Assembly: GCA_944391115.1 (NCBI GenBank) | Contig: CALXSJ010000001.1 | Location: 129,169-193,168 of the forward strand | Direction: 5' to 3' | Length of the DNA: 64,000 nucleotides | From: an uncultured Victivallales bacterium | GTDB taxonomy: Bacteria; Verrucomicrobiota; Lentisphaeria; Victivallales; UBA1829 | Part shown: one piece after another, positions 1 to 64,000 of the stretch | How the letters are laid out: every line of letters begins with the position of its first letter | How positions within the stretch are numbered: the first letter of the stretch is position 1 | Notes under the pieces: generated by a model | Database searches by the model: none | Seen by the model: only the letters and a program-made list of their open reading frames with translations | Told to the model about the DNA's origin: nothing | Position numbers and translations under genes: made by a program

Positions 1-43
1 CTTCAAATGCTCCGACGACAACTGTGCCAAACGCTTTTTTCAT
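1..43 (-). CDS. Start of an unidentified gene running off the left edge
   Basis: Only the first 14 codons lie in the window, read leftwards from an ATG at 43-41. The start is preceded by a purine-rich site (GGAGAAAGGA) about 7 bases upstream. The visible peptide begins Met-Lys-Lys-Ala-Phe-Gly-Thr-Val-Val-Val-Gly-Ala-Phe-Glu. A short beta strand followed by Gly would fit a Rossmann-type N-terminus, but too little is visible to name a family. It is divergent from the IclR-type regulator gene that starts at 282, so the two may share a control region. Confidence 0.55.
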   Translation of the reverse strand, partial: MKKAFGTVVVGAFE

Positions 44-190
44 GGGATCGTCCTTTCTCCGGGATGTTTGCCGGCGTAATATAACGCCGTTCCGCGGAAG
101 GGAAAAGGGAAAATCGGTTTTTCCGCGTTTTTTTCAAGGGAATTGGTCTCTCCGTTCCGTCAAAAAAATGATGTTTTTTTATTTCAGCGC

Positions 191-219
191 TTGAATTATT
201 ATATTAATGATGATATCTT
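191..219 (+). promoter_or_regulatory. Candidate promoter of the IclR-type gene
   Basis: TTGAAT at 191-196, a 17-base spacer and TATCTT at 214-219. The -10 matches the sigma-70 consensus only partly, but spacing and orientation suit the gene at 282. Confidence 0.4.
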
Positions 220-240
220 TTTATATTCTTGGAACAAATC

Positions 241-255
241 TTCATTATTAATGAA
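241..255. promoter_or_regulatory. Perfect 7-bp dyad, candidate IclR operator
   Basis: TTCATTA-T-TAATGAA is a perfect inverted repeat 26 bases before the regulator start and just downstream of the candidate promoter. Its half-site TTAATGA recurs at about 204-210. A dyad here would suit autorepression by the adjacent IclR protein; this is inference. Confidence 0.4.
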
Positions 256-281
256 ATTTTATATTGAAACAAGGCTGTGAA

Positions 282-1031
282 ATGGTTCAGTCTTTTTCCC
301 GATGCATTGAAATTTTGAAAATCATTGCGGATTTTCCCGACGGGATCCGTCTTGCGGAGATTGCCAGAATTGCAAAACTGAATTATACGACGGTTTACAA
401 TCTGGCGGGCTCCATGATGAAGAGCGGGCTGATTCTGCGGGGGAAAGACCGTGCCCTGTTTCTGGGACCGCTGGTGACGGAACTGCACCTCCGGCGGGAG
501 CACGCGGAACTGATCCGTCATGCCCGGGGGCTGATGCGGGAACTGATTGCGGATTATCCGGCGGCGGGCCTAACTTATTCCCGCTTCACCGGGGGGGAGA
601 TTACCGCTTTCCTGAACCGCCCGCACGGATGGATGGGGGAGATTCGCGAGGCAAAAAGCGTGCTGCCTCCGTATCAGACCGTGGCGGGGCTGGTTTTTCT
701 CGCCTTTCTTCCGGAAAAGGAGGTGCGGACTCTCCGCGGGAATTTTCCGTTTGATTCGCGCAGTCTTGCCGCATGGGGATCGGAAGCGGCTCTGGATGGC
801 GCTGTGAAGCTCTGCCGGGAACGGTCGTTTTCCCGTCTGCCGTTCGATTCTCCGGATATCTGCCGGGTCGCCGTCCCGCTGTTCTGCAAAGGCAGGCTCT
901 CCGGGGCGTTGACATGCGCCTGTCCGAACCTGACGGGAAGCGGCGAACGGGAACTGCTCAAAAAACTGCGCGGGTTTACCGATGTGATTCTGGAGGAGCC
1001 GTCGCTGAACGGTTTTTTCCTTCAAGCGTAA
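282..1031 (+). CDS. IclR-family transcriptional regulator
   Basis: 249 aa, the usual length for IclR proteins. Residues about 1-60 form the winged helix-turn-helix, with the family's typical opening of a short Met-Val-Gln-Ser stretch and an isoleucine/leucine-rich first helix. The remainder matches the effector-binding domain in layout. A TTG lies in frame at 264, but ATG 282 is preceded by AAGG at 7 bases and gives the canonical N-terminus, so it is preferred. The next gene, an FAD oxidoreductase, follows after 27 bases with no terminator, suggesting one transcript and control of that enzyme by this regulator. The effector cannot be inferred. Confidence 0.88.
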   Translation: MVQSFSRCIEILKIIADFPDGIRLAEIARIAKLNYTTVYNLAGSMMKSGLILRGKDRALFLGPLVTELHLRREHAELIRHARGLMRELIADYPAAGLTYSRFTGGEITAFLNRPHGWMGEIREAKSVLPPYQTVAGLVFLAFLPEKEVRTLRGNFPFDSRSLAAWGSEAALDGAVKLCRERSFSRLPFDSPDICRVAVPLFCKGRLSGALTCACPNLTGSGERELLKKLRGFTDVILEEPSLNGFFLQA

Positions 1032-1058
1032 AAATACTCAACAAAAAAGGGGTTTGCA

Positions 1059-2315
1059 ATGGATTTTTCTGCTGATTATGATGTGGCTGTCGTCGGAGGC
1101 GGCATTGCCGGAGCGGCCGCCGCGCTTCAGGCCGCAAGGTCCGGGAAGAAAACGGTTCTGATTGAGAAGACTGTTCTGCTCGGGGGACTCGCCACAAGCG
1201 GGCTCGTTTACATTTATCTTCCGCTCTGTGACGGCTGCGGGCATCAGGTGACATGCGGGATCAGCGAGGAACTGCTGCGGAACAGCCTGTCGTATGGTCC
1301 CGGTGAAATCCCCCCGAACTGGCGGCATGAGAAGAATGCCCCCGAGCGCAGACGTCTGATGTGCTGTTTTTCACCGGCTTCCTTCATGCTTTCGCTGGAG
1401 GAGTTTCTCCTGCGCGAAAATGTGGACATCTGGTATGATACGCTGGTCTGCGGCGTGGAATTGTCCGGCCGGCGTGTGAGCGCGCTGATTGTGGAAAACG
1501 AAAGCGGGCGCGGGCGGATTGCCGTAAAATCCGCCGTGGACGCCAGCGGAACGGCGGTCGTATTCCGCCGGGCCGGAATTCCGTGCCTGGATGCGGACAA
1601 TTACCTGACCATGTGGTCGATCCAGTATCAGGCGGATGCGGCGGGCGGCTTTTTCGGCGACAAGGTGTCTCTCAGCACCGTGACGGCCAGTTCCCTGGAT
1701 CTGGAAACGCATCTCACGGCGCCTCCGGAACTGCTGGAGCGCATGTACGGGAAACATGCCGAAGCGGAGTATCATGATCTCATTACCTATCGCGGTGTGA
1801 CGGGAAAATCCGTCTCGCGCTTTATCCTGGAGAGCCACAGGATTCTTCTGGAACTCTACAAGATGAAATATGAACAGGGAAAATACGGGCGCAAGGATTT
1901 CTATCCCCTCAAGCTGCCGCTGATGCCGCAGTTCCGCAAGATCTACTGCGTGGAAGGCGAATATGTGCTGCAGACCGGCGAAAATGCGAAATATTTCGAG
2001 GATTCCGTCGGACTTCTGGCGGACTGGCGCAAAGCCGGGCCGGAGTATGTCTGGGAGGTTCCCTTCCGGACGCTGTATCCCAAGGAGAAGATCGGCGGCG
2101 TCGTTGCGGCCGGGCGCTGCACTGCCGCGCAGGGCGATGCCTGGGAGATTACCCGGGTGATTCCGAGTGCGGCCATGACGGGACAGGTCGCCGGACTGGC
2201 GGCGTCCATGTCCATCGACGCGGGAAAAGAGCTCTGGGAGCTGGATGTGCATCAGGTGCAGGACCGTCTCCGGGAGCTCGGATTCCCCATTCACCGGGCG
2301 GATGCCGGAATCTGA
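1059..2315 (+). CDS. FAD-dependent oxidoreductase (FAD_oxidored type)
   Basis: 418 aa. Residues 8-40 carry a clear Rossmann dinucleotide-binding motif (GGGIAG at 13-18, with an acidic residue ending the second strand near 37). The following leucine-glycine-glycine-leucine-alanine-threonine-serine-glycine stretch is typical of the FAD-binding oxidoreductases often found in polysaccharide-use loci of Bacteroidetes and Lentisphaerota. A Cys pair sits near residues 58-66. A C-terminal block (VAAGRCTAAQGDAWEITR) fits the flavin-contacting end of the fold. The start has an AAAAGGGG site 6 bases upstream. It probably shares a transcript with the IclR regulator. Substrate unknown. Confidence 0.85.
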   Translation: MDFSADYDVAVVGGGIAGAAAALQAARSGKKTVLIEKTVLLGGLATSGLVYIYLPLCDGCGHQVTCGISEELLRNSLSYGPGEIPPNWRHEKNAPERRRLMCCFSPASFMLSLEEFLLRENVDIWYDTLVCGVELSGRRVSALIVENESGRGRIAVKSAVDASGTAVVFRRAGIPCLDADNYLTMWSIQYQADAAGGFFGDKVSLSTVTASSLDLETHLTAPPELLERMYGKHAEAEYHDLITYRGVTGKSVSRFILESHRILLELYKMKYEQGKYGRKDFYPLKLPLMPQFRKIYCVEGEYVLQTGENAKYFEDSVGLLADWRKAGPEYVWEVPFRTLYPKEKIGGVVAAGRCTAAQGDAWEITRVIPSAAMTGQVAGLAASMSIDAGKELWELDVHQVQDRLRELGFPIHRADAGI

Positions 2316-2414
2316 AACGGCGTTTCCCGGCGTGAGTCTTTCTTTCGAACTTTTCGAAAAGGTGCGTGTCCATACCGGCGTGAACCTTGCAGAGTTCCGA
2401 AAGGAGGTCATCCC

Positions 2415-2594
2415 ATGGAGAAACAATTCACCATCCAGAATCCGCCGCAGCCCGCGGAGATCCGGGAGCGCTACGCCGGTTTTCTTTCCGGACTGCAGTG
2501 CTATCTGGACCACTACAGGCGGGGCTTCATCGACGGAATGAACGAACGGTTTGAACTCGGGAAGTCCGAAAAGACCCGTCCGGATGCAAACTGA
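2415..2594 (+). CDS. Small protein, 59 aa, with perfect ribosome binding site
   Basis: ATG at 2415 follows AAGGAGGTC at 2401-2409, an essentially perfect Shine-Dalgarno sequence at ideal spacing, and the frame runs to TGA at 2592-2594. The peptide begins Met-Glu-Lys-Gln-Phe-Thr-Ile-Gln-Asn-Pro-Pro-Gln-Pro and then becomes helical and charged, with Arg, Tyr, Asp and Glu. It has no signal peptide or membrane segment. It lies 99 bases after the FAD oxidoreductase in the same direction and could belong to that transcript. I do not recognise the family. The ribosome site is the main reason to believe it. Confidence 0.6.
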   Translation: MEKQFTIQNPPQPAEIRERYAGFLSGLQCYLDHYRRGFIDGMNERFELGKSEKTRPDAN

Positions 2595-2767
2595 CGGCGG
2601 ATGTTTCCGGAGTGCGGAAGGGTTTCCGCACTCCGGGGAGGAAGCCTTTTTCCGTTCGTCCGCCGCGTGCGGGTATCCGGGAAGAGGGAGTTCTTCCCGC
2701 CTGTTTTGAGTTCGCTTTCCTTTCCGGGTTCCGGTGGCCCGCGGCTCCTTCTATTTTGTTCCCCGGA

Positions 2768-2796
2768 TTGAAAGACAGCTTCCGGCAAGGTATATT
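2768..2796 (+). promoter_or_regulatory. Promoter of the U32-family gene
   Basis: TTGAAA at 2768-2773, exactly 17 bases, then TATATT at 2791-2796. The predicted transcript starts near 2803, about 33 bases before the chosen ATG at 2836. This argues against a longer protein starting at 2734. Confidence 0.65.
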
Positions 2797-2835
2797 ACCC
2801 GGAAAACGGATGTTTCTGGGGAAAGGATCGCGGCA

Positions 2836-5043
2836 ATGGAACTACTGGCACCGGCGGGAAATCTGGAATGCGCGCTTGCCGCGTTTGACGCGGGGGCGGA
2901 CGCCGTCTACTGCGGCTTGAAACGCTTCAACGCGCGCGAACGGACCGAAAATTTCTCTTTTGACGAGATGTCGCGTCTGATCGCGTATGCGCACAGACTC
3001 TCCCGGCGCGTCTATGTCACGTTCAACACGCTCGTCAAGGAGGATGAGCTTGACGAGGCGGCGCAGGAGCTCGCGCGTCTGGAGGAACTGCGGCCGGATG
3101 CCGTCATCGTGCAGGATCTCGGAGTCGTGCGGATTGCGCGCGAATATTTTCCGAAGCTCGTGCTGCACGGTTCGACCCAGATGGGGCTGCATAATTCCGC
3201 AGGACTCGCCTTTGCAAAGGATCTCGGACTTTCCCGCGTGATTCTGGAGCGTCAGACCACACTTGCCGAACTGGGAAAGATCATGCGCACAAAGCCGCCC
3301 GTCGAACTGGAAATATTCATTCACGGTGCGCTCTGCTGCTGTATTTCCGGCACCTGCCTGCTCTCCTCCTGGCTCGGCGGCTGGAGCGGAAACCGCGGCA
3401 AATGCAAGCAGCCGTGCAGGAGGCGTCACCGCTCCGCCGGAGGCAACGGATTCTTCCTTTCGGCGCAGGATCTCGCCACGCCGGAACTGATGCCCAGTCT
3501 GATGCGGACGGGGGTTGCATCCTTTAAAATCGAAGGGCGTCTCCGCCGCGCCGACTATGTCTCGAACGTCGTGACCGCCTACCGGATGCTGATGGACGCA
3601 TGTCTCGAGTCCGAAGAGGCGTTCCGCGCGAAGCTCCCCGAAGCGAAAACTTTTCTCGCCCGGACTTACGGACGGAAATGGTCGAACGGCTACTATACGA
3701 AAGAGTCCGCCGCGGCTCTCATCAAGCATGACGCGCTGGGAGGATCCGGACTCCTCTGCGCGAAAGTGGTCTCCACGTCTCCGAACGGTTTTACGATGAG
3801 CGCAAACCGCAATGTGTTTCTCGGCGACATGATCCGTGTTCAGCCGCCGAGCGGGGACGAGGGGCCGGCCTTCCGCGTCACGAAAATGACGTTTCACGGG
3901 AAAAACGTTTCCTGTGCGGGGAAAGGCGAAGAGGTTTTCGTTCATGCGGACAAGGAGATTCCGCGCGGCGGACTCGTCTACAAAATCGGCGAGCGCACGC
4001 CGGATTATTCCGCGCGCATTGCACAGCTTCCGCTCCGGCTGCCGCTTCTGGACATGGATGTGAAACTCTCGCGGACGCTCTGCCGTGTGGAAATCCTGGG
4101 ACGGGTTTATGAACAGGCGCTTGCTCTCTCCGAGGCGGAAAAACAGCCGCTTGACCCGGCGCATGTCGCGGAAGAGTTTTCCAAGCTGCGCGACGGGCGT
4201 TTTGAAGCGGGACGTGTGCATGTTTCGGTGTCCGGGAATCCGTTTCTTCCATCCAGTGTTCTCCGGCAGCTGCGGAAGGACTGTGCCGCCGCGCTTCTGC
4301 CGCTTCTTGATCCTGCGCGAAATGCGGAGAAAACGAAAAAGGCTCTGGCGCGCTTCCGGGCCGATCATGCCGCGCTGGCGCATCCGGAGCTCCGGGAGAA
4401 GGTGCCCGATACGGTCCTCCTTCCGCGGGGGAAACACCCGGGAATTGCCGCACGATGCGTCATCGCGCGGGAAATTGCGGATGACCCCGCGCCGCATGAG
4501 GAACTGCTTCTTCCGTTTTACATTCCGGAAAGCATGCTGGAGGAAGTGAAAACGGCGGTCCGCCGTTATGTCGGGAAGGGGGGGCGGACGATCCGGATCA
4601 CCTCGCCGGGACACTTCGCCCTGCTCGGGGAGTATCCGGAACTGACGCTCAAGACCTGCATGCCGCTTCCGGTCTGCAACTCGATGGCAATTGCGGAGCT
4701 GGCGCAGCGCGGCGTGTCGCTTGTCCAGGGGTGTCTGGAACTCGGGAAAACCGAGCTTGCCGCGCTCGCGCGGAAGTCGGTCCTGCCGTTTGAACTTTAC
4801 CGTTACGGCCGTCCGGTTCTGCTTTCGACGCGGGCCGCGCTGCCTGTGCACGGCAGAATGCTTGATGCGAAGGGGGATGCGTTTCTGGTGGAGAAACACG
4901 GCATTCTGACGCAGGTGCTGCCGGAAAAGGTTCTGAGCCTGCCCCGACTGGAGGAGGCGGACGCCTGTTTCCATGACCTGCGCGCGGCGGAAGAACATGA
5001 GCGTGATACGGCGCGCTTCAATTTCGACATTGCGCTTGCATGA
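2836..5043 (+). CDS. U32-family peptidase-like protein (RlhA type)
   Basis: 735 aa. The N-terminus (MELLAPAGN) and the stretch at residues 159-177 with a Cys triplet at 167-169 match the U32 signature. Further Cys residues at 174, 190 and 194 are in positions known in this family to hold an iron-sulfur cluster. The long C-terminal part after about residue 380 resembles the DUF3656 extension found in RlhA, which hydroxylates 23S rRNA C2501 in E. coli; RlhA is about 650 aa, so this one is somewhat long. An RNA-modifying role is therefore more likely than proteolysis. AAAGG lies 9 bases before ATG 2836, and the promoter at 2768 excludes upstream starts. It converges with the RlmI-like gene. Confidence 0.88.
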   Translation: MELLAPAGNLECALAAFDAGADAVYCGLKRFNARERTENFSFDEMSRLIAYAHRLSRRVYVTFNTLVKEDELDEAAQELARLEELRPDAVIVQDLGVVRIAREYFPKLVLHGSTQMGLHNSAGLAFAKDLGLSRVILERQTTLAELGKIMRTKPPVELEIFIHGALCCCISGTCLLSSWLGGWSGNRGKCKQPCRRRHRSAGGNGFFLSAQDLATPELMPSLMRTGVASFKIEGRLRRADYVSNVVTAYRMLMDACLESEEAFRAKLPEAKTFLARTYGRKWSNGYYTKESAAALIKHDALGGSGLLCAKVVSTSPNGFTMSANRNVFLGDMIRVQPPSGDEGPAFRVTKMTFHGKNVSCAGKGEEVFVHADKEIPRGGLVYKIGERTPDYSARIAQLPLRLPLLDMDVKLSRTLCRVEILGRVYEQALALSEAEKQPLDPAHVAEEFSKLRDGRFEAGRVHVSVSGNPFLPSSVLRQLRKDCAAALLPLLDPARNAEKTKKALARFRADHAALAHPELREKVPDTVLLPRGKHPGIAARCVIAREIADDPAPHEELLLPFYIPESMLEEVKTAVRRYVGKGGRTIRITSPGHFALLGEYPELTLKTCMPLPVCNSMAIAELAQRGVSLVQGCLELGKTELAALARKSVLPFELYRYGRPVLLSTRAALPVHGRMLDAKGDAFLVEKHGILTQVLPEKVLSLPRLEEADACFHDLRAAEEHERDTARFNFDIALA

Positions 5044-5050
5044 CACCCGT

Positions 5051-6244
5051 TTACCGGACGATGCTCACAATGCCCTTGAGGTAGAGCGCCTCGGGGAAGG
5101 AGAGCGGCACGGGATGGTCCGGCGCCTGGGAAAGTTCACGGAGGATCCGCGCCTCGCGCCCGGCGTCGAGCGCGGCATCGGCGGTAATCTTCTGAAACAG
5201 CGGGCGTTCCATCAGTCCTGAACAGGAGAAATTGACGAGAAGTCCTCCGGGGTTCAGAATCTGAAAACCCAGCAGGGCGATGTCCTTGTAGGCGCGGCAG
5301 CCGCGCATCAGGGCGTTTTTCGAGTCGATGAATTTCGGAGGGTCCAGAATCACCATGTCAAAGGTTCTGCCGGATTCGCGGCAGTGCCGCAGATAGGCAA
5401 AGACATCCGCTTCGACATTTTCATACGCGGATGCGGGGAGGCTGTTGACGCGGAAATTCTCCTCCGCGCACTCCAGGGCGGGGCGCGAGGAATCCACATT
5501 GGTCACATATGCGGCCCCTCCTTTCAGCGCGCAGACGCCGAAGGTGCCGGTATAGGCAAAACAGTTCAGAACGCGCCGTCCGGCGGAAAGCGAAGCGACC
5601 GTGCGCCGGTTTTCCTTCTGGTCAAGATAAAAACCGGTCTTGTGTCCGTGGAAGACGTCGACCCGGAAACGGAAGGTGTTTTCCAGGATGGAAAGCGATT
5701 CCGGCGGCATCTCTCCTGCAAGAAGGCCGGCGCATTCGGCAAGCCCCTCCTTTTTCCGCGCGGCAAGATCGGAACGCTCGTAGACGCCCCGGCAGTTTGT
5801 CTTTGCAAGAAGCGCATCGGCAATCACATGCTTGAAGAGTTCGGCTCCCGCGCTGGAGATCTGGACGACAATCCAGTCTCCGTAACGGTCGGCGGTCACT
5901 CCGGGAAGCCCGTCCGCCTCGGCGGCGAGCAGGCGGCATGCGCCTTGAGGCTCGTCATATCCGAGAAAGGCGCGGTATGCAAGCGCGCGGGCAATGCGCC
6001 GGACAAAAAAATCGGCATCAATCTGTTCCGCGGGATCGAAACTCCAGACACGGGCGCGGAGCTGGGAGTCGGGGGAATAGGCGCCGCGCGCGAGAAAACG
6101 TCCGTCGGACGCATGGATGGTGACGGTTGCGCCGCGTTCCGGACAGCCTTCGACACGTTCCACTGCACCGGAAAAAATCCATGGATGACGCCGCAGCAGG
6201 GATTTTTCGCGGCCTTTTTTCAGAAACAGCGCTCCTTCGTTCAT
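5051..6244 (-). CDS. rlmI: 23S rRNA cytosine-C5 methyltransferase, RlmI-like
   Basis: 397 aa, the family's usual length. Residues about 1-75 look like the PUA RNA-binding domain. A SAM-binding glycine motif lies at 227-236 (NCFAYTGTFG), the catalytic DPPKF at 301-305, and the nucleophilic Cys in the SCSG motif at 340-343. The fold and motif order match RlmI, which makes m5C1962 in 23S rRNA in E. coli; the exact target here is inferred. It follows the nitroreductase gene by 21 bases on the same strand and is probably cotranscribed with it and the cytidylate kinase fusion upstream. Confidence 0.88.
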   Translation of the reverse strand: MNEGALFLKKGREKSLLRRHPWIFSGAVERVEGCPERGATVTIHASDGRFLARGAYSPDSQLRARVWSFDPAEQIDADFFVRRIARALAYRAFLGYDEPQGACRLLAAEADGLPGVTADRYGDWIVVQISSAGAELFKHVIADALLAKTNCRGVYERSDLAARKKEGLAECAGLLAGEMPPESLSILENTFRFRVDVFHGHKTGFYLDQKENRRTVASLSAGRRVLNCFAYTGTFGVCALKGGAAYVTNVDSSRPALECAEENFRVNSLPASAYENVEADVFAYLRHCRESGRTFDMVILDPPKFIDSKNALMRGCRAYKDIALLGFQILNPGGLLVNFSCSGLMERPLFQKITADAALDAGREARILRELSQAPDHPVPLSFPEALYLKGIVSIVR

Positions 6245-6265
6245 GGGAAAACCTCTCCGGGCGCC

Positions 6266-6838
6266 TCAGCACCATTTCGTAATTGCGTCCACGGTCAGTT
6301 TCGGCACATGAAGCGTGTTGGTGCTGTCGAGATAGTAGCTGATGTCGGAACCGTCCGCAGCATCTTCGGAGACGGGCGATTCCGCCGGATGCCCGAGCGC
6401 GACCAGATAAAGAATCCGTTCCGGTTCCGCGACGTTGAGAATTTCCGCAATCGCCTCGCGCTTGTGCGACCCGATCCAGCAGCAGCCGATTCCGCGTTCC
6501 CATGCTGCGAATTCCATGCTCTGAATCGCGGCTCCGGCGTCAGCGTGCAGCAGAGGTCCCGGTTCGCAGGTGGAGACGACGGCGATAAAGGCGACGGGCG
6601 CGGTCTTCCCCGGCACGGGATCGCGGTGCGGGCGCACCAGAGCGGCATATGCCGTATGCGGCAGAATGCGGTTGACGAGTTCCGTTCCGGTCGCGACCAG
6701 ATAGCGCAGGCGCTGTTTGTTGGAGGCGCAGGAGGCGAGACGCGCGGCGTTCAGCACGGCACGGAGGTCTTCCCGTGTCAGCGGTTCCTGCGCGAACTGG
6801 CGGATGGTGCGGCGTTTCAAGAGTTCGGTGAATTCCAT
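6266..6838 (-). CDS. Nitroreductase-family flavoprotein
   Basis: 190 aa. The N-terminal block with RRTIRQF followed by an acidic turn and LNAARLASCASNKQ is the FMN-phosphate-binding start of the nitroreductase fold. The glycine-rich region near 126-140 and the C-terminal LVALGHP motif also fit. Such enzymes reduce nitro compounds, quinones or flavins with NAD(P)H, and the substrate cannot be read from sequence. It sits between the cytidylate kinase fusion gene and the RlmI-like gene in one minus-strand run. Confidence 0.82.
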   Translation of the reverse strand: MEFTELLKRRTIRQFAQEPLTREDLRAVLNAARLASCASNKQRLRYLVATGTELVNRILPHTAYAALVRPHRDPVPGKTAPVAFIAVVSTCEPGPLLHADAGAAIQSMEFAAWERGIGCCWIGSHKREAIAEILNVAEPERILYLVALGHPAESPVSEDAADGSDISYYLDSTNTLHVPKLTVDAITKWC

Positions 6839-6880
6839 AAAAGTCCTCCTGGCATTCCTGTTGAATCCTGTTGTTCCGCT

Positions 6881-7957
6881 TTATTTGAGAAGCTTGAGAA
6901 GCGCGGACGGCACGCGGGTGGGGCGGCTGGTTTTCATGTCCATGCAGGCATGGACCGTGTAGCCGTCGGCGAGCAGGCGGTCTCCGCAGCGGACTTCGCA
7001 CTCGATTTTGACGCGCACGCCCTTTGCTTCGGCGACACGTCCTGTGATGGTCAGACGGTCCTCGAAATGCGCGGAACTCTTATAGCGGCAGACCGCCTCG
7101 ATCACAGGCAGCGCGATCCCCTCTTTTTCCATCTGCAGGTAACTCAGTCCGGCGTCAATGAGCATCTCGCTGCGGAACATTTCAAAATATTTGAGGTAGT
7201 TTGCGTAATAGACAACCCCCATCTGGTCTGTGTCCGCATAAGGGACACGGTAGGTGAGAACCGTTTCTTTTTCCATGGTCTCCTTCTCCTTGATTTTGTC
7301 CAGCATGAACTGGAGCGTCTGGTGGTTTTCCCATTCACTGTTGTCGACAAGCACGGCGTCTTCGGCGCGTTTCAGCGGCGCCACGGCGCGTCTGCTGTCC
7401 TGTTCATCCCTCGCCGCGATGTCGCGCGCAACCGATTCGAGCGTCGCGCCGTCGAAGGTCTCGCCGCTCTGCGCGAGGCGTCGCCGTGCACGGACCATCG
7501 GGGACGCGGTCAGAAAGAACTTGAAGCGGGCGTCCGGGAAAACGGCCGTTCCGATATCGCGGCCCTCCATGACGATCCGTCCGAGCTTCGCCATTCCGCG
7601 CTGGAGATCGAGCAGCCATGCGCGGACGTTCGGCATGGTTGCGACTTTCGATGCGCCGGCGGCGATGTCCGCGCTGCGCAGCTCCTGTCCGGGAAAGATT
7701 CCGTCGATCCGGATGTCCGGCGGCGCGCCGGGCGCGGGCTTTTCATATGCAATCCGCGTATCGGCAAGAATCCGGTCGACCTCCTCCTGGCTGACGGTGT
7801 CGGGATCCAGCGCGTTTTTCCGGAGCTTCCATGCCACGGCGCGGTAGAGGGAACCCGTATTGATATAAGGGATTCCGAGGGCTTCGGAAAGATTCCGCGC
7901 GACCGTGCTTTTTCCGGAGGCCGCCGGACCGTCGATGGCGATGACGTCGGATGTCAT
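6881..7957 (-). CDS. cmk: Cytidylate kinase fused to 4HBT acyl-CoA thioesterase
   Basis: 358 aa in one uninterrupted frame. Residues 1-220 are a complete cytidylate kinase: P-loop GPAASGKST at 10-18, NTGSLYRA near 33-40, and the GRDIGTAVFPDA motif near 132-143. It phosphorylates CMP and dCMP. Residues 228-358 are a hotdog-fold thioesterase of the YbgC/YbaW type, with the active-site motif YADTDQMGVVYYANYL at 240-255. ATG 7957 is preferred over 7978 because AAAGGG lies 8 bases before it. The linker encodes Lys-Glu-Lys-Glu-Thr-Met because the DNA there is a double AAGGAG site, 9 and 3 bases before an in-frame ATG at 7276. The thioesterase could thus also be made alone. Confidence 0.88.
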   Translation of the reverse strand: MTSDVIAIDGPAASGKSTVARNLSEALGIPYINTGSLYRAVAWKLRKNALDPDTVSQEEVDRILADTRIAYEKPAPGAPPDIRIDGIFPGQELRSADIAAGASKVATMPNVRAWLLDLQRGMAKLGRIVMEGRDIGTAVFPDARFKFFLTASPMVRARRRLAQSGETFDGATLESVARDIAARDEQDSRRAVAPLKRAEDAVLVDNSEWENHQTLQFMLDKIKEKETMEKETVLTYRVPYADTDQMGVVYYANYLKYFEMFRSEMLIDAGLSYLQMEKEGIALPVIEAVCRYKSSAHFEDRLTITGRVAEAKGVRVKIECEVRCGDRLLADGYTVHACMDMKTSRPTRVPSALLKLLK

Positions 7958-7999
7958 GAGCAATGCCCTTTCAGTCATGAAAATTGAAAAATCTCCGGT

Positions 8000-8028
8000 A
8001 ATTTACATTGGAAAAGGCAATCCGTCAA
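8000..8028 (-). promoter_or_regulatory. Minus-strand promoter for the cytidylate kinase fusion operon
   Basis: Reading leftwards, TTGACG (8028-8023), 17 bases, then TAAATT (8005-8000). It is back to back with the hisD promoter. Confidence 0.55.
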
Positions 8029-8036
8029 GAATCCGA

Positions 8037-8065
8037 TTAGCATATTCGCAGATTTGATGTATAGT
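8037..8065 (+). promoter_or_regulatory. Promoter of hisD-hisC
   Basis: TTAGCA at 8037-8042, 17 bases, then TATAGT at 8060-8065. The predicted transcript start is about 35 bases before the hisD ATG. Confidence 0.6.
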
Positions 8066-8106
8066 ATACAGCGCAAAATATTCGGAACTTGGGGAAAGAG
8101 GAAAAA

Positions 8107-9408
8107 ATGAAGTTGATATCCTATCGGAACGCGGACTGTGCGGAGGCGCTGAGACAGCTCTACAACCGCCCGGCATGCCCGCGCGAGATTGAAACGGCGG
8201 TCGCGGAAATCGTCGGTGAAGTCCGCAGGGACGGCGACCGCGCGATCTGCGGTTTTCTGAAGAAATTCGACTCGCTCGATATTCCCCCCGCCTCCTTCCG
8301 CATCACGGAAAAGGAGTTTGAGGAAGCGGAGGAGAAGGTCGACCGGAAGGCGAAAGAGGCAATTTCCGAAGCTCTGGCTCATATTCGGGATTTCGCACTG
8401 CATCAGATTGCGAAAGACTGGAGCTATTCCCCGCGTCCCGGCGTTGTGCTGGGTGAGAAGTTCACGCCGATGGATCGCGTCGGCTGCTATATCCCCGGCG
8501 GCACGGCGCCGCTGGTTTCCACGGTTCTGCATACGGCGGGCATTGCTTCCGCGGCGGGCGTGAGGGAGATCGTCGCGGCGACTCCGCCGATGAAGGACGG
8601 ATCGGTTCACGCGGCGACGCTTTACGCGCTCAAGGCGGCCGGCGTGAAGGAGGTCTACCGCCTGGGCGGAGCCTATGCGATTGCCGCGCTCGCCTACGGA
8701 ACGGAGACGGTGCCGAAGGTGGAGAAAATTGTCGGTCCCGGCAACGCCTATGTCGCGGCGGCGAAGAAACTGGTCTACGGAAGTGTCGCCATTGACATGG
8801 TTGCGGGGCCGTCTGAAATCATGATTGTGGCGGATGCCTCGGCGGACCCGGCGTTCATCGCGGCGGACATGCTGTCGCAGGCCGAGCACGGGAGCGGTCT
8901 GGAGCAGGCGGTGCTTGTGACTGACTGCGGCGAGCTCATCGGCAAGGTCAGGACGGAGCTTCTCCGTCAGGCGGAGACGCTTTCCCGGAGCGAAACCGTC
9001 GCGCGCGTCCTTGAGCATGGCGTGTTTTTCATTGAAGCGCCGGATATCGGCGAAGCGCTCCGAATTGCCGGGAATTACGCTCCGGAACATATCGAACTCA
9101 TGTTTGAAGGCGCGGAACGCCGCGCATGCGATGTCAAGGCGGCGGGCGCGGTTTTTCTCGGACCGTGGACGCCGGAACCCGCGGGCGACTTCACCGCCGG
9201 TCCCAGCCATGTGCTTCCGACGGGTGGCACGGCAAAGTTCTTCCACGGTCTTTCGGCAAACGACTTCCTGCGGCGGAGCAGCACCATCCGGTATACGCAG
9301 GACGCCCTCATGCGCGAAGTGGATTTTATTGAAAAGTTTGCCGAGATGGAATGGCTCGATGCTCATGGAAGGAGCGGAGGCATTCGCAGAAAAGGATTGC
9401 AGAAATGA
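8107..9408 (+). CDS. hisD: Histidinol dehydrogenase
   Basis: 433 aa, full length. It oxidises L-histidinol to L-histidine in two NAD-dependent steps. The Zn-ligand region SQAEHGSGLEQA, the catalytic Glu-His pair in YAPEHIELM and the GPSHVLPTGG block are all present, with a C-terminal His motif (LDAHGR). ATG 8107 has GAGG immediately upstream; a TTG at 8089 is rejected. Its stop overlaps the hisC start as ATGA, so the two are translationally coupled. No other his gene is in the window. Confidence 0.96.
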   Translation: MKLISYRNADCAEALRQLYNRPACPREIETAVAEIVGEVRRDGDRAICGFLKKFDSLDIPPASFRITEKEFEEAEEKVDRKAKEAISEALAHIRDFALHQIAKDWSYSPRPGVVLGEKFTPMDRVGCYIPGGTAPLVSTVLHTAGIASAAGVREIVAATPPMKDGSVHAATLYALKAAGVKEVYRLGGAYAIAALAYGTETVPKVEKIVGPGNAYVAAAKKLVYGSVAIDMVAGPSEIMIVADASADPAFIAADMLSQAEHGSGLEQAVLVTDCGELIGKVRTELLRQAETLSRSETVARVLEHGVFFIEAPDIGEALRIAGNYAPEHIELMFEGAERRACDVKAAGAVFLGPWTPEPAGDFTAGPSHVLPTGGTAKFFHGLSANDFLRRSSTIRYTQDALMREVDFIEKFAEMEWLDAHGRSGGIRRKGLQK

Positions 9409-10469
9409 ACTCCTACGTTTCCTATTTCCGCCCTGAAATCGACAATATGACAGGCTATACGCCCGGCGAACAGCCCAAGGGCGCGCCGGTCATCAAGCTG
9501 AATACGAACGAGAATCCGTATCCGCCGTCGCCGGGCGTGAAAAAAACGCTTGCGGCGTTTCCCTATGAGAAACTGAGACTCTATCCGGATCCGCTTGCGC
9601 TCGAAGTGCGCGCGGAAATCGCGGCGATGACCGGTTATCCCGTCGGCAGCATCATCGCGGGCAACGGTTCCGACGACATCCTCACGATCGCGACGCGCTG
9701 CTTTACGGATGCGCACCGTCCGATGGCGTGTTTTGATCCGACTTATTCCCTGTATCCCACTCTTGCCGGACTTCAGGGTGCGTCCTGTGTCCGGATCCCG
9801 CTGGGGCCTGAGTTCGAGATGCCGGATGATGCGCTGGAACAGGCGCGCCGCGCGAATCTCTTCATCATTGCGCGGCCGAATGCGCCGACCGGCAATCTGT
9901 ATCCGAAGGCGAAAATGGAGGAGATCTGCGCGAAGTTCAACGGGATTGTCCTGATCGACGAGGCGTATGCGGATTTTTCGCGCGACAACTGCCTTGACTT
10001 CGTGAAAAAGTATCCGAATGTGATCGTCAGCCGGACCTTTTCCAAGAGCAGGAGTCTTGCCGGGCTCCGGTTCGGTTTTGCAATCGCCCATGAAAAAATC
10101 ATTGACGGTATGATGAAGATGAAAGACTCCTACAATGTTCCGATGCTGACGCAGAAACTGGCGCTGGCCTCGCTCTGGGACAGAAGCTACTTTGAAAGCT
10201 GCGTGGCGAAAGTGAAGACGACACGGGAGGCCCTGACGATTGCGTTGCGCGGACTTGGCTTCAAAGTGATCGATTCGGATACCAATTTTGTTTTTGCTGC
10301 GCCGCCGATTGATGCAAAAAATTATTTTCTGGACTTGAAACGGCGAAATATTCTGGTAAGGTATTTCCCGGCGGCAAGAACATGCTCCTACGTCAGAATC
10401 ACCATCGGCACGCCGGAGGAGATGACGGAACTGCTGAAAGTAACGAAAGAACTGATTGCTGAAAAATGA
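9405..10469 (+). CDS. hisC: Histidinol-phosphate aminotransferase
   Basis: 354 aa, PLP-dependent class I/II fold. It carries LNTNENPYPPSP at 32-43, the substrate loop RPNAPTGN at 157-164, DEAYADF near 185-191 and the Schiff-base lysine at 214 in the TFSKSRSLAG motif. It converts imidazole-acetol phosphate to histidinol phosphate with glutamate. The ATG at 9405 overlaps the hisD stop by four bases. A compact intrinsic terminator follows at 10475. Confidence 0.95.
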   Translation: MNSYVSYFRPEIDNMTGYTPGEQPKGAPVIKLNTNENPYPPSPGVKKTLAAFPYEKLRLYPDPLALEVRAEIAAMTGYPVGSIIAGNGSDDILTIATRCFTDAHRPMACFDPTYSLYPTLAGLQGASCVRIPLGPEFEMPDDALEQARRANLFIIARPNAPTGNLYPKAKMEEICAKFNGIVLIDEAYADFSRDNCLDFVKKYPNVIVSRTFSKSRSLAGLRFGFAIAHEKIIDGMMKMKDSYNVPMLTQKLALASLWDRSYFESCVAKVKTTREALTIALRGLGFKVIDSDTNFVFAAPPIDAKNYFLDLKRRNILVRYFPAARTCSYVRITIGTPEEMTELLKVTKELIAEK

Positions 10470-10474
10470 CGGAA

Positions 10475-10498
10475 GGACGGTGCAAACCGTCCGTTTTT
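10475..10498 (+). terminator. Intrinsic terminator after hisDC
   Basis: GGACGGT (10475-10481), loop GCAA, ACCGTCC (10486-10492), then five T at 10494-10498. It separates hisDC from the ABC exporter cluster. Confidence 0.75.
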
Positions 10499-10531
10499 CC
10501 GCCGCGAACCGACACCGGAAGGGAGGATACA

Positions 10532-11485
10532 TTGGATAATTTTGTGATTGAAACGGAAAACCTGACGAAGGATTACAGTTCCTGGCTGCGCAAGGCGAAA
10601 CGTCCCGCACTGAACAATCTGACCATTTCCATTCCGAAGGGATCGGTGTTCGGTTTTTTGGGTCCGAACGGAGCCGGAAAGACCACAACCATCAAAATTC
10701 TGATGGGCCTGATCCGGCCGACCGGCGGCATGGCGACCGTGCTTGGGAAGCCTTATGACGATGTGGAAGTGAAAAACCGGATTGGATTTCTGCCTGACAG
10801 CCCTGCGTTTACGCCTCAGCTTTCCGCGATGGAGTTTCTGGATGTCTGCGCAAGACTTCTCAAGATTCCGTCCTCGAAACGGAAACAGCGCGTGGAGGAG
10901 GTCCTTGAAATTGTCCGGATGGCCCCGCATGCGAAATCCAAAGTCGGAACGTTTTCGCGCGGAATGCTGCAGCGCGTCGGAATCGCGCAGGCGATTCTGA
11001 ACAGTCCCGAGCTTCTGATTCTGGACGAGCCGCTTCTCGGACTGGATCCCTACGGGCGGCAGGAATTCAAGGAAATCATTCTGGAACAGCGCGATAAATT
11101 CGGCGCCTCGGTCTTTTTCAGCAGTCATATCCTCTCCGACGTGGAGGAGATCTGCGACAGCATCTCAATTCTGAACAAAGGCCGTCTCCTCTGTGCGGGA
11201 AAACTTTCCGATCTCCTCTCCCGCGACACCGACAACGGCGTGCTGGTCAAGATCCGGCAGTGCGACGATGCGGTCAAGGCTCTGATGACGGATGCCGACA
11301 ATGTGCAGAAAAAAGAGAATGACGAATGGGAACTGACGTTCAAGACCCTTTCTCCGGAACTTGACCGGAAGATCAATGAGCTCTCCGCGAAACACGGAGA
11401 GGCGGTGAAGCGTCTGAACGCGCGGGAAGACCTGGAATCGTTCTTTTTCGGAAAAATTGAAGAAGATAATCTGGAAAATTCGTAA
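10532..11485 (+). CDS. ABC transporter ATP-binding subunit (ABC-2 exporter type)
   Basis: 317 aa from a TTG start at 10532, chosen because GGGAGG at 10521-10526 precedes it by five bases and the only upstream ATG (10466) lies inside the hisC stop and before the terminator. Walker A GPNGAGKTT is at 44-52, the signature is FSRGMLQRVG, and Walker B is LLILDEPLLGLDP. The C-terminal part after about 225 is the extra domain common in ABC-2 exporters. It energises the two membrane proteins encoded downstream. The substrate is unknown; similar clusters in related phyla serve envelope export, which is inference here. Confidence 0.9.
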   Translation: MDNFVIETENLTKDYSSWLRKAKRPALNNLTISIPKGSVFGFLGPNGAGKTTTIKILMGLIRPTGGMATVLGKPYDDVEVKNRIGFLPDSPAFTPQLSAMEFLDVCARLLKIPSSKRKQRVEEVLEIVRMAPHAKSKVGTFSRGMLQRVGIAQAILNSPELLILDEPLLGLDPYGRQEFKEIILEQRDKFGASVFFSSHILSDVEEICDSISILNKGRLLCAGKLSDLLSRDTDNGVLVKIRQCDDAVKALMTDADNVQKKENDEWELTFKTLSPELDRKINELSAKHGEAVKRLNAREDLESFFFGKIEEDNLENS

Positions 11486-11499
11486 AACCGTGTTATATT
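11472..11499 (+). promoter_or_regulatory. Possible internal promoter before the first permease gene
   Basis: TGGAAA at 11472-11477, 16 bases, TATATT at 11494-11499, overlapping the end of the ATPase gene. The -10 matches others in the window. Confidence 0.4.
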
Positions 11500-11554
11500 T
11501 ATCAATCAGGCAGGGATCTATTTAACCAAAAAATAACCAAGGGAGCGAGTCAAG

Positions 11555-12286
11555 ATGAGTGAGATCATGGCAATCGCAAGCGGAACGTGGAAAAACATTC
11601 TGCGAATGAAAGTGGTGTACTTCTTAATTCTGTGCGTCTGGATTCTGATCGGAAGCGCCGCGTTGTATGAGGTCCTTTCGATGGGCCAGCACAAACCGTT
11701 GATGATTGACGTCTCCCTGGCGCTGAATGCGGTCGCTGCCGCACTGGTTGTCATTTCGATTACCTTTGAAATCCCGCGTGAACTTCGTCAGGGCGTAGCT
11801 TCCACGCTGCTGACGAAATCCCTTGGCAGAACGCAGTATCTGGCGGGAAAGCTCATCGGCATCGCTGTTGCGGCGATCGTGATCTGTGCCCTGATCACCG
11901 TCGGCTCTTTTGTGATCTTCTACTATACCTTCACGGAATCCATCGCCCTGCCGATGTTCCAGGCGCAGCTCCTTCAGATCCTGAGCATTATTCCGATGGC
12001 GGCAATCGGTGTGTTCTTTGCAACACTTTTCCCTGAGGTGGTGGCTCCCGTTCTTACCATTATCGCGATCTGGTTCTCCTATTCCGTCGGAGTGCTTCAG
12101 AATATCCCGCTTCTTTACGGCGGCATTCTTCCGAACCTGGATCTCTTCAATTTCCGTTCGCAGGCTGTTTATCATGCCGATATTCCGTGGTCCTATGTCG
12201 GACTTGTCACGCTTTGGGGCATTGCCTTTGCGATTTTTGCTCTGATGCTCACCAGTCTCTTCTTCAAAGTAAAAGACATTAAGTAA
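11555..12286 (+). CDS. ABC-2 type permease 1
   Basis: 243 aa with six predicted membrane segments: about 18-40, 55-75, 102-128, 140-160, 166-185 and 213-235. The second segment is followed by the conserved REL/TLLTKSLGRTQYLAGK loop, typical of ABC-2 permeases that pair with the ATPase upstream. GGGAG lies 9 bases before the ATG. It is followed after 21 bases by the TPR/zinc-ribbon gene. The genes from here to about 14.8 kb look less G+C-rich than neighbours, a visual impression only. Confidence 0.82.
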   Translation: MSEIMAIASGTWKNILRMKVVYFLILCVWILIGSAALYEVLSMGQHKPLMIDVSLALNAVAAALVVISITFEIPRELRQGVASTLLTKSLGRTQYLAGKLIGIAVAAIVICALITVGSFVIFYYTFTESIALPMFQAQLLQILSIIPMAAIGVFFATLFPEVVAPVLTIIAIWFSYSVGVLQNIPLLYGGILPNLDLFNFRSQAVYHADIPWSYVGLVTLWGIAFAIFALMLTSLFFKVKDIK

Positions 12287-12307
12287 GTAACAGGGGTAAA
12301 CGATACC

Positions 12308-13288
12308 ATGAAAAAAGATACAGTTGTCCGCATTGTCATTATGATTGTCGCGCTGCTTGCCGCATCCTACCTTGCCAATATTCTGACTCCGATGCAGAAA
12401 GAGATTTCCATTGAGAAAGCTCAATTGACCAAAGCCCCGATTGCCGGTCTTCACAAGATCATGGCTGACGTCGCATGGATGCGCTTTATCAATGTCGCCG
12501 GCGGAATGGATACCATTGACACCAAGAATGTCGACAAGATTTCCTCCATGCTTGAAAAGATCATTGCCTATGATCCGAATTTTGAAGAAATGTATCAGAG
12601 CGGCGTCCTCTGCATGAGCAATGCCGATCCGAAGAAAGCAATCGAATTTTTGAAGAAAGCCTGCGAAAACGACTATCTGAAAACCAATTCCAAGCTTCCT
12701 TTCAATACCGGTTTCCTGCTTTCCCGCACGATTGTCGACCAGAATGATCCGAACAATATTCTGTCCACGCCGGATTATACGCAGGCCGCGAAGTATTTCA
12801 GAATGGCCATGCAGCGTGCCGCCACGCCGGAACCCTATGTGGTGAGCAGCTATATCAGAGCCAAAGCGAAGGCCAAGGCTGAGGCCGATAAGAAAATTGA
12901 TGAATATTTTGCCACGCTTTCTGTTCTTTATGATGAGTGGAAGGCTTCCAAGAAAGGGGCTTATGAAGGGGCGATTGGAGAAACCAGCTCCATTCCGGAT
13001 CTGGAAACGCGTCTTCTCAAGGCCGCGCAGAGCGCCAAGAATCCCGTTGATTACGACGGCAAGCCGATCAAGCCGCTTCCGCAGACTCTGGCTCTCATCG
13101 CCAAAGTGCAGAAGGAAGTTCTTGCGAACAATCATCTGTGCCCGAACTGCATCACCCCCACAGCCGCCGGTGCGAAGTTCTGCACTTCCTGCGGAACAAA
13201 AGTCCAGGTTTGGGGAACCTGCAAAACCTGTCATAAGGTTCTCAACGGCGCGAAATACTGCGCTGATTGCGGGACGAAAAACAAGTAA
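12308..13288 (+). CDS. Membrane-anchored TPR-like protein with C-terminal double zinc ribbon
   Basis: 326 aa. Residues 8-26 are an uncleaved membrane anchor or signal sequence. Residues about 75-190 are helical and look like degenerate tetratricopeptide repeats (for example YDPNFEEMYQSGVLCMSNAD and KKAIEFLKKAC). An Ala/Lys-rich stretch around 185-200 follows. The last 50 residues hold two zinc ribbons with CxxC pairs at 278/281 plus 292/295 and 305/308 plus 318/321. A zinc ribbon behind a membrane anchor and TPR region is an unusual combination. It sits between the two permease genes and is probably a partner of the exporter. I do not recognise a named family. Confidence 0.72.
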   Translation: MKKDTVVRIVIMIVALLAASYLANILTPMQKEISIEKAQLTKAPIAGLHKIMADVAWMRFINVAGGMDTIDTKNVDKISSMLEKIIAYDPNFEEMYQSGVLCMSNADPKKAIEFLKKACENDYLKTNSKLPFNTGFLLSRTIVDQNDPNNILSTPDYTQAAKYFRMAMQRAATPEPYVVSSYIRAKAKAKAEADKKIDEYFATLSVLYDEWKASKKGAYEGAIGETSSIPDLETRLLKAAQSAKNPVDYDGKPIKPLPQTLALIAKVQKEVLANNHLCPNCITPTAAGAKFCTSCGTKVQVWGTCKTCHKVLNGAKYCADCGTKNK

Positions 13289-13312
13289 CCCGTATTTATC
13301 GAGTTGCCTCTT

Positions 13313-14044
13313 ATGACAAAGAAAAAAAAGATCGGTCTGATTTTCATAATCGTACCGATCTTTTTGCTTTATTTTATTTCCGAAGCGGTTCTCCGGGAAG
13401 CTGCGGTGGCGAACATCAATCCGCAGAAAGTCAAAATCGATTCCATTCTGAATGAACTGCCGGACTCTGTCCGTGATCTTGTGGTTTACCGCATTACACG
13501 GACAGAAATGCTCAATGACCTTGCCGCGGCTGAAACCGAGGAAGAGAAGCTCTCCGCCATGGTTGCGATCGGTTCCTATACGCGTGATCCTGCGGAGAAG
13601 GAAAAGATCTTCTGGGAGGTCCGCACCAAATATGCGGATCGTCCGGAATCCGCGGCCGCATTTGCCTATTATCTGCTGAATGACGAAAATCCCAACAGGA
13701 TTTCGCTGTCTGACTATCAGGCGTATCTGAAAAAATTCCCTCAGCAGTATCAATACAATATCTGGGCGGCCGGACTGAACCGCCTGAACGACCTCAGAAA
13801 GAAAATCACCTGGAAAGACCGTCTGGATTTTCTGCGCCCCCTTCTGGATATGAAGCCGGAATTTCGTGATTATTCCGTTCTTTATACGGAAATTTCCCGA
13901 ATTGCCGGCCGTTTTGAGTTCCGTGATATCGAGGCAAAGGCGGAGGCTTTATATGATGAAAGCCGTCTTTGTCCGACGATTACGGAGTTCCTGATGCAGG
14001 AGGAGATGGAAAAAACGAATGCCGCCGGAAAGGGAAAGAAATAA
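13313..14044 (+). CDS. Membrane-anchored helical protein of the exporter cluster
   Basis: 243 aa. A Lys-rich start (MTKKKK) leads into one membrane segment at about 6-24, and the rest is helical and predicted outside the cytoplasm. ATG 13313 gives a proper positive-inside anchor; a TTG nine bases earlier is possible, and neither has a strong ribosome site. Its stop overlaps the next ATG as TAATG, so it is coupled to the second permease. No enzymatic motif is visible. The helical repeats suggest an adaptor like the preceding protein. Confidence 0.68.
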   Translation: MTKKKKIGLIFIIVPIFLLYFISEAVLREAAVANINPQKVKIDSILNELPDSVRDLVVYRITRTEMLNDLAAAETEEEKLSAMVAIGSYTRDPAEKEKIFWEVRTKYADRPESAAAFAYYLLNDENPNRISLSDYQAYLKKFPQQYQYNIWAAGLNRLNDLRKKITWKDRLDFLRPLLDMKPEFRDYSVLYTEISRIAGRFEFRDIEAKAEALYDESRLCPTITEFLMQEEMEKTNAAGKGKK

Positions 14045-14847
14045 TGTTTGCCATCACATTGCTCAGCGTGAAACGAATGAAGGAACCGGCGTTTTTCATC
14101 TTCCTTTCCATCGCCCTTGTGATTTCCTATTTTATGGCTGACCTGGATCCTCTGACCCAGCAGGTTTCCGGGGATTCAATTTTTGCCCAGGTGCTTGATG
14201 CCGGACGCAGTTCCCAGCCCCTGCTTGCCGCATCGTTTGTCATGTTTATTGTATGCGCCGTGCTGGGCGGTTTTCTCGGGGCGTCCGAGATTCCGCGCGA
14301 TATTTCCTCGGATCTGATTCTGATTATTCTTTCCAAGCCGATTCGGAAAATCAGCTACATGCTCGGGAAATATTTCGGCATGCTTATTATCTGTTCCTGC
14401 CTTTTCATTGTTTCCGAAGCGATGATTTATGTCACGCATTACATCAATACCAGAGAGTTGTTTTCCTGTATGCTGATGCTGAAACAGCTGTATCTGCTTC
14501 TGGCGTTCATTCCCTTCTGCGCGATGATTATTATGATTTCCTGTTTCACCGGTGAACTGGCGGCAATGATTGTCTCCTTTTTCTATCTGGTTTTTTCCCT
14601 TTCTTTCAGCTTCATTCCGATTGCCATGGCCATGCTGCCGAAGGGAATTGCCGGAGCGGCGGGTGGTGTTGTTTTCATCCTGTATTATTTCTTCCCGAAT
14701 TTCATTTTCTATTTCCAGGATTTCAAAATGTTCGGCCTGGTTTTTCTCATGCTCTTGATTTACTCATTCAGCCTTGCGGCAATTTTTCTTGCCGTGGCTG
14801 TCGGCAGGCTGGAGACCAGAGATTTTTCCAAGAGCTCCGATCTCTGA
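14044..14847 (+). CDS. ABC-2 type permease 2
   Basis: 267 aa with six or seven hydrophobic segments and the permease loop SEIPRDISSDLILIILSKPI followed by YMLGKYFG, matching the equivalent loop in permease 1. The start overlaps the preceding stop by one base. Two distinct permeases with one ATPase suggest a heterodimeric channel. The last residues (LETRDFSKSSDL) resemble cytoplasmic tails of ABC-2 proteins. Confidence 0.8.
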   Translation: MFAITLLSVKRMKEPAFFIFLSIALVISYFMADLDPLTQQVSGDSIFAQVLDAGRSSQPLLAASFVMFIVCAVLGGFLGASEIPRDISSDLILIILSKPIRKISYMLGKYFGMLIICSCLFIVSEAMIYVTHYINTRELFSCMLMLKQLYLLLAFIPFCAMIIMISCFTGELAAMIVSFFYLVFSLSFSFIPIAMAMLPKGIAGAAGGVVFILYYFFPNFIFYFQDFKMFGLVFLMLLIYSFSLAAIFLAVAVGRLETRDFSKSSDL

Positions 14848-14873
14848 TTTCCGGATTGGAAAGACGGTGCGTC

Positions 14874-15578
14874 ATGAGAATATGTGCCTTTCTGCTTTTT
14901 CTTTTCTCCTTTTCCCTTCATGCGGATATCTTTTCTCTCTGGCCGTTTCGGGGAAACACTTCTGTGGCATCCGCGGGGAATTCCGTGACCGATGTTCTGG
15001 AACCGCAGAATCTCTGGCGGGAGAAAGTCGAAATCAACGGCCGCATGATGGAGATGGGAGTGGCTCTTGTGGACCGCCCCTTGAAAGATGCCTTTCGTCT
15101 GCTGCGTTCGAAATATCCGAATGTGCCTTCTGCCGCAAACTCCAGTTCGGTTTTGTTTGAAATTCCTCTTGAAAACGGGTTCCGCCGCCGGGTTTTTCTG
15201 GTTGGATTTGCGGGAAAGGATACCATTGTCCAGTTTACGATGGATCTTCCCAAGGATTTTTCCGGCAAGGCGATTTCATGGCCATCGGAACTGCCGCTGC
15301 CTCCCGGCGCGTCGCCGGTCACAGTCATGCGTTTTCCGGCGAGAAAATCCGTGTATGGAACTTTCCAGAGTCCGTATCCGGATAAACAGGTGCTTTCCGA
15401 TTTGACCAGAGCCCTGCGTGCAGATGGATGGGAAAGCACAGGGGAGACGGGTTCCGCTTCCGCGTCCGGCGACGTTTTTCTTCGGGGGAATGGCTCCGAG
15501 ATGATGATAATCGGAACCATGCCGGGAAAAAACTCCCCCTCATCCAGAGGAACTCTGTATTTCCGGCGCCTGAAGTAA
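14874..15578 (+). CDS. Secreted protein at the end of the exporter cluster
   Basis: 234 aa with a signal peptide at residues 1-17, likely cut after LHA. The mature part has no Cys, and a Pro-Gly-rich turn (LPLPPGASPVT) near 145-155. A TTG at 14856 is possible but ATG 14874 gives the clean signal peptide. It begins 26 bases after permease 2 in the same direction and so probably belongs to that transcript. I do not recognise the family. Confidence 0.65.
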   Translation: MRICAFLLFLFSFSLHADIFSLWPFRGNTSVASAGNSVTDVLEPQNLWREKVEINGRMMEMGVALVDRPLKDAFRLLRSKYPNVPSAANSSSVLFEIPLENGFRRRVFLVGFAGKDTIVQFTMDLPKDFSGKAISWPSELPLPPGASPVTVMRFPARKSVYGTFQSPYPDKQVLSDLTRALRADGWESTGETGSASASGDVFLRGNGSEMMIIGTMPGKNSPSSRGTLYFRRLK

Positions 15579-15671
15579 TCTTCCGCCCTTTCCTATTTTT
15601 CTGCGCAGCTTCTGCTTCATTTCTGCGGAGGGGATGACTCCGGACAGTTCCGTTTTTCCGGCATGTGCATC

Positions 15672-15700
15672 TTGCAATTCTTTCCTCAATGGCTTATAAT
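15672..15700 (+). promoter_or_regulatory. Strong promoter before the small membrane protein gene
   Basis: TTGCAA at 15672-15677, 17 bases, perfect TATAAT at 15695-15700. Confidence 0.7.
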
Positions 15701-15758
15701 AGAACAGGAGAGCCCGGTTTGGACTCTGGAACGCCGCAACTCACAAGGAGACGGTTTC

Positions 15759-16322
15759 ATGCGCGGAATGCCGACAGTGAAAATTATTTTGTTGTCCGCT
15801 CTTTTCCTTTGCACCTGTACGACGCTTGTGCTGCTGTGTCCTCCGGAAACAGGTGGACGGAAGCCGGATTATTATATCGCCCGGGGATTTGATTTTGCCA
15901 ATGGAAGGTTTGTGATCCGGAAAGAGGAGGCCGGGGAAGCAGGCTCCGGCATCACCGTCACTTACTGCGGGGATTCCACCTTTCAGGGTCTCTACCGGAA
16001 ATACGGGCTCGGTCATGGAATACCCATGATCCGTTATTCTGCCGTTACGGGATATTCCCGCAATTTTCTGATTCGCACCGTTAAAAATCCGAACGGAAAA
16101 CGGAAATGGTTTTTCTTCAGAGACATTCCGTGTATTGCCGGAGACGCGTATAATCCCGTTCTGGAGCTTCTCCGTTTCATTCAGCGCAATGAGCTTCCTC
16201 CCGCGGAAGTCCGGAGAATGTATGAGGGATGTGTCAGGCGTTTCTGGTCCGACGGGGAACTCAATGCCTATGTTCGCGACTGCATACGCGGCGGCTGCGG
16301 CGGGACTGCAAAGGACCGGTGA
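15759..16322 (+). CDS. Small membrane-anchored or secreted hypothetical protein
   Basis: 187 aa from ATG 15759, which has AAGGAG at 15745-15750, eight bases upstream. Residues about 6-26 are a hydrophobic segment ending in several Cys/Thr and could be a signal anchor. The rest contains paired aromatic and Arg residues, and Cys near the C-terminus. A promoter of consensus quality sits 58 bases upstream, so it is a separate unit. Family not recognised. Confidence 0.65.
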   Translation: MRGMPTVKIILLSALFLCTCTTLVLLCPPETGGRKPDYYIARGFDFANGRFVIRKEEAGEAGSGITVTYCGDSTFQGLYRKYGLGHGIPMIRYSAVTGYSRNFLIRTVKNPNGKRKWFFFRDIPCIAGDAYNPVLELLRFIQRNELPPAEVRRMYEGCVRRFWSDGELNAYVRDCIRGGCGGTAKDR

Positions 16323-16542
16323 CAGACGGACAGAACCCGAGTTCCGCGCGGAGCACTCTCCTTTGCCGGGCATTTCCCGCGGGAAAGGTGTCCGGACGGG
16401 AGGATTCATGGCGGGAGGGGCTTCCGTCTCCGGCTTGCAGACCGGAGACGGGACGCATATCACAGCGGCGGACGCTGGAACGTATTCTGCCGCTTTCATC
16501 GGAAAAAGCCGGTCGGACACCGGCAGAGAAAGGAGGAAAACC

Positions 16543-17358
16543 ATGAGGATCGTAACCATTGCACGCGAGTCCGGAGCATTCGATTCCGCTCAGGAAGAGG
16601 CCTTCTGCCGTGCCGCCGGCCTTCGGGCGGTCCGCCGGGATACTCTGGAGGCCCGGTTCCGGGAACTGGGAGCCGATGCGGAGTTCATGCAGCATTTTGA
16701 TGAACGGAAACCGCGCCTGATGGATTCGTTTTTCCGGCGTCCCGACATCTACTGGGAGACTTTGCAGACCGCAATCCTGCAGGAGGCTGTCCAGGGGAAT
16801 GTTGCGCTCATCGGGCGCGGTGCGAATTTTCTTCTTGAAGGGGTGGCCGAATGCTTCCGCCTCCGTTTCATCGCGCCTCCCGCGATCCGGGCGGAACGGA
16901 TTGCAGAGCTGCGGGGCTGCACCCGGGATCAGGCGCTGGCCTGTATCCGGAAAAGCGACCGCGAGCGGACCGGGTTCTGCTATTATTTTTACGGGAAACA
17001 GTGGGGGGAGGCCGACTCGTATGATCTGACGGTCAATACGGCGGAAATCGACATGCCCGCGCTGGAACGCATGATTCCGGGCCTCATTGCCGCGAAGGAG
17101 GTTTCGCCGCAGGGGGAACGCCGCCTGCGAGACCGGGTTCTGCAGCAATCGATCCGTTATACGCTTTTAGTGTCCGAAAATCAGGAAATTCCCTTCCTTG
17201 AAATCAAATGCGATGCAGGGCAAGTGACGATCGAGGGCGGGGTTTCCACCCAGGAGGCGCTGGAGAAGATTGAGGCGTCCGTCAGGAAAATCGACGGTGT
17301 GCTTTCCGTCGAAAACCGTCTCCGGGTGATGCAGGATACGATCCCGCTTGGATTCTGA
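16543..17358 (+). CDS. Cytidylate-kinase-like protein with C-terminal BON domain
   Basis: 271 aa from ATG 16543, with AGGAGG at 16531-16536. Residues 1-190 resemble the Cytidylate_kin2 family: an ITISRE-like start (VTIARESGAFDS) and the GRGANFLLEG motif at 91-100. The Gly-Ser-Gly-Gly loop normally following the start is missing, so phosphate binding is doubtful. Residues about 195-262 are a BON domain, known in OsmY and secretins for binding membranes or envelope partners (GQVTIEGGV, then VRKIDGVLSVENRL). No signal peptide is present, so a cytoplasmic or regulatory role is likely. It converges with the transporter gene. Confidence 0.75.
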   Translation: MRIVTIARESGAFDSAQEEAFCRAAGLRAVRRDTLEARFRELGADAEFMQHFDERKPRLMDSFFRRPDIYWETLQTAILQEAVQGNVALIGRGANFLLEGVAECFRLRFIAPPAIRAERIAELRGCTRDQALACIRKSDRERTGFCYYFYGKQWGEADSYDLTVNTAEIDMPALERMIPGLIAAKEVSPQGERRLRDRVLQQSIRYTLLVSENQEIPFLEIKCDAGQVTIEGGVSTQEALEKIEASVRKIDGVLSVENRLRVMQDTIPLGF

Positions 17359-17379
17359 CAGCGGCAAGCCGTCCGGGAA

Positions 17380-17416
17380 AAATCCCGCCGGAGAATGGCC
17401 GGGACCGGCGGGATTT
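17380..17416. terminator. 12-bp stem between converging genes
   Basis: AAATCCCGCCGG at 17380-17391 pairs perfectly with CCGGCGGGATTT at 17405-17416. It lies between two converging genes and probably ends both transcripts, although the T-runs are short. Confidence 0.6.
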
Positions 17417-17421
17417 CCGGA

Positions 17422-18903
17422 TTAAAGCTTGATTTTTCCTGTCGCGAAAGCGATCAGCGCACCGATTGCCACCAGAACGATGCATACCGCGCCGACAAGT
17501 TCGTATTTTGTGAAAACCGGCTGTTTTTTCTCCAGCGGATCTGCGGCATCCTCCGCCGCGTTCTTCCGCGCCCAGACATAAACGGGAATGCCGAGCGTAA
17601 GGAAGACGAAAGCCATCAGCAGATAGGTGAATCCCGCCGCATAGATCATCCAGACCGCGTAAAGAGACCCTGCGATTCCGCAGAAACAGGCGAAGCGGAC
17701 TTTGACCGGCATCCCCTCCGGATACTGCTTTGCCGCGCAGATTTTCCAGAGATACGCGGTGCAGGCCAGATAAGGCGGAAGAATCATGACCGCCGTCACG
17801 GAGAGCATGGTGTTCCATGCGTTGCTGGCGAAGTAGACCAGAATCATGGCAAGCTGCATGATGCCGCTTGTGACCCAGAGCGAAACGCTGGGCATTTCAT
17901 TTCTGTTTTCTTTCTTGAAAATCCGCGGGAAGGTCCCGTCGTTCGCGGCTGCATAAGGAATCTGCGCAATCATGATCGTGAATGCCAGCCAGCTTGTGAG
18001 AAGCGCCACGATCACGCCGAGATTCATCACAACGCCTCCCCATGCCCCCGCGACGTCGCTGAGCAGCGGCGCCGTGGACGGATTCTGAAGCGCGGCAAGC
18101 TGCGACTGCACCATGCGCCCGAACGGCAGAACGGAGAGCAGCGCATAGATGAGAAGACAGGTCAGAAAGCCGAGAAGCGTGGCTTTCCCGACGCAGCTCT
18201 GACTTTTCGCGCGGCCCGAGACCACCACTGCTCCTTCGATTCCGATGAACGCCCAGAGTGTCACCAGCATTGTGGATTTCACCTGCGTCAGAAGCGAGCC
18301 GAGCGGTTTGAGCTTGTCCGCCTGGACTGTTTCATTGCCGAGCATGTCCGTTGTAAAGCGCGACCAGTGGAAGCCGGCGATCATGATGAGCACGAACAGC
18401 AGGATCGGAACCAGTTTGAAGACGGTTCCCACAATGTTCAGGAACGACGCCTGTTTCATGCCGCGCAGAACCGCATAGTTCATCAGCCAGATCACGACGG
18501 AGCCGCCGATGATGGAAGCAAGGTTGTTTCCGCCCGTGAAACGGCCCGGGAAAAAATAGTTGAGCGCGTCCATCAGAAGAACCGCGAATCCGACATTCCC
18601 GAAAATGTTGCAGAGCCAGTAGGCCCATGCCATCTGAAAGCCGGCGAACCGTCCGAAGCCGAGTCTGGCATACGCGTAGATGCCTGTCGTGGCGTCCGGC
18701 CGCGCGTCCGCCAGAATCCGGAATGTGTTTGCGATGAAGTACATTCCGACTCCGGTCACGATCCATGCCAGAATCACTGCCGCGACTCCGGCGGATTGCG
18801 CCATGTTCTGCGGAAGACTGAAAATGCCGCCCCCGATCATTGCGCTGACAACAAGAGCCGCCAGCGGAATGACCCCGAGTTTTTTTGTCGAATCATCAGA
18901 CAT
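17422..18903 (-). CDS. APC-family basic amino acid antiporter (arginine/ornithine type)
   Basis: 493 aa with about 12 to 13 membrane segments. The first contains the APC signature VSAMIGGGIFSLPQNMA near residues 19-35. The long loops and C-terminal segments resemble the arginine:ornithine antiporter branch (ArcD, YdgI and similar), but substrate specificity is inferred from overall likeness. The start is preceded by a run of seven G, the same arrangement seen before the mscS-type gene at 29451. No arginine deiminase gene is nearby. Confidence 0.82.
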   Translation of the reverse strand: MSDDSTKKLGVIPLAALVVSAMIGGGIFSLPQNMAQSAGVAAVILAWIVTGVGMYFIANTFRILADARPDATTGIYAYARLGFGRFAGFQMAWAYWLCNIFGNVGFAVLLMDALNYFFPGRFTGGNNLASIIGGSVVIWLMNYAVLRGMKQASFLNIVGTVFKLVPILLFVLIMIAGFHWSRFTTDMLGNETVQADKLKPLGSLLTQVKSTMLVTLWAFIGIEGAVVVSGRAKSQSCVGKATLLGFLTCLLIYALLSVLPFGRMVQSQLAALQNPSTAPLLSDVAGAWGGVVMNLGVIVALLTSWLAFTIMIAQIPYAAANDGTFPRIFKKENRNEMPSVSLWVTSGIMQLAMILVYFASNAWNTMLSVTAVMILPPYLACTAYLWKICAAKQYPEGMPVKVRFACFCGIAGSLYAVWMIYAAGFTYLLMAFVFLTLGIPVYVWARKNAAEDAADPLEKKQPVFTKYELVGAVCIVLVAIGALIAFATGKIKL

Positions 18904-19440
18904 GATTCCCCCCCTGTGTTTGTAGATCCGGCGGAACTCGCAGAAGACCGCTGATGCGGCGGAGCCGTCCGGAAAGTTGATTTCCCCATGGCTGATGAAA
19001 ATACCCGGACATTTGCGGAAGTCAAGCGGGCATCCCCGAAAAATCGGGAATTTCCGGGAAATCCGTTTCCTCCGGACGTTTGCTGACTTTCATGCCGGAA
19101 CACGGTGCGGACAGGCCGCACGGCATGAAATCTCCTTTGCAGGCGAGGGATATCTCAGGCAATGAATGAAAGAACAGTTCCTTTGCCTTCCCGTTTCCAG
19201 CCGGCTGTTCCGGAAAGGGAATCCGCCGCGAGCGGATCGGCATTTCTTTGGCCGCTCCGCTTGCTTTTTCCGGATTTTCCGGTATATTTCCAGGGAAGCC
19301 GGAGTGGGAAACTCGTTATTCCGGAAGTTCGGCCGGCATTTGTTCCCGCGCATGACGGAAGTCGTTTGCATCGCAGAGGATTCTTCCTTGGCGCGGGAGC
19401 TTGCGGTCTGGTTGCAAACAATTTCAGGATCAGGTTCAGA
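18904..19440. other. 537-base divergent intergenic region
   Basis: It holds the upstream regions of the APC transporter (leftwards) and the SGNH esterase (rightwards). The only convincing element is the promoter at 19261-19288. Short frames here (for example 18977-19165) have no ribosome site or recognisable peptide and are not annotated. A small hairpin, GTGCGG/CCGCAC, lies near 19110. Confidence 0.5.
19261..19288 (+). promoter_or_regulatory. Candidate promoter of the SGNH esterase gene
   Basis: TTGCTT at 19261-19266, 16 bases, TATATT at 19283-19288. It would give a leader of about 145 bases. The same -35 and spacing occur at 41398. Confidence 0.5.
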
Positions 19441-20622
19441 ATGATGGTAAAAACAATGTTGCTTGCTGCGGCGCTTTGTGCCGGGGAGGTTTCGATGGCT
19501 GTGGAATTCACTGGTGCGCTTACGGACAAACTGCCGGGATGGACTTTCAAGGCATCCAAACCCCGGGACGGTCTTGTCTATAATGAATTCGAGGGGTATT
19601 ATCCGGACAAGGGGGGAAAACTCAGTTCCGCTCCGATCAAAATCGGCGTCAGACCCGCCGGAACTTTTTTCCGAATCAAATTCGAGGCGCGCGCACCGGA
19701 GCGCAGTTACTGGGGAGTGGACTACTTTGACGCGGACGGAAAACTCCTGCCGGACTATTACGGCGTAATCCATGCGGGGCCCCGCGCCGATCATGAATTC
19801 ATCATCTATGCAATGGGCATGGTGGACACCATCCGCGTTTTCTTCCAGTCCAGCCGCGGCATCGAGGCATGGAATCTTTCCGTGCAGCCCGCCACGGCGG
19901 CGGAGGCCGCGCTCTGGTGCGACAAACTTTACGGGACTCTTCCTCCGGTGAATTTCAGGCCGCCTGCGGATTCCTTCCGTCTGCTTCCCCGCACGGCCGG
20001 CGCTCTCCGTTCCGGAAAACCGTGGCGCGTGGTGATGCTCGGAGACAGCATTATCCAGGATACCTTCCACTCCCTTTTCGAGGCGCTGGTCAAGCGCGCG
20101 TTTCCGAAGTCGAACCTGGATTACATTTCCTCCGTGCGGGGTTCCACCGGATGCTGGTTCTACCGCAGGCCGGAGAACTTCAAAGCCTATGTCGCGGACC
20201 AGAAGCCCGATTTGCTGATTATCGGCGGAATCTCCAACTACCATGCCGGAGAGAAACCGGTGAACACCGCCGCGATCCTGGAGGTTGCCGGACGCGCAAA
20301 GAAAGAGCTCGGCTGCGAGGTGCTGATCCTGACCGCGGCTCTGAGCTTGGACACGCGCGGAAAGGATGTGTCGCCGCGCAAATGGTCGCTGGAGACGGAT
20401 GCGGTCACGGGGAAACAGAACGACTGGGAGCGTCTTTATCCGGGAGCCGCGAAACTTGCCGTTCCTGTATGGGACATGACCACTCCGTGCTATTCCTGGC
20501 TCTATGCTTCCGGAAAGCCCTATGAGTTCTACAGCCGCGACCAGGTGCACTCCGGCGAACGGGGCAAGCAGATCATCGGCCGCGTTCTCTTTTCGTATTT
20601 CCTGACCGCGGACAGCCAGTAG
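19441..20622 (+). CDS. Secreted SGNH/GDSL-type esterase
   Basis: 393 aa with a signal peptide (residues 1 to about 20). Residues 21-160 form a beta-rich domain resembling a carbohydrate-binding module. The hydrolase starts near 196: GDSII at 201-205 gives the catalytic Ser 203, GGISN at 262-266 gives the Asn of block III, and DQVH at 367-370 gives the catalytic Asp and His. Such enzymes remove acetyl or acyl groups from polysaccharides. The frame is open to 19162, but no better start exists downstream of the candidate promoter. A terminator follows. Confidence 0.8.
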   Translation: MMVKTMLLAAALCAGEVSMAVEFTGALTDKLPGWTFKASKPRDGLVYNEFEGYYPDKGGKLSSAPIKIGVRPAGTFFRIKFEARAPERSYWGVDYFDADGKLLPDYYGVIHAGPRADHEFIIYAMGMVDTIRVFFQSSRGIEAWNLSVQPATAAEAALWCDKLYGTLPPVNFRPPADSFRLLPRTAGALRSGKPWRVVMLGDSIIQDTFHSLFEALVKRAFPKSNLDYISSVRGSTGCWFYRRPENFKAYVADQKPDLLIIGGISNYHAGEKPVNTAAILEVAGRAKKELGCEVLILTAALSLDTRGKDVSPRKWSLETDAVTGKQNDWERLYPGAAKLAVPVWDMTTPCYSWLYASGKPYEFYSRDQVHSGERGKQIIGRVLFSYFLTADSQ

Positions 20623-20640
20623 CAGAAAACGCGCCTTCGC

Positions 20641-20673
20641 GCGGAAGCCGGGGCCTGCCCTTCCGCCCTTTTT
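20641..20673 (+). terminator. Intrinsic terminator after the SGNH esterase
   Basis: GCGGAAG (20641-20647) pairs with CTTCCGC (20660-20666), followed by CCTTTTTCC. Confidence 0.6.
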
Positions 20674-20821
20674 CCGCCCGGCGGCGCGGAACTTTGCCGC
20701 AGAAGCCGTTTTTTCAGTTCGTTTTTCCTGAAAATATTTGCAAAAAAGTCGGAATCCGAACTGCATTTTTCATTTCCGCAGTTTATATTACTTTTCCAAC
20801 CGGACGGAAGCGGGGACGCGA

Positions 20822-21703
20822 ATGGAAAACAGCATCAATGAGATTTCGAATCTGATTATTCAGGGGTGGGGATACGCGAAAAACATCGTGGAATTCGCGA
20901 TCATCACCGTGATGGTCTATTTTGTACTTTATTTCATGCGCGGCACCCGCGCCGTGAGCGTGCTTGCCGGCATTATCATGATTCTGCTTTTTACGACCTT
21001 CCTGAGTCTGACGCTGAATCTCGAAGTGTTCGGATGGCTTCTGGAAAATCTTTGGACCGTATTTGCCACTGCGATGATCGTGATTTTCCAGCCGGAGCTG
21101 CGGCGCGCCTTCGCACAGCTTGGGAGTCACATCGGGCGACACCGGAAAATCGAGCAGAAAGAGGCGATCGAGGAGATCGTGAGCGCCGTGATGCAGATGT
21201 CCTTCCGCCGCTGCGGCGCGCTGATTATTTTCGAACGCCAGATCGGAATGGCGGCGATCATCAACAGCGCGGTCACACTGGAAACCAAGATCAATTCCCT
21301 GCTTGTGCAGGCGATTTTCTATCCGAATTCCCCGCTGCACGACGGAGCAGTGATCGTGCGGCACGGCATCATCGCCGCCGCGCATGCGATTCTGCCGCTT
21401 TCCCAGGACGAGGCCGGCACGCGGGATTTCGGCACCCGGCACCGCGCCGCAATCGGTGTGACCGAGGAGACCGATGCCGTAGCGGTGGTCGTCTCCGAGG
21501 AGACCGGAACCATCAGCGTGGCTTACCGCGGACGGCTGATCCGGAATCTTTCCGAAACCGATCTTCTGGCTTTTCTCAAGAAAATGCTGATCGACTACAA
21601 GCAGGTCAGTTCGATCTACGAGAAATTCAGCGATCTGGACGACCAGAAGACGCTTGCATTGAGTTCCGTGGACGACGAGGAGGATCACGATGTCATCAAG
21701 TAG
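20822..21703 (+). CDS. cdaA: Diadenylate cyclase CdaA
   Basis: 293 aa. Three membrane segments at about 22-40, 46-66 and 76-90 precede the DisA_N catalytic domain. The two hallmark motifs are present: DGA at 174-176 and RHRAA at 206-210. It makes the second messenger c-di-AMP from two ATP. A TATATT box lies at 20784-20789, but its -35 is weak. The last 14 bases overlap the YbbR gene, so the pair is coupled, as in the cdaA-cdaR arrangement of Firmicutes. No c-di-AMP phosphodiesterase is in the window. Confidence 0.94.
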   Translation: MENSINEISNLIIQGWGYAKNIVEFAIITVMVYFVLYFMRGTRAVSVLAGIIMILLFTTFLSLTLNLEVFGWLLENLWTVFATAMIVIFQPELRRAFAQLGSHIGRHRKIEQKEAIEEIVSAVMQMSFRRCGALIIFERQIGMAAIINSAVTLETKINSLLVQAIFYPNSPLHDGAVIVRHGIIAAAHAILPLSQDEAGTRDFGTRHRAAIGVTEETDAVAVVVSEETGTISVAYRGRLIRNLSETDLLAFLKKMLIDYKQVSSIYEKFSDLDDQKTLALSSVDDEEDHDVIK

Positions 21704-22694
21704 AAGCTTCCGGAAAAGAGTCTGGGACCGCGTGCCGATGTTCTTCAAGGCGAATATCGGGCGGAAGCTTGCCGCGCTTTTCCTCTCCACGCTGATTTAC
21801 GGATCGGTCAAGAACAAGGTCGATTCCCACATCTACATCAAGGATGTTCCCGTGCGGATCACGATGCCGGACAACCTGGTCCTGATCGACGACGCGCCGC
21901 GTTTTGTGACGGTCAAGCTCAACGGCAGCAAAATGGTCATGCAGGGAATGACGGAAAACGACATCTCCATCGATGTCAGGCTCCAGCCGTCCCTTTACAA
22001 GAGCGGTTCGAACATTTACCCGCTGACCATCTCGATGAAGGACATCAAGACGCCGTTCGGGACGAGTCCGGTCTCCGTCTCCCCGAGCAAGTTCAATCTT
22101 GCTGTAAACCCGCTTGTAAGCAAGATGGTGGAAGTGACTCCGGAGTTTGAAACCAAGCCCGGACTGCCGGAAGGGTATGCCATCGGCAAGGTCGTGCTGA
22201 ATCCCAGAAAGGTCCGGATCGAAGGTGCGTCGTCGATTCTCCGCGGAATCTCCTATATCAAGACCAATCCGATTCCGCTCGGCGGCATCACGCAGAACTT
22301 CGACTACATGGTGGATCTGGCGCTGGACAAGAGTCCTGCTCTGACCGTCAGCCCCCAGACTGTGATGGCGCAGGTCGATGTGATCCGCTCCCATGAACAG
22401 CGGCGCTTTTCCGCCGTTCCGGTCCGTGTGCTTGCCGCTTCGTCCGACCGTTCCGGCCTGAAATATGAAATTGTTTCCTCGCCGAATGTCGAGATCACCG
22501 TAAGCGGACTCAAGAATCTGATCGAAACCATGCGCAAGGATGATTTGCAGCCGTATGTGGACATTTCCCGGCTTGACAAACCGGGACTCTATAACGTTTC
22601 CGTGAAATGCTGGTCCGACCGCGACGGTGTGAACATCCGCAACATTCATCCGGAAACCATCAGCGTCAAAATTGAGAGCGCCGCTGCGAAATAA
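21690..22694 (+). CDS. YbbR-domain protein, CdaR-like regulator of CdaA
   Basis: 334 aa. One membrane segment near residues 25-42 is followed by three or four YbbR repeats, each recognisable by a VPVRI or VxVRV strand and a YxVxxVxVxPxxVxIxG-like region (for example around 170-185). In Firmicutes CdaR binds the cyclase through its membrane part and tunes its activity. The 14-base overlap with cdaA supports the same pairing here. Confidence 0.88.
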
Positions 22695-22714
22695 CCGACA
22701 GGAGTGTTTTTGAA

Positions 22715-24412
22715 ATGAGCGAAAATGAAGCATCTTCTTCCGCATCGAACTTTATTCATGAAATCATCGACGAGGAAATCAGGACGGGAAAATCCGACGG
22801 GAAAATCGTGACCCGTTTCCCGCCGGAACCGAACGGATATCTGCACATCGGACATGCCAAGTCCATCTGCCTGAACTACGGCACCGCGCAGAAATACGGA
22901 GGAACCTTCCATCTGCGTTTCGACGACACGAATCCGACAAAGGAAGATACCGAATACGTGGAGTCCATCATGGAGGACGTCCGCTGGCTCGGCGCGGACT
23001 GGAAAGACAAACTGTTCTTCGCTTCGGATTACTTTGAAAAATTTTATGAATACGCGGTGCAGCTGATCCGGCTCGGCAAGGCGTATGTCTGCGAGCTTTC
23101 CGACAGTGAAATGCGCGAATACCGCGGCACGCTGACGACGCCCGGAAAAGAGAGCCCCTACCGCAACCGCTCCGTCGAGGAGAACCTTGATCTTTTCGCC
23201 CGGATGCGCGCCGGCGAGTTCGCGGACGGTTCCAAGGTCCTGCGGGCGAAGATCGACATGGCCTCCCCGAACATCCACATGCGCGATCCCGTCATCTACC
23301 GGATCCGGCATACGTCCCATCACCGGAGCGGCGACAAGTGGTGCATCTACCCGATGTACGATTTCGCGCATCCGCTGGAAGATGCGATCGAACACATCAC
23401 CCACTCGATCTGCACGCTGGAGTTCGAGATTCACCGCCCGTTCTACGACTGGCTTCTGGAGAATCTCACACCCGCGCCGCGGCCGCGCCAGATCGAATTC
23501 GCGCGTCTGAACCTGACGAATACCGTGATGAGCAAGCGCAAACTGCTTGAACTTGTGAAGGAGCGTCACGTCTCCGGCTGGGACGATCCGCGCATGCCGA
23601 CAATTTCGGCCTTCCGCCGCCGCGGAGTTCCGCCGGAAGCGATCCGGGCGTTCTGCGAGGGCGTCGGCGTGACGAAATACAACAGTCTTACGGACCTCTC
23701 CCTGCTGGAATATTATATCCGGGAGAATCTCAACCGGACGGCAAAACGCGTCATGGTTGTCATGAATCCGCTCAAAGTGATTCTCGACAACTATCCCGAT
23801 GATCTGGTCGAGGAGATGGATGCGGTCAACAATCCGGAGAATCCCGATGACGGCACCCGGAAGGTTCCCTTTTCGAAGGTGCTTTACATCGAACGCGACG
23901 ACTTCCGCGAGGATGCGCCGAAGAAGTTCTACCGCCTGGCGCCCGGCGCGGAGGTGCGCCTCCGCTATGCATATTTCGTGAAATGCGTCTCCGTGGACAG
24001 GGACGCGGACGGTGAGATCACGGCCGTCCACTGCACATACGATCCTGAAACGAAGGGCGGCAACGCTCCGGACGGACGCAAAGTCAAGGGAACGATTCAC
24101 TGGGTATCCGCGAAACACGCGTTCAGTACGGAAGTCCGGCTTTATGACCGTCTGTTCACGATCGACAATGTCGGCGACATTCCCGACGGCGAGGATTACC
24201 GCGCCTATCTCAATCCCGACTCCCTGAAGGTCGTGCGCAACGCCATGATGGAACCCGCTCTGGCGAACGCGGAAAAAGGCGCGCGCTTCCAGTTCGAACG
24301 CATCGGCTATTTCTGCGTGGACAGCAGAGACACGTTTGAAGGGAAGGCGGTCTTCAACCGGACCGTTCAGCTCAAGGATTCCTGGGCGAAGATCGAAGCG
24401 AAAAAGAACTGA
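22715..24412 (+). CDS. glnS: Glutaminyl-tRNA synthetase
   Basis: 565 aa, full length, class I synthetase. The HIGH motif sits in [15 protein letters not shown] at about 36-50, the FDDTNP block near 69-74, and the KMSKS loop appears as VMSKRKL near 270. The C-terminal half is the beta-barrel anticodon-binding region. AGGAGTG precedes the ATG by eight bases, and the gene begins 20 bases after the YbbR gene on the same strand. Its presence implies direct charging of tRNA-Gln, as in Gammaproteobacteria. Confidence 0.96.
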
Positions 24413-24438
24413 CCGGCTTCTCCCGGTTTCCGTGCCGT

Positions 24439-25212
24439 TTACATGCCGGTCGGAAGATCCAGAAATTCGGTTTCAATGTCGAAGCGTTTTCCGACTTCCC
24501 GCATGACGGCGATGACGCCGGGAGTTTCAGAGCGGTAATGCCCCATGGAGAGCACGGCGACGCCGGCTTCCGACGCGTAATGATACGCTTCATGCGTCAT
24601 TTCCCCCGTTACGAGACAGTCGATGCCTTCCGCATACAGTTCGCTGAAGACGGCGGGGTATGCTCCGCCGCCGGAAATCGCCGCGACGCGCATGATTTTC
24701 CGTCCCGCATCGCCGAAGATCCGGAACGGTCCTTCCGAGGGCAGCGCGGCGTCCAGCTGTTTCGCCAGTTCGCCGACAGCCGTTTCCTTCGGCAGAACGC
24801 CCTGGAATCCGATCCTGTGAGAATCGTATTCCCCGAAGGGACGGGGATTTTCAAGATGCATCATTTTTGCGAGCTGGGCGTTGTGCCCGATTTCCGGATG
24901 GGCGTCCAGCGGCAGATGCGCACCATACAGGGAAATGGAGTTCGCGGCAAGCATGGAAACGCGTTTGGCGTCGAGGGAGAGAATCCGTTTGAGCGATCCT
25001 CCCCAGCTGATTCCGTGGTGGACGAAGAGGAAGTCCGCATCCAGATCCGCTGCGGTCGAGAACAGCGCATAGGAGGCGTCCACCGCGAAAACGGCCTTGC
25101 GCACATCGGCTCCGGCTTCGAACTGCAGCCCGTTGTTGGACGCGTCGGAACGGTATTTTGCGATTTCGAGCCGCTCGTCGAGAAATGCGGCGATGTCTTT
25201 GAGTGCTGCCAT
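24439..25212 (-). CDS. Nif3-like dinuclear metal-centre protein
   Basis: 257 aa, the short form without a PII-like insert. Metal ligands are visible in FVHHGISWGG near residues 63-72 and in the C-terminal GEMTHEAYH near 201-209. The family binds two divalent metals; some members are annotated as GTP cyclohydrolase type 2, but the role is unsettled. The start lies one base beyond the stop of the membrane metalloprotease-like gene, so the two form an operon. Confidence 0.9.
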   Translation of the reverse strand: MAALKDIAAFLDERLEIAKYRSDASNNGLQFEAGADVRKAVFAVDASYALFSTAADLDADFLFVHHGISWGGSLKRILSLDAKRVSMLAANSISLYGAHLPLDAHPEIGHNAQLAKMMHLENPRPFGEYDSHRIGFQGVLPKETAVGELAKQLDAALPSEGPFRIFGDAGRKIMRVAAISGGGAYPAVFSELYAEGIDCLVTGEMTHEAYHYASEAGVAVLSMGHYRSETPGVIAVMREVGKRFDIETEFLDLPTGM

Positions 25213-25213
25213 T

Positions 25214-26155
25214 TTATTCCTCCTCCTTTTTCCGGATGAAACGCTCTGTCACGACCTTCCAGCGCAGATCGCTCTCCTGTTTCTTCTGAAAATGCCCGTT
25301 CAACGCTTCCGGATTTTCCGCAAGCGCGGCGAATTCTCCGATCTCCTGTCCGGTGCACCGGAAAAGCACCGCCTGCGGCATCGCGACGCCGAGGGAGCGC
25401 AGCGCGTTTTCCGCGCGGAAATAGCGTCTTCTGGCAATGATGTTGCAGACGATCAGAAACACCGGCCAGACGAATGCGAGAATCCAGAACGGCCATGCCG
25501 GAATCATCGGCCAGTATGTAACGCGGCCGATCTGCACGAGAAGCAGAAGAAAGACCGGCAGAATGAACAGGATCGCATCCTTCTCGCTTTTGAAGCAGTT
25601 GCCCGAGTAGCGGCGCAGCGGACTGCGGGAAATCGCGTAGGCGAAATGCTCCTCGTATTCATGATCCTGAATCGGGGTCCGCGCGACATGGCAGAGTTCA
25701 TGCGCGGTCAGCTCCTCGCGTCCGTAAATGAAGAACTTTTTTCTGTACTTGAAGCTTTTCCGGATCAGGAAGAGCGTCGGCAGATCTTCATAGGAGGAAA
25801 TGGAGCATCCGCCCCACAGGAGACCGAGTCCGTGCGTGGGAAAGAATCCCGGCACCCATTTTACGGCGAATCCGTAGGCGGCGCGGGTGGTTTCCGCAGC
25901 TTCCTCGAGAATCTCTTCCGGAATTTCCATTCCGGCCCGGATCGTAAGTCCGGTATAGGGTTCAAGCTCTTTTTCCTCGTCGAGTTTCGCCCGCAGGTTT
26001 TTCACCCGCTCCTCTTCGGCCAGCAGACGCTCCGCATATTCTCCGGCGGTTTCCCCGGGCGCGAGCAGAAGACCGCGCGCGTCCAGATCCGCCAGCAACT
26101 CAAGATTTTCGCTCTCTTTGAGCGATTCAATTTCTTCTCGGAAGGGAAATGACAT
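25214..26155 (-). CDS. Membrane protein with HExxH zinc-protease motif
   Basis: 313 aa from ATG 26155, which has GGAG five bases upstream; a GTG at 26236 is possible but has no ribosome site. Residues 1-95 are acidic and helical. HELCH at 152-156, within ELTAHELCHVAR, is a classic HExxH zinc site, with candidate third ligands at Glu 168/169 in EYEEHFAYA. Two membrane segments follow at about 193-213 and 221-241, then a helical cytoplasmic tail. The order of active site first, then two membrane helices, does not match a peptidase family I can name. It is cotranscribed with the Nif3-like gene. Confidence 0.75.
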   Translation of the reverse strand: MSFPFREEIESLKESENLELLADLDARGLLLAPGETAGEYAERLLAEEERVKNLRAKLDEEKELEPYTGLTIRAGMEIPEEILEEAAETTRAAYGFAVKWVPGFFPTHGLGLLWGGCSISSYEDLPTLFLIRKSFKYRKKFFIYGREELTAHELCHVARTPIQDHEYEEHFAYAISRSPLRRYSGNCFKSEKDAILFILPVFLLLLVQIGRVTYWPMIPAWPFWILAFVWPVFLIVCNIIARRRYFRAENALRSLGVAMPQAVLFRCTGQEIGEFAALAENPEALNGHFQKKQESDLRWKVVTERFIRKKEEE

Positions 26156-26343
26156 ATCTTCTCCGGAGTATGGAATTTCAAAAATGTTTTTTCTCAATAG
26201 ATTACTTAAATCCCGTATGATTTCAAGTCCCGGCACGGAAATTTCCGTGAAAAAGAAAAGAAAGTGATCCGCTGGAACCGGGAAGCCAGTTTCCCCTTTG
26301 TCCGGGGAAAGGATTCTTCCGGCGCGAATGCCGGCCGGAAGAC

Positions 26344-26372
26344 TTGATTTTTTCCCCGTGCGGTGGTATTGT
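26344..26372 (+). promoter_or_regulatory. Candidate promoter of the dCMP deaminase gene
   Basis: TTGATT at 26344-26349, 17 bases, TATTGT at 26367-26372. Confidence 0.4.
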
Positions 26373-26425
26373 TCGGGATGCGGACAGGAGACAATTTGAC
26401 ATTATTCAGGAAGGAGGCGTCTTTC

Positions 26426-26923
26426 ATGGCAGGGAAAAAACAGAAACTGGTCCGTCCGGACTGGGATACCTATTTCATGCAGATTGCGCAGGTGGTCGCG
26501 CTGCGGAGCAACTGTTCGCGGCGGCAGGTCGCGGCAGTGATCGTCAAGGACTTCCGGATTATTTCCACGGGTTACAACGGGACGCCCCGCGGGATTAAAA
26601 ACTGCTGTGACGGAGGATGTCCGCGCTGTTCGTCGGATGCGCCGTCCGGAACCGCTCTGGAGGAGTGTCTCTGCTGTCACGGCGAGGAGAACGCGATTGT
26701 TCAGGCGGCCTATCACGGCATCTCGGTGAAGGATGCAACTCTTTACACGACGTTCAGCCCCTGTCTGCTCTGCGCGAAGATGATTATCAACGCGGGGATC
26801 CGCGAGGTGGTTTACAAGGAACGCTATTCCATTGACGAGACCTCCAAGCGCATTCTCCGCGAGGCCGGCGTGAAACTGCGCCCGCTTGTGGAGGAGAGTT
26901 CTTCCCCGCGTTCGGAAAAATAA
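26426..26923 (+). CDS. Deoxycytidylate deaminase, ComEB-like
   Basis: 165 aa from ATG 26426, preceded by AAGGAGG. Zinc ligands are H85 in HGEENA (catalytic Glu at 87) and the Cys pair at 113/116 in SPCLLCAKMI. The N-terminal half has the tyrosine-asparagine-glycine (GYNGTPRG) substrate loop and an extra Cys-rich segment at 60-68 that binds a second zinc in relatives. It deaminates dCMP to dUMP, feeding dTMP synthesis. The multi-hairpin repeats begin right after its stop. Confidence 0.9.
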   Translation: MAGKKQKLVRPDWDTYFMQIAQVVALRSNCSRRQVAAVIVKDFRIISTGYNGTPRGIKNCCDGGCPRCSSDAPSGTALEECLCCHGEENAIVQAAYHGISVKDATLYTTFSPCLLCAKMIINAGIREVVYKERYSIDETSKRILREAGVKLRPLVEESSSPRSEK

Positions 26924-26930
26924 ACTGCCC

Positions 26931-27064
26931 TGATGCAGAGCATGCGCTCATCGGGGATTCCGCCTTCGGCGGCCAGCTTGCGCAGCTGGACCGCGGCAGG
27001 ACTGAGAGTCCTGCACGAAGCATAATGCGATGCAGGGCATCGCATTATTCACTTGATTTTTTTT
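26931..27064 (+). repeat. Multi-hairpin repeat, copy A (points right)
   Basis: Four hairpins in a row. H1 CCGCC-TTC-GGCGG (26960-26972). H2 CCAGC/GCTGG with a 7-base loop (26973-26989). Linker GACCGCG. H3 GCAGGACT-GAG-AGTCCTGC (26996-27014). H4 has 12-bp arms ATAATGCGATGC/GCATCGCATTAT with loop AGG (27022-27048), then eight T at 27057-27064. A weaker hairpin precedes H1. Positions 26973-27062 are identical to copy B. Confidence 0.85.
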
Positions 27065-27072
27065 AATGGGTT

Positions 27073-27208
27073 ACCGCGATGCAGGCATACGCGGTATCGG
27101 GGATTTCGCCTGCGGCGACCAGCTTGCGCAGCTGGACCGCGGCAGGACTGAGAGTCCTGCACGAAGCATAATGCGATGCAGGGCATCGCATTATTCACTT
27201 GATTTTTT
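27073..27208 (+). repeat. Multi-hairpin repeat, copy B (points right)
   Basis: A tandem copy 146 bases after A. H1 is TCGCC-TGC-GGCGA (27106-27118): the outer pair changed from C-G to T-A with pairing kept. H2 27119-27135, H3 27142-27160, H4 27168-27194, T-run 27203-27208. The 5-prime hairpin is ACCGCG/CGCGGT (27073-27095), different from copy A. It ends 25 bases before the membrane gene at 27233. Confidence 0.85.
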
Positions 27209-27232
27209 AATTTTCAACAGGGAGGTCTGGAA

Positions 27233-27889
27233 ATGAGTTTTGAAAAATGGTCCGAAAAGTATGCGCCCGCGGTAGCTCTGGTCATGTCGATTCTCGCATT
27301 CATCTGCGCGGTTGCCGCGTTCATGAACATGCCGGAGAAAATGCCGTCGATGCCGAAAGGTGCCTCCATGCAGCAGCGCGGCCCGCGCGGCGGCGGTGGT
27401 GGCATGGGCATGCGTCCCGGTCGAGGCGTTTCCAGGGAATACATCAAACTGTATCAGGACCGCGTCCAGCTTCTGACGCAGATCGTGGAAAGCAATGAAC
27501 TGCAGTTCCAAACCGGGGCGCTGCCTCTGGAGGATGTCGTGCATTCCCGTTTTACGGCGGATTGCGGCAGAGTGATGCTTGCGCGCCTTGAGATGGGCGG
27601 CCGTCCTTCGCCCGGGCTGACGGAAGCGGTCATGGCGGAGAAATACTGGGCCTGGGATGTGAAAATGCGGAATAACGGATACAAGGCGGGAAATGTGCCG
27701 GCGGAGAAATACTGGAATTCCGCCCTGGAGTGGAATCAGGCGCGTTTGAATCTTTCGCGGATGGAGTTCCGGATTGTCAACAATCCCGAGTTCCAGAAGG
27801 CTGTGGAGGAGTGTCTGAAGAATTATCCGGACGGCAGACTGTCGGACGAGCAGATCAAGCGCCTTGTGGAGACGGAACGCGCGTTTTGA
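27233..27889 (+). CDS. Small membrane-anchored hypothetical protein enclosed by repeats
   Basis: 218 aa. One membrane segment at about 12-31, then a Met/Pro/Gly/Arg-rich linker (roughly 32-66) and a helical domain with several Trp and Tyr. CAGGGAGG precedes the ATG, confirming translation. No catalytic motif is visible and I do not recognise the family; the linker-plus-helix layout recalls periplasmic helical proteins of the CpxP/heavy-metal-resistance type, with low confidence. It is flanked on each side by two copies of the multi-hairpin repeat, all with the H4 end facing the gene. Confidence 0.7.
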   Translation: MSFEKWSEKYAPAVALVMSILAFICAVAAFMNMPEKMPSMPKGASMQQRGPRGGGGGMGMRPGRGVSREYIKLYQDRVQLLTQIVESNELQFQTGALPLEDVVHSRFTADCGRVMLARLEMGGRPSPGLTEAVMAEKYWAWDVKMRNNGYKAGNVPAEKYWNSALEWNQARLNLSRMEFRIVNNPEFQKAVEECLKNYPDGRLSDEQIKRLVETERAF

Positions 27890-27900
27890 ACCCGCGAAAA

Positions 27901-28007
27901 CGGAAAAATGCGGAAGCATTTTTCCCGGGGTCAAGGGGCTTTGACCCTTGTCGCGGTCCGGCGGCGGTCCGCTGGTCGCCGCAGGCGAAATCTCCGCCCG
28001 GAGTGTC
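27901..28007 (-). repeat. Multi-hairpin repeat, copy D (points left)
   Basis: Same family, inverted. On the plus strand from left: H4 GGAAAAATGC/GCATTTTTCC (27902-27925), H3 GGGTCAA/TTGACCC (27928-27947), the linker CGCGGTCC, H2 CCGGCGG/CCGCTGG with one G-U pair (27958-27975) and H1 TCGCC-GCA-GGCGA (27976-27988). Read on the minus strand it shares GATTTCGCCTGCGGCGACC with copy B. H4 begins 12 bases after the membrane gene ends. Confidence 0.8.
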
Positions 28008-28017
28008 TGTTTATAAA

Positions 28018-28116
28018 CGGAAAAATGCGGAGCATTTTTCTCGGGGTCAAGGGCCGTTGGCCCTTGTCGCGGTCCAGCGGCGAGACGCTGGTCGCGCGGA
28101 GCGCGAAATGCTTCCG
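28018..28116 (-). repeat. Multi-hairpin repeat, copy C (points left)
   Basis: Tandem to D with many arm changes that keep pairing: H4 AAAAATGC-GGA-GCATTTTT (28021-28039), H3 CAAGGGCC-GTT-GGCCCTTG (28048-28066), the same linker, H2 CCAGCG/CGCTGG (28074-28091), H1 TCGCGC-GGA-GCGCGA (28092-28106). It ends 22 bases before the stop of the MscS gene. Confidence 0.8.
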
Positions 28117-28137
28117 CGATTTTCTGTATAACTTCCC

Positions 28138-29451
28138 TTATTTGTTCCGCGGGATGTTTTCCAGATAAATCGTCTGTGTCGGATATGCGAAATTCAATCC
28201 CGCTTCATTGAAGCGCGTCAGAATGGTCATATTCAATTCGTTGAGCAGCGCTTCCTCCTCGTCGAACGAATCCGTCTTGAACCAGATGATTGCGTGAATG
28301 TTCAATGCGGAGGGTCCGAACTGCGAGAAATAAATGCGCGGCGCACATCCTCCCGCGTCCGGTCCGTGGAAATTGTCCATGATCTCATGAAGAATCTCCA
28401 TGGCGCGTTTCATCTGTTCGGGCGTTGTGTCATACGTCAGCCCGATGTCCATCACATGCTTGATGTGCCCGCTGCGGTTCACCTTGCAGACCGTCGCATT
28501 GGTGAGAATGCTGTTCGGAATGGTGTAGACGGAATCGTTTTCCGTGCGGATCTTGCTGCTGCGCATCCCGACATGCGTGACAATGCCGTTGACGTCTCCC
28601 GTTTTGATTCTGTCCCCGAGGCGGAACGGGCAGTCCGCAATGATGACCACGGTTCCGAAGAAGTTCGATACCGTGTCCTTTGCTGCCAGCGCGATGGCAA
28701 GTCCGATGACTCCCGCGCCTGCCAGGAGCGCCGTGATGTCAAGCCGGAAAATGTTCTGCCCGATGAAAAGCACCGTCGTGACGCCGATTGCAATCTTGAG
28801 CGTGTTTCCGATCAGGCTCACCGTCAGGTTGTCCAGAGAGTTGTCGCTTCGTTCCGCGAATTTCCGGATCTTCCGGTCCATCACCGAGACCAGCCCGAGA
28901 ATCCCCCATGCGATGACAAGCGTGGCCGCGGCGTAGAAGAAACGCATGTCCAGCTCATGCAGCGTGCGCGGCAGACTCCGCAGAACCGGAAAGAAAAAGA
29001 GGAAACACGAGGTCAGGACAAGCAGCAGGATCACCGGCGTTGTCAGGACATGCAGAATTTCCCAGCGCAGCGTATGTTCTCCGTGATTCATTCGCTGCCG
29101 TGTCAGGCGTCGGAACAGCCACGTCAGAAATACGCCCGCCAGAATTGACGCAGCGCTCCCGATCAGAAAATTCAGAAGATGGCCGCTCTCCCGTACGAAC
29201 CAGTTTTCCGTTTTTTTCGCGTCCGTGTTCAGCTTGCTGATAATCTCGTCCGGCGTCACGTCTTCCAGCGAATTGTCGCTTTTTACCGTATCGGCGGCTT
29301 TCGCTTCGCGTTTTACGACCTGCGCCGTGTTTTCCCCGTTCTCGAGCGGAAGAAGCTGGGCGTGTGCGGGAAATGCCTGAAAAAGTCCTGCGGCGGCCAG
29401 CAGAAGCAGGATCAGTGCATGTTTGATTTTTCTTCCGGCAGTCGCACTCAT
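28138..29451 (-). CDS. MscS-family mechanosensitive ion channel
   Basis: 437 aa. A signal peptide ends near residue 31, followed by an acidic periplasmic stretch, three or four membrane segments between about 90 and 250, and the pore-lining MscS helix (LLAGAGVIGLAIALAAKDTV). The beta domain with FRLGDRI and the C-terminal alpha/beta domain follow. It opens under membrane tension to release solutes. The start follows a run of G like that of the APC transporter gene. Promoter at 29505-29532. Confidence 0.9.
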   Translation of the reverse strand: MSATAGRKIKHALILLLLAAAGLFQAFPAHAQLLPLENGENTAQVVKREAKAADTVKSDNSLEDVTPDEIISKLNTDAKKTENWFVRESGHLLNFLIGSAASILAGVFLTWLFRRLTRQRMNHGEHTLRWEILHVLTTPVILLLVLTSCFLFFFPVLRSLPRTLHELDMRFFYAAATLVIAWGILGLVSVMDRKIRKFAERSDNSLDNLTVSLIGNTLKIAIGVTTVLFIGQNIFRLDITALLAGAGVIGLAIALAAKDTVSNFFGTVVIIADCPFRLGDRIKTGDVNGIVTHVGMRSSKIRTENDSVYTIPNSILTNATVCKVNRSGHIKHVMDIGLTYDTTPEQMKRAMEILHEIMDNFHGPDAGGCAPRIYFSQFGPSALNIHAIIWFKTDSFDEEEALLNELNMTILTRFNEAGLNFAYPTQTIYLENIPRNK

Positions 29452-29504
29452 ACGATTCCCCCCCTTGTTTTGAGCAGCGTGAAAGATTCCATTCTTACCG
29501 GCTT

Positions 29505-29532
29505 AAGATAAAGTGGTTTTCCTGTTTGTCAA
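29505..29532 (-). promoter_or_regulatory. Promoter of the MscS-type gene
   Basis: Leftwards: perfect TTGACA (29532-29527), 16 bases, TATCTT (29510-29505). Confidence 0.6.
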
Positions 29533-29601
29533 GTGGAAAAGCGCTCATGTTTTTCCGCGTTTTTTCTTCTGCAAAATTACTTGAAAAATATAGCTTTCGG
29601 C

Positions 29602-29629
29602 TTGAAAATAACGTTTTTCATGCTAATTT
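29602..29629 (+). promoter_or_regulatory. Candidate rpsB-tsf promoter with extended -10
   Basis: TTGAAA at 29602-29607, 16 bases, TAATTT at 29624-29629 preceded by TG at 29621-29622. The same arrangement, including the TGC before TAATTT, precedes the Gfo/Idh gene at 48391. Confidence 0.5.
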
Positions 29630-29639
29630 AACAGCTCTT

Positions 29640-29795
29640 TAACAGTGCTTGTGCACGGGCTGCGCCGGGCGCGGCCTTCCCCAGCAAACCAACCCGGGGC
29701 GTGCGCTACACCAGAACAGCAAAGATGTCTTGCCGGACAGCAAACAGGAAAATGTCCGTGCGAAAGCGTCGAAACAAAAGAAAGGGCGGCCGGTC
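29640..29795 (+). promoter_or_regulatory. Structured rpsB leader
   Basis: About 155 bases of untranslated leader. A G+C-rich hairpin, GGCTGCG/CGCGGCC, spans 29658-29676, and CCCC/GGGG pair between 29679 and 29699. In many bacteria ribosomal protein S2 represses its own rpsB-tsf mRNA through the leader. Such control is plausible here but not shown. The rest of the gap 29452-29795 holds the two promoters. Confidence 0.35.
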
Positions 29796-30791
29796 ATGGC
29801 TCTCACAGTAAAGGATCTTCTCGAGGCAGGGTGTCATTTCGGACATCAGACGAAACGCTGGAACCCCAAGATGAAAGAGTTTGTCTACGGGGCGAAGAAC
29901 GGAATCTCCATCATCGACATCACCAAGACCATTCATCAGGTCGCCGATGCCTGCAACTTCCTCCAGGGCTGCGTCATGAAAGGCGGCAGAATCCTGTTTG
30001 TCGGAACGAAAAGACAGGCACAGCAGATTGTCCGCGAGGCTTCCGAGGCCACCGGCATGAACTATGTCATGGAGCGCTGGATGGGCGGCACGCTGACCAA
30101 CAACGCCACCATCAAGAAATCCATCAAGAAAATGCTCGACATTGACGCGATCGTCGCCAGCGAAGACACCAAGCTCAAAAAGAAAGAGCTTGCCGTCCTT
30201 TCCCGCCAGAGCGAGAAACTGCATCGCGATCTTGACGGCATTGCTTCCATGAAGAAACTTCCGGACGCGGTTGTCATCGTCGACGTCTGCCATGACGAAA
30301 TCGCGGTCAAGGAAGCACGCAAGCTCAATATTCCGATCGTCGCCATCGTCGACACCAACGGCGATCCCGAGCCGATCGACTATCCGATCGCCGCCAACGA
30401 CGACGCCGTGAAATCCATCAAGGTCATCATGGACACCTTTGTCGAGACCATCAAGGACGCCGCCGAACTCTACGGCAAAAAAGCAGCCGAGGACAAGGCG
30501 AAAGCCGAGGCTGCGGCCGCTGAACGCGCCAAGGAGGAGCCCAAACGCCGCGCTCCCAGAGGCGAAGCCCGCGACGGCAAAGGCGGTGCGAAACGCTCCT
30601 TCACCAGACGTCCCTCCCGCAAACCTGCCGCTGATGAGGCTCCCAAAGCCGAAGGCGGAGAGAAGGTCGAAGTAACGACCGAAGCTGAAATGAAGAAGAA
30701 GGCTCCCGCGAAGAAAGCCGCTCCCAAAAAGGCGGAAGAAGCCCCCAAGGCCGAGGAAGCTCCCAAGGCGGAAGAAAAGCCCGCTGAATAA
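29796..30791 (+). CDS. rpsB: 30S ribosomal protein S2 with long charged C-terminal tail
   Basis: 331 aa. Residues 1 to about 230 are a normal S2: LLEAGCHFGHQTKRWNPKM near 7-25, the FVGTKRQAQ motif and the WMGGTLTN block near 96-103. The last 100 residues are an added tail rich in Lys, Ala, Glu and Pro, with repeated KAEEAPKAEE units, absent from typical S2 of about 240 aa. The ATG at 29796 is the family start; upstream codons in frame do not fit. EF-Ts follows 30 bases later in the conserved rpsB-tsf order. Confidence 0.96.
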   Translation: MALTVKDLLEAGCHFGHQTKRWNPKMKEFVYGAKNGISIIDITKTIHQVADACNFLQGCVMKGGRILFVGTKRQAQQIVREASEATGMNYVMERWMGGTLTNNATIKKSIKKMLDIDAIVASEDTKLKKKELAVLSRQSEKLHRDLDGIASMKKLPDAVVIVDVCHDEIAVKEARKLNIPIVAIVDTNGDPEPIDYPIAANDDAVKSIKVIMDTFVETIKDAAELYGKKAAEDKAKAEAAAAERAKEEPKRRAPRGEARDGKGGAKRSFTRRPSRKPAADEAPKAEGGEKVEVTTEAEMKKKAPAKKAAPKKAEEAPKAEEAPKAEEKPAE

Positions 30792-30821
30792 GTTCAATTC
30801 AATCGGAAAGGAAATTCTGCA

Positions 30822-31625
30822 ATGGCAAATATTACCGCTGCAATGGTCAAGGAACTGCGCGATAAAACCGACGCAGGCATGATGGATTGCAAGAAAGCGC
30901 TGACGGAAACCAACGGCGATATGGAAGCCGCTGTCGAGTATCTGCGTAAAACCGGCGCCGCGAAAGCGGAAAAGCGCGCGGACAAGGCGACAAAGGAAGG
31001 CAAGGTTTTTGCCGCGGTCGACGGGAACAAGGCCGTTATGATCGAGGTCCTCTGCGAAACCGATTTCGTTGCCGGCAATGAAAAGTTCTTCGACTATGTC
31101 AAGGAGGCCGCGGGCCGCGTGCTTGCCGGAACTTCCGGCGACGGCGACATTACGGAGAAGGCGCAGGAGCTCGAAAACAACAATCTCAAGGAGCTGTTTG
31201 TCAAGTTCGGCGAAAAGATGGTGCTCCGCCGCGCGATCCGTTTCGAATCCGCGGGCGTCGTCGCCTCCTACATGCACGGCAACGGCAAGATCGGCATCAT
31301 GATCGATGTCGAAGGCACAAATGATCCGGAACTCCTGAAGGCAATCTGCATGCACATTGCGGCCTACAGTCCGCTGTATGTCACGCCTGCCGAAGTTCCC
31401 GCCGAAGCAATCGCGAAGGAGAAGGAGATCGCCGCCGCGCAGCTTGCCGGCAAGCCCGCCAACATGATCGAGAAGATCCTCGGCGGCAAGATCAACAAGT
31501 GGTATACCGAAATCTGCCTCATGAACCAGCCCTGGATCCATGACGACAAGACCTGTCTGGCGAAACTCGCTCCCGGCGTGAAGGTCAACAAGTTCGTCCG
31601 CTGGACCGTCGGGCAGGAACTCTGA
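30822..31625 (+). CDS. tsf: Elongation factor Ts
   Basis: 267 aa. The N-terminal UBA-like module (VKELRDKTDAGMMDCKKAL) is followed by the TDFVAGNEKF motif that contacts EF-Tu, and a coiled C-terminal region. It recycles EF-Tu by exchanging GDP for GTP. AAAGGA lies 10 bases before the ATG. The transcript ends at the strong terminator at 31650. Confidence 0.97.
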   Translation: MANITAAMVKELRDKTDAGMMDCKKALTETNGDMEAAVEYLRKTGAAKAEKRADKATKEGKVFAAVDGNKAVMIEVLCETDFVAGNEKFFDYVKEAAGRVLAGTSGDGDITEKAQELENNNLKELFVKFGEKMVLRRAIRFESAGVVASYMHGNGKIGIMIDVEGTNDPELLKAICMHIAAYSPLYVTPAEVPAEAIAKEKEIAAAQLAGKPANMIEKILGGKINKWYTEICLMNQPWIHDDKTCLAKLAPGVKVNKFVRWTVGQEL

Positions 31626-31649
31626 ATCGCGTTTCGTGTCTGAATTGAA

Positions 31650-31683
31650 GGGCCTGTTCCGCTGAAGAACGGGCCCTTTTTTT
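31650..31683 (+). terminator. Intrinsic terminator of rpsB-tsf
   Basis: GGGCCTGTTC (31650-31659) pairs with GAACGGGCCC (31667-31676) with one G-U, followed by seven T. Confidence 0.85.
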
Positions 31684-31707
31684 ATATTCGCAGGAGAGAG
31701 ATTTTCT

Positions 31708-32928
31708 ATGAAACGCGTTGCGGTCATCGGAAGCGGACCCGCCGGACTGTCCGCGGCTCTTGCGCTTCGGGAAAACGGGATTCAGCCTGTCATTTTCGAG
31801 CGTCGCGATCTGCCCGGACTCAAGCTGCTTGCCAGCGGAGGCGGACGCTGCAATTTTTCCAATTCCCTGGACGTCGAATCGTTTGCCGCCCGTTTCGGCA
31901 GAAACGGCCTTTTCCTGCGTGATGCGTTGCGCGTTGCGCCGCGCGAGTGGCTGATATCCTTTCTGGAATCGCAGGGAGTGAAAGCGCTTCTGACTGACGG
32001 TTTTTACTATTTTCCCGCCTCCGGCCGCGCACGGGATATTCTGAATGCTTTTCTCCGCGCCGCGCATGCCGAACTCCGGACTTCTTCGGAAGTAACGGAG
32101 ATTCTGACGGCGGACGGCTCCGTTTCTGGCGTCCGGGTCGACGGGGAGGCTATCGCCTTCGATGCCGTGATTCTGGCTGGCGGCGGAACCGCGTGGCAGG
32201 GGCTTGGCACATCTTCCGGGCTGCGTCTTGCCGAATCGCTCGGACACACGATCATGAAACCGCTTCCCGCCGTCGCTCCGCTTCTGATTCGCGAGGACTG
32301 GGTCAAAGCCCTTTCCGGCGTCAGCATTCCGCATGCAAAGCTTCTGCTGAGAAGCGGGAAACGCATTCTGGCGGAAAGCATCGGCTCACTTCTGTTTACG
32401 CACGAGGGGCTTTCCGGATTTTCCGCGCTTGATCTTGCCGGAGATGTTTCCGCTTTGTGCGATCGGACCGGCGATGCGGAACTTCTGCTCAGCATTCGTC
32501 CGGAGTGGGGACGTGCGGAATGGAGTTCGGAGCTGGAACGCTGGCGGAGGGAAGGGGGCGTAAAACTGGTCCGGACGCATCTTGCACGGCATGCGGCTCA
32601 TTCGCTGGCGGATGCCGTCTGCGCTCTGTCCGGATGTTCCGAAGCGAAAGCCTGTATGCTTTCCGCAATGCAGCGGGAGACGCTTCTTTCACATCTTGCC
32701 GCATTGCCGCTGACTGTTTCCGGCGCAGGACCGATGGAGAAGGCGATGGCGATGCGCGGCGGCGTGTCTTTAAGGGAGATTCATCCTGCGACGATGGAAA
32801 GCCGCCTTGTCCAAGGTCTTTACTTTGCAGGCGAGATTGTGGATCTGACCGGTCCCTGCGGCGGCTACAACATGCAGTGGGCATTTTCTTCCGGACGGCT
32901 CGCGGGATGCATGCGGAACACTCGCTGA
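31708..32928 (+). CDS. BaiN/HI0933-type NAD(P)/FAD-dependent oxidoreductase
   Basis: 406 aa. The FAD Rossmann motif GSGPAGLSAA begins at residue 8, LASGGGRCNFSN near 47-58 is the family signature, and the C-terminal GPCGGYNMQWAFSSG closes the flavin site. The family includes BaiN, a bile-acid 3-oxo-reductase, and poorly understood homologues such as YhiN, so the substrate is open. AGGAGAGAG precedes the ATG. It is monocistronic and converges with the lipoprotein gene just two bases away. Confidence 0.87.
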   Translation: MKRVAVIGSGPAGLSAALALRENGIQPVIFERRDLPGLKLLASGGGRCNFSNSLDVESFAARFGRNGLFLRDALRVAPREWLISFLESQGVKALLTDGFYYFPASGRARDILNAFLRAAHAELRTSSEVTEILTADGSVSGVRVDGEAIAFDAVILAGGGTAWQGLGTSSGLRLAESLGHTIMKPLPAVAPLLIREDWVKALSGVSIPHAKLLLRSGKRILAESIGSLLFTHEGLSGFSALDLAGDVSALCDRTGDAELLLSIRPEWGRAEWSSELERWRREGGVKLVRTHLARHAAHSLADAVCALSGCSEAKACMLSAMQRETLLSHLAALPLTVSGAGPMEKAMAMRGGVSLREIHPATMESRLVQGLYFAGEIVDLTGPCGGYNMQWAFSSGRLAGCMRNTR

Positions 32929-32929
32929 A

Positions 32930-33424
32930 TTACAGCGTTTCCGGATTTTCCACTGCCGCCGGTGCGTTTTTTCCGAAATTTTCCTTGGCCTGAAGCGGAA
33001 TCATTTTGGAGAAGAGCCGTTTTCCGGAGTCCGCTTCGACGATGCGCAGCGTCCATTCCAGATTTTCACTGACAAAGGATCCGACAATGTATTCCGGTTT
33101 GGAGACCGCATAGCCCGCCAGCTTCAGATCGACCATTTTCTGCATCACCCGGAAGGCAAGTTTCTTCGCATTGGATTCTCCCGTGATGGCAAAGGCAATC
33201 GGCTTGTCTCCGCGCGAGACCAGAGTCATTGTCAGCGAGGTAATCATCATATTGATTGCATCGGTGTCTTTCACCGGTTCCGGACCGATGTTCACGGACT
33301 GTGTCGCAAGTTTTTCCCGGAACGGCGGCGTCACGGGTTCGGGTCCGCTCTCAAACCATCCCGCGCAGGAAGTCAGAAGCAGGATTGCGGGCACAAAGGA
33401 AACAAGACAGATCAGTCGGGACAT
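32930..33424 (-). CDS. Lipoprotein, possibly of the LpoB type
   Basis: 164 aa from ATG 33424, with AAGGAG upstream; a longer frame from 33463 lacks a ribosome site. The signal peptide ends in the lipobox LLLTSC with the lipidated Cys near residue 20. The mature region has an alternating alpha/beta look, and its final strands (GSFVSENLEWTLRIVEADSG, then KRLFSKMIPL) resemble the end of the penicillin-binding-protein activator LpoB. That likeness is weak and unverified. The last residues are Ala/Pro-rich. Confidence 0.65.
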   Translation of the reverse strand: MSRLICLVSFVPAILLLTSCAGWFESGPEPVTPPFREKLATQSVNIGPEPVKDTDAINMMITSLTMTLVSRGDKPIAFAITGESNAKKLAFRVMQKMVDLKLAGYAVSKPEYIVGSFVSENLEWTLRIVEADSGKRLFSKMIPLQAKENFGKNAPAAVENPETL

Positions 33425-33649
33425 TGCGGCATTCTCCTTTTCCGGTTGGGATTCGGAAGACAACTTAATCCGGGAATGCGAATAGGCAAGCCCGTTTCCG
33501 AAGTATTTTCTGAAAAAACCTGTTTTCTGTTCCCCGATTTCATCATGCCGGAGCGGAAATCCCTGCGGAACGGCGGCTCGTGTTCCGAAAATGAACCCCC
33601 GCCGTTCCGGAGGAGGAGCGGAGGGGGGTGTTCCGTCGGAACGGAAGGC

Positions 33650-34516
33650 TCAGTTGTTTTCGACAAGAGCCAGAACGTTTTTTATTGCTCTGTCACAGGC
33701 GCTCTTGCACTCCTCCCAGCCTTCATACTCAATGGAGAGGAAGCCGTCATAATTGGCATTCTTGATGATCTTGACAATGGCTGCGAGATTGACGTCGCCG
33801 TCCCCGGTAATTGCACCGCGGATGAAGCGTCCGTGGGCGGTGGGGATATATCCTTCCTTGCAGGGCGGATTCCGGCGGATGTGGAAATCCTTGAAATGCA
33901 CCATGGAGGCGAAGCGGATGTTGTTCATGGTGGCGACTTCCGGATCCTCGTCGACGCAGAGGAAGTTTCCGACATCCATCGTAGTGCGGAAATTATCCCG
34001 GTTCACACCAAGCACGAGCCGCTGAATGCGCTCACTGCCCTGGAAATGGAACCCATGATTCTCCACGCTGGTCGTGATCCCGTACTGCTTTGCATAATCG
34101 GCGATTTCTCCGCAGGCGTCAACGGCAATGACCAGATCCTTTTCGAACTGTTCACAGGTTGTTTCCGGAACGGGGCGCCATCCGGCATCGTGGCGCATTC
34201 TCGTGACGCCGAGCTTTGCCGCGGTGTCAACCTCCTTCTTGACGCGGGCGATTTCCTTTTTGATTTCCTCCGCGGTGGGAAGCATGAAATTCGCGCCGAT
34301 CGTGTAACTTGAGATCTCCATGCCCGCCGCCTTGACCGCCTTTACAATATCAGCGGCAAGCTGGTCGTTTCCTGTGACAACGTAGGAGTTCCCGGGGACA
34401 ATCTCAATGTGTTTTCCGCCGCGCTCGGCAGTGAACTTGATGGCTCCGAAAATGTCCATTTCTCCATTGCTGATCGCTCTTGACAGGCTGTAAGAGCTCA
34501 ATCCTACCTTCAACAT
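33650..34516 (-). CDS. Sugar phosphate isomerase/epimerase (TIM barrel)
   Basis: 288 aa. The AP-endonuclease-2/xylose-isomerase-like fold is shown by the acidic strand-end residues: SVENHG near 152-157, TTMDVGNF near 179-186 and FKDFH near 209-213, with a final SIEYEG metal-ligand strand near 263-268. It likely isomerises or epimerises a sugar or inositol derivative. The upstream sequence carries an AGGAG-like site. It lies downstream of the DUF4838 gene on the same strand, with a 176-base gap. Confidence 0.85.
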   Translation of the reverse strand: MLKVGLSSYSLSRAISNGEMDIFGAIKFTAERGGKHIEIVPGNSYVVTGNDQLAADIVKAVKAAGMEISSYTIGANFMLPTAEEIKKEIARVKKEVDTAAKLGVTRMRHDAGWRPVPETTCEQFEKDLVIAVDACGEIADYAKQYGITTSVENHGFHFQGSERIQRLVLGVNRDNFRTTMDVGNFLCVDEDPEVATMNNIRFASMVHFKDFHIRRNPPCKEGYIPTAHGRFIRGAITGDGDVNLAAIVKIIKNANYDGFLSIEYEGWEECKSACDRAIKNVLALVENN

Positions 34517-34692
34517 GACTTTTCTCCTGTTTTTGCGTTCAGAGAATTTTCCCTGTTCTGCTTACTAAAGCCGTTCAAGATATAAAATGCCGCACTTTTT
34601 CCGTATTTCAACCCGTCTTTTTCCTTATTTTCAAAGAAAGTGCATTCCGGCATGCGGAGGAAGAAAGGCGCATGCCGGAATAAACGCGGGAA

Positions 34693-37194
34693 TCAGTCGA
34701 ATTTGAGCTTTTCCGGATAGGGATACTGCTGTCCGGCGGGGATTTTCCCCGGCCACGGAGAGACGCGGAAGGTCCGGTAGTAGGGAACCTCGTGGAAAAT
34801 TCCGCCGCTGATGCTGCTCCATTCCAGCTTTCCCGTGTCGCGCAGCGCCATGCGCGCGACATTGATTCTCCAGAGTTCCCGCGGGGACAGGCACCCTCCC
34901 AGCTTCCGGACCGGGAAGCGCACCTCAGCAGTCCAGTGATCCGGATAATCCTTCACCGCGAATTCAAAATCGACGCGGATGCTCATATCCCGGTCCGTCG
35001 GGGAAGTCGTGAGCGCCTGATAGGTTTTGCCGTTGTGCGTGAATCCGATGTGATAATATTTCCTCATTTTGTACCAGGGAGGCATGACGAAGATTTCGAA
35101 GTGGCTTCCGGTCAGCGAGCGCAGACCGTCGCCGGACGCGGTGTCCGCCACTTTTCCGCTTTTATCCTTCATCGCCAGAATTCCGAAATAAAGGCTGGCG
35201 CCGTCGTCGGCGACTTTCAGAACGGTCGGGATCTGCGCCTTTACGGGAGGCGTTCCGGCACAGCGGAATCCGGTGATCTCCGGCGCGACGGACCAGACTT
35301 TTTCATCCAGAACGCCGTCGATCCTGATTTTCTCCCTGTGCACCTTGGGCAGGGGGATGGGATTTTTCGTCAGGACGTAGGAGCGGTATGCCGTTTCCCA
35401 TTCATAGGCCAGATAATCCCGGTCGCGCGCAACCCGTTTTGCATAAAGCGGGCTGCCGGAGACCGCTTTCGCCGCTTCTTTCAGCAGACGGTCCGTTTCC
35501 TTCTGCAGCTCAGGATCATCGTAACACGCTCCGATGTCAAACCCGGTCGCGACGCCGTATCCCATGCAGCCGCCGTTTTTTGCGATCGCCTTCTGCAGCA
35601 GGGCGCGGTAGGGCTTCATGTATTTCCACGCATCGCCGTAGTAGAGGGAGTTCGCCCGTTCCGATTCCGTTTCGAAATCGGCATTGACATCCCATGAGAA
35701 AACGCCGGAGAGGTAGTGAAGCTGCCAGTTGGCGAACCAGTAGTTTTCATTGCGGTAGCGTTTTCTCCCTTTGTAATTGCCGTCCGGAACGTTTGTAACG
35801 AGACCGAATCCCATCATGTTGAGCCGATGATAGAACTTGAGATCATCGATCCATGGTTTTTCATTCAGTTCATAGCAGAGCGGCACCGGGCTGTCAATAT
35901 GGTATTCGAAAGTGTGTGCCCGCAGTTTCAGGCGGCTCCATGCTTCGAACATGCCGCGGAACCGTTTGTTGATCGGGCATTTTTCATCTGTCAGGGAGTG
36001 GACGTAACAGCGTCCGTGCGGGCAGAGCGTGACCATGACGCGCGGATCCGGCCGGCAACCCTCGGGCGGAATCCGGAAGTTCTGATAGAGAAAGGCATCA
36101 ATTGTAAGATTCGGATGGCGCGGAGTCAGGAGTGCATTCGCCATTTGATTGATATAGGTCCACCAGCGAGTGGAAAGGATCCGGCTTTTCCTTTCTCCCG
36201 GCGGATCAAGTTTCCGGCACTCTGCACATTCGCACCAGTAACCGTGATCGTCGTTGCAGAAGGTTCGGATTACTTCCCGGTTTCCGTAGATGTCAAGCCG
36301 TTGGTCCAGATTTTTCACCATGCGTTTGAACCCGTCGGGATTTGTTGTACAGACTTGAGAGAAGTCGCCTTTCTCATTATGAAGCGGAACTCTGCGGCCG
36401 TTGCGCAGTCCGAAGTATTCCGGATGTTCCTGGAAAAGTTTCTTGTAAACGGCTTTTTCCTCTTGTGCACTCGAATAGAATCCGATCAAGGACTTGCCGA
36501 GGCTGTGACCGCCTTCCATGTAGACGGGATCCAGTTTTTCAATGAACTCGAGCTGCGATTTTTCCCGGAACTGACCCTTCCAGGTGATGATCTGGAGACC
36601 GTTTCTCATCAGCCAGAGATAGGAGTCCGGCACCCAGCCCGGCCCGCTGTGAATCCTGAACTGCCGCAGGCGGAACGCCGGATTGCGGACTGTCAGTTGT
36701 TCCGGAACGCGGAAAGAGGATTTCTTCGGACAGATTTCCCCCTCTTCCCCGGGATGCAGCCAGACCATGCCGCCGTATTTCTTCAGGAGCCCGTAGACTC
36801 CGTAAAGATAACCTCGTCTGCAGCGGCTGACAATCCGCAGAGAGTTCCCTTCAGCCGCAATGATGTAACCGTCGTCCTTCAGGTTTGCTGCCGCTTTTAC
36901 AAGCATGGCGTTTCCTGCGATTTCAGGGGCCGGTGCCGGAAGGAAGCGGATTTCGTTTCTGCCGTCTGTTTTCCGTGTTGCGACGGGAAGCTCCGCTCCG
37001 GTTATCTTCTTTACGAAAGCCGCGAGTTCCCGTGCCGCAAATTTCGATACGGGATCTGCGTTTTCAGAGATTACAATGACAGCTTCCGGACTGCCGTTTG
37101 CCACAAGCTCCACTTCCCGGTTGTTTCCTTTTCCGGCCGCTTCCATGCAGAATAGCGCGAGGGCGGCCAAGGTTATTTTTCTCCATTGTCTCAT
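34693..37194 (-). CDS. Secreted DUF4838 protein with C-terminal CBM9-like domain
   Basis: 833 aa. Signal peptide at 1-20. Residues about 28-150 resemble the N-terminal domain of alpha-glucuronidases (ENADPVSKFAARELAAFV, and RGYLYGVYGLLKKYGG). The central region to about 590 is the DUF4838 barrel, with CNDDHGYWCECAECRKLDPP near 315-335 as its Cys-containing signature. From about 620 (IRIDGVLDEKVW) to the end is a CBM9-like sugar-binding domain. These proteins are abundant in Lentisphaerota and are thought to act on complex glycans, but no activity is established for this one. An AAGGAGGT site precedes the ATG. Confidence 0.82.
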   Translation of the reverse strand: MRQWRKITLAALALFCMEAAGKGNNREVELVANGSPEAVIVISENADPVSKFAARELAAFVKKITGAELPVATRKTDGRNEIRFLPAPAPEIAGNAMLVKAAANLKDDGYIIAAEGNSLRIVSRCRRGYLYGVYGLLKKYGGMVWLHPGEEGEICPKKSSFRVPEQLTVRNPAFRLRQFRIHSGPGWVPDSYLWLMRNGLQIITWKGQFREKSQLEFIEKLDPVYMEGGHSLGKSLIGFYSSAQEEKAVYKKLFQEHPEYFGLRNGRRVPLHNEKGDFSQVCTTNPDGFKRMVKNLDQRLDIYGNREVIRTFCNDDHGYWCECAECRKLDPPGERKSRILSTRWWTYINQMANALLTPRHPNLTIDAFLYQNFRIPPEGCRPDPRVMVTLCPHGRCYVHSLTDEKCPINKRFRGMFEAWSRLKLRAHTFEYHIDSPVPLCYELNEKPWIDDLKFYHRLNMMGFGLVTNVPDGNYKGRKRYRNENYWFANWQLHYLSGVFSWDVNADFETESERANSLYYGDAWKYMKPYRALLQKAIAKNGGCMGYGVATGFDIGACYDDPELQKETDRLLKEAAKAVSGSPLYAKRVARDRDYLAYEWETAYRSYVLTKNPIPLPKVHREKIRIDGVLDEKVWSVAPEITGFRCAGTPPVKAQIPTVLKVADDGASLYFGILAMKDKSGKVADTASGDGLRSLTGSHFEIFVMPPWYKMRKYYHIGFTHNGKTYQALTTSPTDRDMSIRVDFEFAVKDYPDHWTAEVRFPVRKLGGCLSPRELWRINVARMALRDTGKLEWSSISGGIFHEVPYYRTFRVSPWPGKIPAGQQYPYPEKLKFD

Positions 37195-37240
37195 GAATAC
37201 CCTCCTTGTGTTTTATCCACTGATACAAATTGAGCGTCAG

Positions 37241-37972
37241 TCAGCGGGATTGATCAAAATAGTTCCACCAGATGCCCTCTTTTGCCAGATCTCCGTACGG
37301 ATTTGTCAGGAAAACTGTCAGAACAGAAACCGCGTTCCTTATGGAGACGCTTTTGCAGCTGCCGTCCCCATAGGCAACCGGATACCTCATGAAATGAAGA
37401 CTCCATGCGCCAGTGCCGGAGCCCCCCGTTCCGTTTTTGACTGCGAACGGACAGGTAATCAGGGTATATTTGAAATCATTGCGCAGCCACCCGGTCGGCG
37501 GTGTCTTTCCGCTTGTATTGCCCCGTATATTGTACAGACAGAAAATGTTTTCCGTATTTCCTTCCATATCCCAGCGTTCCGCTGCGCTTTTTTTCCGGTA
37601 AAAATTGTCTTTGATTTTGGAGGGACTTTTCCCCTCCTCTTCATAGTTGGAGGGGCAGTAGAAAGCTTGTTTCTGTCTGATATAACCGTTGCGGTAAAGC
37701 AGTCCCAGCCCCCACCAGCGGCAATTGATTCCGCTGAAAATTGTATGAGTGGTATATCCCTCGTTCTCTCCTGACGGCGGACGGCGCCCTTTGTTGTCGT
37801 CCGCATACGAAATTACACTTTGTATCTGCTGTTTGAGCAGAGCAAGACAGCTGATTTCAACTGCCTTCTGCTTTGCTTTGTTCAGCGCGGGGAGAAGGAT
37901 TGCCGTCAAAATCGCAATAATGGATATGACTATTAAAAGTTCTATCAAAGTAAACCGCACGTTTTTTCCCAT
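37241..37972 (-). CDS. Pseudopilin-like protein (type II secretion GspG, H-X-DG type)
   Basis: 243 aa from ATG 37972; an in-frame TTG at 38008 would add 12 residues. The N-terminus is a prepilin signal with FTLIELL at residues 7-13, followed by a 20-residue hydrophobic helix and ALNKAKQKA. The C-terminal part has the YGDGS motif near 206-210 typical of the large Lentisphaerota/Planctomycetes pseudopilin family. No prepilin peptidase or secretion ATPase is nearby, so it is an orphan. It lies 46 bases upstream of the DUF4838 gene in the same direction, which suggests joint expression. Confidence 0.85.
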   Translation of the reverse strand: MGKNVRFTLIELLIVISIIAILTAILLPALNKAKQKAVEISCLALLKQQIQSVISYADDNKGRRPPSGENEGYTTHTIFSGINCRWWGLGLLYRNGYIRQKQAFYCPSNYEEEGKSPSKIKDNFYRKKSAAERWDMEGNTENIFCLYNIRGNTSGKTPPTGWLRNDFKYTLITCPFAVKNGTGGSGTGAWSLHFMRYPVAYGDGSCKSVSIRNAVSVLTVFLTNPYGDLAKEGIWWNYFDQSR

Positions 37973-38152
37973 TTTTTTACTTCTGATTCCGAGTGTTCCA
38001 AGATTCAACGATCATTTTCTGTTCCCCTGTTTCTGTCCGACGGAGTATTTTTCAGTTTTCCGCCTGCAAAACGGCTTTGACTTCAAAAATCCCGACGGCC
38101 GCATCGGGAGAGTGGCAGGCATGAAGAGGAAAATCGTCCATGCCGCCGGTTT

Positions 38153-39238
38153 TCAAATCGTATCGCCGAACATCAGAGTCGGCATCTGCTGATGTTTCAA
38201 GGAGGAATCCGTCAGATTGCCCCGGATGAGACTGCAGAGGATGCGCATGGCGGTTTCTCCCAGAGAGACGGTGTCCACCTTCAGCGTGGTCAGCGCCGGC
38301 GGAGTCAGCTGTCCGAGCGCCACGCCGCCGAATCCGGTCACTCCGACGTCTCCCGGAATCCTGAAACCGTTTTCCAGCAGATCATCCAGAATCATTTTGG
38401 CTATGACATCCGCAGATGCCATAATCACGGTCCGCCCTTTTCCGGAAAAATCCCGGAGACAGCGGCGGAGTTCATTGAAATAATTGCTGTCCGGCAGTCC
38501 CGGCGAAGCGGAGGAAAGGATTTTTGCGCGGTCTTCACCCATTCCGGAATCAGCCGCGGACGCCGAGAAGGCCGCCCGCCGTTCCAGCTGGCTCGGAGTT
38601 TTCCAGCCGCTGTCGGCGTAAATGAAACATTCATACTTCATGGAGCGCAGGGTCTGAAACATTTTCCGGATGCCGCCCCGGTCGTCGGAACAGACCGCAT
38701 GAACCGGAAGCTGGGTCGGCCGGTTCACCAGAACCACGGGACGGCCGGTCGCCTTTACGATTTCGCTGATGGAGTTGTCGGAAAGCCATTCATCGAGCAG
38801 ATAGCCTTTCACCAGCGATTTCATCTGAAGGGCGGTTCGGACGATTTCCTGCTGGAACTTCGGGAACGAGGGAAACATCGCGCTGGAATACGGGAACACC
38901 ATGTTGACGCCCGCTGTCAGCGCGGCGTTCTGCACCCCGCTGATGATTTCGTTGAAATACTGGTCCCGGCCGGAGACGCTGTTGCTTCGCAGAAGACAGC
39001 CGACATAAATATTCGGATTCGGAAGTTCCGCCGCGACATAGCCGCATCCGGGATCTTTGGCGATCAGTCCTTCGGCCGCCAGTTCCTTCAGCGCGTGAAG
39101 AACTGTGATATGGCTGACTCCGAAGGCGCTCCGGAGGGCGCTGATCGGCGGGATGTAGTCCCCCGCGTGAATTTCTCCGGAGAGGATTTTTTCTTTGATG
39201 TCATCAAAGATTCTGCTGTATAGATGCTGTCGGCTCAT
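38153..39238 (-). CDS. GntR/LacI-type chimeric transcriptional regulator
   Basis: 361 aa. Residues 1-70 are a GntR winged helix (IFDDIKEKILSGEIHAGDYI and HITVLHALKELAAEGLI). From about 76 onward is a LacI-type periplasmic-binding-protein fold with the VGVTGFGG motif near 301-308. Such chimeras are common sugar-responsive repressors in this phylum and in Bacteroidetes. It is divergent from the sugar isomerase gene at 39606 and upstream of the pseudopilin and DUF4838 genes. A perfect-consensus promoter drives it. Confidence 0.9.
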   Translation of the reverse strand: MSRQHLYSRIFDDIKEKILSGEIHAGDYIPPISALRSAFGVSHITVLHALKELAAEGLIAKDPGCGYVAAELPNPNIYVGCLLRSNSVSGRDQYFNEIISGVQNAALTAGVNMVFPYSSAMFPSFPKFQQEIVRTALQMKSLVKGYLLDEWLSDNSISEIVKATGRPVVLVNRPTQLPVHAVCSDDRGGIRKMFQTLRSMKYECFIYADSGWKTPSQLERRAAFSASAADSGMGEDRAKILSSASPGLPDSNYFNELRRCLRDFSGKGRTVIMASADVIAKMILDDLLENGFRIPGDVGVTGFGGVALGQLTPPALTTLKVDTVSLGETAMRILCSLIRGNLTDSSLKHQQMPTLMFGDTI

Positions 39239-39262
39239 AAGATCCTCATTCTTTATGTTTAT

Positions 39263-39290
39263 ATTATATCTTAAATAATTTTTTTGTCAA
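39263..39290 (-). promoter_or_regulatory. Consensus promoter of the GntR/LacI gene
   Basis: Leftwards: perfect TTGACA (39290-39285), 16 bases, perfect TATAAT (39268-39263). It overlaps TTTATATTATAT at 39258-39269, which recurs at 39416-39427. Confidence 0.75.
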
Positions 39291-39415
39291 TAGGAGGAAT
39301 GATTCATTTTTTATTTTTTTTGAGAAAACAGAGGGGTTTCAATATAAAATGAGTTGAATATGTCGGGCTTTTTGGGAAAAAACACATTCTGTCGCAGGAT
39401 TGCAAAAGAATTGTA

Positions 39416-39438
39416 TTTATATTATATGTATATTATAT
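39416..39438. promoter_or_regulatory. Candidate GntR/LacI operator before the sugar isomerase
   Basis: TTTATATTATAT at 39416-39427 repeats exactly the 12-mer that overlaps the regulator -10 box at 39258-39269, and a second partial copy follows at about 39428-39438. The rest of the 367-base gap (39239-39605) is A+T-rich and holds no gene. Confidence 0.35.
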
Positions 39439-39549
39439 GTTGCTTTTTTTATGAAAGAGATCCGCGGATTTGCCGGACTGGATGGATTGGGTTCCCGGGA
39501 TGGGGAGGATGGGAAAAAAGAAGAAGTTTGCCGGAAAAGACGCTTTTCA

Positions 39550-39578
39550 TTGGAAGAAATCGGAAAAACGTCTATATT
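39550..39578 (+). promoter_or_regulatory. Promoter of the sugar isomerase gene
   Basis: TTGGAA at 39550-39555, 17 bases, TATATT at 39573-39578, about 28 bases before ATG 39606. Confidence 0.6.
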
Positions 39579-39605
39579 ACCTTCTGCATAAGGAGGATTG
39601 CCATC

Positions 39606-40373
39606 ATGAAACTTTGCAAGAAAAATCTCGCCGCACAGCTCTACACGATCCGCGAATACACGAAAACCCCGAAAGACATCGCCGAATCCATGAAAAAGAT
39701 CAAGGCGATCGGTTATGACGCCGTGCAGATTTCCGGACTTGGCCCCATTGACAACAAGGAACTCCTCTCCATTCTGGACGGAGAGGGACTTGTCTGCTGC
39801 GCCTCCCACGATTCCGCGGCTGCGATTGTTGATAAAACCGATGAAATCATTGAGCGTCTTCAGGCCTTGAAATGCCCGTATACCGCGTATCCCTATCCGC
39901 ATGTCCAGTGGACTTGCGAGGAAGACTGCCTGAAGCTGGCCGCCGCACTCAATGAGGCGGGAGCCAGATTCAAAGCCGCCGGCATTACCCTCTGTTATCA
40001 CAACCATGCGCTCGAGTTTGAAAAATTCAACGGCAGAACCGTGCTTGACATTCTCTATTCCGCTTCGACGGCGGACAATCTGAAGGGCGAGCCCGATACC
40101 TACTGGGTGCAGCAGGGCGGAGCGAATCCCGTTTCCTGGATCAGGAAACTTTCCGGCCGCATGCCTCTTCTGCATCTGAAGGACAGCGGATTCCGCGGCG
40201 GCAAACAGATCATGATGGAGATCGGCAGCGGAAACCTGGAATGGAAACCCATTCTTGATGCCGCGGATGAGGCCGGATGCCTCTGGTATATCGTCGAGCA
40301 GGATATCTGTCCCGCTTCGCCGTTCGATTCCCTGAAGATGAGCTATGACTATCTTTCGGAGAACTTCTTCTGA
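39606..40373 (+). CDS. Sugar phosphate isomerase/epimerase (IolE/IolI-like TIM barrel)
   Basis: 255 aa from ATG 39606, preceded by AAGGAGG. The start (LAAQLYTIREY) and metal-ligand strands CYHNHALEFEKF near 134-145, LLHLKDSGFR near 189-198 and YIVEQD near 233-238 fit the xylose-isomerase-like superfamily, close to those annotated as inositol or keto-sugar isomerases. The conserved Glu and His residues for metal are present. It is divergent from the GntR/LacI regulator and converges with the AraC gene. Confidence 0.87.
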   Translation: MKLCKKNLAAQLYTIREYTKTPKDIAESMKKIKAIGYDAVQISGLGPIDNKELLSILDGEGLVCCASHDSAAAIVDKTDEIIERLQALKCPYTAYPYPHVQWTCEEDCLKLAAALNEAGARFKAAGITLCYHNHALEFEKFNGRTVLDILYSASTADNLKGEPDTYWVQQGGANPVSWIRKLSGRMPLLHLKDSGFRGGKQIMMEIGSGNLEWKPILDAADEAGCLWYIVEQDICPASPFDSLKMSYDYLSENFF

Positions 40374-40434
40374 TCGCTTCTCTTTCCGGGATGCACGGAA
40401 ATGAATCGGCTTAAAGCGTTTCCGTGCGCCCGTT

Positions 40435-41298
40435 TCACTTCGTCCCGCCGGGCGGAACGCCGCCCGCATATTTCCCGCTTTCGCCATCCCGCCGGTAATC
40501 CTGCGGAGAGACGTGATTCCATTGCCGGAAGACACGGCAGAAATGACTGCAGTCGGCAAAGCGCAGGCGGTTTGCAATTTCATAAACCCGCAGGGAGCTT
40601 TCCTGAAGCAGACGGCACGCTTCTTCCATTTTTTTCTGCATGATGAAATCCGCCGGGGAAATTTCATACAGACGTTTCCAGTGCCGGAAAAAACTTCGCG
40701 TGGAAAGATTGTGCCGCCGGATGATTTCCGCAAGGTCAAGTTTCTCGTAAACGCAAGCGGAGAAGCAGGAGGCGATCTGCCGGACCGCCGTTTCTTCCGG
40801 GGATTGTGCATTCTCCCGGTTTTCCAGAAGGGTCAGGCGCAGCAGATCCAGCGCGAGCAGGTCAATCCGGTCCGTGATTCCCGGCAGGCAGGTTTGTTCC
40901 AGGAGACGGGCGAGGGCGGCGGTTTTCTGAGAGATCTCCTCTGTCGCAAGAAATTCCCAGCCGGGATTTTCCGCGTCAAGTCCGAAACGTTTGAGCATTT
41001 CATGCTGGGAAAGATCATAGGAGATGACCAGCACATCCCAGGGCTCCGTGGTTTTCATCCGGTAGACGTGTCCGCGGATCCGCGTTGCGACCCAGGGGAA
41101 TCTTCTCCGGAGCGTCCGGCCGTCGATTTCCTCCTCGGCGAACTCCGCACGCGAGCAGAGCTCCAGCCCGAAATCAATCGTGGTGTGCGTCGTGAAGCGG
41201 TTGTGCCAGTTCGCGTTCAGAAAAGCGATGTTCCGGACCGGCGGAAGTCCGGAAAACTGCCGCTTCAGCCCCCGCAGACAAGCCGTGATGTTTTTCAT
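40435..41298 (-). CDS. AraC-family transcriptional regulator
   Basis: 287 aa from ATG 41298. The C-terminal 100 residues hold the two helix-turn-helix motifs: LAEIIRRHNLSTRSFFRHWKRL, then the classic YEIANRLRFADCSHFCRVFRQW. The N-terminal part looks like a cupin-type sensing domain. It is divergent from the 983-aa protein gene at 41457 and probably controls it. A perfect inverted repeat lies just upstream, at 41308-41327. Confidence 0.88.
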   Translation of the reverse strand: MKNITACLRGLKRQFSGLPPVRNIAFLNANWHNRFTTHTTIDFGLELCSRAEFAEEEIDGRTLRRRFPWVATRIRGHVYRMKTTEPWDVLVISYDLSQHEMLKRFGLDAENPGWEFLATEEISQKTAALARLLEQTCLPGITDRIDLLALDLLRLTLLENRENAQSPEETAVRQIASCFSACVYEKLDLAEIIRRHNLSTRSFFRHWKRLYEISPADFIMQKKMEEACRLLQESSLRVYEIANRLRFADCSHFCRVFRQWNHVSPQDYRRDGESGKYAGGVPPGGTK

Positions 41299-41307
41299 GA
41301 TTCCGTA

Positions 41308-41327
41308 ATTTCCCGTTTTTGGGAAAT
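41308..41327. promoter_or_regulatory. Inverted repeat in the AraC divergent region
   Basis: ATTTCCC-GTTTTT-GGGAAAT, 7-bp arms, 10 bases upstream of the AraC start. A second near-perfect dyad, TGCGC/GCGCA around TTTGCAAA, lies at 41341-41359. Both are candidate regulator sites between the divergent genes. Confidence 0.35.
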
Positions 41328-41397
41328 ATAACTTTCCTGTTGCGCCTTTGCAAAGCGCATCCGGCACGAATATTCCATTTTATGGCAGAAGTTTTCC

Positions 41398-41425
41398 TTG
41401 CTTTCCCGCCCCGGTGCAGTATAAT
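41398..41425 (+). promoter_or_regulatory. Promoter of the 983-aa protein gene
   Basis: TTGCTT at 41398-41403, 16 bases, perfect TATAAT at 41420-41425. The weak -35 fits a promoter needing an AraC-type activator. Confidence 0.55.
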
Positions 41426-41456
41426 GAATTCAGCGACAGCATGGAGGGATTTTTCT

Positions 41457-44408
41457 ATGAAGTGGTGCAAAAGTCTGGGCGGTCATATTCACAATTTCTG
41501 TGACATGGAGAGCGGTTTTTTTCTGGAGGCGGGAGAGAAGGATATGCTTCCTCCCGGAGGGGAAATTTGTTTTCGCGGCTCATGCGTGGTGCCTGCGGAC
41601 GGCGAATACACGCTTCAGTTCGAAACGGACCGGAATCTTCTGCTCCGGATCAATGATATTCCTGTGGAATGCTCTTCTTTTTCCCACTGGCGGGACGGCC
41701 TTCATCTGAAAGGATTTCTTCCGCAGACTGTGCGGACGTTCCGTGCCGGCAGGAACCCGCTGGAATTCCGCCTGAAAAATCCGACGGATCAGACGCTTTC
41801 CGCGCATTTTCACGTCCGTCTGATCGACTGGAACGGCGAGGTTGTGCCGCAGGAAACAGTTCATCCCTATCAGGATGGTTTCCTGCCGGAAAAGCGTCCG
41901 CTTCGCGAAATGCCCGATCTTTCCGCATGGAAGCCGGGCGCGGGCAAGGCTTTCAAAAGCGCCGGGCGTTTCGGTTTTACAAAGGGGAACGGAGTTCTGG
42001 ATTACAGCATGCCATACTTCGGAATTGTCGCCAAACCGCATGTTTTCGGGAATCCGAAGTGGAAAAAGAATCAGCTGTGGAGCTTTTCCGTTCTTCCGGA
42101 CGGAATGACCCCGTCCGGATCGCTTCTTGAAAATTACGTGCCGGAAGAAAACGAGTCTGTGATTGTAGACTGGGCTTCCGTCCGCTGGTCCCGTCCCGAC
42201 GCGAAAGGGAAACCGTTTATCCTGGAGTATTCCCTGCTGGCGCCGGAGCTTCTGATCGAGACTTCTTCCGATTCCTTCACCTTGAGCCGCCTTGCAGGGT
42301 CCGCAGCATGCAAACGTATTCTGCTTCCGCTGGGAAGAGGCGTTCTGGAACGCTCCGACTGCGGCGGCGTATTTTACGACGCGAAGACCGACGGTCCTCT
42401 TGCGGAAAACTGGATTCTGCTTTACGGCAACGGCGCTTTCCCTGAGATTCCGATTCTTCTTCTGTTCCGTGTCCCGCCGGAAAGAATTTCCGTGAAGCGG
42501 AATCCTGCCGGGGCGGCGGAACGGATCGATTTCTGTTTCTCCGAACAGCTGGGATGGGCGATGCTCGGATTCCCGGAGGGGATTTCCATGCCGGAGCCGG
42601 ACGCGTTGAACGATGAGCGGATGACGCATCTTCTTTCGGTCTGCCGCAGACGTTCCCGGACAGCTCTGGCACGTCCGGTCGCCTGCGAAGAATATTTCCG
42701 GATTGAAAACGGTCGGGTGGAGATTCTGCAGCATTACCGTTTCCGCTTTTTGGAAGACAAGTTCGGTACGGAAACGGTCCGTTTTGCTCCGCTGCCGCCG
42801 CCTGTGATGCTTGCCGTGCTGGAAACGGACGCCGTCCGTCCCGATCCGGATGCCTGCGATTTTGAACTGCCGACGAAATACGGTCCTTTCTGGGGCGTGT
42901 TCCATTCGGAATGGAGCCGTTATTCCGTGCCGGTTCCGGATACCAGGCGTTCCTTTGTTCTGGGCAGATGCAGCCGCGGCGCAGCGCTGGATAAGGATTT
43001 CAGGGAGTATCTTTCCTATCACGATCAGCTGAAGGAAATTCCGAATCCGGGGGTTCATCAGTTCCTGTTTCCGTTCGTGGTGCCGCTTCTGACGTTCGGC
43101 GAACTCACGAAGGAGGAGCGCGAAGAGGTGACGAAGCGTCTGGTGCGCAATCTGGAGCGGGCCTGCGATCCGGATGCCTCCTATGTCGGGCGCGGCGGAA
43201 AGAAGTGCTACATGTGGTATGAGCGCACCGAGCCGTTTACCGGTGTTTCGTATCTCATCAATTATCTGCATGTTTCCAGAATCCGCGAGCTCCCGGACGG
43301 GGAAAAGGAGACGATCTGCGGCAACAGCATTCCCTTCATCGAAGTCGACTGGGGCAACGGCATCGCCCTCTACTCCATTTATCTGGCGGCGCTTCTGACC
43401 AACCGCTGGGATATTGTCAGGGCCCGCTGGAATGTGATGAAACGCGCATTTCATTATTTTCTCGGGCTGATGGACTGGGCATGCATGTGCAGCGGATATT
43501 GTGAAAACGGACATGCCTGGAGCGACGGCACCAACTACGGGGCCTATCTCGGATTTGTCAATATGGCGGAGATCATCGATGACAAAGAGGCCTGGGAGAC
43601 AGCGGTCTACGCTTATGCGAAGATGACCGCCGAACGCATGGGACTCTTTGCCGCGGCGCAGAATTACTTCTGCCGGTATTATGACGCATCTCCGTGGCAT
43701 GCGGCGAAGGTTTTTCCGGAGGAACTGGCGTTCCGGCATCACAATCTCGCCTGTCCCCGCCGGATTCTTCACGGCGCCTACCGGGAGGAGGGGCTTTACA
43801 ACATGACGACGGAAGGGCATTATCCGGAGACGTTTCAGATGTATGCCGACTGCATGAAGCATGCCCTGCTTGAAACACTGGACGCGGTCGAGAAGAGTCA
43901 GCCGGACGGTCTGAGCGTCACCGGTCCGCTTGCAGACGGTGCCGAGTCCATCTATCACACCAACCGGGTGCAGCTCGGCGAGCAGGAGGTCTATTCCTAT
44001 CTGCTTCTGTGCCTCTTCAGCGGGAAATATTCTCCCGGGGAGATCCGGAAAAAAATCGACGAGGCGGTTGCCAATCGGCGGCTGTCGCGGGAATTTCTCG
44101 GCGCGCATGAGTTCTGCTACCGCCGTGTTCCGGCGAACTGGTGCGCAGTCTATCTGACCGGAATGGCGGAGTGCTTCCATCAGGTGCACGCAACTCTCTG
44201 GAAAGGGCTCATCCCCGGGGAAGCCGCGTATCCTGAACTGGAGGTGAATGTCATGGACAGTGACGCATGGATGGAATTCCGCGCGGACTTCCCGTTTGAA
44301 CTCTCTTTGAACGGCCGGATTCTTCCGGTCATGCGGAAAGAGGGCAGACTGGTTCGCTACCGGATTCCGGATTCCGGCAGACTCCGCATTCATCCGCTGA
44401 AGAAATAA
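41457..44408 (+). CDS. Large hypothetical protein, probably carbohydrate-active
   Basis: 983 aa from ATG 41457, which follows ATGGAGGG. There is no signal peptide. Residues about 20-125 look like a beta-sandwich of the PA14/CBM kind (GEYTLQFETDRNLLLRIND). The middle, to about 540, is beta-rich. From about 560 to 930 it is helical, with many Trp, Tyr and His (CENGHAWSDGTNYGAYLGF), recalling an alpha/alpha-barrel glycosidase or lyase. A short beta tail follows. I cannot assign a family. Divergent AraC control and the surrounding sugar genes suggest a role in intracellular processing of an oligosaccharide. Confidence 0.7.
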   Translation: MKWCKSLGGHIHNFCDMESGFFLEAGEKDMLPPGGEICFRGSCVVPADGEYTLQFETDRNLLLRINDIPVECSSFSHWRDGLHLKGFLPQTVRTFRAGRNPLEFRLKNPTDQTLSAHFHVRLIDWNGEVVPQETVHPYQDGFLPEKRPLREMPDLSAWKPGAGKAFKSAGRFGFTKGNGVLDYSMPYFGIVAKPHVFGNPKWKKNQLWSFSVLPDGMTPSGSLLENYVPEENESVIVDWASVRWSRPDAKGKPFILEYSLLAPELLIETSSDSFTLSRLAGSAACKRILLPLGRGVLERSDCGGVFYDAKTDGPLAENWILLYGNGAFPEIPILLLFRVPPERISVKRNPAGAAERIDFCFSEQLGWAMLGFPEGISMPEPDALNDERMTHLLSVCRRRSRTALARPVACEEYFRIENGRVEILQHYRFRFLEDKFGTETVRFAPLPPPVMLAVLETDAVRPDPDACDFELPTKYGPFWGVFHSEWSRYSVPVPDTRRSFVLGRCSRGAALDKDFREYLSYHDQLKEIPNPGVHQFLFPFVVPLLTFGELTKEEREEVTKRLVRNLERACDPDASYVGRGGKKCYMWYERTEPFTGVSYLINYLHVSRIRELPDGEKETICGNSIPFIEVDWGNGIALYSIYLAALLTNRWDIVRARWNVMKRAFHYFLGLMDWACMCSGYCENGHAWSDGTNYGAYLGFVNMAEIIDDKEAWETAVYAYAKMTAERMGLFAAAQNYFCRYYDASPWHAAKVFPEELAFRHHNLACPRRILHGAYREEGLYNMTTEGHYPETFQMYADCMKHALLETLDAVEKSQPDGLSVTGPLADGAESIYHTNRVQLGEQEVYSYLLLCLFSGKYSPGEIRKKIDEAVANRRLSREFLGAHEFCYRRVPANWCAVYLTGMAECFHQVHATLWKGLIPGEAAYPELEVNVMDSDAWMEFRADFPFELSLNGRILPVMRKEGRLVRYRIPDSGRLRIHPLKK

Positions 44409-44483
44409 TTCCCGGAAAATACGCCCGCTTCTTTCTTTCCGGATACGGGAAGGGAAGGATTTGGAGTTCGAAACGCAGAACAC

Positions 44484-44519
44484 AAAAAAGCCCGGACATC
44501 CACTGTTCCGGGCTTTTTT
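44484..44519. terminator. Bidirectional terminator between the 983-aa gene and rpmB
   Basis: AAAAAAGCCCGG (44484-44495) pairs perfectly with CCGGGCTTTTTT (44508-44519), giving T-runs in both directions for the converging genes. Confidence 0.85.
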
Positions 44520-44587
44520 GCTCCACTATTTTCCCCTGTATTTTCAGCGGTTGACGCGGACAGGGGAGAATGCGTTCAGATGTTTTG

Positions 44588-44818
44588 TCAGCAGGCCTTT
44601 TTGACTTTGCCGCTGCGAATGCAGGCCGTGCAGACCTTCATCCTCTTGTTCGTGCCGTTGTCGTTGACTCTGACAGTCTGGATGTTGGGCTCGAAAATAC
44701 GTGGGGAAACTTTCACCACGTGCATGCCGATACCGCCTTTTTTCTTTGCAAGACCCCTACGGATGATTCTGCCTCCGTAGAACTTTTTCTTACCGCAGAT
44801 TTCGCAAACATTGCTCAT
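44588..44818 (-). CDS. rpmB: 50S ribosomal protein L28
   Basis: 76 aa. It has the L28 N-terminus and two CxxC pairs, CEIC at 5-8 and CTAC at 63-66, the zinc-binding form of the protein. The core VSPRIFEPNIQTVRV is typical. It is monocistronic with its own promoter at 44900-44927 and shares the terminator with the converging gene. Confidence 0.94.
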   Translation of the reverse strand: MSNVCEICGKKKFYGGRIIRRGLAKKKGGIGMHVVKVSPRIFEPNIQTVRVNDNGTNKRMKVCTACIRSGKVKKAC

Positions 44819-44899
44819 TATGACACCTCATATGCGTTGCGTATTGAATTTTCCCGTTCCACAAACTGTTCATGCTGAATACGTGAATCAGGAAACATA

Positions 44900-44927
44900 A
44901 ATATAACACTCTCCCGGAAAGTTTCAA
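44900..44927 (-). promoter_or_regulatory. Promoter of rpmB
   Basis: Leftwards: TTGAAA (44927-44922), 16 bases, TATATT (44905-44900). The 339-base gap 44819-45157 otherwise holds only the ompH promoter. Confidence 0.65.
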
Positions 44928-45091
44928 GACTTCCAATATTTTTTTTCCCGATTTATTCCTTATAAATTTTTCCGGAGGAGGAAGCTTCCCTTTCCGGGCT
45001 TTGGCATTTTCAGACGGGAATACGCGGAATATGCGTTGAAACGTCTGAATTTCCGTTTTGCGCAATACGGAAAAATCGGCTCCTTTCCCTA

Positions 45092-45120
45092 TTGACTTTT
45101 TGCCGTTCCGCGTATAAACT
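45092..45120 (+). promoter_or_regulatory. Promoter of ompH-lpxD
   Basis: TTGACT at 45092-45097, then either TATAAA at 45113 (15 bases) or TAAACT at 45115-45120 (17 bases). Confidence 0.55.
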
Positions 45121-45157
45121 ATGGGATACCGATCAAGCACAAGGAAAGGCTGGAGGA

Positions 45158-45742
45158 ATGAAAAAACGGATTTTGACCTTGCTGTGCGCATTCTGCGCAT
45201 TGCCGCTCTTTGCCGCGGAGATGAAAATCGCCGTGATTGACATGGGGCGCGTGTTTCAGGAATACACCAAAACCAAAGTCAACGAGGCGAGACTGAAGAA
45301 ACAGGCCGAAATTTTCAAGGATTATTCCACGCGCCTCAGCGACCAGCTCAAGAAACTCCAGTCCGAGTTCAAGGATTTGCGCGACGCCTCCCAGAACATG
45401 GCCTATACCGCCGCCGAACGGGAGAACCGCCGCCTGAACGCAGCCGACAAGTATGCCCAGGTCACGGCGAAGGAAAAGGAGCTGCGCGACTACAACCGCG
45501 AAAAGCAGGCCGAGCTCCGCGCGGAATATGAAAAAATGCGTGACGGGATCCTCAAGGACATCGAGAAGGTCGTGGCGGCGAAATGTGTGACGGAAGGCTA
45601 TATGATCGTCATCGACAAATCCGGAAAAACCCTGAACAACATTCCGACCGTCGTCTATCACAATGCCGCCCTGGACATCACGACGCCGGTCATCAAGACT
45701 CTCAATACGGGATTCAGCCGGAAAGACAGCAGCAAAAAATAA
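45158..45742 (+). CDS. OmpH/Skp-family periplasmic chaperone
   Basis: 194 aa. Signal peptide at 1-20 (cut after LFAA or so), then a beta strand (MKIAVIDMGRVFQEY) and a long charged coiled coil from about 40 to 140, ending in a return strand (GYMIVIDKSG). This is the jellyfish-like Skp fold that holds unfolded outer-membrane proteins in the periplasm. It is 27 bases upstream of lpxD, the order seen in most outer-membrane bacteria, where bamA is often near; bamA is not in this window. Confidence 0.9.
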   Translation: MKKRILTLLCAFCALPLFAAEMKIAVIDMGRVFQEYTKTKVNEARLKKQAEIFKDYSTRLSDQLKKLQSEFKDLRDASQNMAYTAAERENRRLNAADKYAQVTAKEKELRDYNREKQAELRAEYEKMRDGILKDIEKVVAAKCVTEGYMIVIDKSGKTLNNIPTVVYHNAALDITTPVIKTLNTGFSRKDSSKK

Positions 45743-45769
45743 CATAACATAGTTACAGGAAGCCTCATC

Positions 45770-46816
45770 ATGGAAAAAACATATAAAGTTTCCGAGCTTG
45801 CGGAAATGGTCAACGGTATCGTAAAAGGCAATGCCGGCCTGGAAATTACCGGCGTGAACTCGCTCAAGCTGGCGGGACCGACGGAAGCCTCCTTCCTGAG
45901 CAACATCAAATACCGGAGCCAGATGGATGCCGGAAAAGCGGGCGTTGTCCTGGTTGTTTCCGACTGGAAATTCGAGCCGAAGGAAGGGCAGACTCTGATT
46001 CTCTGTCAGAATCCCGACAAGGCCTTCACGAAGATCTGCAATGTTTTTGCGCCCGCGCCGATTCAATATGCTCCCGGCATCCATCCCTCCGCCGTGGTGC
46101 ATCCCGGTGCAAAAATCGCGGAAGGCGTTTCGATCGGACCGACCGCCGTGGTCGAGGAAGGCGCCGTAATCGGAAAAGGCTCCGTGATCGGCGCCTGCGC
46201 CTATGTCGGGCACTTTGTCACGGTCGGGGAGAACTGCCTGATTTATCCGAATGTTTCCATCATGCGCTACTGCAGGATCGGCAGCCGTGTCATCATTCAT
46301 GCGGGTGCGACCATCGGAGCCGACGGATTCGGCTACAATACCACGTTCACGGGACTTGTGAAAGTGCCGCAGAACGGAATCGTGCAGATTGACAATGATG
46401 TCGAGATCGGCGCGAACAGCACAATCGACCGTGCGCGTTTCGGCAAAACGTGGATCAAGAAAGGGGTCAAGATCGACAATCTCGTGCATGTCGCGCACAA
46501 TGTGATTGTCGGGGAGTCCTCCGCTCTGATCGGACAATGCGGGATTGCGGGCAGCGCGGAGATCGGCCGCGGCGTCATTGTGGCCGCGCAGTCCGGTGTC
46601 AACGGTCACATCACCCTGGGAGACGGATCCAAGGTTGCGGGAGCCTCCGCCGTGCAGCGCAGCGTGCCGCCGGGTGCCATGGTGTTCGGCACGCCCGCCG
46701 AAAGCGAAGAGGATTTCATTGAGCGGCACATGCTTCCGCGCAAGGTGCGGAAACTTGCCGCGCGTCTCGAAAAACTGGAGGCGCTTCTCGCCGGAAAAGA
46801 GGACAAGGCGGAATAG
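45770..46816 (+). CDS. lpxD: UDP-3-O-acylglucosamine N-acyltransferase
   Basis: 348 aa. An N-terminal uridine-binding domain (to about 100) is followed by a left-handed beta helix of hexapeptide repeats, with the catalytic His in LVHVAHNVIVGE near residue 243 and a C-terminal helix. It adds the second acyl chain in lipid A synthesis, showing that the organism makes LPS or a lipid-A-like molecule. It is cotranscribed with ompH. Confidence 0.95.
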   Translation: MEKTYKVSELAEMVNGIVKGNAGLEITGVNSLKLAGPTEASFLSNIKYRSQMDAGKAGVVLVVSDWKFEPKEGQTLILCQNPDKAFTKICNVFAPAPIQYAPGIHPSAVVHPGAKIAEGVSIGPTAVVEEGAVIGKGSVIGACAYVGHFVTVGENCLIYPNVSIMRYCRIGSRVIIHAGATIGADGFGYNTTFTGLVKVPQNGIVQIDNDVEIGANSTIDRARFGKTWIKKGVKIDNLVHVAHNVIVGESSALIGQCGIAGSAEIGRGVIVAAQSGVNGHITLGDGSKVAGASAVQRSVPPGAMVFGTPAESEEDFIERHMLPRKVRKLAARLEKLEALLAGKEDKAE

Positions 46817-46817
46817 T

Positions 46818-46834
46818 CCGCGGCAATGCCGCGG
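46818..46834. other. Hairpin after lpxD
   Basis: CCGCGGC-AAT-GCCGCGG directly after the lpxD stop. There is no T-run, so it is a weak candidate terminator between converging genes. Confidence 0.35.
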
Positions 46835-46935
46835 GAGGAACGCCGGATTTCGCGTTGAAATGTTTTTTCATGCAGCACGGCATCCGCCGGACTGTTCCTT
46901 TCCACATGCGGAAGGAAGCTTTTCCCCTGCGGGAG

Positions 46936-47484
46936 CTATTTCCAGAACTGCCACCATTTCTTCTGCGGCGGCGGAGGCGGGATGATCTCCTTCGGAATAT
47001 TGATGCTGGAATGCGTGGCGACGACAGCCACGGAAAACTGATCTTTGACCTTCGGGAGCATGCCGACTTTTTTCCGGTAGAACTTCACCAGATTTTCATT
47101 TTCATCCAGTTCCGCCTTGGCGGCGATCACTTCCGTATTGTCCGACACGCTGTCGGGATCCTCCGTAAGGGGGAAGATGTCGCCGCATTCGCTGCATTCC
47201 GCGGAATCTCCGAGGAATTCATCGGGAATCTCGTATTTGGCGCCGCAGGAGCGGCAGGAGACAATCACAAGGCCGGATGGACGGGAAGGGGGAGGTTCCT
47301 GAACGTTCATACGCGGAGGAAGGACCGTCTGTTTCGGCTGTTCCTCCTGTTTCTCGTCCGCAAGTTCCATTGTGAACTGCTTCGTACAGCGGGGGCATTC
47401 CGTTTTCTGGCCCAGAAGCTCCGGTGGAATGTGGTACTTCGTTTTGCAGTGTGGACATGAAACAAGAAGACTTTGTTCGCGCAT
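46936..47484 (-). CDS. Double zinc-ribbon (MJ0042-type) protein
   Basis: 182 aa from ATG 47484, which has GGAG eight bases upstream; the frame is open to 47556 but lacks a ribosome site there. Two MJ0042-like zinc ribbons are visible: CPHC/CPRC near 10-33 and CRSC/CSEC near 78-100. A Pro-rich linker separates them, and an acidic helical segment follows. The protein ends in a Pro run and Lys-Lys-Trp-Trp-Gln-Phe-Trp-Lys. Zinc ribbons of this type are plentiful in Planctomycetes and relatives. The function is unknown. Confidence 0.75.
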   Translation of the reverse strand: MREQSLLVSCPHCKTKYHIPPELLGQKTECPRCTKQFTMELADEKQEEQPKQTVLPPRMNVQEPPPSRPSGLVIVSCRSCGAKYEIPDEFLGDSAECSECGDIFPLTEDPDSVSDNTEVIAAKAELDENENLVKFYRKKVGMLPKVKDQFSVAVVATHSSINIPKEIIPPPPPQKKWWQFWK

Positions 47485-47802
47485 AAGTTTGTCTCCGCAT
47501 TGTTCATTGTATTTCTGGTCTGAAGGGGAAACTACCATCGGAACAGTGGATGTCAAATGAAAAAATCAAATTTTTATGATAAAAAAGGGAATTCCGGAAG
47601 TGATTCCGCAGGATGATCCGAAGACTGCGGAATGCCATTGACATTTGTGCAGTCCGCAGATTTTACGGAAACGGGAAGATTTCAGTCCGTATTTTCCGGG
47701 ATTCCGCGCCGTTCCCGCCCGGAGCAGAAAAAAACGCCGGAAAAGACAATGCGGGAAGGCACTGTGAAAATGCAGCCCGCATCATGTCATATCGCATAAT
47801 TT
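47485..47802. other. 318-base intergenic region
   Basis: It holds the candidate promoter of the zinc-ribbon gene (leftwards: TTGACA at 47556-47551, 16 bases, TAGTTT at 47534-47529). The remainder is unassigned. A 71-codon frame at 47613-47828 on the plus strand has no ribosome site and is not annotated. Confidence 0.45.
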
Positions 47803-48108
47803 TCAGCGTGCTTTTTCATCCGGGCTGACAAGTCCGGCCGCCTTTTTATTCCGATGCTGATAATAGAGGCAGAGCACGGTGTCTGTTGCGACAAGAAGGC
47901 CGTTCAGGAGATAGAGCCAGAATACAAAATCGAATTTCCCCGTGATTTTGTACAGACAGCCCGCAATGTAGCCGATGATAATCAGAGAAAGGAAAATATA
48001 ACTTTTCCCCGCCGGATTCTTGACCTTGACGGTTTTTATGATGGCAAACGGCCAGCTGAATCCGAAACAGATCAGCATGACGGCTTCGAACATACTGGAA
48101 AGAGGCAT
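47803..48108 (-). CDS. Small membrane protein, SemiSWEET/PQ-loop-like
   Basis: 101 aa from ATG 48108, with AGGAG nine bases upstream; codons upstream to 48186 do not look translated. Three membrane segments lie at about 7-24, 35-53 and 62-82. The pattern, with a Trp-Pro in the first segment and a GKS loop between helices, resembles the small PQ-loop proteins found in Firmicutes and Bacteroidetes that are distant SemiSWEET sugar-transporter relatives. Substrate and role are unknown. Confidence 0.72.
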   Translation of the reverse strand: MPLSSMFEAVMLICFGFSWPFAIIKTVKVKNPAGKSYIFLSLIIIGYIAGCLYKITGKFDFVFWLYLLNGLLVATDTVLCLYYQHRNKKAAGLVSPDEKAR

Positions 48109-48158
48109 GGGAAAAACTCCTGACTTCCTGATCTTGTGTGGTTGTTGTTGAAAAAAGT

Positions 48159-48186
48159 AATATACACCCGCATCATGCGATTTCAA
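48159..48186 (-). promoter_or_regulatory. Promoter of the PQ-loop-like gene
   Basis: Leftwards: TTGAAA (48186-48181), 16 bases, TATATT (48164-48159). Confidence 0.6.
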
Positions 48187-48352
48187 CCGTATCCCGGAAG
48201 ATTTGTCCGCTGCCGCAGAAACGCCGCCATGCGGACATCCGGGGAGCCGCCGGACGGGAGAGATGCTTCCGGCATGGGATTGCTCCCGTTTTGAAATGTT
48301 CCGCGGTATTTTCCATTTCCATACTTTTTCCGGTTTTTTTCCGTGTCAAACA

Positions 48353-48380
48353 TTGAAAAACAGATTCATTGTGCTAATTT
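48353..48380 (+). promoter_or_regulatory. Promoter of the Gfo/Idh gene with extended -10
   Basis: TTGAAA at 48353-48358, 16 bases, TAATTT at 48375-48380 preceded by TGC. The predicted transcript start, near 48387, is almost at the ATG. Confidence 0.5.
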
Positions 48381-48390
48381 TAGCGCAATC

Positions 48391-49665
48391 ATGAGCATGC
48401 ATGGAAAAATATCGGTCATTATCCTTGGCGCGGGCGGTCGGGGCACCATTTATGCAAACCTGATCAAACTCATGCCGGACAAGGCGGAAGTTGTCGCCGT
48501 GGCGGAACCGCGCGACTTCTTCCGCAACCGTATCGTCGCGGAACATCATATCCCGGAGGTAAACAGCTTTACCGACTGGCGTGACGTGCTGAAGCGTCCG
48601 AAATTCGCGGATGCCGTCATCATTACGACGCAGGACCGCATGCATGTGGAGCCCGCGATTGCATTCGCGAACATGGGATACAATATCCTGATCGAAAAAC
48701 CGCTGGCGCCGGACGCGCATTCCTGCCGCATGATTGTCGATGCCGTCAAGCGGAACAAGGTGCTTCTGTCCGCCTGCCATGTCATGCGTTACGCGAATTA
48801 TACCAGCATGCTCAGGGAACTCATCCGGAACGGTTCCATCGGGCAGATTGTCTCCATCGAGCATCTGGAGCCCGTCGGCCACTGGCGTTATGCGCACTCC
48901 TACGTGCGCGGCAACTGGAGCCGCGAAGAAACCTCCTCCTCGGTTCTGCTGGCAAAGTCGATTCATGATCTGGACTGGATCAACTTCATCGTCGGGCGGC
49001 GCTGCAGCAATATTTCCTCGTTCGGCTCCCTGATGTTTTTCCGTCCGGAAAACCGGCCGGAAGGGGCGGCAGACCGCTGCCTCGACTGTCCTCTGGAGCC
49101 CGGGTGTCCTTATTCCGCGCCGCGCTTCTACCTGGAACGCTGGAAAAGCGGACACATTGACAATTATATCGAATCCGTGACCAGCCCGCTGACGGAGGAG
49201 AATATTCTCCGCGCGATGCGGACCGGCCCCTACGGCCGCTGTGTTTTCGCCTGCGGCAACGACGTGGCGGATCATCAGGTGGTCAATATGGAATTCGAAG
49301 GCGGGGCGACCGCAGTCTTCACGCTTGCGGGCTGTTCCAAATACGGTGACCGCAGGACGACCATTTTCGGTTCCGCCGGAGAGATCTTCTGCGACGGGAA
49401 AAAGATTCTCCTCTATTCCTACCTGCGCGACCGCACGACCGAAATCAATATCGAACCTGACAACGGAACTCCCGCGAAATATCACGGCGGCGGCGACAAG
49501 AACTGTCTGGAATGCTTCCTTGCCGCCCTCCGGGAAAACGATCCCGACCTGATTGTCAGCGGTGCGGACATTTCACTGGAAACCCATCTCATGGTCTTTG
49601 CCGCTGAACGCTCCCGCCGGGAAAAACGCACGGTCCCGATGGATGAGCTGCGTTTGGAAGACTGA
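48391..49665 (+). CDS. Gfo/Idh/MocA-family oxidoreductase
   Basis: 424 aa from ATG 48391 (48397 is also possible). The NAD(P) Rossmann motif GAGGRGT begins near residue 13, and the EKPLAPDA motif near 107-114 carries the conserved Lys. A Cys cluster (CLDCPLEPGC) sits near 231-240 in the C-terminal substrate domain, as in one Gfo/Idh subgroup. These enzymes oxidise or reduce sugars and inositols; the substrate is unknown. No ribosome binding site precedes the start, and the promoter predicts little or no leader. The ABC-F gene follows after 11 bases. Confidence 0.87.
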   Translation: MSMHGKISVIILGAGGRGTIYANLIKLMPDKAEVVAVAEPRDFFRNRIVAEHHIPEVNSFTDWRDVLKRPKFADAVIITTQDRMHVEPAIAFANMGYNILIEKPLAPDAHSCRMIVDAVKRNKVLLSACHVMRYANYTSMLRELIRNGSIGQIVSIEHLEPVGHWRYAHSYVRGNWSREETSSSVLLAKSIHDLDWINFIVGRRCSNISSFGSLMFFRPENRPEGAADRCLDCPLEPGCPYSAPRFYLERWKSGHIDNYIESVTSPLTEENILRAMRTGPYGRCVFACGNDVADHQVVNMEFEGGATAVFTLAGCSKYGDRRTTIFGSAGEIFCDGKKILLYSYLRDRTTEINIEPDNGTPAKYHGGGDKNCLECFLAALRENDPDLIVSGADISLETHLMVFAAERSRREKRTVPMDELRLED

Positions 49666-49676
49666 CCGGAGCGCGC

Positions 49677-51569
49677 ATGGCGGACAGGGTTCTCTGGACA
49701 GGCGACGGACTCAGGCTCGAAATCGGGCGCCAGATCCTCTTCGACAATGCCTCGTTTTCCATTGCCGATCATGAGCGCGTGGCGCTGGTCGGGCGCAACG
49801 GAAGCGGGAAGTCCACACTGATGAAAATCATTGCCGGACTTGATTCGCCTTCCGCCGGAGAAATCACGGCCGCCCGGAATATCCGGATTTCCTACATGCC
49901 GCAGGACTTTTCGCTCCCGGGGGAGGTTACCGTCCGATCCGCGGTGAGTGAAGGCGTTGCTTATTTCACGGAAATTCTGAAACGCTGTCAGGAACTTCCC
50001 GCCGGTTCTCCGGAACACGGGAAGCTCGAGCATATTCTGACCTATCACGACGCATGGGATACCACCAACCGGATTGAAACGGTTCTGGCAAAGCTCCGTT
50101 TGAACGATCCGGACAAACCCTGCTCCCAGCTTTCCGGCGGAGAGCGCCGGCGCGTCATGCTGGCCCGCAGTATCATCGCCGATCCCGATCTGCTGCTCCT
50201 GGATGAACCTACCAACCATCTTGACGTGGAAATGATTGCCTGGATCGAGGAGTTTCTTGCGTCTTATAAGGGCGCATGTCTGTTTGTCACGCACGACCGC
50301 TATTTTCTCGACCGTCTTGCGACCAGGATTGTGGAACTCGACCATGGAAAGTTTTTTTCCTGTGAGGGGTCCTATGCCGATTTCCTGGCATCGAAGGAGG
50401 AGCGCGAGTACAACGAGGACGTGCTGGAGCAGAAGCGCCGCAGCTTCCTGCGCATGGAAGTCGAATGGGTGCGACGTTCTCCGAAAGCGCGTCTCCGGCG
50501 CAATCTGGGACGTCTCAAGCGCTATGACGAAATCGCAGCGCGGAAAGGGCCGGTCCGCATCGGAAACATCGATCTTGTCATTCCGCGTGCGTCGCGTCTT
50601 GGGAATCAGGTGGTGAATCTCCGGGACATTTCCAAAAGCATTGGCTCCCGGACGCTGTTCCGGAACTTTTCCCATGAGTTTCATGCCGGACAGAAGACCG
50701 GAATTGTCGGCGGGAACGGCTGCGGCAAGACGACACTGCTGAAAATTATCACACAGCAGCTTGCGCCGGATTCCGGCGAAGTCTTTGTCGCGCCGACTGT
50801 GGAATTCAACTACATCGACCAGGGGCGTGTCGCTCTGAATCCGGAAAACAGCGTGCTTGCGGAAATTTCCGAAGGCCATGATTTCATCAATCTCGGCCCG
50901 GAGAAGATTTCCGTCTGGGGATATCTCAAACGGTTTCTTTTTGAGGATGACCGGATCAATACGAAAATCAAACATCTGTCCGGCGGAGAAAAAGCCCGTC
51001 TGACTCTTGCGAAAATCCTGCGCGGCGGCGGGAATTTCCTGATTCTTGATGAACCGACAAACGATCTGGATCTTTCCTCGCTGCGGATTCTGGAAGAGGC
51101 CCTGATTCATTACGACGGCTGTCTTGTCGTGGTCAGCCATGACCGCTATTTTCTGAACCGGGTCTGCGGCTGCATCATCGCCTTCGAGCCGGATGCGGAG
51201 CTTGTGACAAGCGTCGGCGACTATGATTATTATCTGGAAAAGAAACGCGAGCGGGCCGTTTCCGCGGGATCCCCGGCGGAAAAACGCTCCGGATCTTCCG
51301 TAACTCCTCCCGTGTCCCGGAAAAATCCGCCGAAGAAGCTCTCTTTCAAAGAGATGCATGAGCTTGAGTCTCTCGAAGGCGTCATTGCGGAGGAGGAAAG
51401 CCGGATTGCCGGGATTGAAGCCATGTTTGCCGATCCGGATTTCTTCCGGAAGCATGGCGCGGAATCCGTTTCCCTCCAGAATGAAGTCGAACGCCTCAAG
51501 CGCGGGCTGGAAGACCATTATCTGCGCTGGGAGGAGCTCGAAACCAAACGCGCCTCTTTTGAAAAATAA
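49677..51569 (+). CDS. ABC-F family ATPase (Uup-like)
   Basis: 630 aa with two ABC domains and no membrane segment. First Walker A GRNGSGKST near 39-47, signature LSGGERRR and Walker B LLLLDEPTNHLD. Second set GGNGCGKTT, LSGGEKAR and LILDEPTNDLD. The interdomain linker near 230-290 is charged and helical, as in ABC-F proteins that act on the ribosome E-site. The last 100 residues are a coiled-coil C-terminal domain of the Uup type. A translation-related role is likely; a DNA role is proposed for Uup. Confidence 0.9.
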   Translation: MADRVLWTGDGLRLEIGRQILFDNASFSIADHERVALVGRNGSGKSTLMKIIAGLDSPSAGEITAARNIRISYMPQDFSLPGEVTVRSAVSEGVAYFTEILKRCQELPAGSPEHGKLEHILTYHDAWDTTNRIETVLAKLRLNDPDKPCSQLSGGERRRVMLARSIIADPDLLLLDEPTNHLDVEMIAWIEEFLASYKGACLFVTHDRYFLDRLATRIVELDHGKFFSCEGSYADFLASKEEREYNEDVLEQKRRSFLRMEVEWVRRSPKARLRRNLGRLKRYDEIAARKGPVRIGNIDLVIPRASRLGNQVVNLRDISKSIGSRTLFRNFSHEFHAGQKTGIVGGNGCGKTTLLKIITQQLAPDSGEVFVAPTVEFNYIDQGRVALNPENSVLAEISEGHDFINLGPEKISVWGYLKRFLFEDDRINTKIKHLSGGEKARLTLAKILRGGGNFLILDEPTNDLDLSSLRILEEALIHYDGCLVVVSHDRYFLNRVCGCIIAFEPDAELVTSVGDYDYYLEKKRERAVSAGSPAEKRSGSSVTPPVSRKNPPKKLSFKEMHELESLEGVIAEEESRIAGIEAMFADPDFFRKHGAESVSLQNEVERLKRGLEDHYLRWEELETKRASFEK

Positions 51570-51603
51570 TCTTTCCTTTTCCCTCTTCAGGCGCATGGCA
51601 AGG

Positions 51604-51634
51604 AAAAAGGCGGATTCCGCAATGGAAATCCGCC
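51604..51634 (-). terminator. Terminator of the secDF transcript
   Basis: GGCGGATT (51609-51616) pairs with AATCCGCC (51627-51634). On the minus strand the stem is followed by five T (51608-51604). Confidence 0.7.
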
Positions 51635-51706
51635 TCTGGAAATGCTTTTCCGTGCAGGGCCTCCTCCCGGTTTTTCAGCATTGAACCGGGAGGAAAATCT
51701 GCGGGA

Positions 51707-54280
51707 TCAGACCTTTGTGACCGCCGCTTTCGCTTCGGGCCGTCCTGATGCAACGTTCTTGACCGGCTTGTGCCAGTAGGCGATGATCAGGTTGGTGATG
51801 AAGATCGACGAATAGGTTCCGGCGAGAAGGCCGAACAGCATGACGCTGACGAAATCCCGGATGCCGGAGCCGCCGAAAATCAGCTGCATCACCAGCACCA
51901 GCAGAATCGTGGTGGTCGTCAGGATGGTTCTGCCGAGAGTCTGGTTGACGCTCAGGTTGATGATATCCCAGTAGGATTTGTCCTTTACGAGCGTCAGGTT
52001 TTCGCGGACGCGGTCGAAGGTGACGATCGTATCGTTGATCGAAATACCGACAATCGTCAGCGATGCCGCGACGACGTTCAGCGTGATCTGTCCGCCGCAC
52101 ATCAGGTAGAGTCCCACGCCGATGATCACGTCGTGGATCAGCACCACCGAACCGGCGATCGAGTAGGAGAACTGGAAGCGGAAGGTCAGGTAGATGATCA
52201 TCACCACGAAAGAAAGCACCAGCGAAACAAGCGCGGACTTCATGAACGTCTGGCCGATCAGCGCTCCCAGCGTGGACTGCGTGTCGCCTTCGAACTTCGC
52301 GTTCGGGAACTGCCTGTTCAGCGCGCTCGTCACCTTCTCCATGATGACGGCGCCGGCTTCCGCCGTCTTTTCGGTTGTTCCGCCCTTTGTATCGCGGATG
52401 ATGATTTCGAGTTTCTTCTGCGCATCCACCGCGCTGCCGGTCTTGTATGTGACCTTGTTCTCAAATCCCTGTGTCTTCAGGAAGCTGGAGATCTGTTCCG
52501 CCGGAATTGCCTCCTTGAAGCTCAGTTCCACCTGCGTGCCGCCGGTGAAGTCGATGCCGAGGCACTCCTTGCCGCGGATGCCCACGTAAATGAAGGAGGC
52601 CAGAATCAGGATGCCGGAGAATGCCAGCGCATACTTCCGGAGTCCGAGGAAGTCGACATTGGTTCCGCGTCCGAGGAAGGAGTGCATTTTCAGCGTCTTG
52701 ACTGTCATGAAACGGGTCATGAGATCGAAGAGAAGACGCGTCAGGAACACTGCCGTGAAGAGCGTCGTGAATACGCCGATGGCCAGCGTGATCGCGAATC
52801 CCTTGATCGCGCCGGTTCCCTGCCAGAGCAGGATGACGGCGACAACCAGCGTCGTGACGTTCGAGTCGAAAATCGCCGAATATGCACGGTCGAAACCGAG
52901 ATCAATCGCGTTTAAGACGGTCTTCTTCGCTTCGATTTCCTCCCGGATGCGCTCATAGATCAGAACGTTGGCGTCAACCGCCATTCCGATCGTCAGGATG
53001 ATGCCGGCGATGCCGGGGAGGGTCAGCGTCACGTCGAACGCCGCCAGCGCGCCGAGAATCAGCACGGCGTTGACCAGAAGCGAGATGTTTGCGATGAGAC
53101 CGCTGCGCATGTAGTAAACTGCCATGAAGATCATGACCAGCACCATGCCGGCGATCCCGCTGTAGAGACCGTCGCGGACCGTTGCTTCTCCGATGGTCGG
53201 GTCGATGTCGGACTGCGCCTGAATCGTCATGGAGAACGGCACGCTGCCGCTGACCAGCGCGTTGGAGATGTTTTCAGCGTCTTCACGGGAGAAGTTGCCG
53301 GTGATCGAGGCGTTGCCGCCCGTGATGGCGGTCTTGATCTGCGGGGCGGAATAGAGCTGGCCGTCAAGCACGATCGCAAGGAGTCTGCCGACATTGTCGC
53401 CGGTGACTTTGCCGAACTGTGCCGCGCCGGCGGGCTTGAACTTCAGGATGATCTCGCGCTGCCCGAACTGGTCCATGGTCGGGTAGGCGTCGTCGATCTC
53501 CTTGCCGTCCATCTGCGCCTCGCGTTCGACCAGATAGGGTTTCTTGATGACTTTGCCGTCCCTGGTCTCGACGCTTTCGAGAATCTCATACCCTTCCGGC
53601 GGATCGTAGTTCTTCGGATCCGCCAGGTACTTCGCCACTTCCTGGTCGCTGTTCACATGGACCAGACGGAACTGGAGTTTCGCGCTGAGCTTGATGAGCT
53701 TTTCAAGAATCGCCTTTTCCTCCTTGGTCACGACGGGAACGCGCATGGAGATGTAACGGCCGCCGGCGGGCGAGATGTCCGCCTCGTAGATGTTCTTGGC
53801 GGTCAGGCGCTTGCGCAATGTTTCAATGGCGATGTCACGGTATTCGTTGAATTTCTTTTCGATCTTGTCCCGGTCGTTCGGATCGGGAATGAGTTCAATG
53901 ATGAACTCCGCGCCGCCGTTGAGGTCGATTCCGCGCCGGATGGAGCCCGCGGAATTCTTGCGGATCAGGGAGATCACGTCCCGGGTGCCGGTCACTTTCT
54001 GCGACTTGACGATGGAGGGTTTGACGTATTTGTCAAGGGAAACTCCTTTTTCCGTCGCGGCGTCCTCCAGCGCGGTGCTGTCGTACATGGAAGGATCTTT
54101 CGCCTTTTTCTCTTTCGCGGCGGCGATCAGCTCCGTGACTTCCTTGCTTTGCGGATCGGAGAGCAGTTCCTTGAACGTATCATAGAAATCGCGTTCCTGA
54201 AGCGGATACATCGAGAAGATGAACACGCCCAGGACCAGCAGAGCGAACAGGGATCTCAGGATAACCGGTTTCTTGTTCAT
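51707..54280 (-). CDS. secDF: Fused protein translocase subunit SecDF
   Basis: 857 aa, SecD followed by SecF in one chain with 12 membrane segments. The SecD half carries GIDLNGGAEF near 116-125 and GMAVDANVLIYERIRE near 432-447. The SecF half starts near 545, with GIDFTGGTQVEL near 580 and GISINDTIVTFDRVREN near 755-771. The P1 domain is enlarged by the first periplasmic stretch (about 30-190). It uses the proton gradient to pull exported proteins through SecYEG. It overlaps yajC by four bases. Confidence 0.95.
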   Translation of the reverse strand: MNKKPVILRSLFALLVLGVFIFSMYPLQERDFYDTFKELLSDPQSKEVTELIAAAKEKKAKDPSMYDSTALEDAATEKGVSLDKYVKPSIVKSQKVTGTRDVISLIRKNSAGSIRRGIDLNGGAEFIIELIPDPNDRDKIEKKFNEYRDIAIETLRKRLTAKNIYEADISPAGGRYISMRVPVVTKEEKAILEKLIKLSAKLQFRLVHVNSDQEVAKYLADPKNYDPPEGYEILESVETRDGKVIKKPYLVEREAQMDGKEIDDAYPTMDQFGQREIILKFKPAGAAQFGKVTGDNVGRLLAIVLDGQLYSAPQIKTAITGGNASITGNFSREDAENISNALVSGSVPFSMTIQAQSDIDPTIGEATVRDGLYSGIAGMVLVMIFMAVYYMRSGLIANISLLVNAVLILGALAAFDVTLTLPGIAGIILTIGMAVDANVLIYERIREEIEAKKTVLNAIDLGFDRAYSAIFDSNVTTLVVAVILLWQGTGAIKGFAITLAIGVFTTLFTAVFLTRLLFDLMTRFMTVKTLKMHSFLGRGTNVDFLGLRKYALAFSGILILASFIYVGIRGKECLGIDFTGGTQVELSFKEAIPAEQISSFLKTQGFENKVTYKTGSAVDAQKKLEIIIRDTKGGTTEKTAEAGAVIMEKVTSALNRQFPNAKFEGDTQSTLGALIGQTFMKSALVSLVLSFVVMIIYLTFRFQFSYSIAGSVVLIHDVIIGVGLYLMCGGQITLNVVAASLTIVGISINDTIVTFDRVRENLTLVKDKSYWDIINLSVNQTLGRTILTTTTILLVLVMQLIFGGSGIRDFVSVMLFGLLAGTYSSIFITNLIIAYWHKPVKNVASGRPEAKAAVTKV

Positions 54281-54669
54281 TTCTGCTCTTCCTTGCCGGC
54301 ATCTTTGGAGACGACATTGCTGACGGCGTTTTTCACGACATTGATCCGGACGTTATCGGCAATCTTGACGACGAACTGCTCCTCTTTCACCGCGACGACC
54401 TCGCCGAAAATGCCGCCGACCAGAAGCACCTGATCGCCCGCCTTGATCGAATCAATCATTTCCGCGCGGCGTTTCTGCTCTTTCTTCTGCGAACGGTACA
54501 TCAGATAGATGATGACGGCGAATACGACGATCATGGGAACCATGCCGCCGAGCGAGCCCATGAAAGACTGCGGCTGCTGAGCGGCCGCGGCGGTTCCGGC
54601 AGCGGTTTCCGGGGCGGCTGCAGCCGCGGACGCGGCCTGCTGTGCAAGTGTGACGAGGAAATTCTGCAT
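54277..54669 (-). CDS. yajC: Preprotein translocase subunit YajC
   Basis: 130 aa. An Ala-rich stretch at about 8-32 precedes the single membrane helix (MVPMIVVFAVIIYLMYRSQKK, from residue 43). The cytoplasmic core has the family motif GDQVLLVGGIFGEVVAV. Its stop overlaps the secDF start as ATGA, so the two are coupled. The Ala-rich N-terminal extension is longer than in E. coli YajC. Confidence 0.92.
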   Translation of the reverse strand: MQNFLVTLAQQAASAAAAAPETAAGTAAAAQQPQSFMGSLGGMVPMIVVFAVIIYLMYRSQKKEQKRRAEMIDSIKAGDQVLLVGGIFGEVVAVKEEQFVVKIADNVRINVVKNAVSNVVSKDAGKEEQK

Positions 54670-54728
54670 TGCTGTTTCTCCAATATGTTAGTTTTCTTGA
54701 TTTTCCCTATAAAACGACAAGAAACCTT

Positions 54729-54756
54729 AATTTACTCCATAATCGTGCAAGCGCAA
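54729..54756 (-). promoter_or_regulatory. Candidate promoter of yajC-secDF
   Basis: Leftwards: TTGCGC (54756-54751), 16 bases, TAAATT (54734-54729). Confidence 0.4.
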
Positions 54757-54798
54757 GTCGCGATTGGCATTTTTGAATCAAAAAAACCTTTTCTTTAA

Positions 54799-54836
54799 CA
54801 AAAAAGCAGTCTCCGGGATGTGCCGGAAGACTGCTT
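54799..54836 (-). terminator. Terminator of the PfkB kinase gene
   Basis: AAGCAGTCT (54804-54812) pairs with AGACTGCTT (54828-54836). On the minus strand a T-run follows (54805-54799). It lies just beyond the stop at 54860. Confidence 0.75.
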
Positions 54837-54859
54837 CAGACGGGCCGCAAGGGTGAAAA

Positions 54860-55951
54860 TCAGCGGTCGACGCGGGCTCCGCCGCCCTTGACAAGTTTTT
54901 CGACCTCCTCCAGACGCGCCATCGAGGTGTCGCCGGGGGTCGTCATTGCCAGTGCGCCGTGCGCCGCGCCGTACTCGACGGCGAGCGCGGGATCGCCCTT
55001 GACCATGAGCCCGTAGATCAGGCCGGAGGCGAAGCTGTCGCCGCCGCCGACCCGGTCGAAAATCTCCAGTCCGTCGCGCTGTGCCGCCTTGTAGAACTGT
55101 CCGCCCTGCCAGACGATCGCGCTCCAGTCGTTGACCGTCGCCGTCTTCACCTGACGCAGCGTCGTGGCGACCGCCTGGAAGTTCGGATACGCCTTGACGA
55201 CCTTTTCGATCATCCTCTTGAAGCTCTCGGTGTTGAGCTTGCTGAGGTTCGCATCGGTGCCCTCGACCTCGAATCCGAGGCAGGCGGTGAAATCCTCCTC
55301 GTTTCCGATCATCACGTCGACATATTTGGCGATCTCCTTGTTGACCTCCTGCGCGCGCTCCTTCCCGCCGATCGCCTTCCAGAGGGACGGGCGGTAGTTG
55401 AGGTCGTAACTCGTGACCGTGCCGTATTTCTTCGCCGCCTTGAGCGCTTCGATCACCACTTCCGGCGTCGTGTCGGAGAGCGCCGCGAAGATGCCGCCGG
55501 TATGGAACCAGCGCGTCCCGAGTTCTCCGAAAATATAATCGAAATCAATGTCGCCCTTTTTCAGCTGGGAGACTGCCGTGTTGCCGCGGTCCGAGCAGCC
55601 GACCGCGCCGCGGATGCCGTAGCCGCGCTCGGTGAAGTTGAGTCCGTTCCGGACGGTGCGTCCGATTCCGTCATACGGGACCCAGCGGATCAGGGAGGTG
55701 TCGACACCGCCCTGCATGATGAAATCCTCGACGAGACGCCCCACCGGATTGTCGGCAAATGCCGTGATGACGCCGGCGCGAAGGCGGAAGCATCTGCGCA
55801 GGCCGCGCGCCACATTGTATTCGCCGCCGCCCTCCCAGGCCGTAAAGGAGCGTGCCGTGTGGATTCTGCCCGGGCCCGGATCGAGCCGGAGCATCACTTC
55901 CCCGAGGGAGAGAATGTCGTACTTGCATTTTTCGGGAGGCTTGATTTCCAT
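54860..55951 (-). CDS. PfkB-family carbohydrate kinase (2-keto-3-deoxygluconate kinase-like)
   Basis: 363 aa from ATG 55951, with AAAGGA nine bases upstream; codons further up to 56116 fall before the promoter and are rejected. The start (ILSLGEVMLRLDPGPGRI), the GGGEYNVARGL substrate motif near 41-51 and the catalytic DRVGGGDSFASGL near 301-313 place it in the ribokinase superfamily, closest in look to KDG kinases. It would phosphorylate a sugar acid, probably from pectin or alginate breakdown. That specificity is inferred. Confidence 0.87.
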   Translation of the reverse strand: MEIKPPEKCKYDILSLGEVMLRLDPGPGRIHTARSFTAWEGGGEYNVARGLRRCFRLRAGVITAFADNPVGRLVEDFIMQGGVDTSLIRWVPYDGIGRTVRNGLNFTERGYGIRGAVGCSDRGNTAVSQLKKGDIDFDYIFGELGTRWFHTGGIFAALSDTTPEVVIEALKAAKKYGTVTSYDLNYRPSLWKAIGGKERAQEVNKEIAKYVDVMIGNEEDFTACLGFEVEGTDANLSKLNTESFKRMIEKVVKAYPNFQAVATTLRQVKTATVNDWSAIVWQGGQFYKAAQRDGLEIFDRVGGGDSFASGLIYGLMVKGDPALAVEYGAAHGALAMTTPGDTSMARLEEVEKLVKGGGARVDR

Positions 55952-55993
55952 TTTCTGAATCCTTTCAAAAAGTTGACATTGCGGAACCTTTAC

Positions 55994-56021
55994 AATATAG
56001 ATGTTTTTTTTGATTTTGCAA
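55994..56021 (-). promoter_or_regulatory. Promoter of the PfkB kinase gene
   Basis: Leftwards: TTGCAA (56021-56016), 16 bases, TATATT (55999-55994), about 50 bases before the ATG. Confidence 0.65.
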
Positions 56022-56114
56022 AAAGGATTCCGGGGGGAAAGAAAGAGAATTGAGAAAAGAAGGCGGGGCATTTTCCCGCGGGGAAGTCTGCCCGGAAGCT
56101 CCGTGTTCCGGGAC

Positions 56115-56152
56115 AAAAAAAACTCCTGTTCCCCGCGGAGGGAAACAGGAGT
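56115..56152 (-). terminator. Terminator of rpsD
   Basis: ACTCCTGTT (56122-56130) pairs with AACAGGAGT (56144-56152), with a T-run on the minus strand at 56122-56115. Confidence 0.8.
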
Positions 56153-56173
56153 CTGAATTTTCCGGAAGAAAAA

Positions 56174-56776
56174 TCAGCGTGCGTAGTACTCGACGACCCG
56201 CAGGGCTTCGACCTGGACCGGAATCTCTTCGATCATCGGTTCGCGCGTCACAGTCAGCTTGAGCTGTTCCTTGTTGGACTCGAAATAGGCGGGAACCGTG
56301 GAGTTCACGTTTCTGGCGGCCTCCGCGATCGCCGGGGATTTCTCGGCGTCGATCGTGATGACCTGGCCGGGCTTCAGCAGGTAGGAGGCGCGGTCGACGA
56401 TTCTGCCGTCGACTTTGACATGACGGTGGACGACCAGCTGTTTCGCGGCGAAAATCGTCGGAGCGAAACCGCCGTGATAGACGGCGGACTGGAGACGGAG
56501 TTCAATCTTGCGCATCAGGATTTCGTCGGTTCTGCCTTCGATGCGTTTCGCGGCAAGAAAGATGTTTCTGAGCTGGCGTTCGGTCAGGGCGTAGTGCGCC
56601 TTGATTTTCTGTTTTTCCTGAAGCATCTCGCCGTAGGTGGAGAGTTTTTTCTTCTTGCCGTTCTTGCCCTGGAGTCCGGCCGGATAGGGGCGTTTCACGC
56701 TGGGGCATTTGGGCATGTTCCAGATGCAGTAGCCGAGGCGTCTGCAAAGTTTGTGTTTGGCTTGAGCTTGTTTCAT
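56174..56776 (-). CDS. rpsD: 30S ribosomal protein S4
   Basis: 200 aa from ATG 56776, with AAGGAACGGG upstream. The N-terminal region has Cys at about 11, 17 and 24 in a zinc-knuckle-like stretch (KLCRRLGYCIWNMPKC), so it is the Cys-containing form. The S4 RNA-binding domain follows, with VVHRHVKVDGRIVD near 114-127. It stands alone with its own promoter and terminator rather than in the alpha operon. Confidence 0.95.
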   Translation of the reverse strand: MKQAQAKHKLCRRLGYCIWNMPKCPSVKRPYPAGLQGKNGKKKKLSTYGEMLQEKQKIKAHYALTERQLRNIFLAAKRIEGRTDEILMRKIELRLQSAVYHGGFAPTIFAAKQLVVHRHVKVDGRIVDRASYLLKPGQVITIDAEKSPAIAEAARNVNSTVPAYFESNKEQLKLTVTREPMIEEIPVQVEALRVVEYYAR

Positions 56777-56808
56777 TCCCGTTCCTTTCCTTGAAGGTTG
56801 TTGTTTTT

Positions 56809-56845
56809 CCCGCATGGTGTCAAGCGATAACAGGGGCCATGCGGG
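56809..56845 (-). promoter_or_regulatory. Hairpin in the rpsD leader
   Basis: CCCGCATGG (56809-56817) pairs perfectly with CCATGCGGG (56837-56845), a 9-bp stem within the roughly 90-base untranslated leader. There is no T-run, so it is not a terminator. A role in S4 autoregulation is possible but unproved. Confidence 0.4.
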
Positions 56846-56869
56846 CCTGTCTTTGAAAAAAGAGACAAT

Positions 56870-56898
56870 AAAATAACATCTGCACTGGCATAAGTCAA
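56870..56898 (-). promoter_or_regulatory. Promoter of rpsD
   Basis: Leftwards: TTGACT (56898-56893), 17 bases, TATTTT (56875-56870). Confidence 0.6.
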
Positions 56899-56946
56899 TC
56901 CCCGAATGTAAATTAAAGGAAAATTTTTCTGAAAGGCGGAGTCGGC

Positions 56947-57654
56947 ATGAAGGATTGGAATATCATTTGCAAAACGTTGAAATGCGGATTATTTTGTATG
57001 TCCGCGGTGATTGCGTGCGCTTTTTCCTGTGCCTGCGCGTCGGCAGGGACGGAGGACGACGAGGACTGTGTGCCGGAATTCGAGATTTCCGATATAGAAC
57101 CTGCTCCGCTCCGGGAACGGGGATTTCCCGATGACGCCCATTTCCTGATGGCATGGAACATCCTCGGTCCGCTGAAGGCGGAAAGTGCGGATGCGTTTCA
57201 AGCGGAGTCCGTGCCGGGGGAAAAGGATCTCAACGGTTCGCGCCGGGCGCCGAAGGGCGCGCGCTGGCATGTGATCCGCTTCAGTGCGGACGGGGAGGAC
57301 GATGTTTCCGGCGTCTGCGATTTCTCCGGAAGGATTACGGGAAATGCCGCGCGGAAAAGCATTTTCTATGCGTGCGCCACGCTGAAGGCGGATTCCCGCA
57401 TGGAGAATATGGTCCTCGGGACGGGAAGCTGCGGGAAACTCCGGGTCTGGATCAACGGGATACCGGTTTTCTGTTACGGAGGGGATCGGCGGGCATGCAG
57501 GCCTGATACGGACCGCGTCGCGGGAATCACGCTCCGGGAAGGACTCAACCGGATCGTTGTGAAATATATGGACAATGACGGCGCCTGTGCGGACGAGCGG
57601 AAATTCTCCCTGCGCTTCACGGATGCGCAGGGCCGTCCGACCCTGATCAGATGA
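56947..57654 (+). CDS. Secreted protein with WxILGP domain (paralogue 1)
   Basis: 235 aa. A signal peptide rich in Cys ends near residue 31-33, then an acidic stretch, then a domain of about 165 residues starting HFLMAWNILGPL near 66-77. Later strands (KLRVWINGIPVF and NRIVVKYMDNDG) resemble a galactose-binding or PA14-like beta-sandwich. The same order of motifs occurs in the protein encoded at 60494-61318 (WAILGPF, VKVWMDGKEIF, LLVKCSYNS, FYIRFTDSG), so the two are paralogues. AAAGGCGGAG precedes the ATG. It is 22 bases upstream of fmt. Function unknown; a surface carbohydrate-binding role is inference. Confidence 0.7.
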   Translation: MKDWNIICKTLKCGLFCMSAVIACAFSCACASAGTEDDEDCVPEFEISDIEPAPLRERGFPDDAHFLMAWNILGPLKAESADAFQAESVPGEKDLNGSRRAPKGARWHVIRFSADGEDDVSGVCDFSGRITGNAARKSIFYACATLKADSRMENMVLGTGSCGKLRVWINGIPVFCYGGDRRACRPDTDRVAGITLREGLNRIVVKYMDNDGACADERKFSLRFTDAQGRPTLIR

Positions 57655-57676
57655 GAGGATGCAGCGGAAGGTGTAA

Positions 57677-58687
57677 ATGGAAAACAGCAAGGTGAAAATT
57701 TTCTTTTTCGGATCGGGCGCTTTTGCGGTTCCCGTGCTGGAGGCGCTCTGCCTGAGTCCGAAAATTCAAATGTGCGGAATTGTCACCCAGCCGGACAAGC
57801 CGGCGGGAAGAAAAATGGTCCTGACCCCGACACCGGTCGGGAGATGGTGCGATATGCACGGAATCGAATGCCGCCGTGTGCCGAACGTGAACGCGCCGGA
57901 ATTCTTTGAATCGCTGAAGGCGGAGTCGCCGGACATGATTGTGGTCGTTTCGTTCGGGCAGCTGCTCCGGGAGGCGCTTCTGAATCTGCCGAAATTCTGC
58001 TGCCTGAACGTCCATGCGTCGCTTCTGCCGAAATACCGCGGCGCGTCGCCGATCACATCCGCCGTGCTGAACGGGGAGCGGGAAAGCGGCGTTTGTTTCA
58101 TGCACATGGACAAGGGACTGGACACCGGCGCGGTATTTGAGTCGCACAGGCTCGCACTGCCGCCGGACATCCGGACCGATGCGCTGGAATCGCGTCTTTC
58201 CGGACTCGCGGCGGAAAAGATAGTCTCCTGCATTGTCAATATTGCGGAGCGCCATCTGGAGGCGGTTCCGCAGAACCATGACGCCGCGACGGTGTCCAAG
58301 AAGATCAGAAAAGGAGACGGTTCGATAAAGTGGGCGGAGTCCGCCATGGTCATCGACCGCAGGATCCGGGCGTTCTACCCGTGGCCGGGAGTCTGTTTCC
58401 GGCTGGCGCTTCCGGATCGCGCCGTGAACGTGAAGATTACGGCCGGACGCCTTATCCCGTCCTCCGGGCATGTTTCTTCTCCGGGGACGCCGGTAACACC
58501 CGGGACGATTCTCAAACTCGCAAAAGAAGGGATGACCGCGGCATGCGGCGCGGGCGCGATTCTGATCGAACGGGTCATCCCGGAGGGCAAGAAGGAGATG
58601 GGGGCCGCTGATTTCGCGCGCGGTTTCCGTCTTGCGGCCGGAGACGTGCTGGCCGACGGCCCGGAGTATCCACCTAAAAACAAGTAA
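57677..58687 (+). CDS. fmt: Methionyl-tRNA formyltransferase
   Basis: 336 aa. FFGSGAFAVPVLEAL opens the folate-dependent fold, the catalytic Asn-His motif lies in CLNVHASLLPKYRGASPI near 113-130 with DTGAVF near 151-156, and the C-terminal OB-like domain binds tRNA. It formylates initiator Met-tRNA. It is followed after 10 bases by the RNase G gene. The peptide deformylase gene often next to fmt is not here. Confidence 0.95.
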   Translation: MENSKVKIFFFGSGAFAVPVLEALCLSPKIQMCGIVTQPDKPAGRKMVLTPTPVGRWCDMHGIECRRVPNVNAPEFFESLKAESPDMIVVVSFGQLLREALLNLPKFCCLNVHASLLPKYRGASPITSAVLNGERESGVCFMHMDKGLDTGAVFESHRLALPPDIRTDALESRLSGLAAEKIVSCIVNIAERHLEAVPQNHDAATVSKKIRKGDGSIKWAESAMVIDRRIRAFYPWPGVCFRLALPDRAVNVKITAGRLIPSSGHVSSPGTPVTPGTILKLAKEGMTAACGAGAILIERVIPEGKKEMGAADFARGFRLAAGDVLADGPEYPPKNK

Positions 58688-58697
58688 GGAATGATGA

Positions 58698-60362
58698 ATG
58701 GCGAAAGACAGGAAACAAATCATAATCAACTGCGAACAGCTGGAAACGCGTTTTGCGCTGCTGAAGAACGGACGTCTGGAGGAGTATGAGATCGAACGGA
58801 AGACCGACGAAATTCTCCCGGGTTCGATCTATCTCGGAAAAATCACCCATCTGGAGCCGGCTCTTGAGGCCGCCTTCGTTGATATCGGCGCGGAGAAAAA
58901 TGCGTTTCTTCATTACCGCGACATGCTGCCCGTCACCTACGACATTGTGGATAACATCCGGAAAATCGATGCCGCGGAACAGGCCGCGCGGGAGGACGCC
59001 GCGAAAAAGGGGAAGAGGAAAAAGTTTCTCGGCGGATTTTCCGAAAAAATCCGCAACTTTCTCGGAGGCGGCGACAAGTCGCGCCGTCTGTATGATCTGG
59101 AGCTGGCGATCCACCGCGGAAAAATCACGGTCAAGGACATCCCGAAGATGTTTCCCTGCGGTTCCGAGCTGCTGGTTCAGGTTACGAAGGGACCGATCGG
59201 GACGAAGGGGGCGCGCGTCACGACGAACCTGACGATTCCTGGCCGTTATCTTGTGCTTCTTCCCTATTCCGATCATATCGGGCTCTCTTCCAAAATCGAC
59301 GAGAGCAAGGAGCGGGACCGCTTGAAGAAAATTCTGCGCGGACTCGACATCCCCGACGGAATGGGCCTGATCTGCCGGACTGTCGGAGAGGGGCGCAAGG
59401 CGCTCTTTTTCAAACGCGACCTTGACATGCTTCTTGCGCTCTGGCACAAGGTGGAAACCGCTCTGGAGACGTCGCACGCGCCGCAGATCGTCTACCAGGA
59501 GCCGACCCTTCTCGAACGCACCGTCCGCGATCTTCTGACCGACGACATCGACGAGATCGTCATTGACAGCAAAGAGGCGTTCAACTACTTCAAGGAGGCG
59601 TTTCATCAGTTCGTCGGTTCCGATTTCGATACGAAGGTCGTGCTCCACAACCGGGCGGAACCCATTTTCAAGCGCTACAACGTCATGGAGCAGGCGGCGA
59701 CGATTTTCCAGCGCGTCGTCCAGCTTCCGAGCGGCGGCTACATCTGCATCGACGAAACCGAGGCGCTTGTCGCGATCGACATCAACTCCGGCAAGAGCCG
59801 TGCCAAAGACCAGAACGCCGCGATTCTCAAGACCAATCTCGAGGCGGCCGAGGAGATCGCGCGGCAGATGCGCCTGCGCAATATCGGCGGACAGCTCGTG
59901 ATCGACTTCATCGACATGCGCAGCGCGCAGGACCGCGAGGCGGTCAACAAGGCAATGCGGAAGTTCGTCAGCGACGACCGGGCGAAAACCAAGATCCTTC
60001 CCCTGAGCAAGTTCGGCCTGATGGAGATGACGCGTCAGCGCGAACATGAAAGCATTCAGGATGTTGTCTACGACTCCTGTCCCTACTGCCATGGCTCCGG
60101 ACGCGTCAAGTCGGCGATCAGCATGAGCGTGGAGATCCAGCGTCGTCTGAAGGAGATCCTGAAGCGCAAGCAGCGCGAAAAGGGACTTCAGATCCGTGTC
60201 ATCATGCATCCGACTGTGCTTGCCCGCCTGAAGAACGACGATGCCGAACTGCTGAAGGAACTGGAGGCGCAGTATGGACAGGCGCTCTCTTTCCGCGCCG
60301 ATCCGACCATTCACATTGAACAGTTCAAGCTGGTCGACCCGCAGACCGGCGAGGAATATTGA
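58698..60362 (+). CDS. rng: Ribonuclease E/G family protein
   Basis: 554 aa, RNase G length without the long scaffold of RNase E. The S1 domain (about 35-175) is interrupted by a Lys/Arg-rich insert near 88-140 not seen in E. coli RNase G. The catalytic Asp residues fall in VAIDINSG near 355-362 and LVIDFIDM near 396-403. The CPYC zinc-link near 460-463 joins subunits. It processes rRNA and mRNA 5-prime ends. It is cotranscribed with fmt. Confidence 0.93.
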   Translation: MAKDRKQIIINCEQLETRFALLKNGRLEEYEIERKTDEILPGSIYLGKITHLEPALEAAFVDIGAEKNAFLHYRDMLPVTYDIVDNIRKIDAAEQAAREDAAKKGKRKKFLGGFSEKIRNFLGGGDKSRRLYDLELAIHRGKITVKDIPKMFPCGSELLVQVTKGPIGTKGARVTTNLTIPGRYLVLLPYSDHIGLSSKIDESKERDRLKKILRGLDIPDGMGLICRTVGEGRKALFFKRDLDMLLALWHKVETALETSHAPQIVYQEPTLLERTVRDLLTDDIDEIVIDSKEAFNYFKEAFHQFVGSDFDTKVVLHNRAEPIFKRYNVMEQAATIFQRVVQLPSGGYICIDETEALVAIDINSGKSRAKDQNAAILKTNLEAAEEIARQMRLRNIGGQLVIDFIDMRSAQDREAVNKAMRKFVSDDRAKTKILPLSKFGLMEMTRQREHESIQDVVYDSCPYCHGSGRVKSAISMSVEIQRRLKEILKRKQREKGLQIRVIMHPTVLARLKNDDAELLKELEAQYGQALSFRADPTIHIEQFKLVDPQTGEEY

Positions 60363-60400
60363 CCGGTTCGGAAAAGTGTGCGCGATCCTGCCGGACAGCC

Positions 60401-60480
60401 CCGGAATACGATCGATTCCGGAGGCGGCTGGGGAATTTCATGGAATTCATCGTCCCGCAGGACCCTTTTCCGGAAAAGGG
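60401..60480. other. Two perfect hairpins between rng and the converging gene
   Basis: CCGGAAT/ATTCCGG with a 7-base loop at 60401-60421, and the palindrome CCCTTTTCCGGAAAAGGG at 60463-60480. Both lack a T-run but sit where two transcripts converge, and may act as terminators or mRNA end barriers. Confidence 0.5.
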
Positions 60481-60493
60481 AAGGGGAAAAGAG

Positions 60494-61318
60494 TCACTTC
60501 GCTTTCTTCTGCACGGGGATCACCGGAACTTTTCCGGAATCCGTGAAGCGGATGTAAAAATAGCTCTGCCAGGAATTGTAGGAGCATTTCACCAGAAGGA
60601 CGTGCCTGCCTTTTGTCAGATTCATTTTGATCTGTGCGGCATCCACGCGGCGGGGCGTCTTGGGATTGAATGCGAAGATCTCCTTTCCGTCCATCCAGAC
60701 TTTGACATCTTCGCGTCCGCCGATCCAGAGTGTCGCGTCGGGATAATCCTGATCGAATTCCACTTCGGCAAGCGCGTAGAACGCGGCTTTTCCCTTCACC
60801 TTCTTGAAGAGATCGCTCGGGGTGACTTTCCCGTCCAACGAAAGGCTGGTGGCAGTCTGCCAGGCAAGGCCTTCCGGAAGCGGTGTCGCAACAGTCAGAT
60901 TCGCTTCATTTTTGAGGAATTCGTATTGGAGCGCTTTTGCGGAGGTGAAAACCACCCCTTCGTCAAGTTTCGTGAACGGTCCGAGAATCGCCCAGTCCAG
61001 AACGAACAGGTTCTTTTTGAATTTCTGTTTTTCCGCATTTTTCACCAGCTTCGTCACGGGAGGCGCAAGTGTCTTCTCTTTGGATGCGAGCATCAGCGCC
61101 GCGGAGGCCATTCCGCTTGCCCCGGCGATTTTCGCAGGGGTGCGTTTTTTCTTTTTCTTTTCCGCTTCCAGCGCGCTTTTGTCGATCTGGATGTTGCTGC
61201 CTTCCCCTGCGGCGATCAGGGCGGTGTTGATGATGCCGGACGTCAGGTTTCTGGAGACCGTGAAGATCGCCGCCAGAACGACAAAGACGATCAGGAAGGA
61301 AAGATAGATTTTTTTCAT
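60494..61318 (-). CDS. Membrane-anchored protein with WxILGP domain (paralogue 2)
   Basis: 274 aa. A signal anchor at about 5-22 is followed by a Lys-rich region with a run of five Lys near 55-60, then a domain of about 165 residues beginning LFVLDWAILGPF near 105-116. It shares motif order with the protein at 56947-57654, including the closing FYIRFTDSGKVP. The C-terminal tail is basic. It lies 29 bases after the BamE-like lipoprotein gene on the same strand, at the end of a minus-strand run from ilvD. Confidence 0.7.
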   Translation of the reverse strand: MKKIYLSFLIVFVVLAAIFTVSRNLTSGIINTALIAAGEGSNIQIDKSALEAEKKKKKRTPAKIAGASGMASAALMLASKEKTLAPPVTKLVKNAEKQKFKKNLFVLDWAILGPFTKLDEGVVFTSAKALQYEFLKNEANLTVATPLPEGLAWQTATSLSLDGKVTPSDLFKKVKGKAAFYALAEVEFDQDYPDATLWIGGREDVKVWMDGKEIFAFNPKTPRRVDAAQIKMNLTKGRHVLLVKCSYNSWQSYFYIRFTDSGKVPVIPVQKKAK

Positions 61319-61347
61319 GACTGGCCTGCTGTTTTTGAATTGTGCCT

Positions 61348-61692
61348 TTATTTGGTTATGCTGGTGTCATAGACTCCGGTCTGGAAGGCGGGCCCCCAGC
61401 CGATGACTTTGCCGTAATCGTCAAAGGCGACCGGTGTGCATTCATCGCGCGTGACAAGTCCGTCCATCCATCTCTGGCGGGTGTAATAGTAATAGACCTT
61501 GTCGCTGCAGTAGGTCTCTCCGGAGACGGGAGGCCCCATGATTTTCAACACCTGTTCCCGGGTCATGCCGACACGGATTTTCGCCAGGTTCGCCGTATTG
61601 GTTTCCATTTCCCTGTATGCGCAGGAGGAGAGTGCGGCCGTCATGCAGAAGGCCGCCGAAACAATCAGAAATGTCCGGTTGAATTTTTTCAT
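61348..61692 (-). CDS. SmpA/OmlA (BamE)-like lipoprotein
   Basis: 114 aa. The signal peptide ends in the lipobox ALSSC, with the lipidated Cys near residue 24. The mature part has the SmpA fold start (LAKIRVGMTREQVLKIMGPP), followed by a Tyr-rich strand (VYYYYT). BamE helps assemble outer-membrane proteins, but many lipoproteins share the fold, so that role is tentative. It begins four bases after the RluA gene stop. Confidence 0.8.
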   Translation of the reverse strand: MKKFNRTFLIVSAAFCMTAALSSCAYREMETNTANLAKIRVGMTREQVLKIMGPPVSGETYCSDKVYYYYTRQRWMDGLVTRDECTPVAFDDYGKVIGWGPAFQTGVYDTSITK

Positions 61693-61696
61693 AATG

Positions 61697-62656
61697 TTAT
61701 ATTATAGCACCGGTACAGCGACAATACAACCCCGATAAGTCATCCGGAAGGGGCGCTTTGAAAAGAATTTTCCTTTTTGTGAAGGGACAGACGAAGGAAA
61801 GCTCCGAAGCATGGAGCGCCTGGCGGTCGAGCAGGAGTTTCTTCCGGTCCTCTTCCGTCATTTCCGATGCGATATAGCGCAGGAAAATTGCATCGTCCGG
61901 GCCGTAGAGCTTGTCTCCGACCATCGGATAGCCGAGCGAACAGAGCGTTGCCCGGATCTGATGAAGGCGTCCGGTTTCCGGAACCGCCTCCACGGCGCTG
62001 ACGGTCCCGTCCGTGCCGAGAAGCCGGAACATGGTCCGCGCGGATTCTGAACCGTAAAGAGCCCGTTCGGTGAAATGCCGCTTCTTGCGCACTTCGGACT
62101 TCCGGTCGTCGGAAAGGAAACCGTCCGCCGTCAGGGTTTCGGGAAACGCGCCGAAAACGAAGGCGATGTATTTCTTCGTGCTTTCGCGTCCGGCGAAAAG
62201 AGAGGAAAGAACTGCGGCCGCCCCGGAATCTTTTGCCGCAATCGTGATGCCGGAAGTTTCACGGTCCAGCCGGTTCACGATGTGAAGCTCGCCGTATTTC
62301 CGGCGCAGGAGATACCAGAGCGTGTGTTTGAAAAAACGCCCTGACGGATGCACGGGGAGCTGTCCGGGTTTGGCGACGGCAAGATAACGCTCGTTTTCCT
62401 GAAGAAGCGTCCAGTTTTCATCGACCGGCGGTTCGGCGGCGGCTCCCGGATCGAAAGAGAGGCGGTCGCCCGTGCGCAGAAGCTTCGCGGCACGGGCCTC
62501 GCGCCCGTTGATCCGGAGTTCGCCGCGGCGGATCGCATCGCACCATGCGCTGCGCGAACGGTAGGTGAAGCGCGTCCGCAGATAGTGATCGAGCCTCAGA
62601 CCGTCGGCCTCAGGCCCGATCACGCTTTCGACGATGCGGCGTTCCTCTCCGAACAC
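61697..62656 (-). CDS. RluA-family pseudouridine synthase
   Basis: 319 aa. An S4 RNA-binding domain at about 18-70 precedes the synthase domain. The catalytic Asp lies in NRLDRETSG near 127-135; most relatives have His at the first position. The GRLHQIRATL motif near 227-236 and the final strands fit RluA/C/D enzymes. The target uridine in rRNA or tRNA is unknown. It sits between ilvD and the BamE-like gene with very short gaps. Confidence 0.9.
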   Translation of the reverse strand: MFGEERRIVESVIGPEADGLRLDHYLRTRFTYRSRSAWCDAIRRGELRINGREARAAKLLRTGDRLSFDPGAAAEPPVDENWTLLQENERYLAVAKPGQLPVHPSGRFFKHTLWYLLRRKYGELHIVNRLDRETSGITIAAKDSGAAAVLSSLFAGRESTKKYIAFVFGAFPETLTADGFLSDDRKSEVRKKRHFTERALYGSESARTMFRLLGTDGTVSAVEAVPETGRLHQIRATLCSLGYPMVGDKLYGPDDAIFLRYIASEMTEEDRKKLLLDRQALHASELSFVCPFTKRKILFKAPLPDDLSGLYCRCTGAII

Positions 62657-62664
62657 GGCGCGCG

Positions 62665-64000
62665 TCAGTCAAGATCCGTCCTGAGAACCGCGCCGGTGTC
62701 CGCGCTGGTCGCCAGAAGGGCATATTTCCGGAGCCATGACGACGTGGTCGAGGGTTTGCGCGGCTTCCAGGCCGCCCGGCGTTTCGCAAGTTCCTTTTCA
62801 GGAACGTCGAGCGTGATTTTCCGTGCGGGAATGTCGATTTCGATCATGTCGCCGTTCTTAATCAGCGCGATGGTTCCGCCGGCCGCCGCTTCGGGACTGA
62901 CGTGTCCGATGCAGGCGCCGCGCGTTCCGCCGCTGAAACGGCCGTCGGTTACGAGCGCAACCTTTTCCCCGAGTCCGCGTCCCATGATGTAGCTGGTCGG
63001 CGCGAGCATCTCCTGCATGCCGGGACCGCCCTTGGGCCCTTCGTAGCGGATGACGACAACGTCGCCTTCCTTGACCTTTCCGGCGAGAATGCCGGCTCCG
63101 GCCTCCTCCTCGCTTTCAAACACGACCGCCGGGCCTTTGTGCTTGAGCATCTTCGGGGAGACGCCCGCGGTTTTTACGACGCATCCCTTTTCGGCGAGAT
63201 TGCCGAAAAGAATGGAAAGTCCGCCGGATTTGCTGTAAGGATTGTCAAGTGTGTGGATGACACTGCCGTCGGCGTCCGCGGCGGCGGCGACAAGTTCGCC
63301 GATGGTCTTGCCGGAAACTGTCATCTTGTCGGGCTTGAAGAAGACGCCCTTCTGTTTGACGACCTCCTTGAGAATCGCCATGATGCCGCCTGCGCGGTGA
63401 ACGTCCTCAATATGGTAATTGCACGACGGGGAGACCTTGCAGATGTGCGGCGTGCTCTTGCTGATTCTGTCGATCTTTGCGAGGTCGAGCTTGATTCCTG
63501 CTTCGCGGGCGACCGCGAGGGTATGGAGGATGGTGTTGGAGCTTCCGCCCATCGCCATGTCAAGCGTGAGGGCGTTGTGGAAGGCGTCGGTGTCGGCGAT
63601 GTCGCGCGGGAGCGGGCCGTTTTCCTTCGCCATTTCGACGATGCGCTTTGCCGCGGCTTTCCAGAGTTTTCTGCGGTCATGACTGGTGGCGACGATTGTG
63701 CCGTTGCCGGGCAGGGCCAGCCCGAGGGCTTCGCAGAGGCAGTTCATGGAGTTTGCCGTGAACATGCCCGAACAGGAGCCGCAGGTCGGACAGGCCTTCT
63801 TTTCCAGTTCGTCAAGTCCTTTCTGATCGAGCTTTCCGACCTTCATTCTGCCGATTCCTTCAAAGATGGAGATCAGGTCGCAGGCGGTTCCGTCGGAGAG
63901 CTTTCCGGCTTCCATCGGGCCGCCGGAAGCGAAGATGGTCGGGATGTTGACGCGCATGGCGCCCATCAGCATGCCGGGAACGACCTTGTCGCAGTTCGGA
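62665..64000 (-). CDS. ilvD: Dihydroxy-acid dehydratase, 5-prime end beyond the window
   Basis: About 445 C-terminal residues are visible; the N-terminal part and start lie to the right of 64000. The iron-sulfur Cys stretch [19 protein letters not shown] is present, as are [22 protein letters not shown] and [11 protein letters not shown]. It dehydrates dihydroxy acids in branched-chain amino acid synthesis. Visible motifs are intact. It probably heads the minus-strand run through the RluA and BamE-like genes. Confidence 0.95.

Follow-up and report, generated by a model that had tools for sequence, protein, structure and literature searches.

The hairpin repeat that occurs four times (copies A to D) in the window, the whole 64,000-nt stretch of Victivallales DNA analysed, raises the question of whether its stems belong to a structured RNA, to a folded single-stranded DNA or to a mobile element. 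All four copies of the original prediction are present at the proposed positions with the named stems, including the arms of H1 (CCGCC/GGCGG in A, TCGCC/GGCGA in B and D, TCGCGC/GCGCGA in C) and of H3 (GCAGGACT/AGTCCTGC in A and B, CAAGGGCC/GGCCCTTG in C). The shared architecture proposed for them (H1-H2-linker-H3-H4) comprises stems that do exist, but leaves out the fifth hairpin of A and B, H0, which lies at their left end and is the key to the identity of these two copies. A and B are 97% identical over 113 shared nt; chiefly H0 sets them apart, so that neither is a simple duplicate of the other. C and D, inverted relative to A and B, are 88% identical over 65 shared nt, with a mismatch in H2 of D. 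Type 1 (A and B) consists of H0, an H1-H2-ACCGCG-H3 core, H4 and a T-run, about 152 nt in all, and type 2 (C and D) of the core with other H3 and H4 arms between sharp ends (ATTTCG...CCGT), about 90 nt, with no H0. The features of the locus, with LE and RE denoting the two ends of a type-1 element, are:

26919..27064, plus strand: copy A, type 1, an old copy whose start lies at the TAA stop codon (26921-26923) of the deaminase gene upstream; layout: decayed RE hairpin, H1, H2, ACCGCG, H3, LE hairpin, T-run
26960..26972, plus strand: H1 of A, CCGCC/GGCGG
26973..26995, plus strand: H2 of A and linker ACCGCG
26996..27014, plus strand: H3 of A, GCAGGACT/AGTCCTGC
27022..27050, plus strand: LE hairpin (H4) of A; guide position 27049, T on the top strand and A on the bottom strand
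27065..27208, plus strand: copy B, type 1, in tandem with A; core and LE as in A, RE hairpin different (AATGGGTTACCGCGATGCAGGCATACGCGGTATC)
27065..27098, plus strand: RE of B (H0), with CR complement AATG, hairpin TACCGCG..CGCGGTA and guide base C at 27098
27106..27118, plus strand: H1 of B, TCGCC/GGCGA
27119..27141, plus strand: H2 of B and linker ACCGCG
27142..27160, plus strand: H3 of B, GCAGGACT/AGTCCTGC
27168..27196, plus strand: LE hairpin (H4) of B; guide position 27195
27900..27991, minus strand: copy D, type-2 unit, in tandem with C
28017..28109, minus strand: copy C, type-2 unit, ATTTCG-H1-H2-GGACCGCG-H3'-H4'-CCGT; no RE or LE recognised

The A/B locus is also occupied in two sister species, with a fused type-1 pair in G001 and a single type-1 copy in G003 (L229) versus A and B in the genome of the window (G000), and one type-2 unit stands in G001 (L172) versus C and D. 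No intergenic repeats were recognised at the window locus in the more distant G002. The flanks of A and B no longer show the TTNAT motif that adjoins young copies, and the RE of A is decayed; by these signs A and B are old, and their membership in the family is read from homology to its young copies. A sub-threshold Twister-sister hit (window 26852-26961, 22.2 bits, E=0.066) runs from the 3' end of the deaminase gene into the beginning of copy A, and was judged a chance match to what is mostly coding sequence.

The repeat belongs to a large family. Copy B matches 57 places in its own 3.66-Mb genome and C/D match 90, and an exact core pattern (GACCAGC-N7/8-GCTGGACCGCG) has 54 matches in G000, 40 in G001, 120 in G003, 36 in G012 and none in G002; the reversed control pattern gave 0 matches in the own genome and 0 in the other genomes listed (137 were searched in the order), and copy number is far above chance. 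Further intergenic copies with covarying stems, as expected from the original prediction, are thus numerous in the own genome and in related ones. Scanning all species genomes with an exact pattern recovered true members in the Victivallales and Lentisphaeria, Victivallis vadensis included, and a few in bins labelled Firmicutes; most other matches were chance occurrences inside GC-rich genes, and the nine matches in viral contigs all appeared to be chance coding matches. The core with 8-bp H1 stems lies on the contigs of L129, L148, L181 and L186, two of which are labelled Ruminococcus (RGIG4760), reflecting either horizontal spread or mis-binning. Modules of the family also build mosaic arrays: at L279 (G000:C15:53000-57900), two near-identical, inverted arrays of palindromic modules of about 430 nt each (1200-1660 and 3450-3870) flank a single gene, and modules such as GAGCGGTTTGAACCGCTC and CTCGAAGCTTCGCTTCTCG are found again genome-wide.

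Stem arms were counted directly, because the MAFFT core alignment misregisters H1 and H3 arms of unequal stem length, and a covariance model built on that alignment would be wrong. Among 169 distinct cores, 147 form an H1 of 4 bp or more and 133 an H3 of 6 bp or more, with 17 different arm pairs for each stem (shuffling the flanks gives 10 for H1 and 0.6 for H3); copies in V. vadensis and in a Ruminococcus-labelled bin have stems of very different sequence. The proposal that arms vary while pairing is kept is therefore right for H1 and H3 in general, but a recurrent H3 variant (GCAGGACTGARAGGAGAGC; also given as GCAGGACTGARAGGAGAGCACG), whose 3' arm is unpaired, occurs in more than 20 copies (e.g. 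L024, L029, L035, L194, L309 and L327) and is common to several species and subfamilies, so the constraint does not act on every stem. Perfect DNA palindromes can, moreover, be maintained by template-switch correction, so that covariation by itself does not demonstrate selection on RNA, nor do covarying arms alone prove selection on structure. Folding the bottom strand of the element as single-stranded DNA gave a structure far better than those of shuffled sequences (z = -6.1).

Type-1 copies have spread recently. Nine of them, at unrelated sites in the own genome, are 100% identical over 154 nt, and other species of the genus carry near-uniform type-1 sets of their own (97–98%, 93% and 83%). 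The sequences flanking G000 copies were used to search G001 and G003, and comparison of the junctions revealed empty orthologous sites, with the target present once, for L008 (GTGAAATAAACG), L012 (TTCGAATGAAGC), L017 (AAGAAATGAACC) and L018 (GATGAAC), and the target of a G003 copy, L318 (AAATCATAAG), is likewise intact and empty in G000 and G001. A filled site reads, for example, TTCGAA|TAAATTACC...TTTTTTTGAA|ATGAAGC. At L016, L019, L325 and L327 the flanks have diverged, and these four loci contribute no empty-site evidence. Other type-1 copies, including L004, L006, L023 and L273, are common to G000 and G001, which indicates several waves of spread.

No target duplication was detected at the empty and filled sites compared between the sister species. 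In subfamily 1a, one of the guide classes defined below, one end of the copy carries TTCAT and the opposite end TTTAT (ATGAA on the right and ATAAA on the left), and since these differ they do not match as a target duplication; a two-base duplication (AT or TA) was also considered and cannot fit subfamilies 1a and 1b together, while a reading with no duplication fits all copies. Type-1 ends form no terminal inverted repeat and instead have near-terminal palindromes at both ends. These observations bear on whether the copies are classical MITEs, with terminal inverted repeats and mobilised by a DDE transposase. Type-1 elements resemble MITEs in being short, gene-less and multi-copy and in having inverted sub-terminal ACCGCGATGC repeats, but their ends (AATAAATTACC and TTCAAAAAAATTT) are not inverted repeats and their empty sites lack a duplicated target, so that we give this explanation almost no weight.

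In nearly all young copies the bottom strand shows the target TTNAT directly 5' of the element, and a single base of the element, N', located 5 nt 5' of the first hairpin (GGTTN'ATACC-GCGATGC..GCATCGC), varies with the middle base of that target: N' is G at TTCAT in subfamily 1a, A at TTTAT in subfamily 1b and C at TTGAT in G003. This guide base is complementary to target base N in 43 of 58 non-tandem copies, where the best of 100,000 permutations reached 36; the position was chosen post hoc, after the data had been seen, and is the same in every copy, and within homogeneous subfamilies the guide is inherited, so that independent guide changes are few (about three) and only the targets are independent. 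Once 5 mis-parsed right-end rows had been removed from the guide table, the overall count was 48 of 62 copies (permutation p<1e-5), with 5 of the 14 exceptions being G-T wobbles and the pairing neither Watson-Crick nor wobble in 9. An initial reading of the guide as a triplet was dropped in favour of the single position, whereupon several apparent exceptions matched. Empty sites show that the target base pre-existed insertion, within TGA at L012, L017 and L018, TAA at L008 and TCA at L318 of G003. A second guide, in the RE, is complementary in 12 of 17 distinct RE sequences, a looser fit than that of the LE. The strongest covariation found links the guide of the element to the site of insertion, a relation not visible to the original prediction.

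The stop codon of a coding ORF is the exact landing point of 13 of 30 type-1 copies in G000, of 3 of 16 in G001 and of 2 of 16 in G003, compared with a background in which 43 of 541 AATNAA sites in the same loci are such stop codons. Stop-codon sites are likely frequent because the targets read A-TAA-A or A-TGA-A on the gene strand and the element's own cleavage site restores an in-frame TAA or TGA; selection against insertions within genes would add to the excess. At L318 the last codon TCA becomes TGA, and L016 sits at an intergenic AATGAA, which indicates that the motif is recognised and not the stop codon as such. The same data weigh on the possibility that the repeat is a new structured RNA, either a cis-regulatory 3' UTR element or a small RNA, conserved for its fold. 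The covariation of H1 and H3 (17 arm pairs for each stem), the intergenic location of the copies, mostly downstream of a same-strand gene, and the terminator-like T-runs after some H4 stems would all suit such an RNA, but a target motif that is a stop codon already accounts for the downstream position, copy number and position vary between sister species, clean empty sites and 100% identical dispersed copies occur, H3 is broken in more than 20 copies, inverted arrays place copies on both strands of one locus and no Rfam match exceeded threshold. We therefore consider a structured RNA improbable. Where the original prediction left the choice between RNA and folded single-stranded DNA, the transposon ends, targets and guide favour single-stranded DNA for copies of the A/B type.

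The search for a Y1 transposase led first to contig C293 of G024 (L355), which holds a TnpA remnant and, after it, an RE that shares GCATGCTTGCATCGCGGTA with the repeat and ends in GTTCAT, and then to related intact genes. In G020 (L362) an intact 146-aa TnpA lies between an LE (TTTAT|TCTTTTGGGTTTAATACC-CCGACCCTCTGGGTCGG, hairpin CCGACCC..GGGTCGG) and an RE (CCGATACCCCG..CGGGGTAGTTCAT) with the layout and guide rule of the repeat, and in G058 (L361) and G028 an RE follows the TnpA gene. Intact IS200/IS605 TnpA elements with matching ends thus occur within the same order, and the RE of copy B has the same layout as the RE of these autonomous elements, which contain no hairpin core. The TnpA belongs to the IS200/IS605 group (NF033573, 4.5e-35; 120.6 bits); its nearest solved structures are 2fyx (2.6e-20) and 2xm3/2xma/2xo6 (about 3e-19 to 1e-18), the latter of which we take to be ISDra2 TnpA, with IS608 at 3e-13, and its HVH motif and C-terminal Tyr align with those of the solved relatives.

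Despite their recent copies, the draft genomes of G000, G001 and G003 (94–95% complete) yielded no TnpA with matching ends, and the only copy in the genus is a decayed one beside a tRNA gene in G002 (L390). PF01797 searches returned only IS200 remnants in G000 and G001, an IS200 and the decayed TnpA in G002 and nothing in G003. The own genome was also examined for RAYT or Y1 genes with the repeat on their flanks, and the candidates proved to be only ordinary IS200 remnants with another hairpin (CCACCGGCT/AGCCGGTGG). At L102 and L171 an IS200 end (CCACCGGCTTAGCCGGTGG in L102) adjoins the hairpin core, as if an IS200 had inserted into a copy. REP/REPIN elements mobilised by a RAYT (REP-associated tyrosine transposase) are likewise palindromic, intergenic, abundant and arranged in mosaic arrays, and RAYTs are also Y1 HUH enzymes (PMC3116915, PMC8266576). 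Type 1 differs from them in its complete LE and RE and its clearly defined insertion target, no RAYT was found in the genus by the PF01797 search and the partner TnpA scores well below the RAYT model cut-off (26.7 versus 80 bits, against 120.6 bits for IS200/IS605). A RAYT-based origin is already disfavoured for type 1, and we regard it as very unlikely.

The explanation that we hold with considerable confidence is that A and B belong, as old members, to a family of non-autonomous IS200/IS605 elements of about 150 nt, or PATEs (palindrome-associated transposable elements, as defined in PMC3119063), with DNA-guided targeting, and that C and D share only their core. On the bottom strand such an element would read TTNAT, then the LE guide (N' in TTN'ATACC) 5' of a hairpin, the core in the order H3-H2-H1, and finally an RE that has a guide and hairpin of its own and stops at the element's own cleavage site, TTTAT or TTCAT. 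Excision of the bottom strand, in the form of a single-stranded circle, would fall to an ISDra2/IS608-type Y1 HUH transposase acting in trans, which would then integrate the circle 3' of a TTNAT with a middle base able to pair with N'. A change of N' would redirect insertion, to TTCAT (1a) or TTTAT (1b) in the own species and to TTGAT in the sister species G003. As the coding strand of TTTAT and TTCAT is ATAAA and ATGAA, stop codons would be frequent and harmless sites, the end of the element supplying a new in-frame stop. Both the single-strand mechanism and the supply of TnpA in trans are inferred, and the hairpin core would be cargo within the PATEs.

This places A and B in a known class. 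It is correct that no Rfam family covers the repeat, but the ends, targets and guide of the A/B type match IS200/IS605 single-strand transposition, so the earlier impression that no published family fits holds only in part. Like the PATEs of Haloquadratum walsbyi and others (PMC3119063, PMC7290912), type-1 elements have near-terminal palindromes with no terminal inverted repeats or target duplication, are too short for a transposase, form homogeneous dispersed copies, have ends related to the IS605 type and coexist with few or no intact tnpA genes. A tnpA source in the same genome is usual and not part of the PATE definition, and Haloquadratum itself shows recent PATE insertions with almost no intact tnpA (PMC3119063). 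Unlike those PATEs, the present elements occur in a bacterial order, the Victivallales, have a conserved three-hairpin core with covarying arms, comprise three guide/target specificities in one family and frequently insert at stop codons. Other families of the order contain elements with the same RE hairpin (AATAAATTACCTCGATGCAAGCATACGAGGTAT) and a different interior (L071 in G036, L072 and L083 in G053; that of L071 ends in CGACCCAAAGGGTCGGGG), which are probably further PATEs.

The partner TnpA is closest to ISDra2-type TnpA, and TTGAT, the pentanucleotide that ISDra2 targets (PMC5934647), is among the three TTNAT classes of the present family; the repeat differs from ISDra2 in having neither tnpB nor transposase and in using other TTNAT targets according to its guide. 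In IS608, as here, the guide lies 5' of the base of the hairpin; it pairs with the target as well as with cleavage sites CL and CR and determines target choice, insertion is 3' of a short target and a changed guide changes the target (PMC5934647). IS608, however, uses TTAC and the guides AAAG/GAAT, and its guide–target pairing was both elucidated and re-programmed in the laboratory, whereas in the Victivallales near-identical elements of sister species differ in one guide base and their sites differ in step, a retargeting between natural subfamilies. Natural re-targeting becomes directly testable in this system, which offers ready-made guide/target pairs for ISDra2-type enzymes and an example of a mobile element made harmless by landing on stop codons, and the family also explains many assembly-breaking repeats in these genomes.

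C and D are tandem units of a dispersed hairpin module of about 90 nt that is related to type 1 by the core only. No RE or LE with target and guide was recognised in 47 type-2 copies, and type 2 was not classed as PATEs; since no such ends were recognised in C and D, the PATE reading does not extend to their spread. This leaves room for a view of the core (H1-H2-GGACCGCG-H3) as the primary mobile or functional unit, with IS605-type ends as one vehicle, which is compatible with the PATE reading of A and B. The core occurs with no such ends in type 2, to which C, D and many copies in genus g10, family f2 and elsewhere belong, is lacking in the autonomous elements, is joined to different end sequences in L082 (family f2) and L073 (genus g13), and in type 2 has sharp boundaries; against this, neither a mobiliser nor an empty site was found for the type-2 unit, and type-2 copies look old, several being common to G000 and G001. 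On balance we see this view as a serious possibility that falls short of an even chance. That the core, retained across genera although its arms change entirely and still pair, is an independent structured single-stranded DNA or RNA module, of hitherto undescribed spread, riding on guide-directed IS605-type mini-transposons with at least three natural specificities in one genus, strikes us as slightly less probable still.

The bottom-strand 5' flank of type-2 units (e.g. L080, L233, L234 and L045) is often TTAC, directly before GGAAAAATGC; TTAC being the IS608 target, this flank may hint at how type 2 spreads. At L231, L232 and L239, a full type-2 unit has short tandem repeats of its first half (ATTTCGTGCTTCGCA) immediately upstream.
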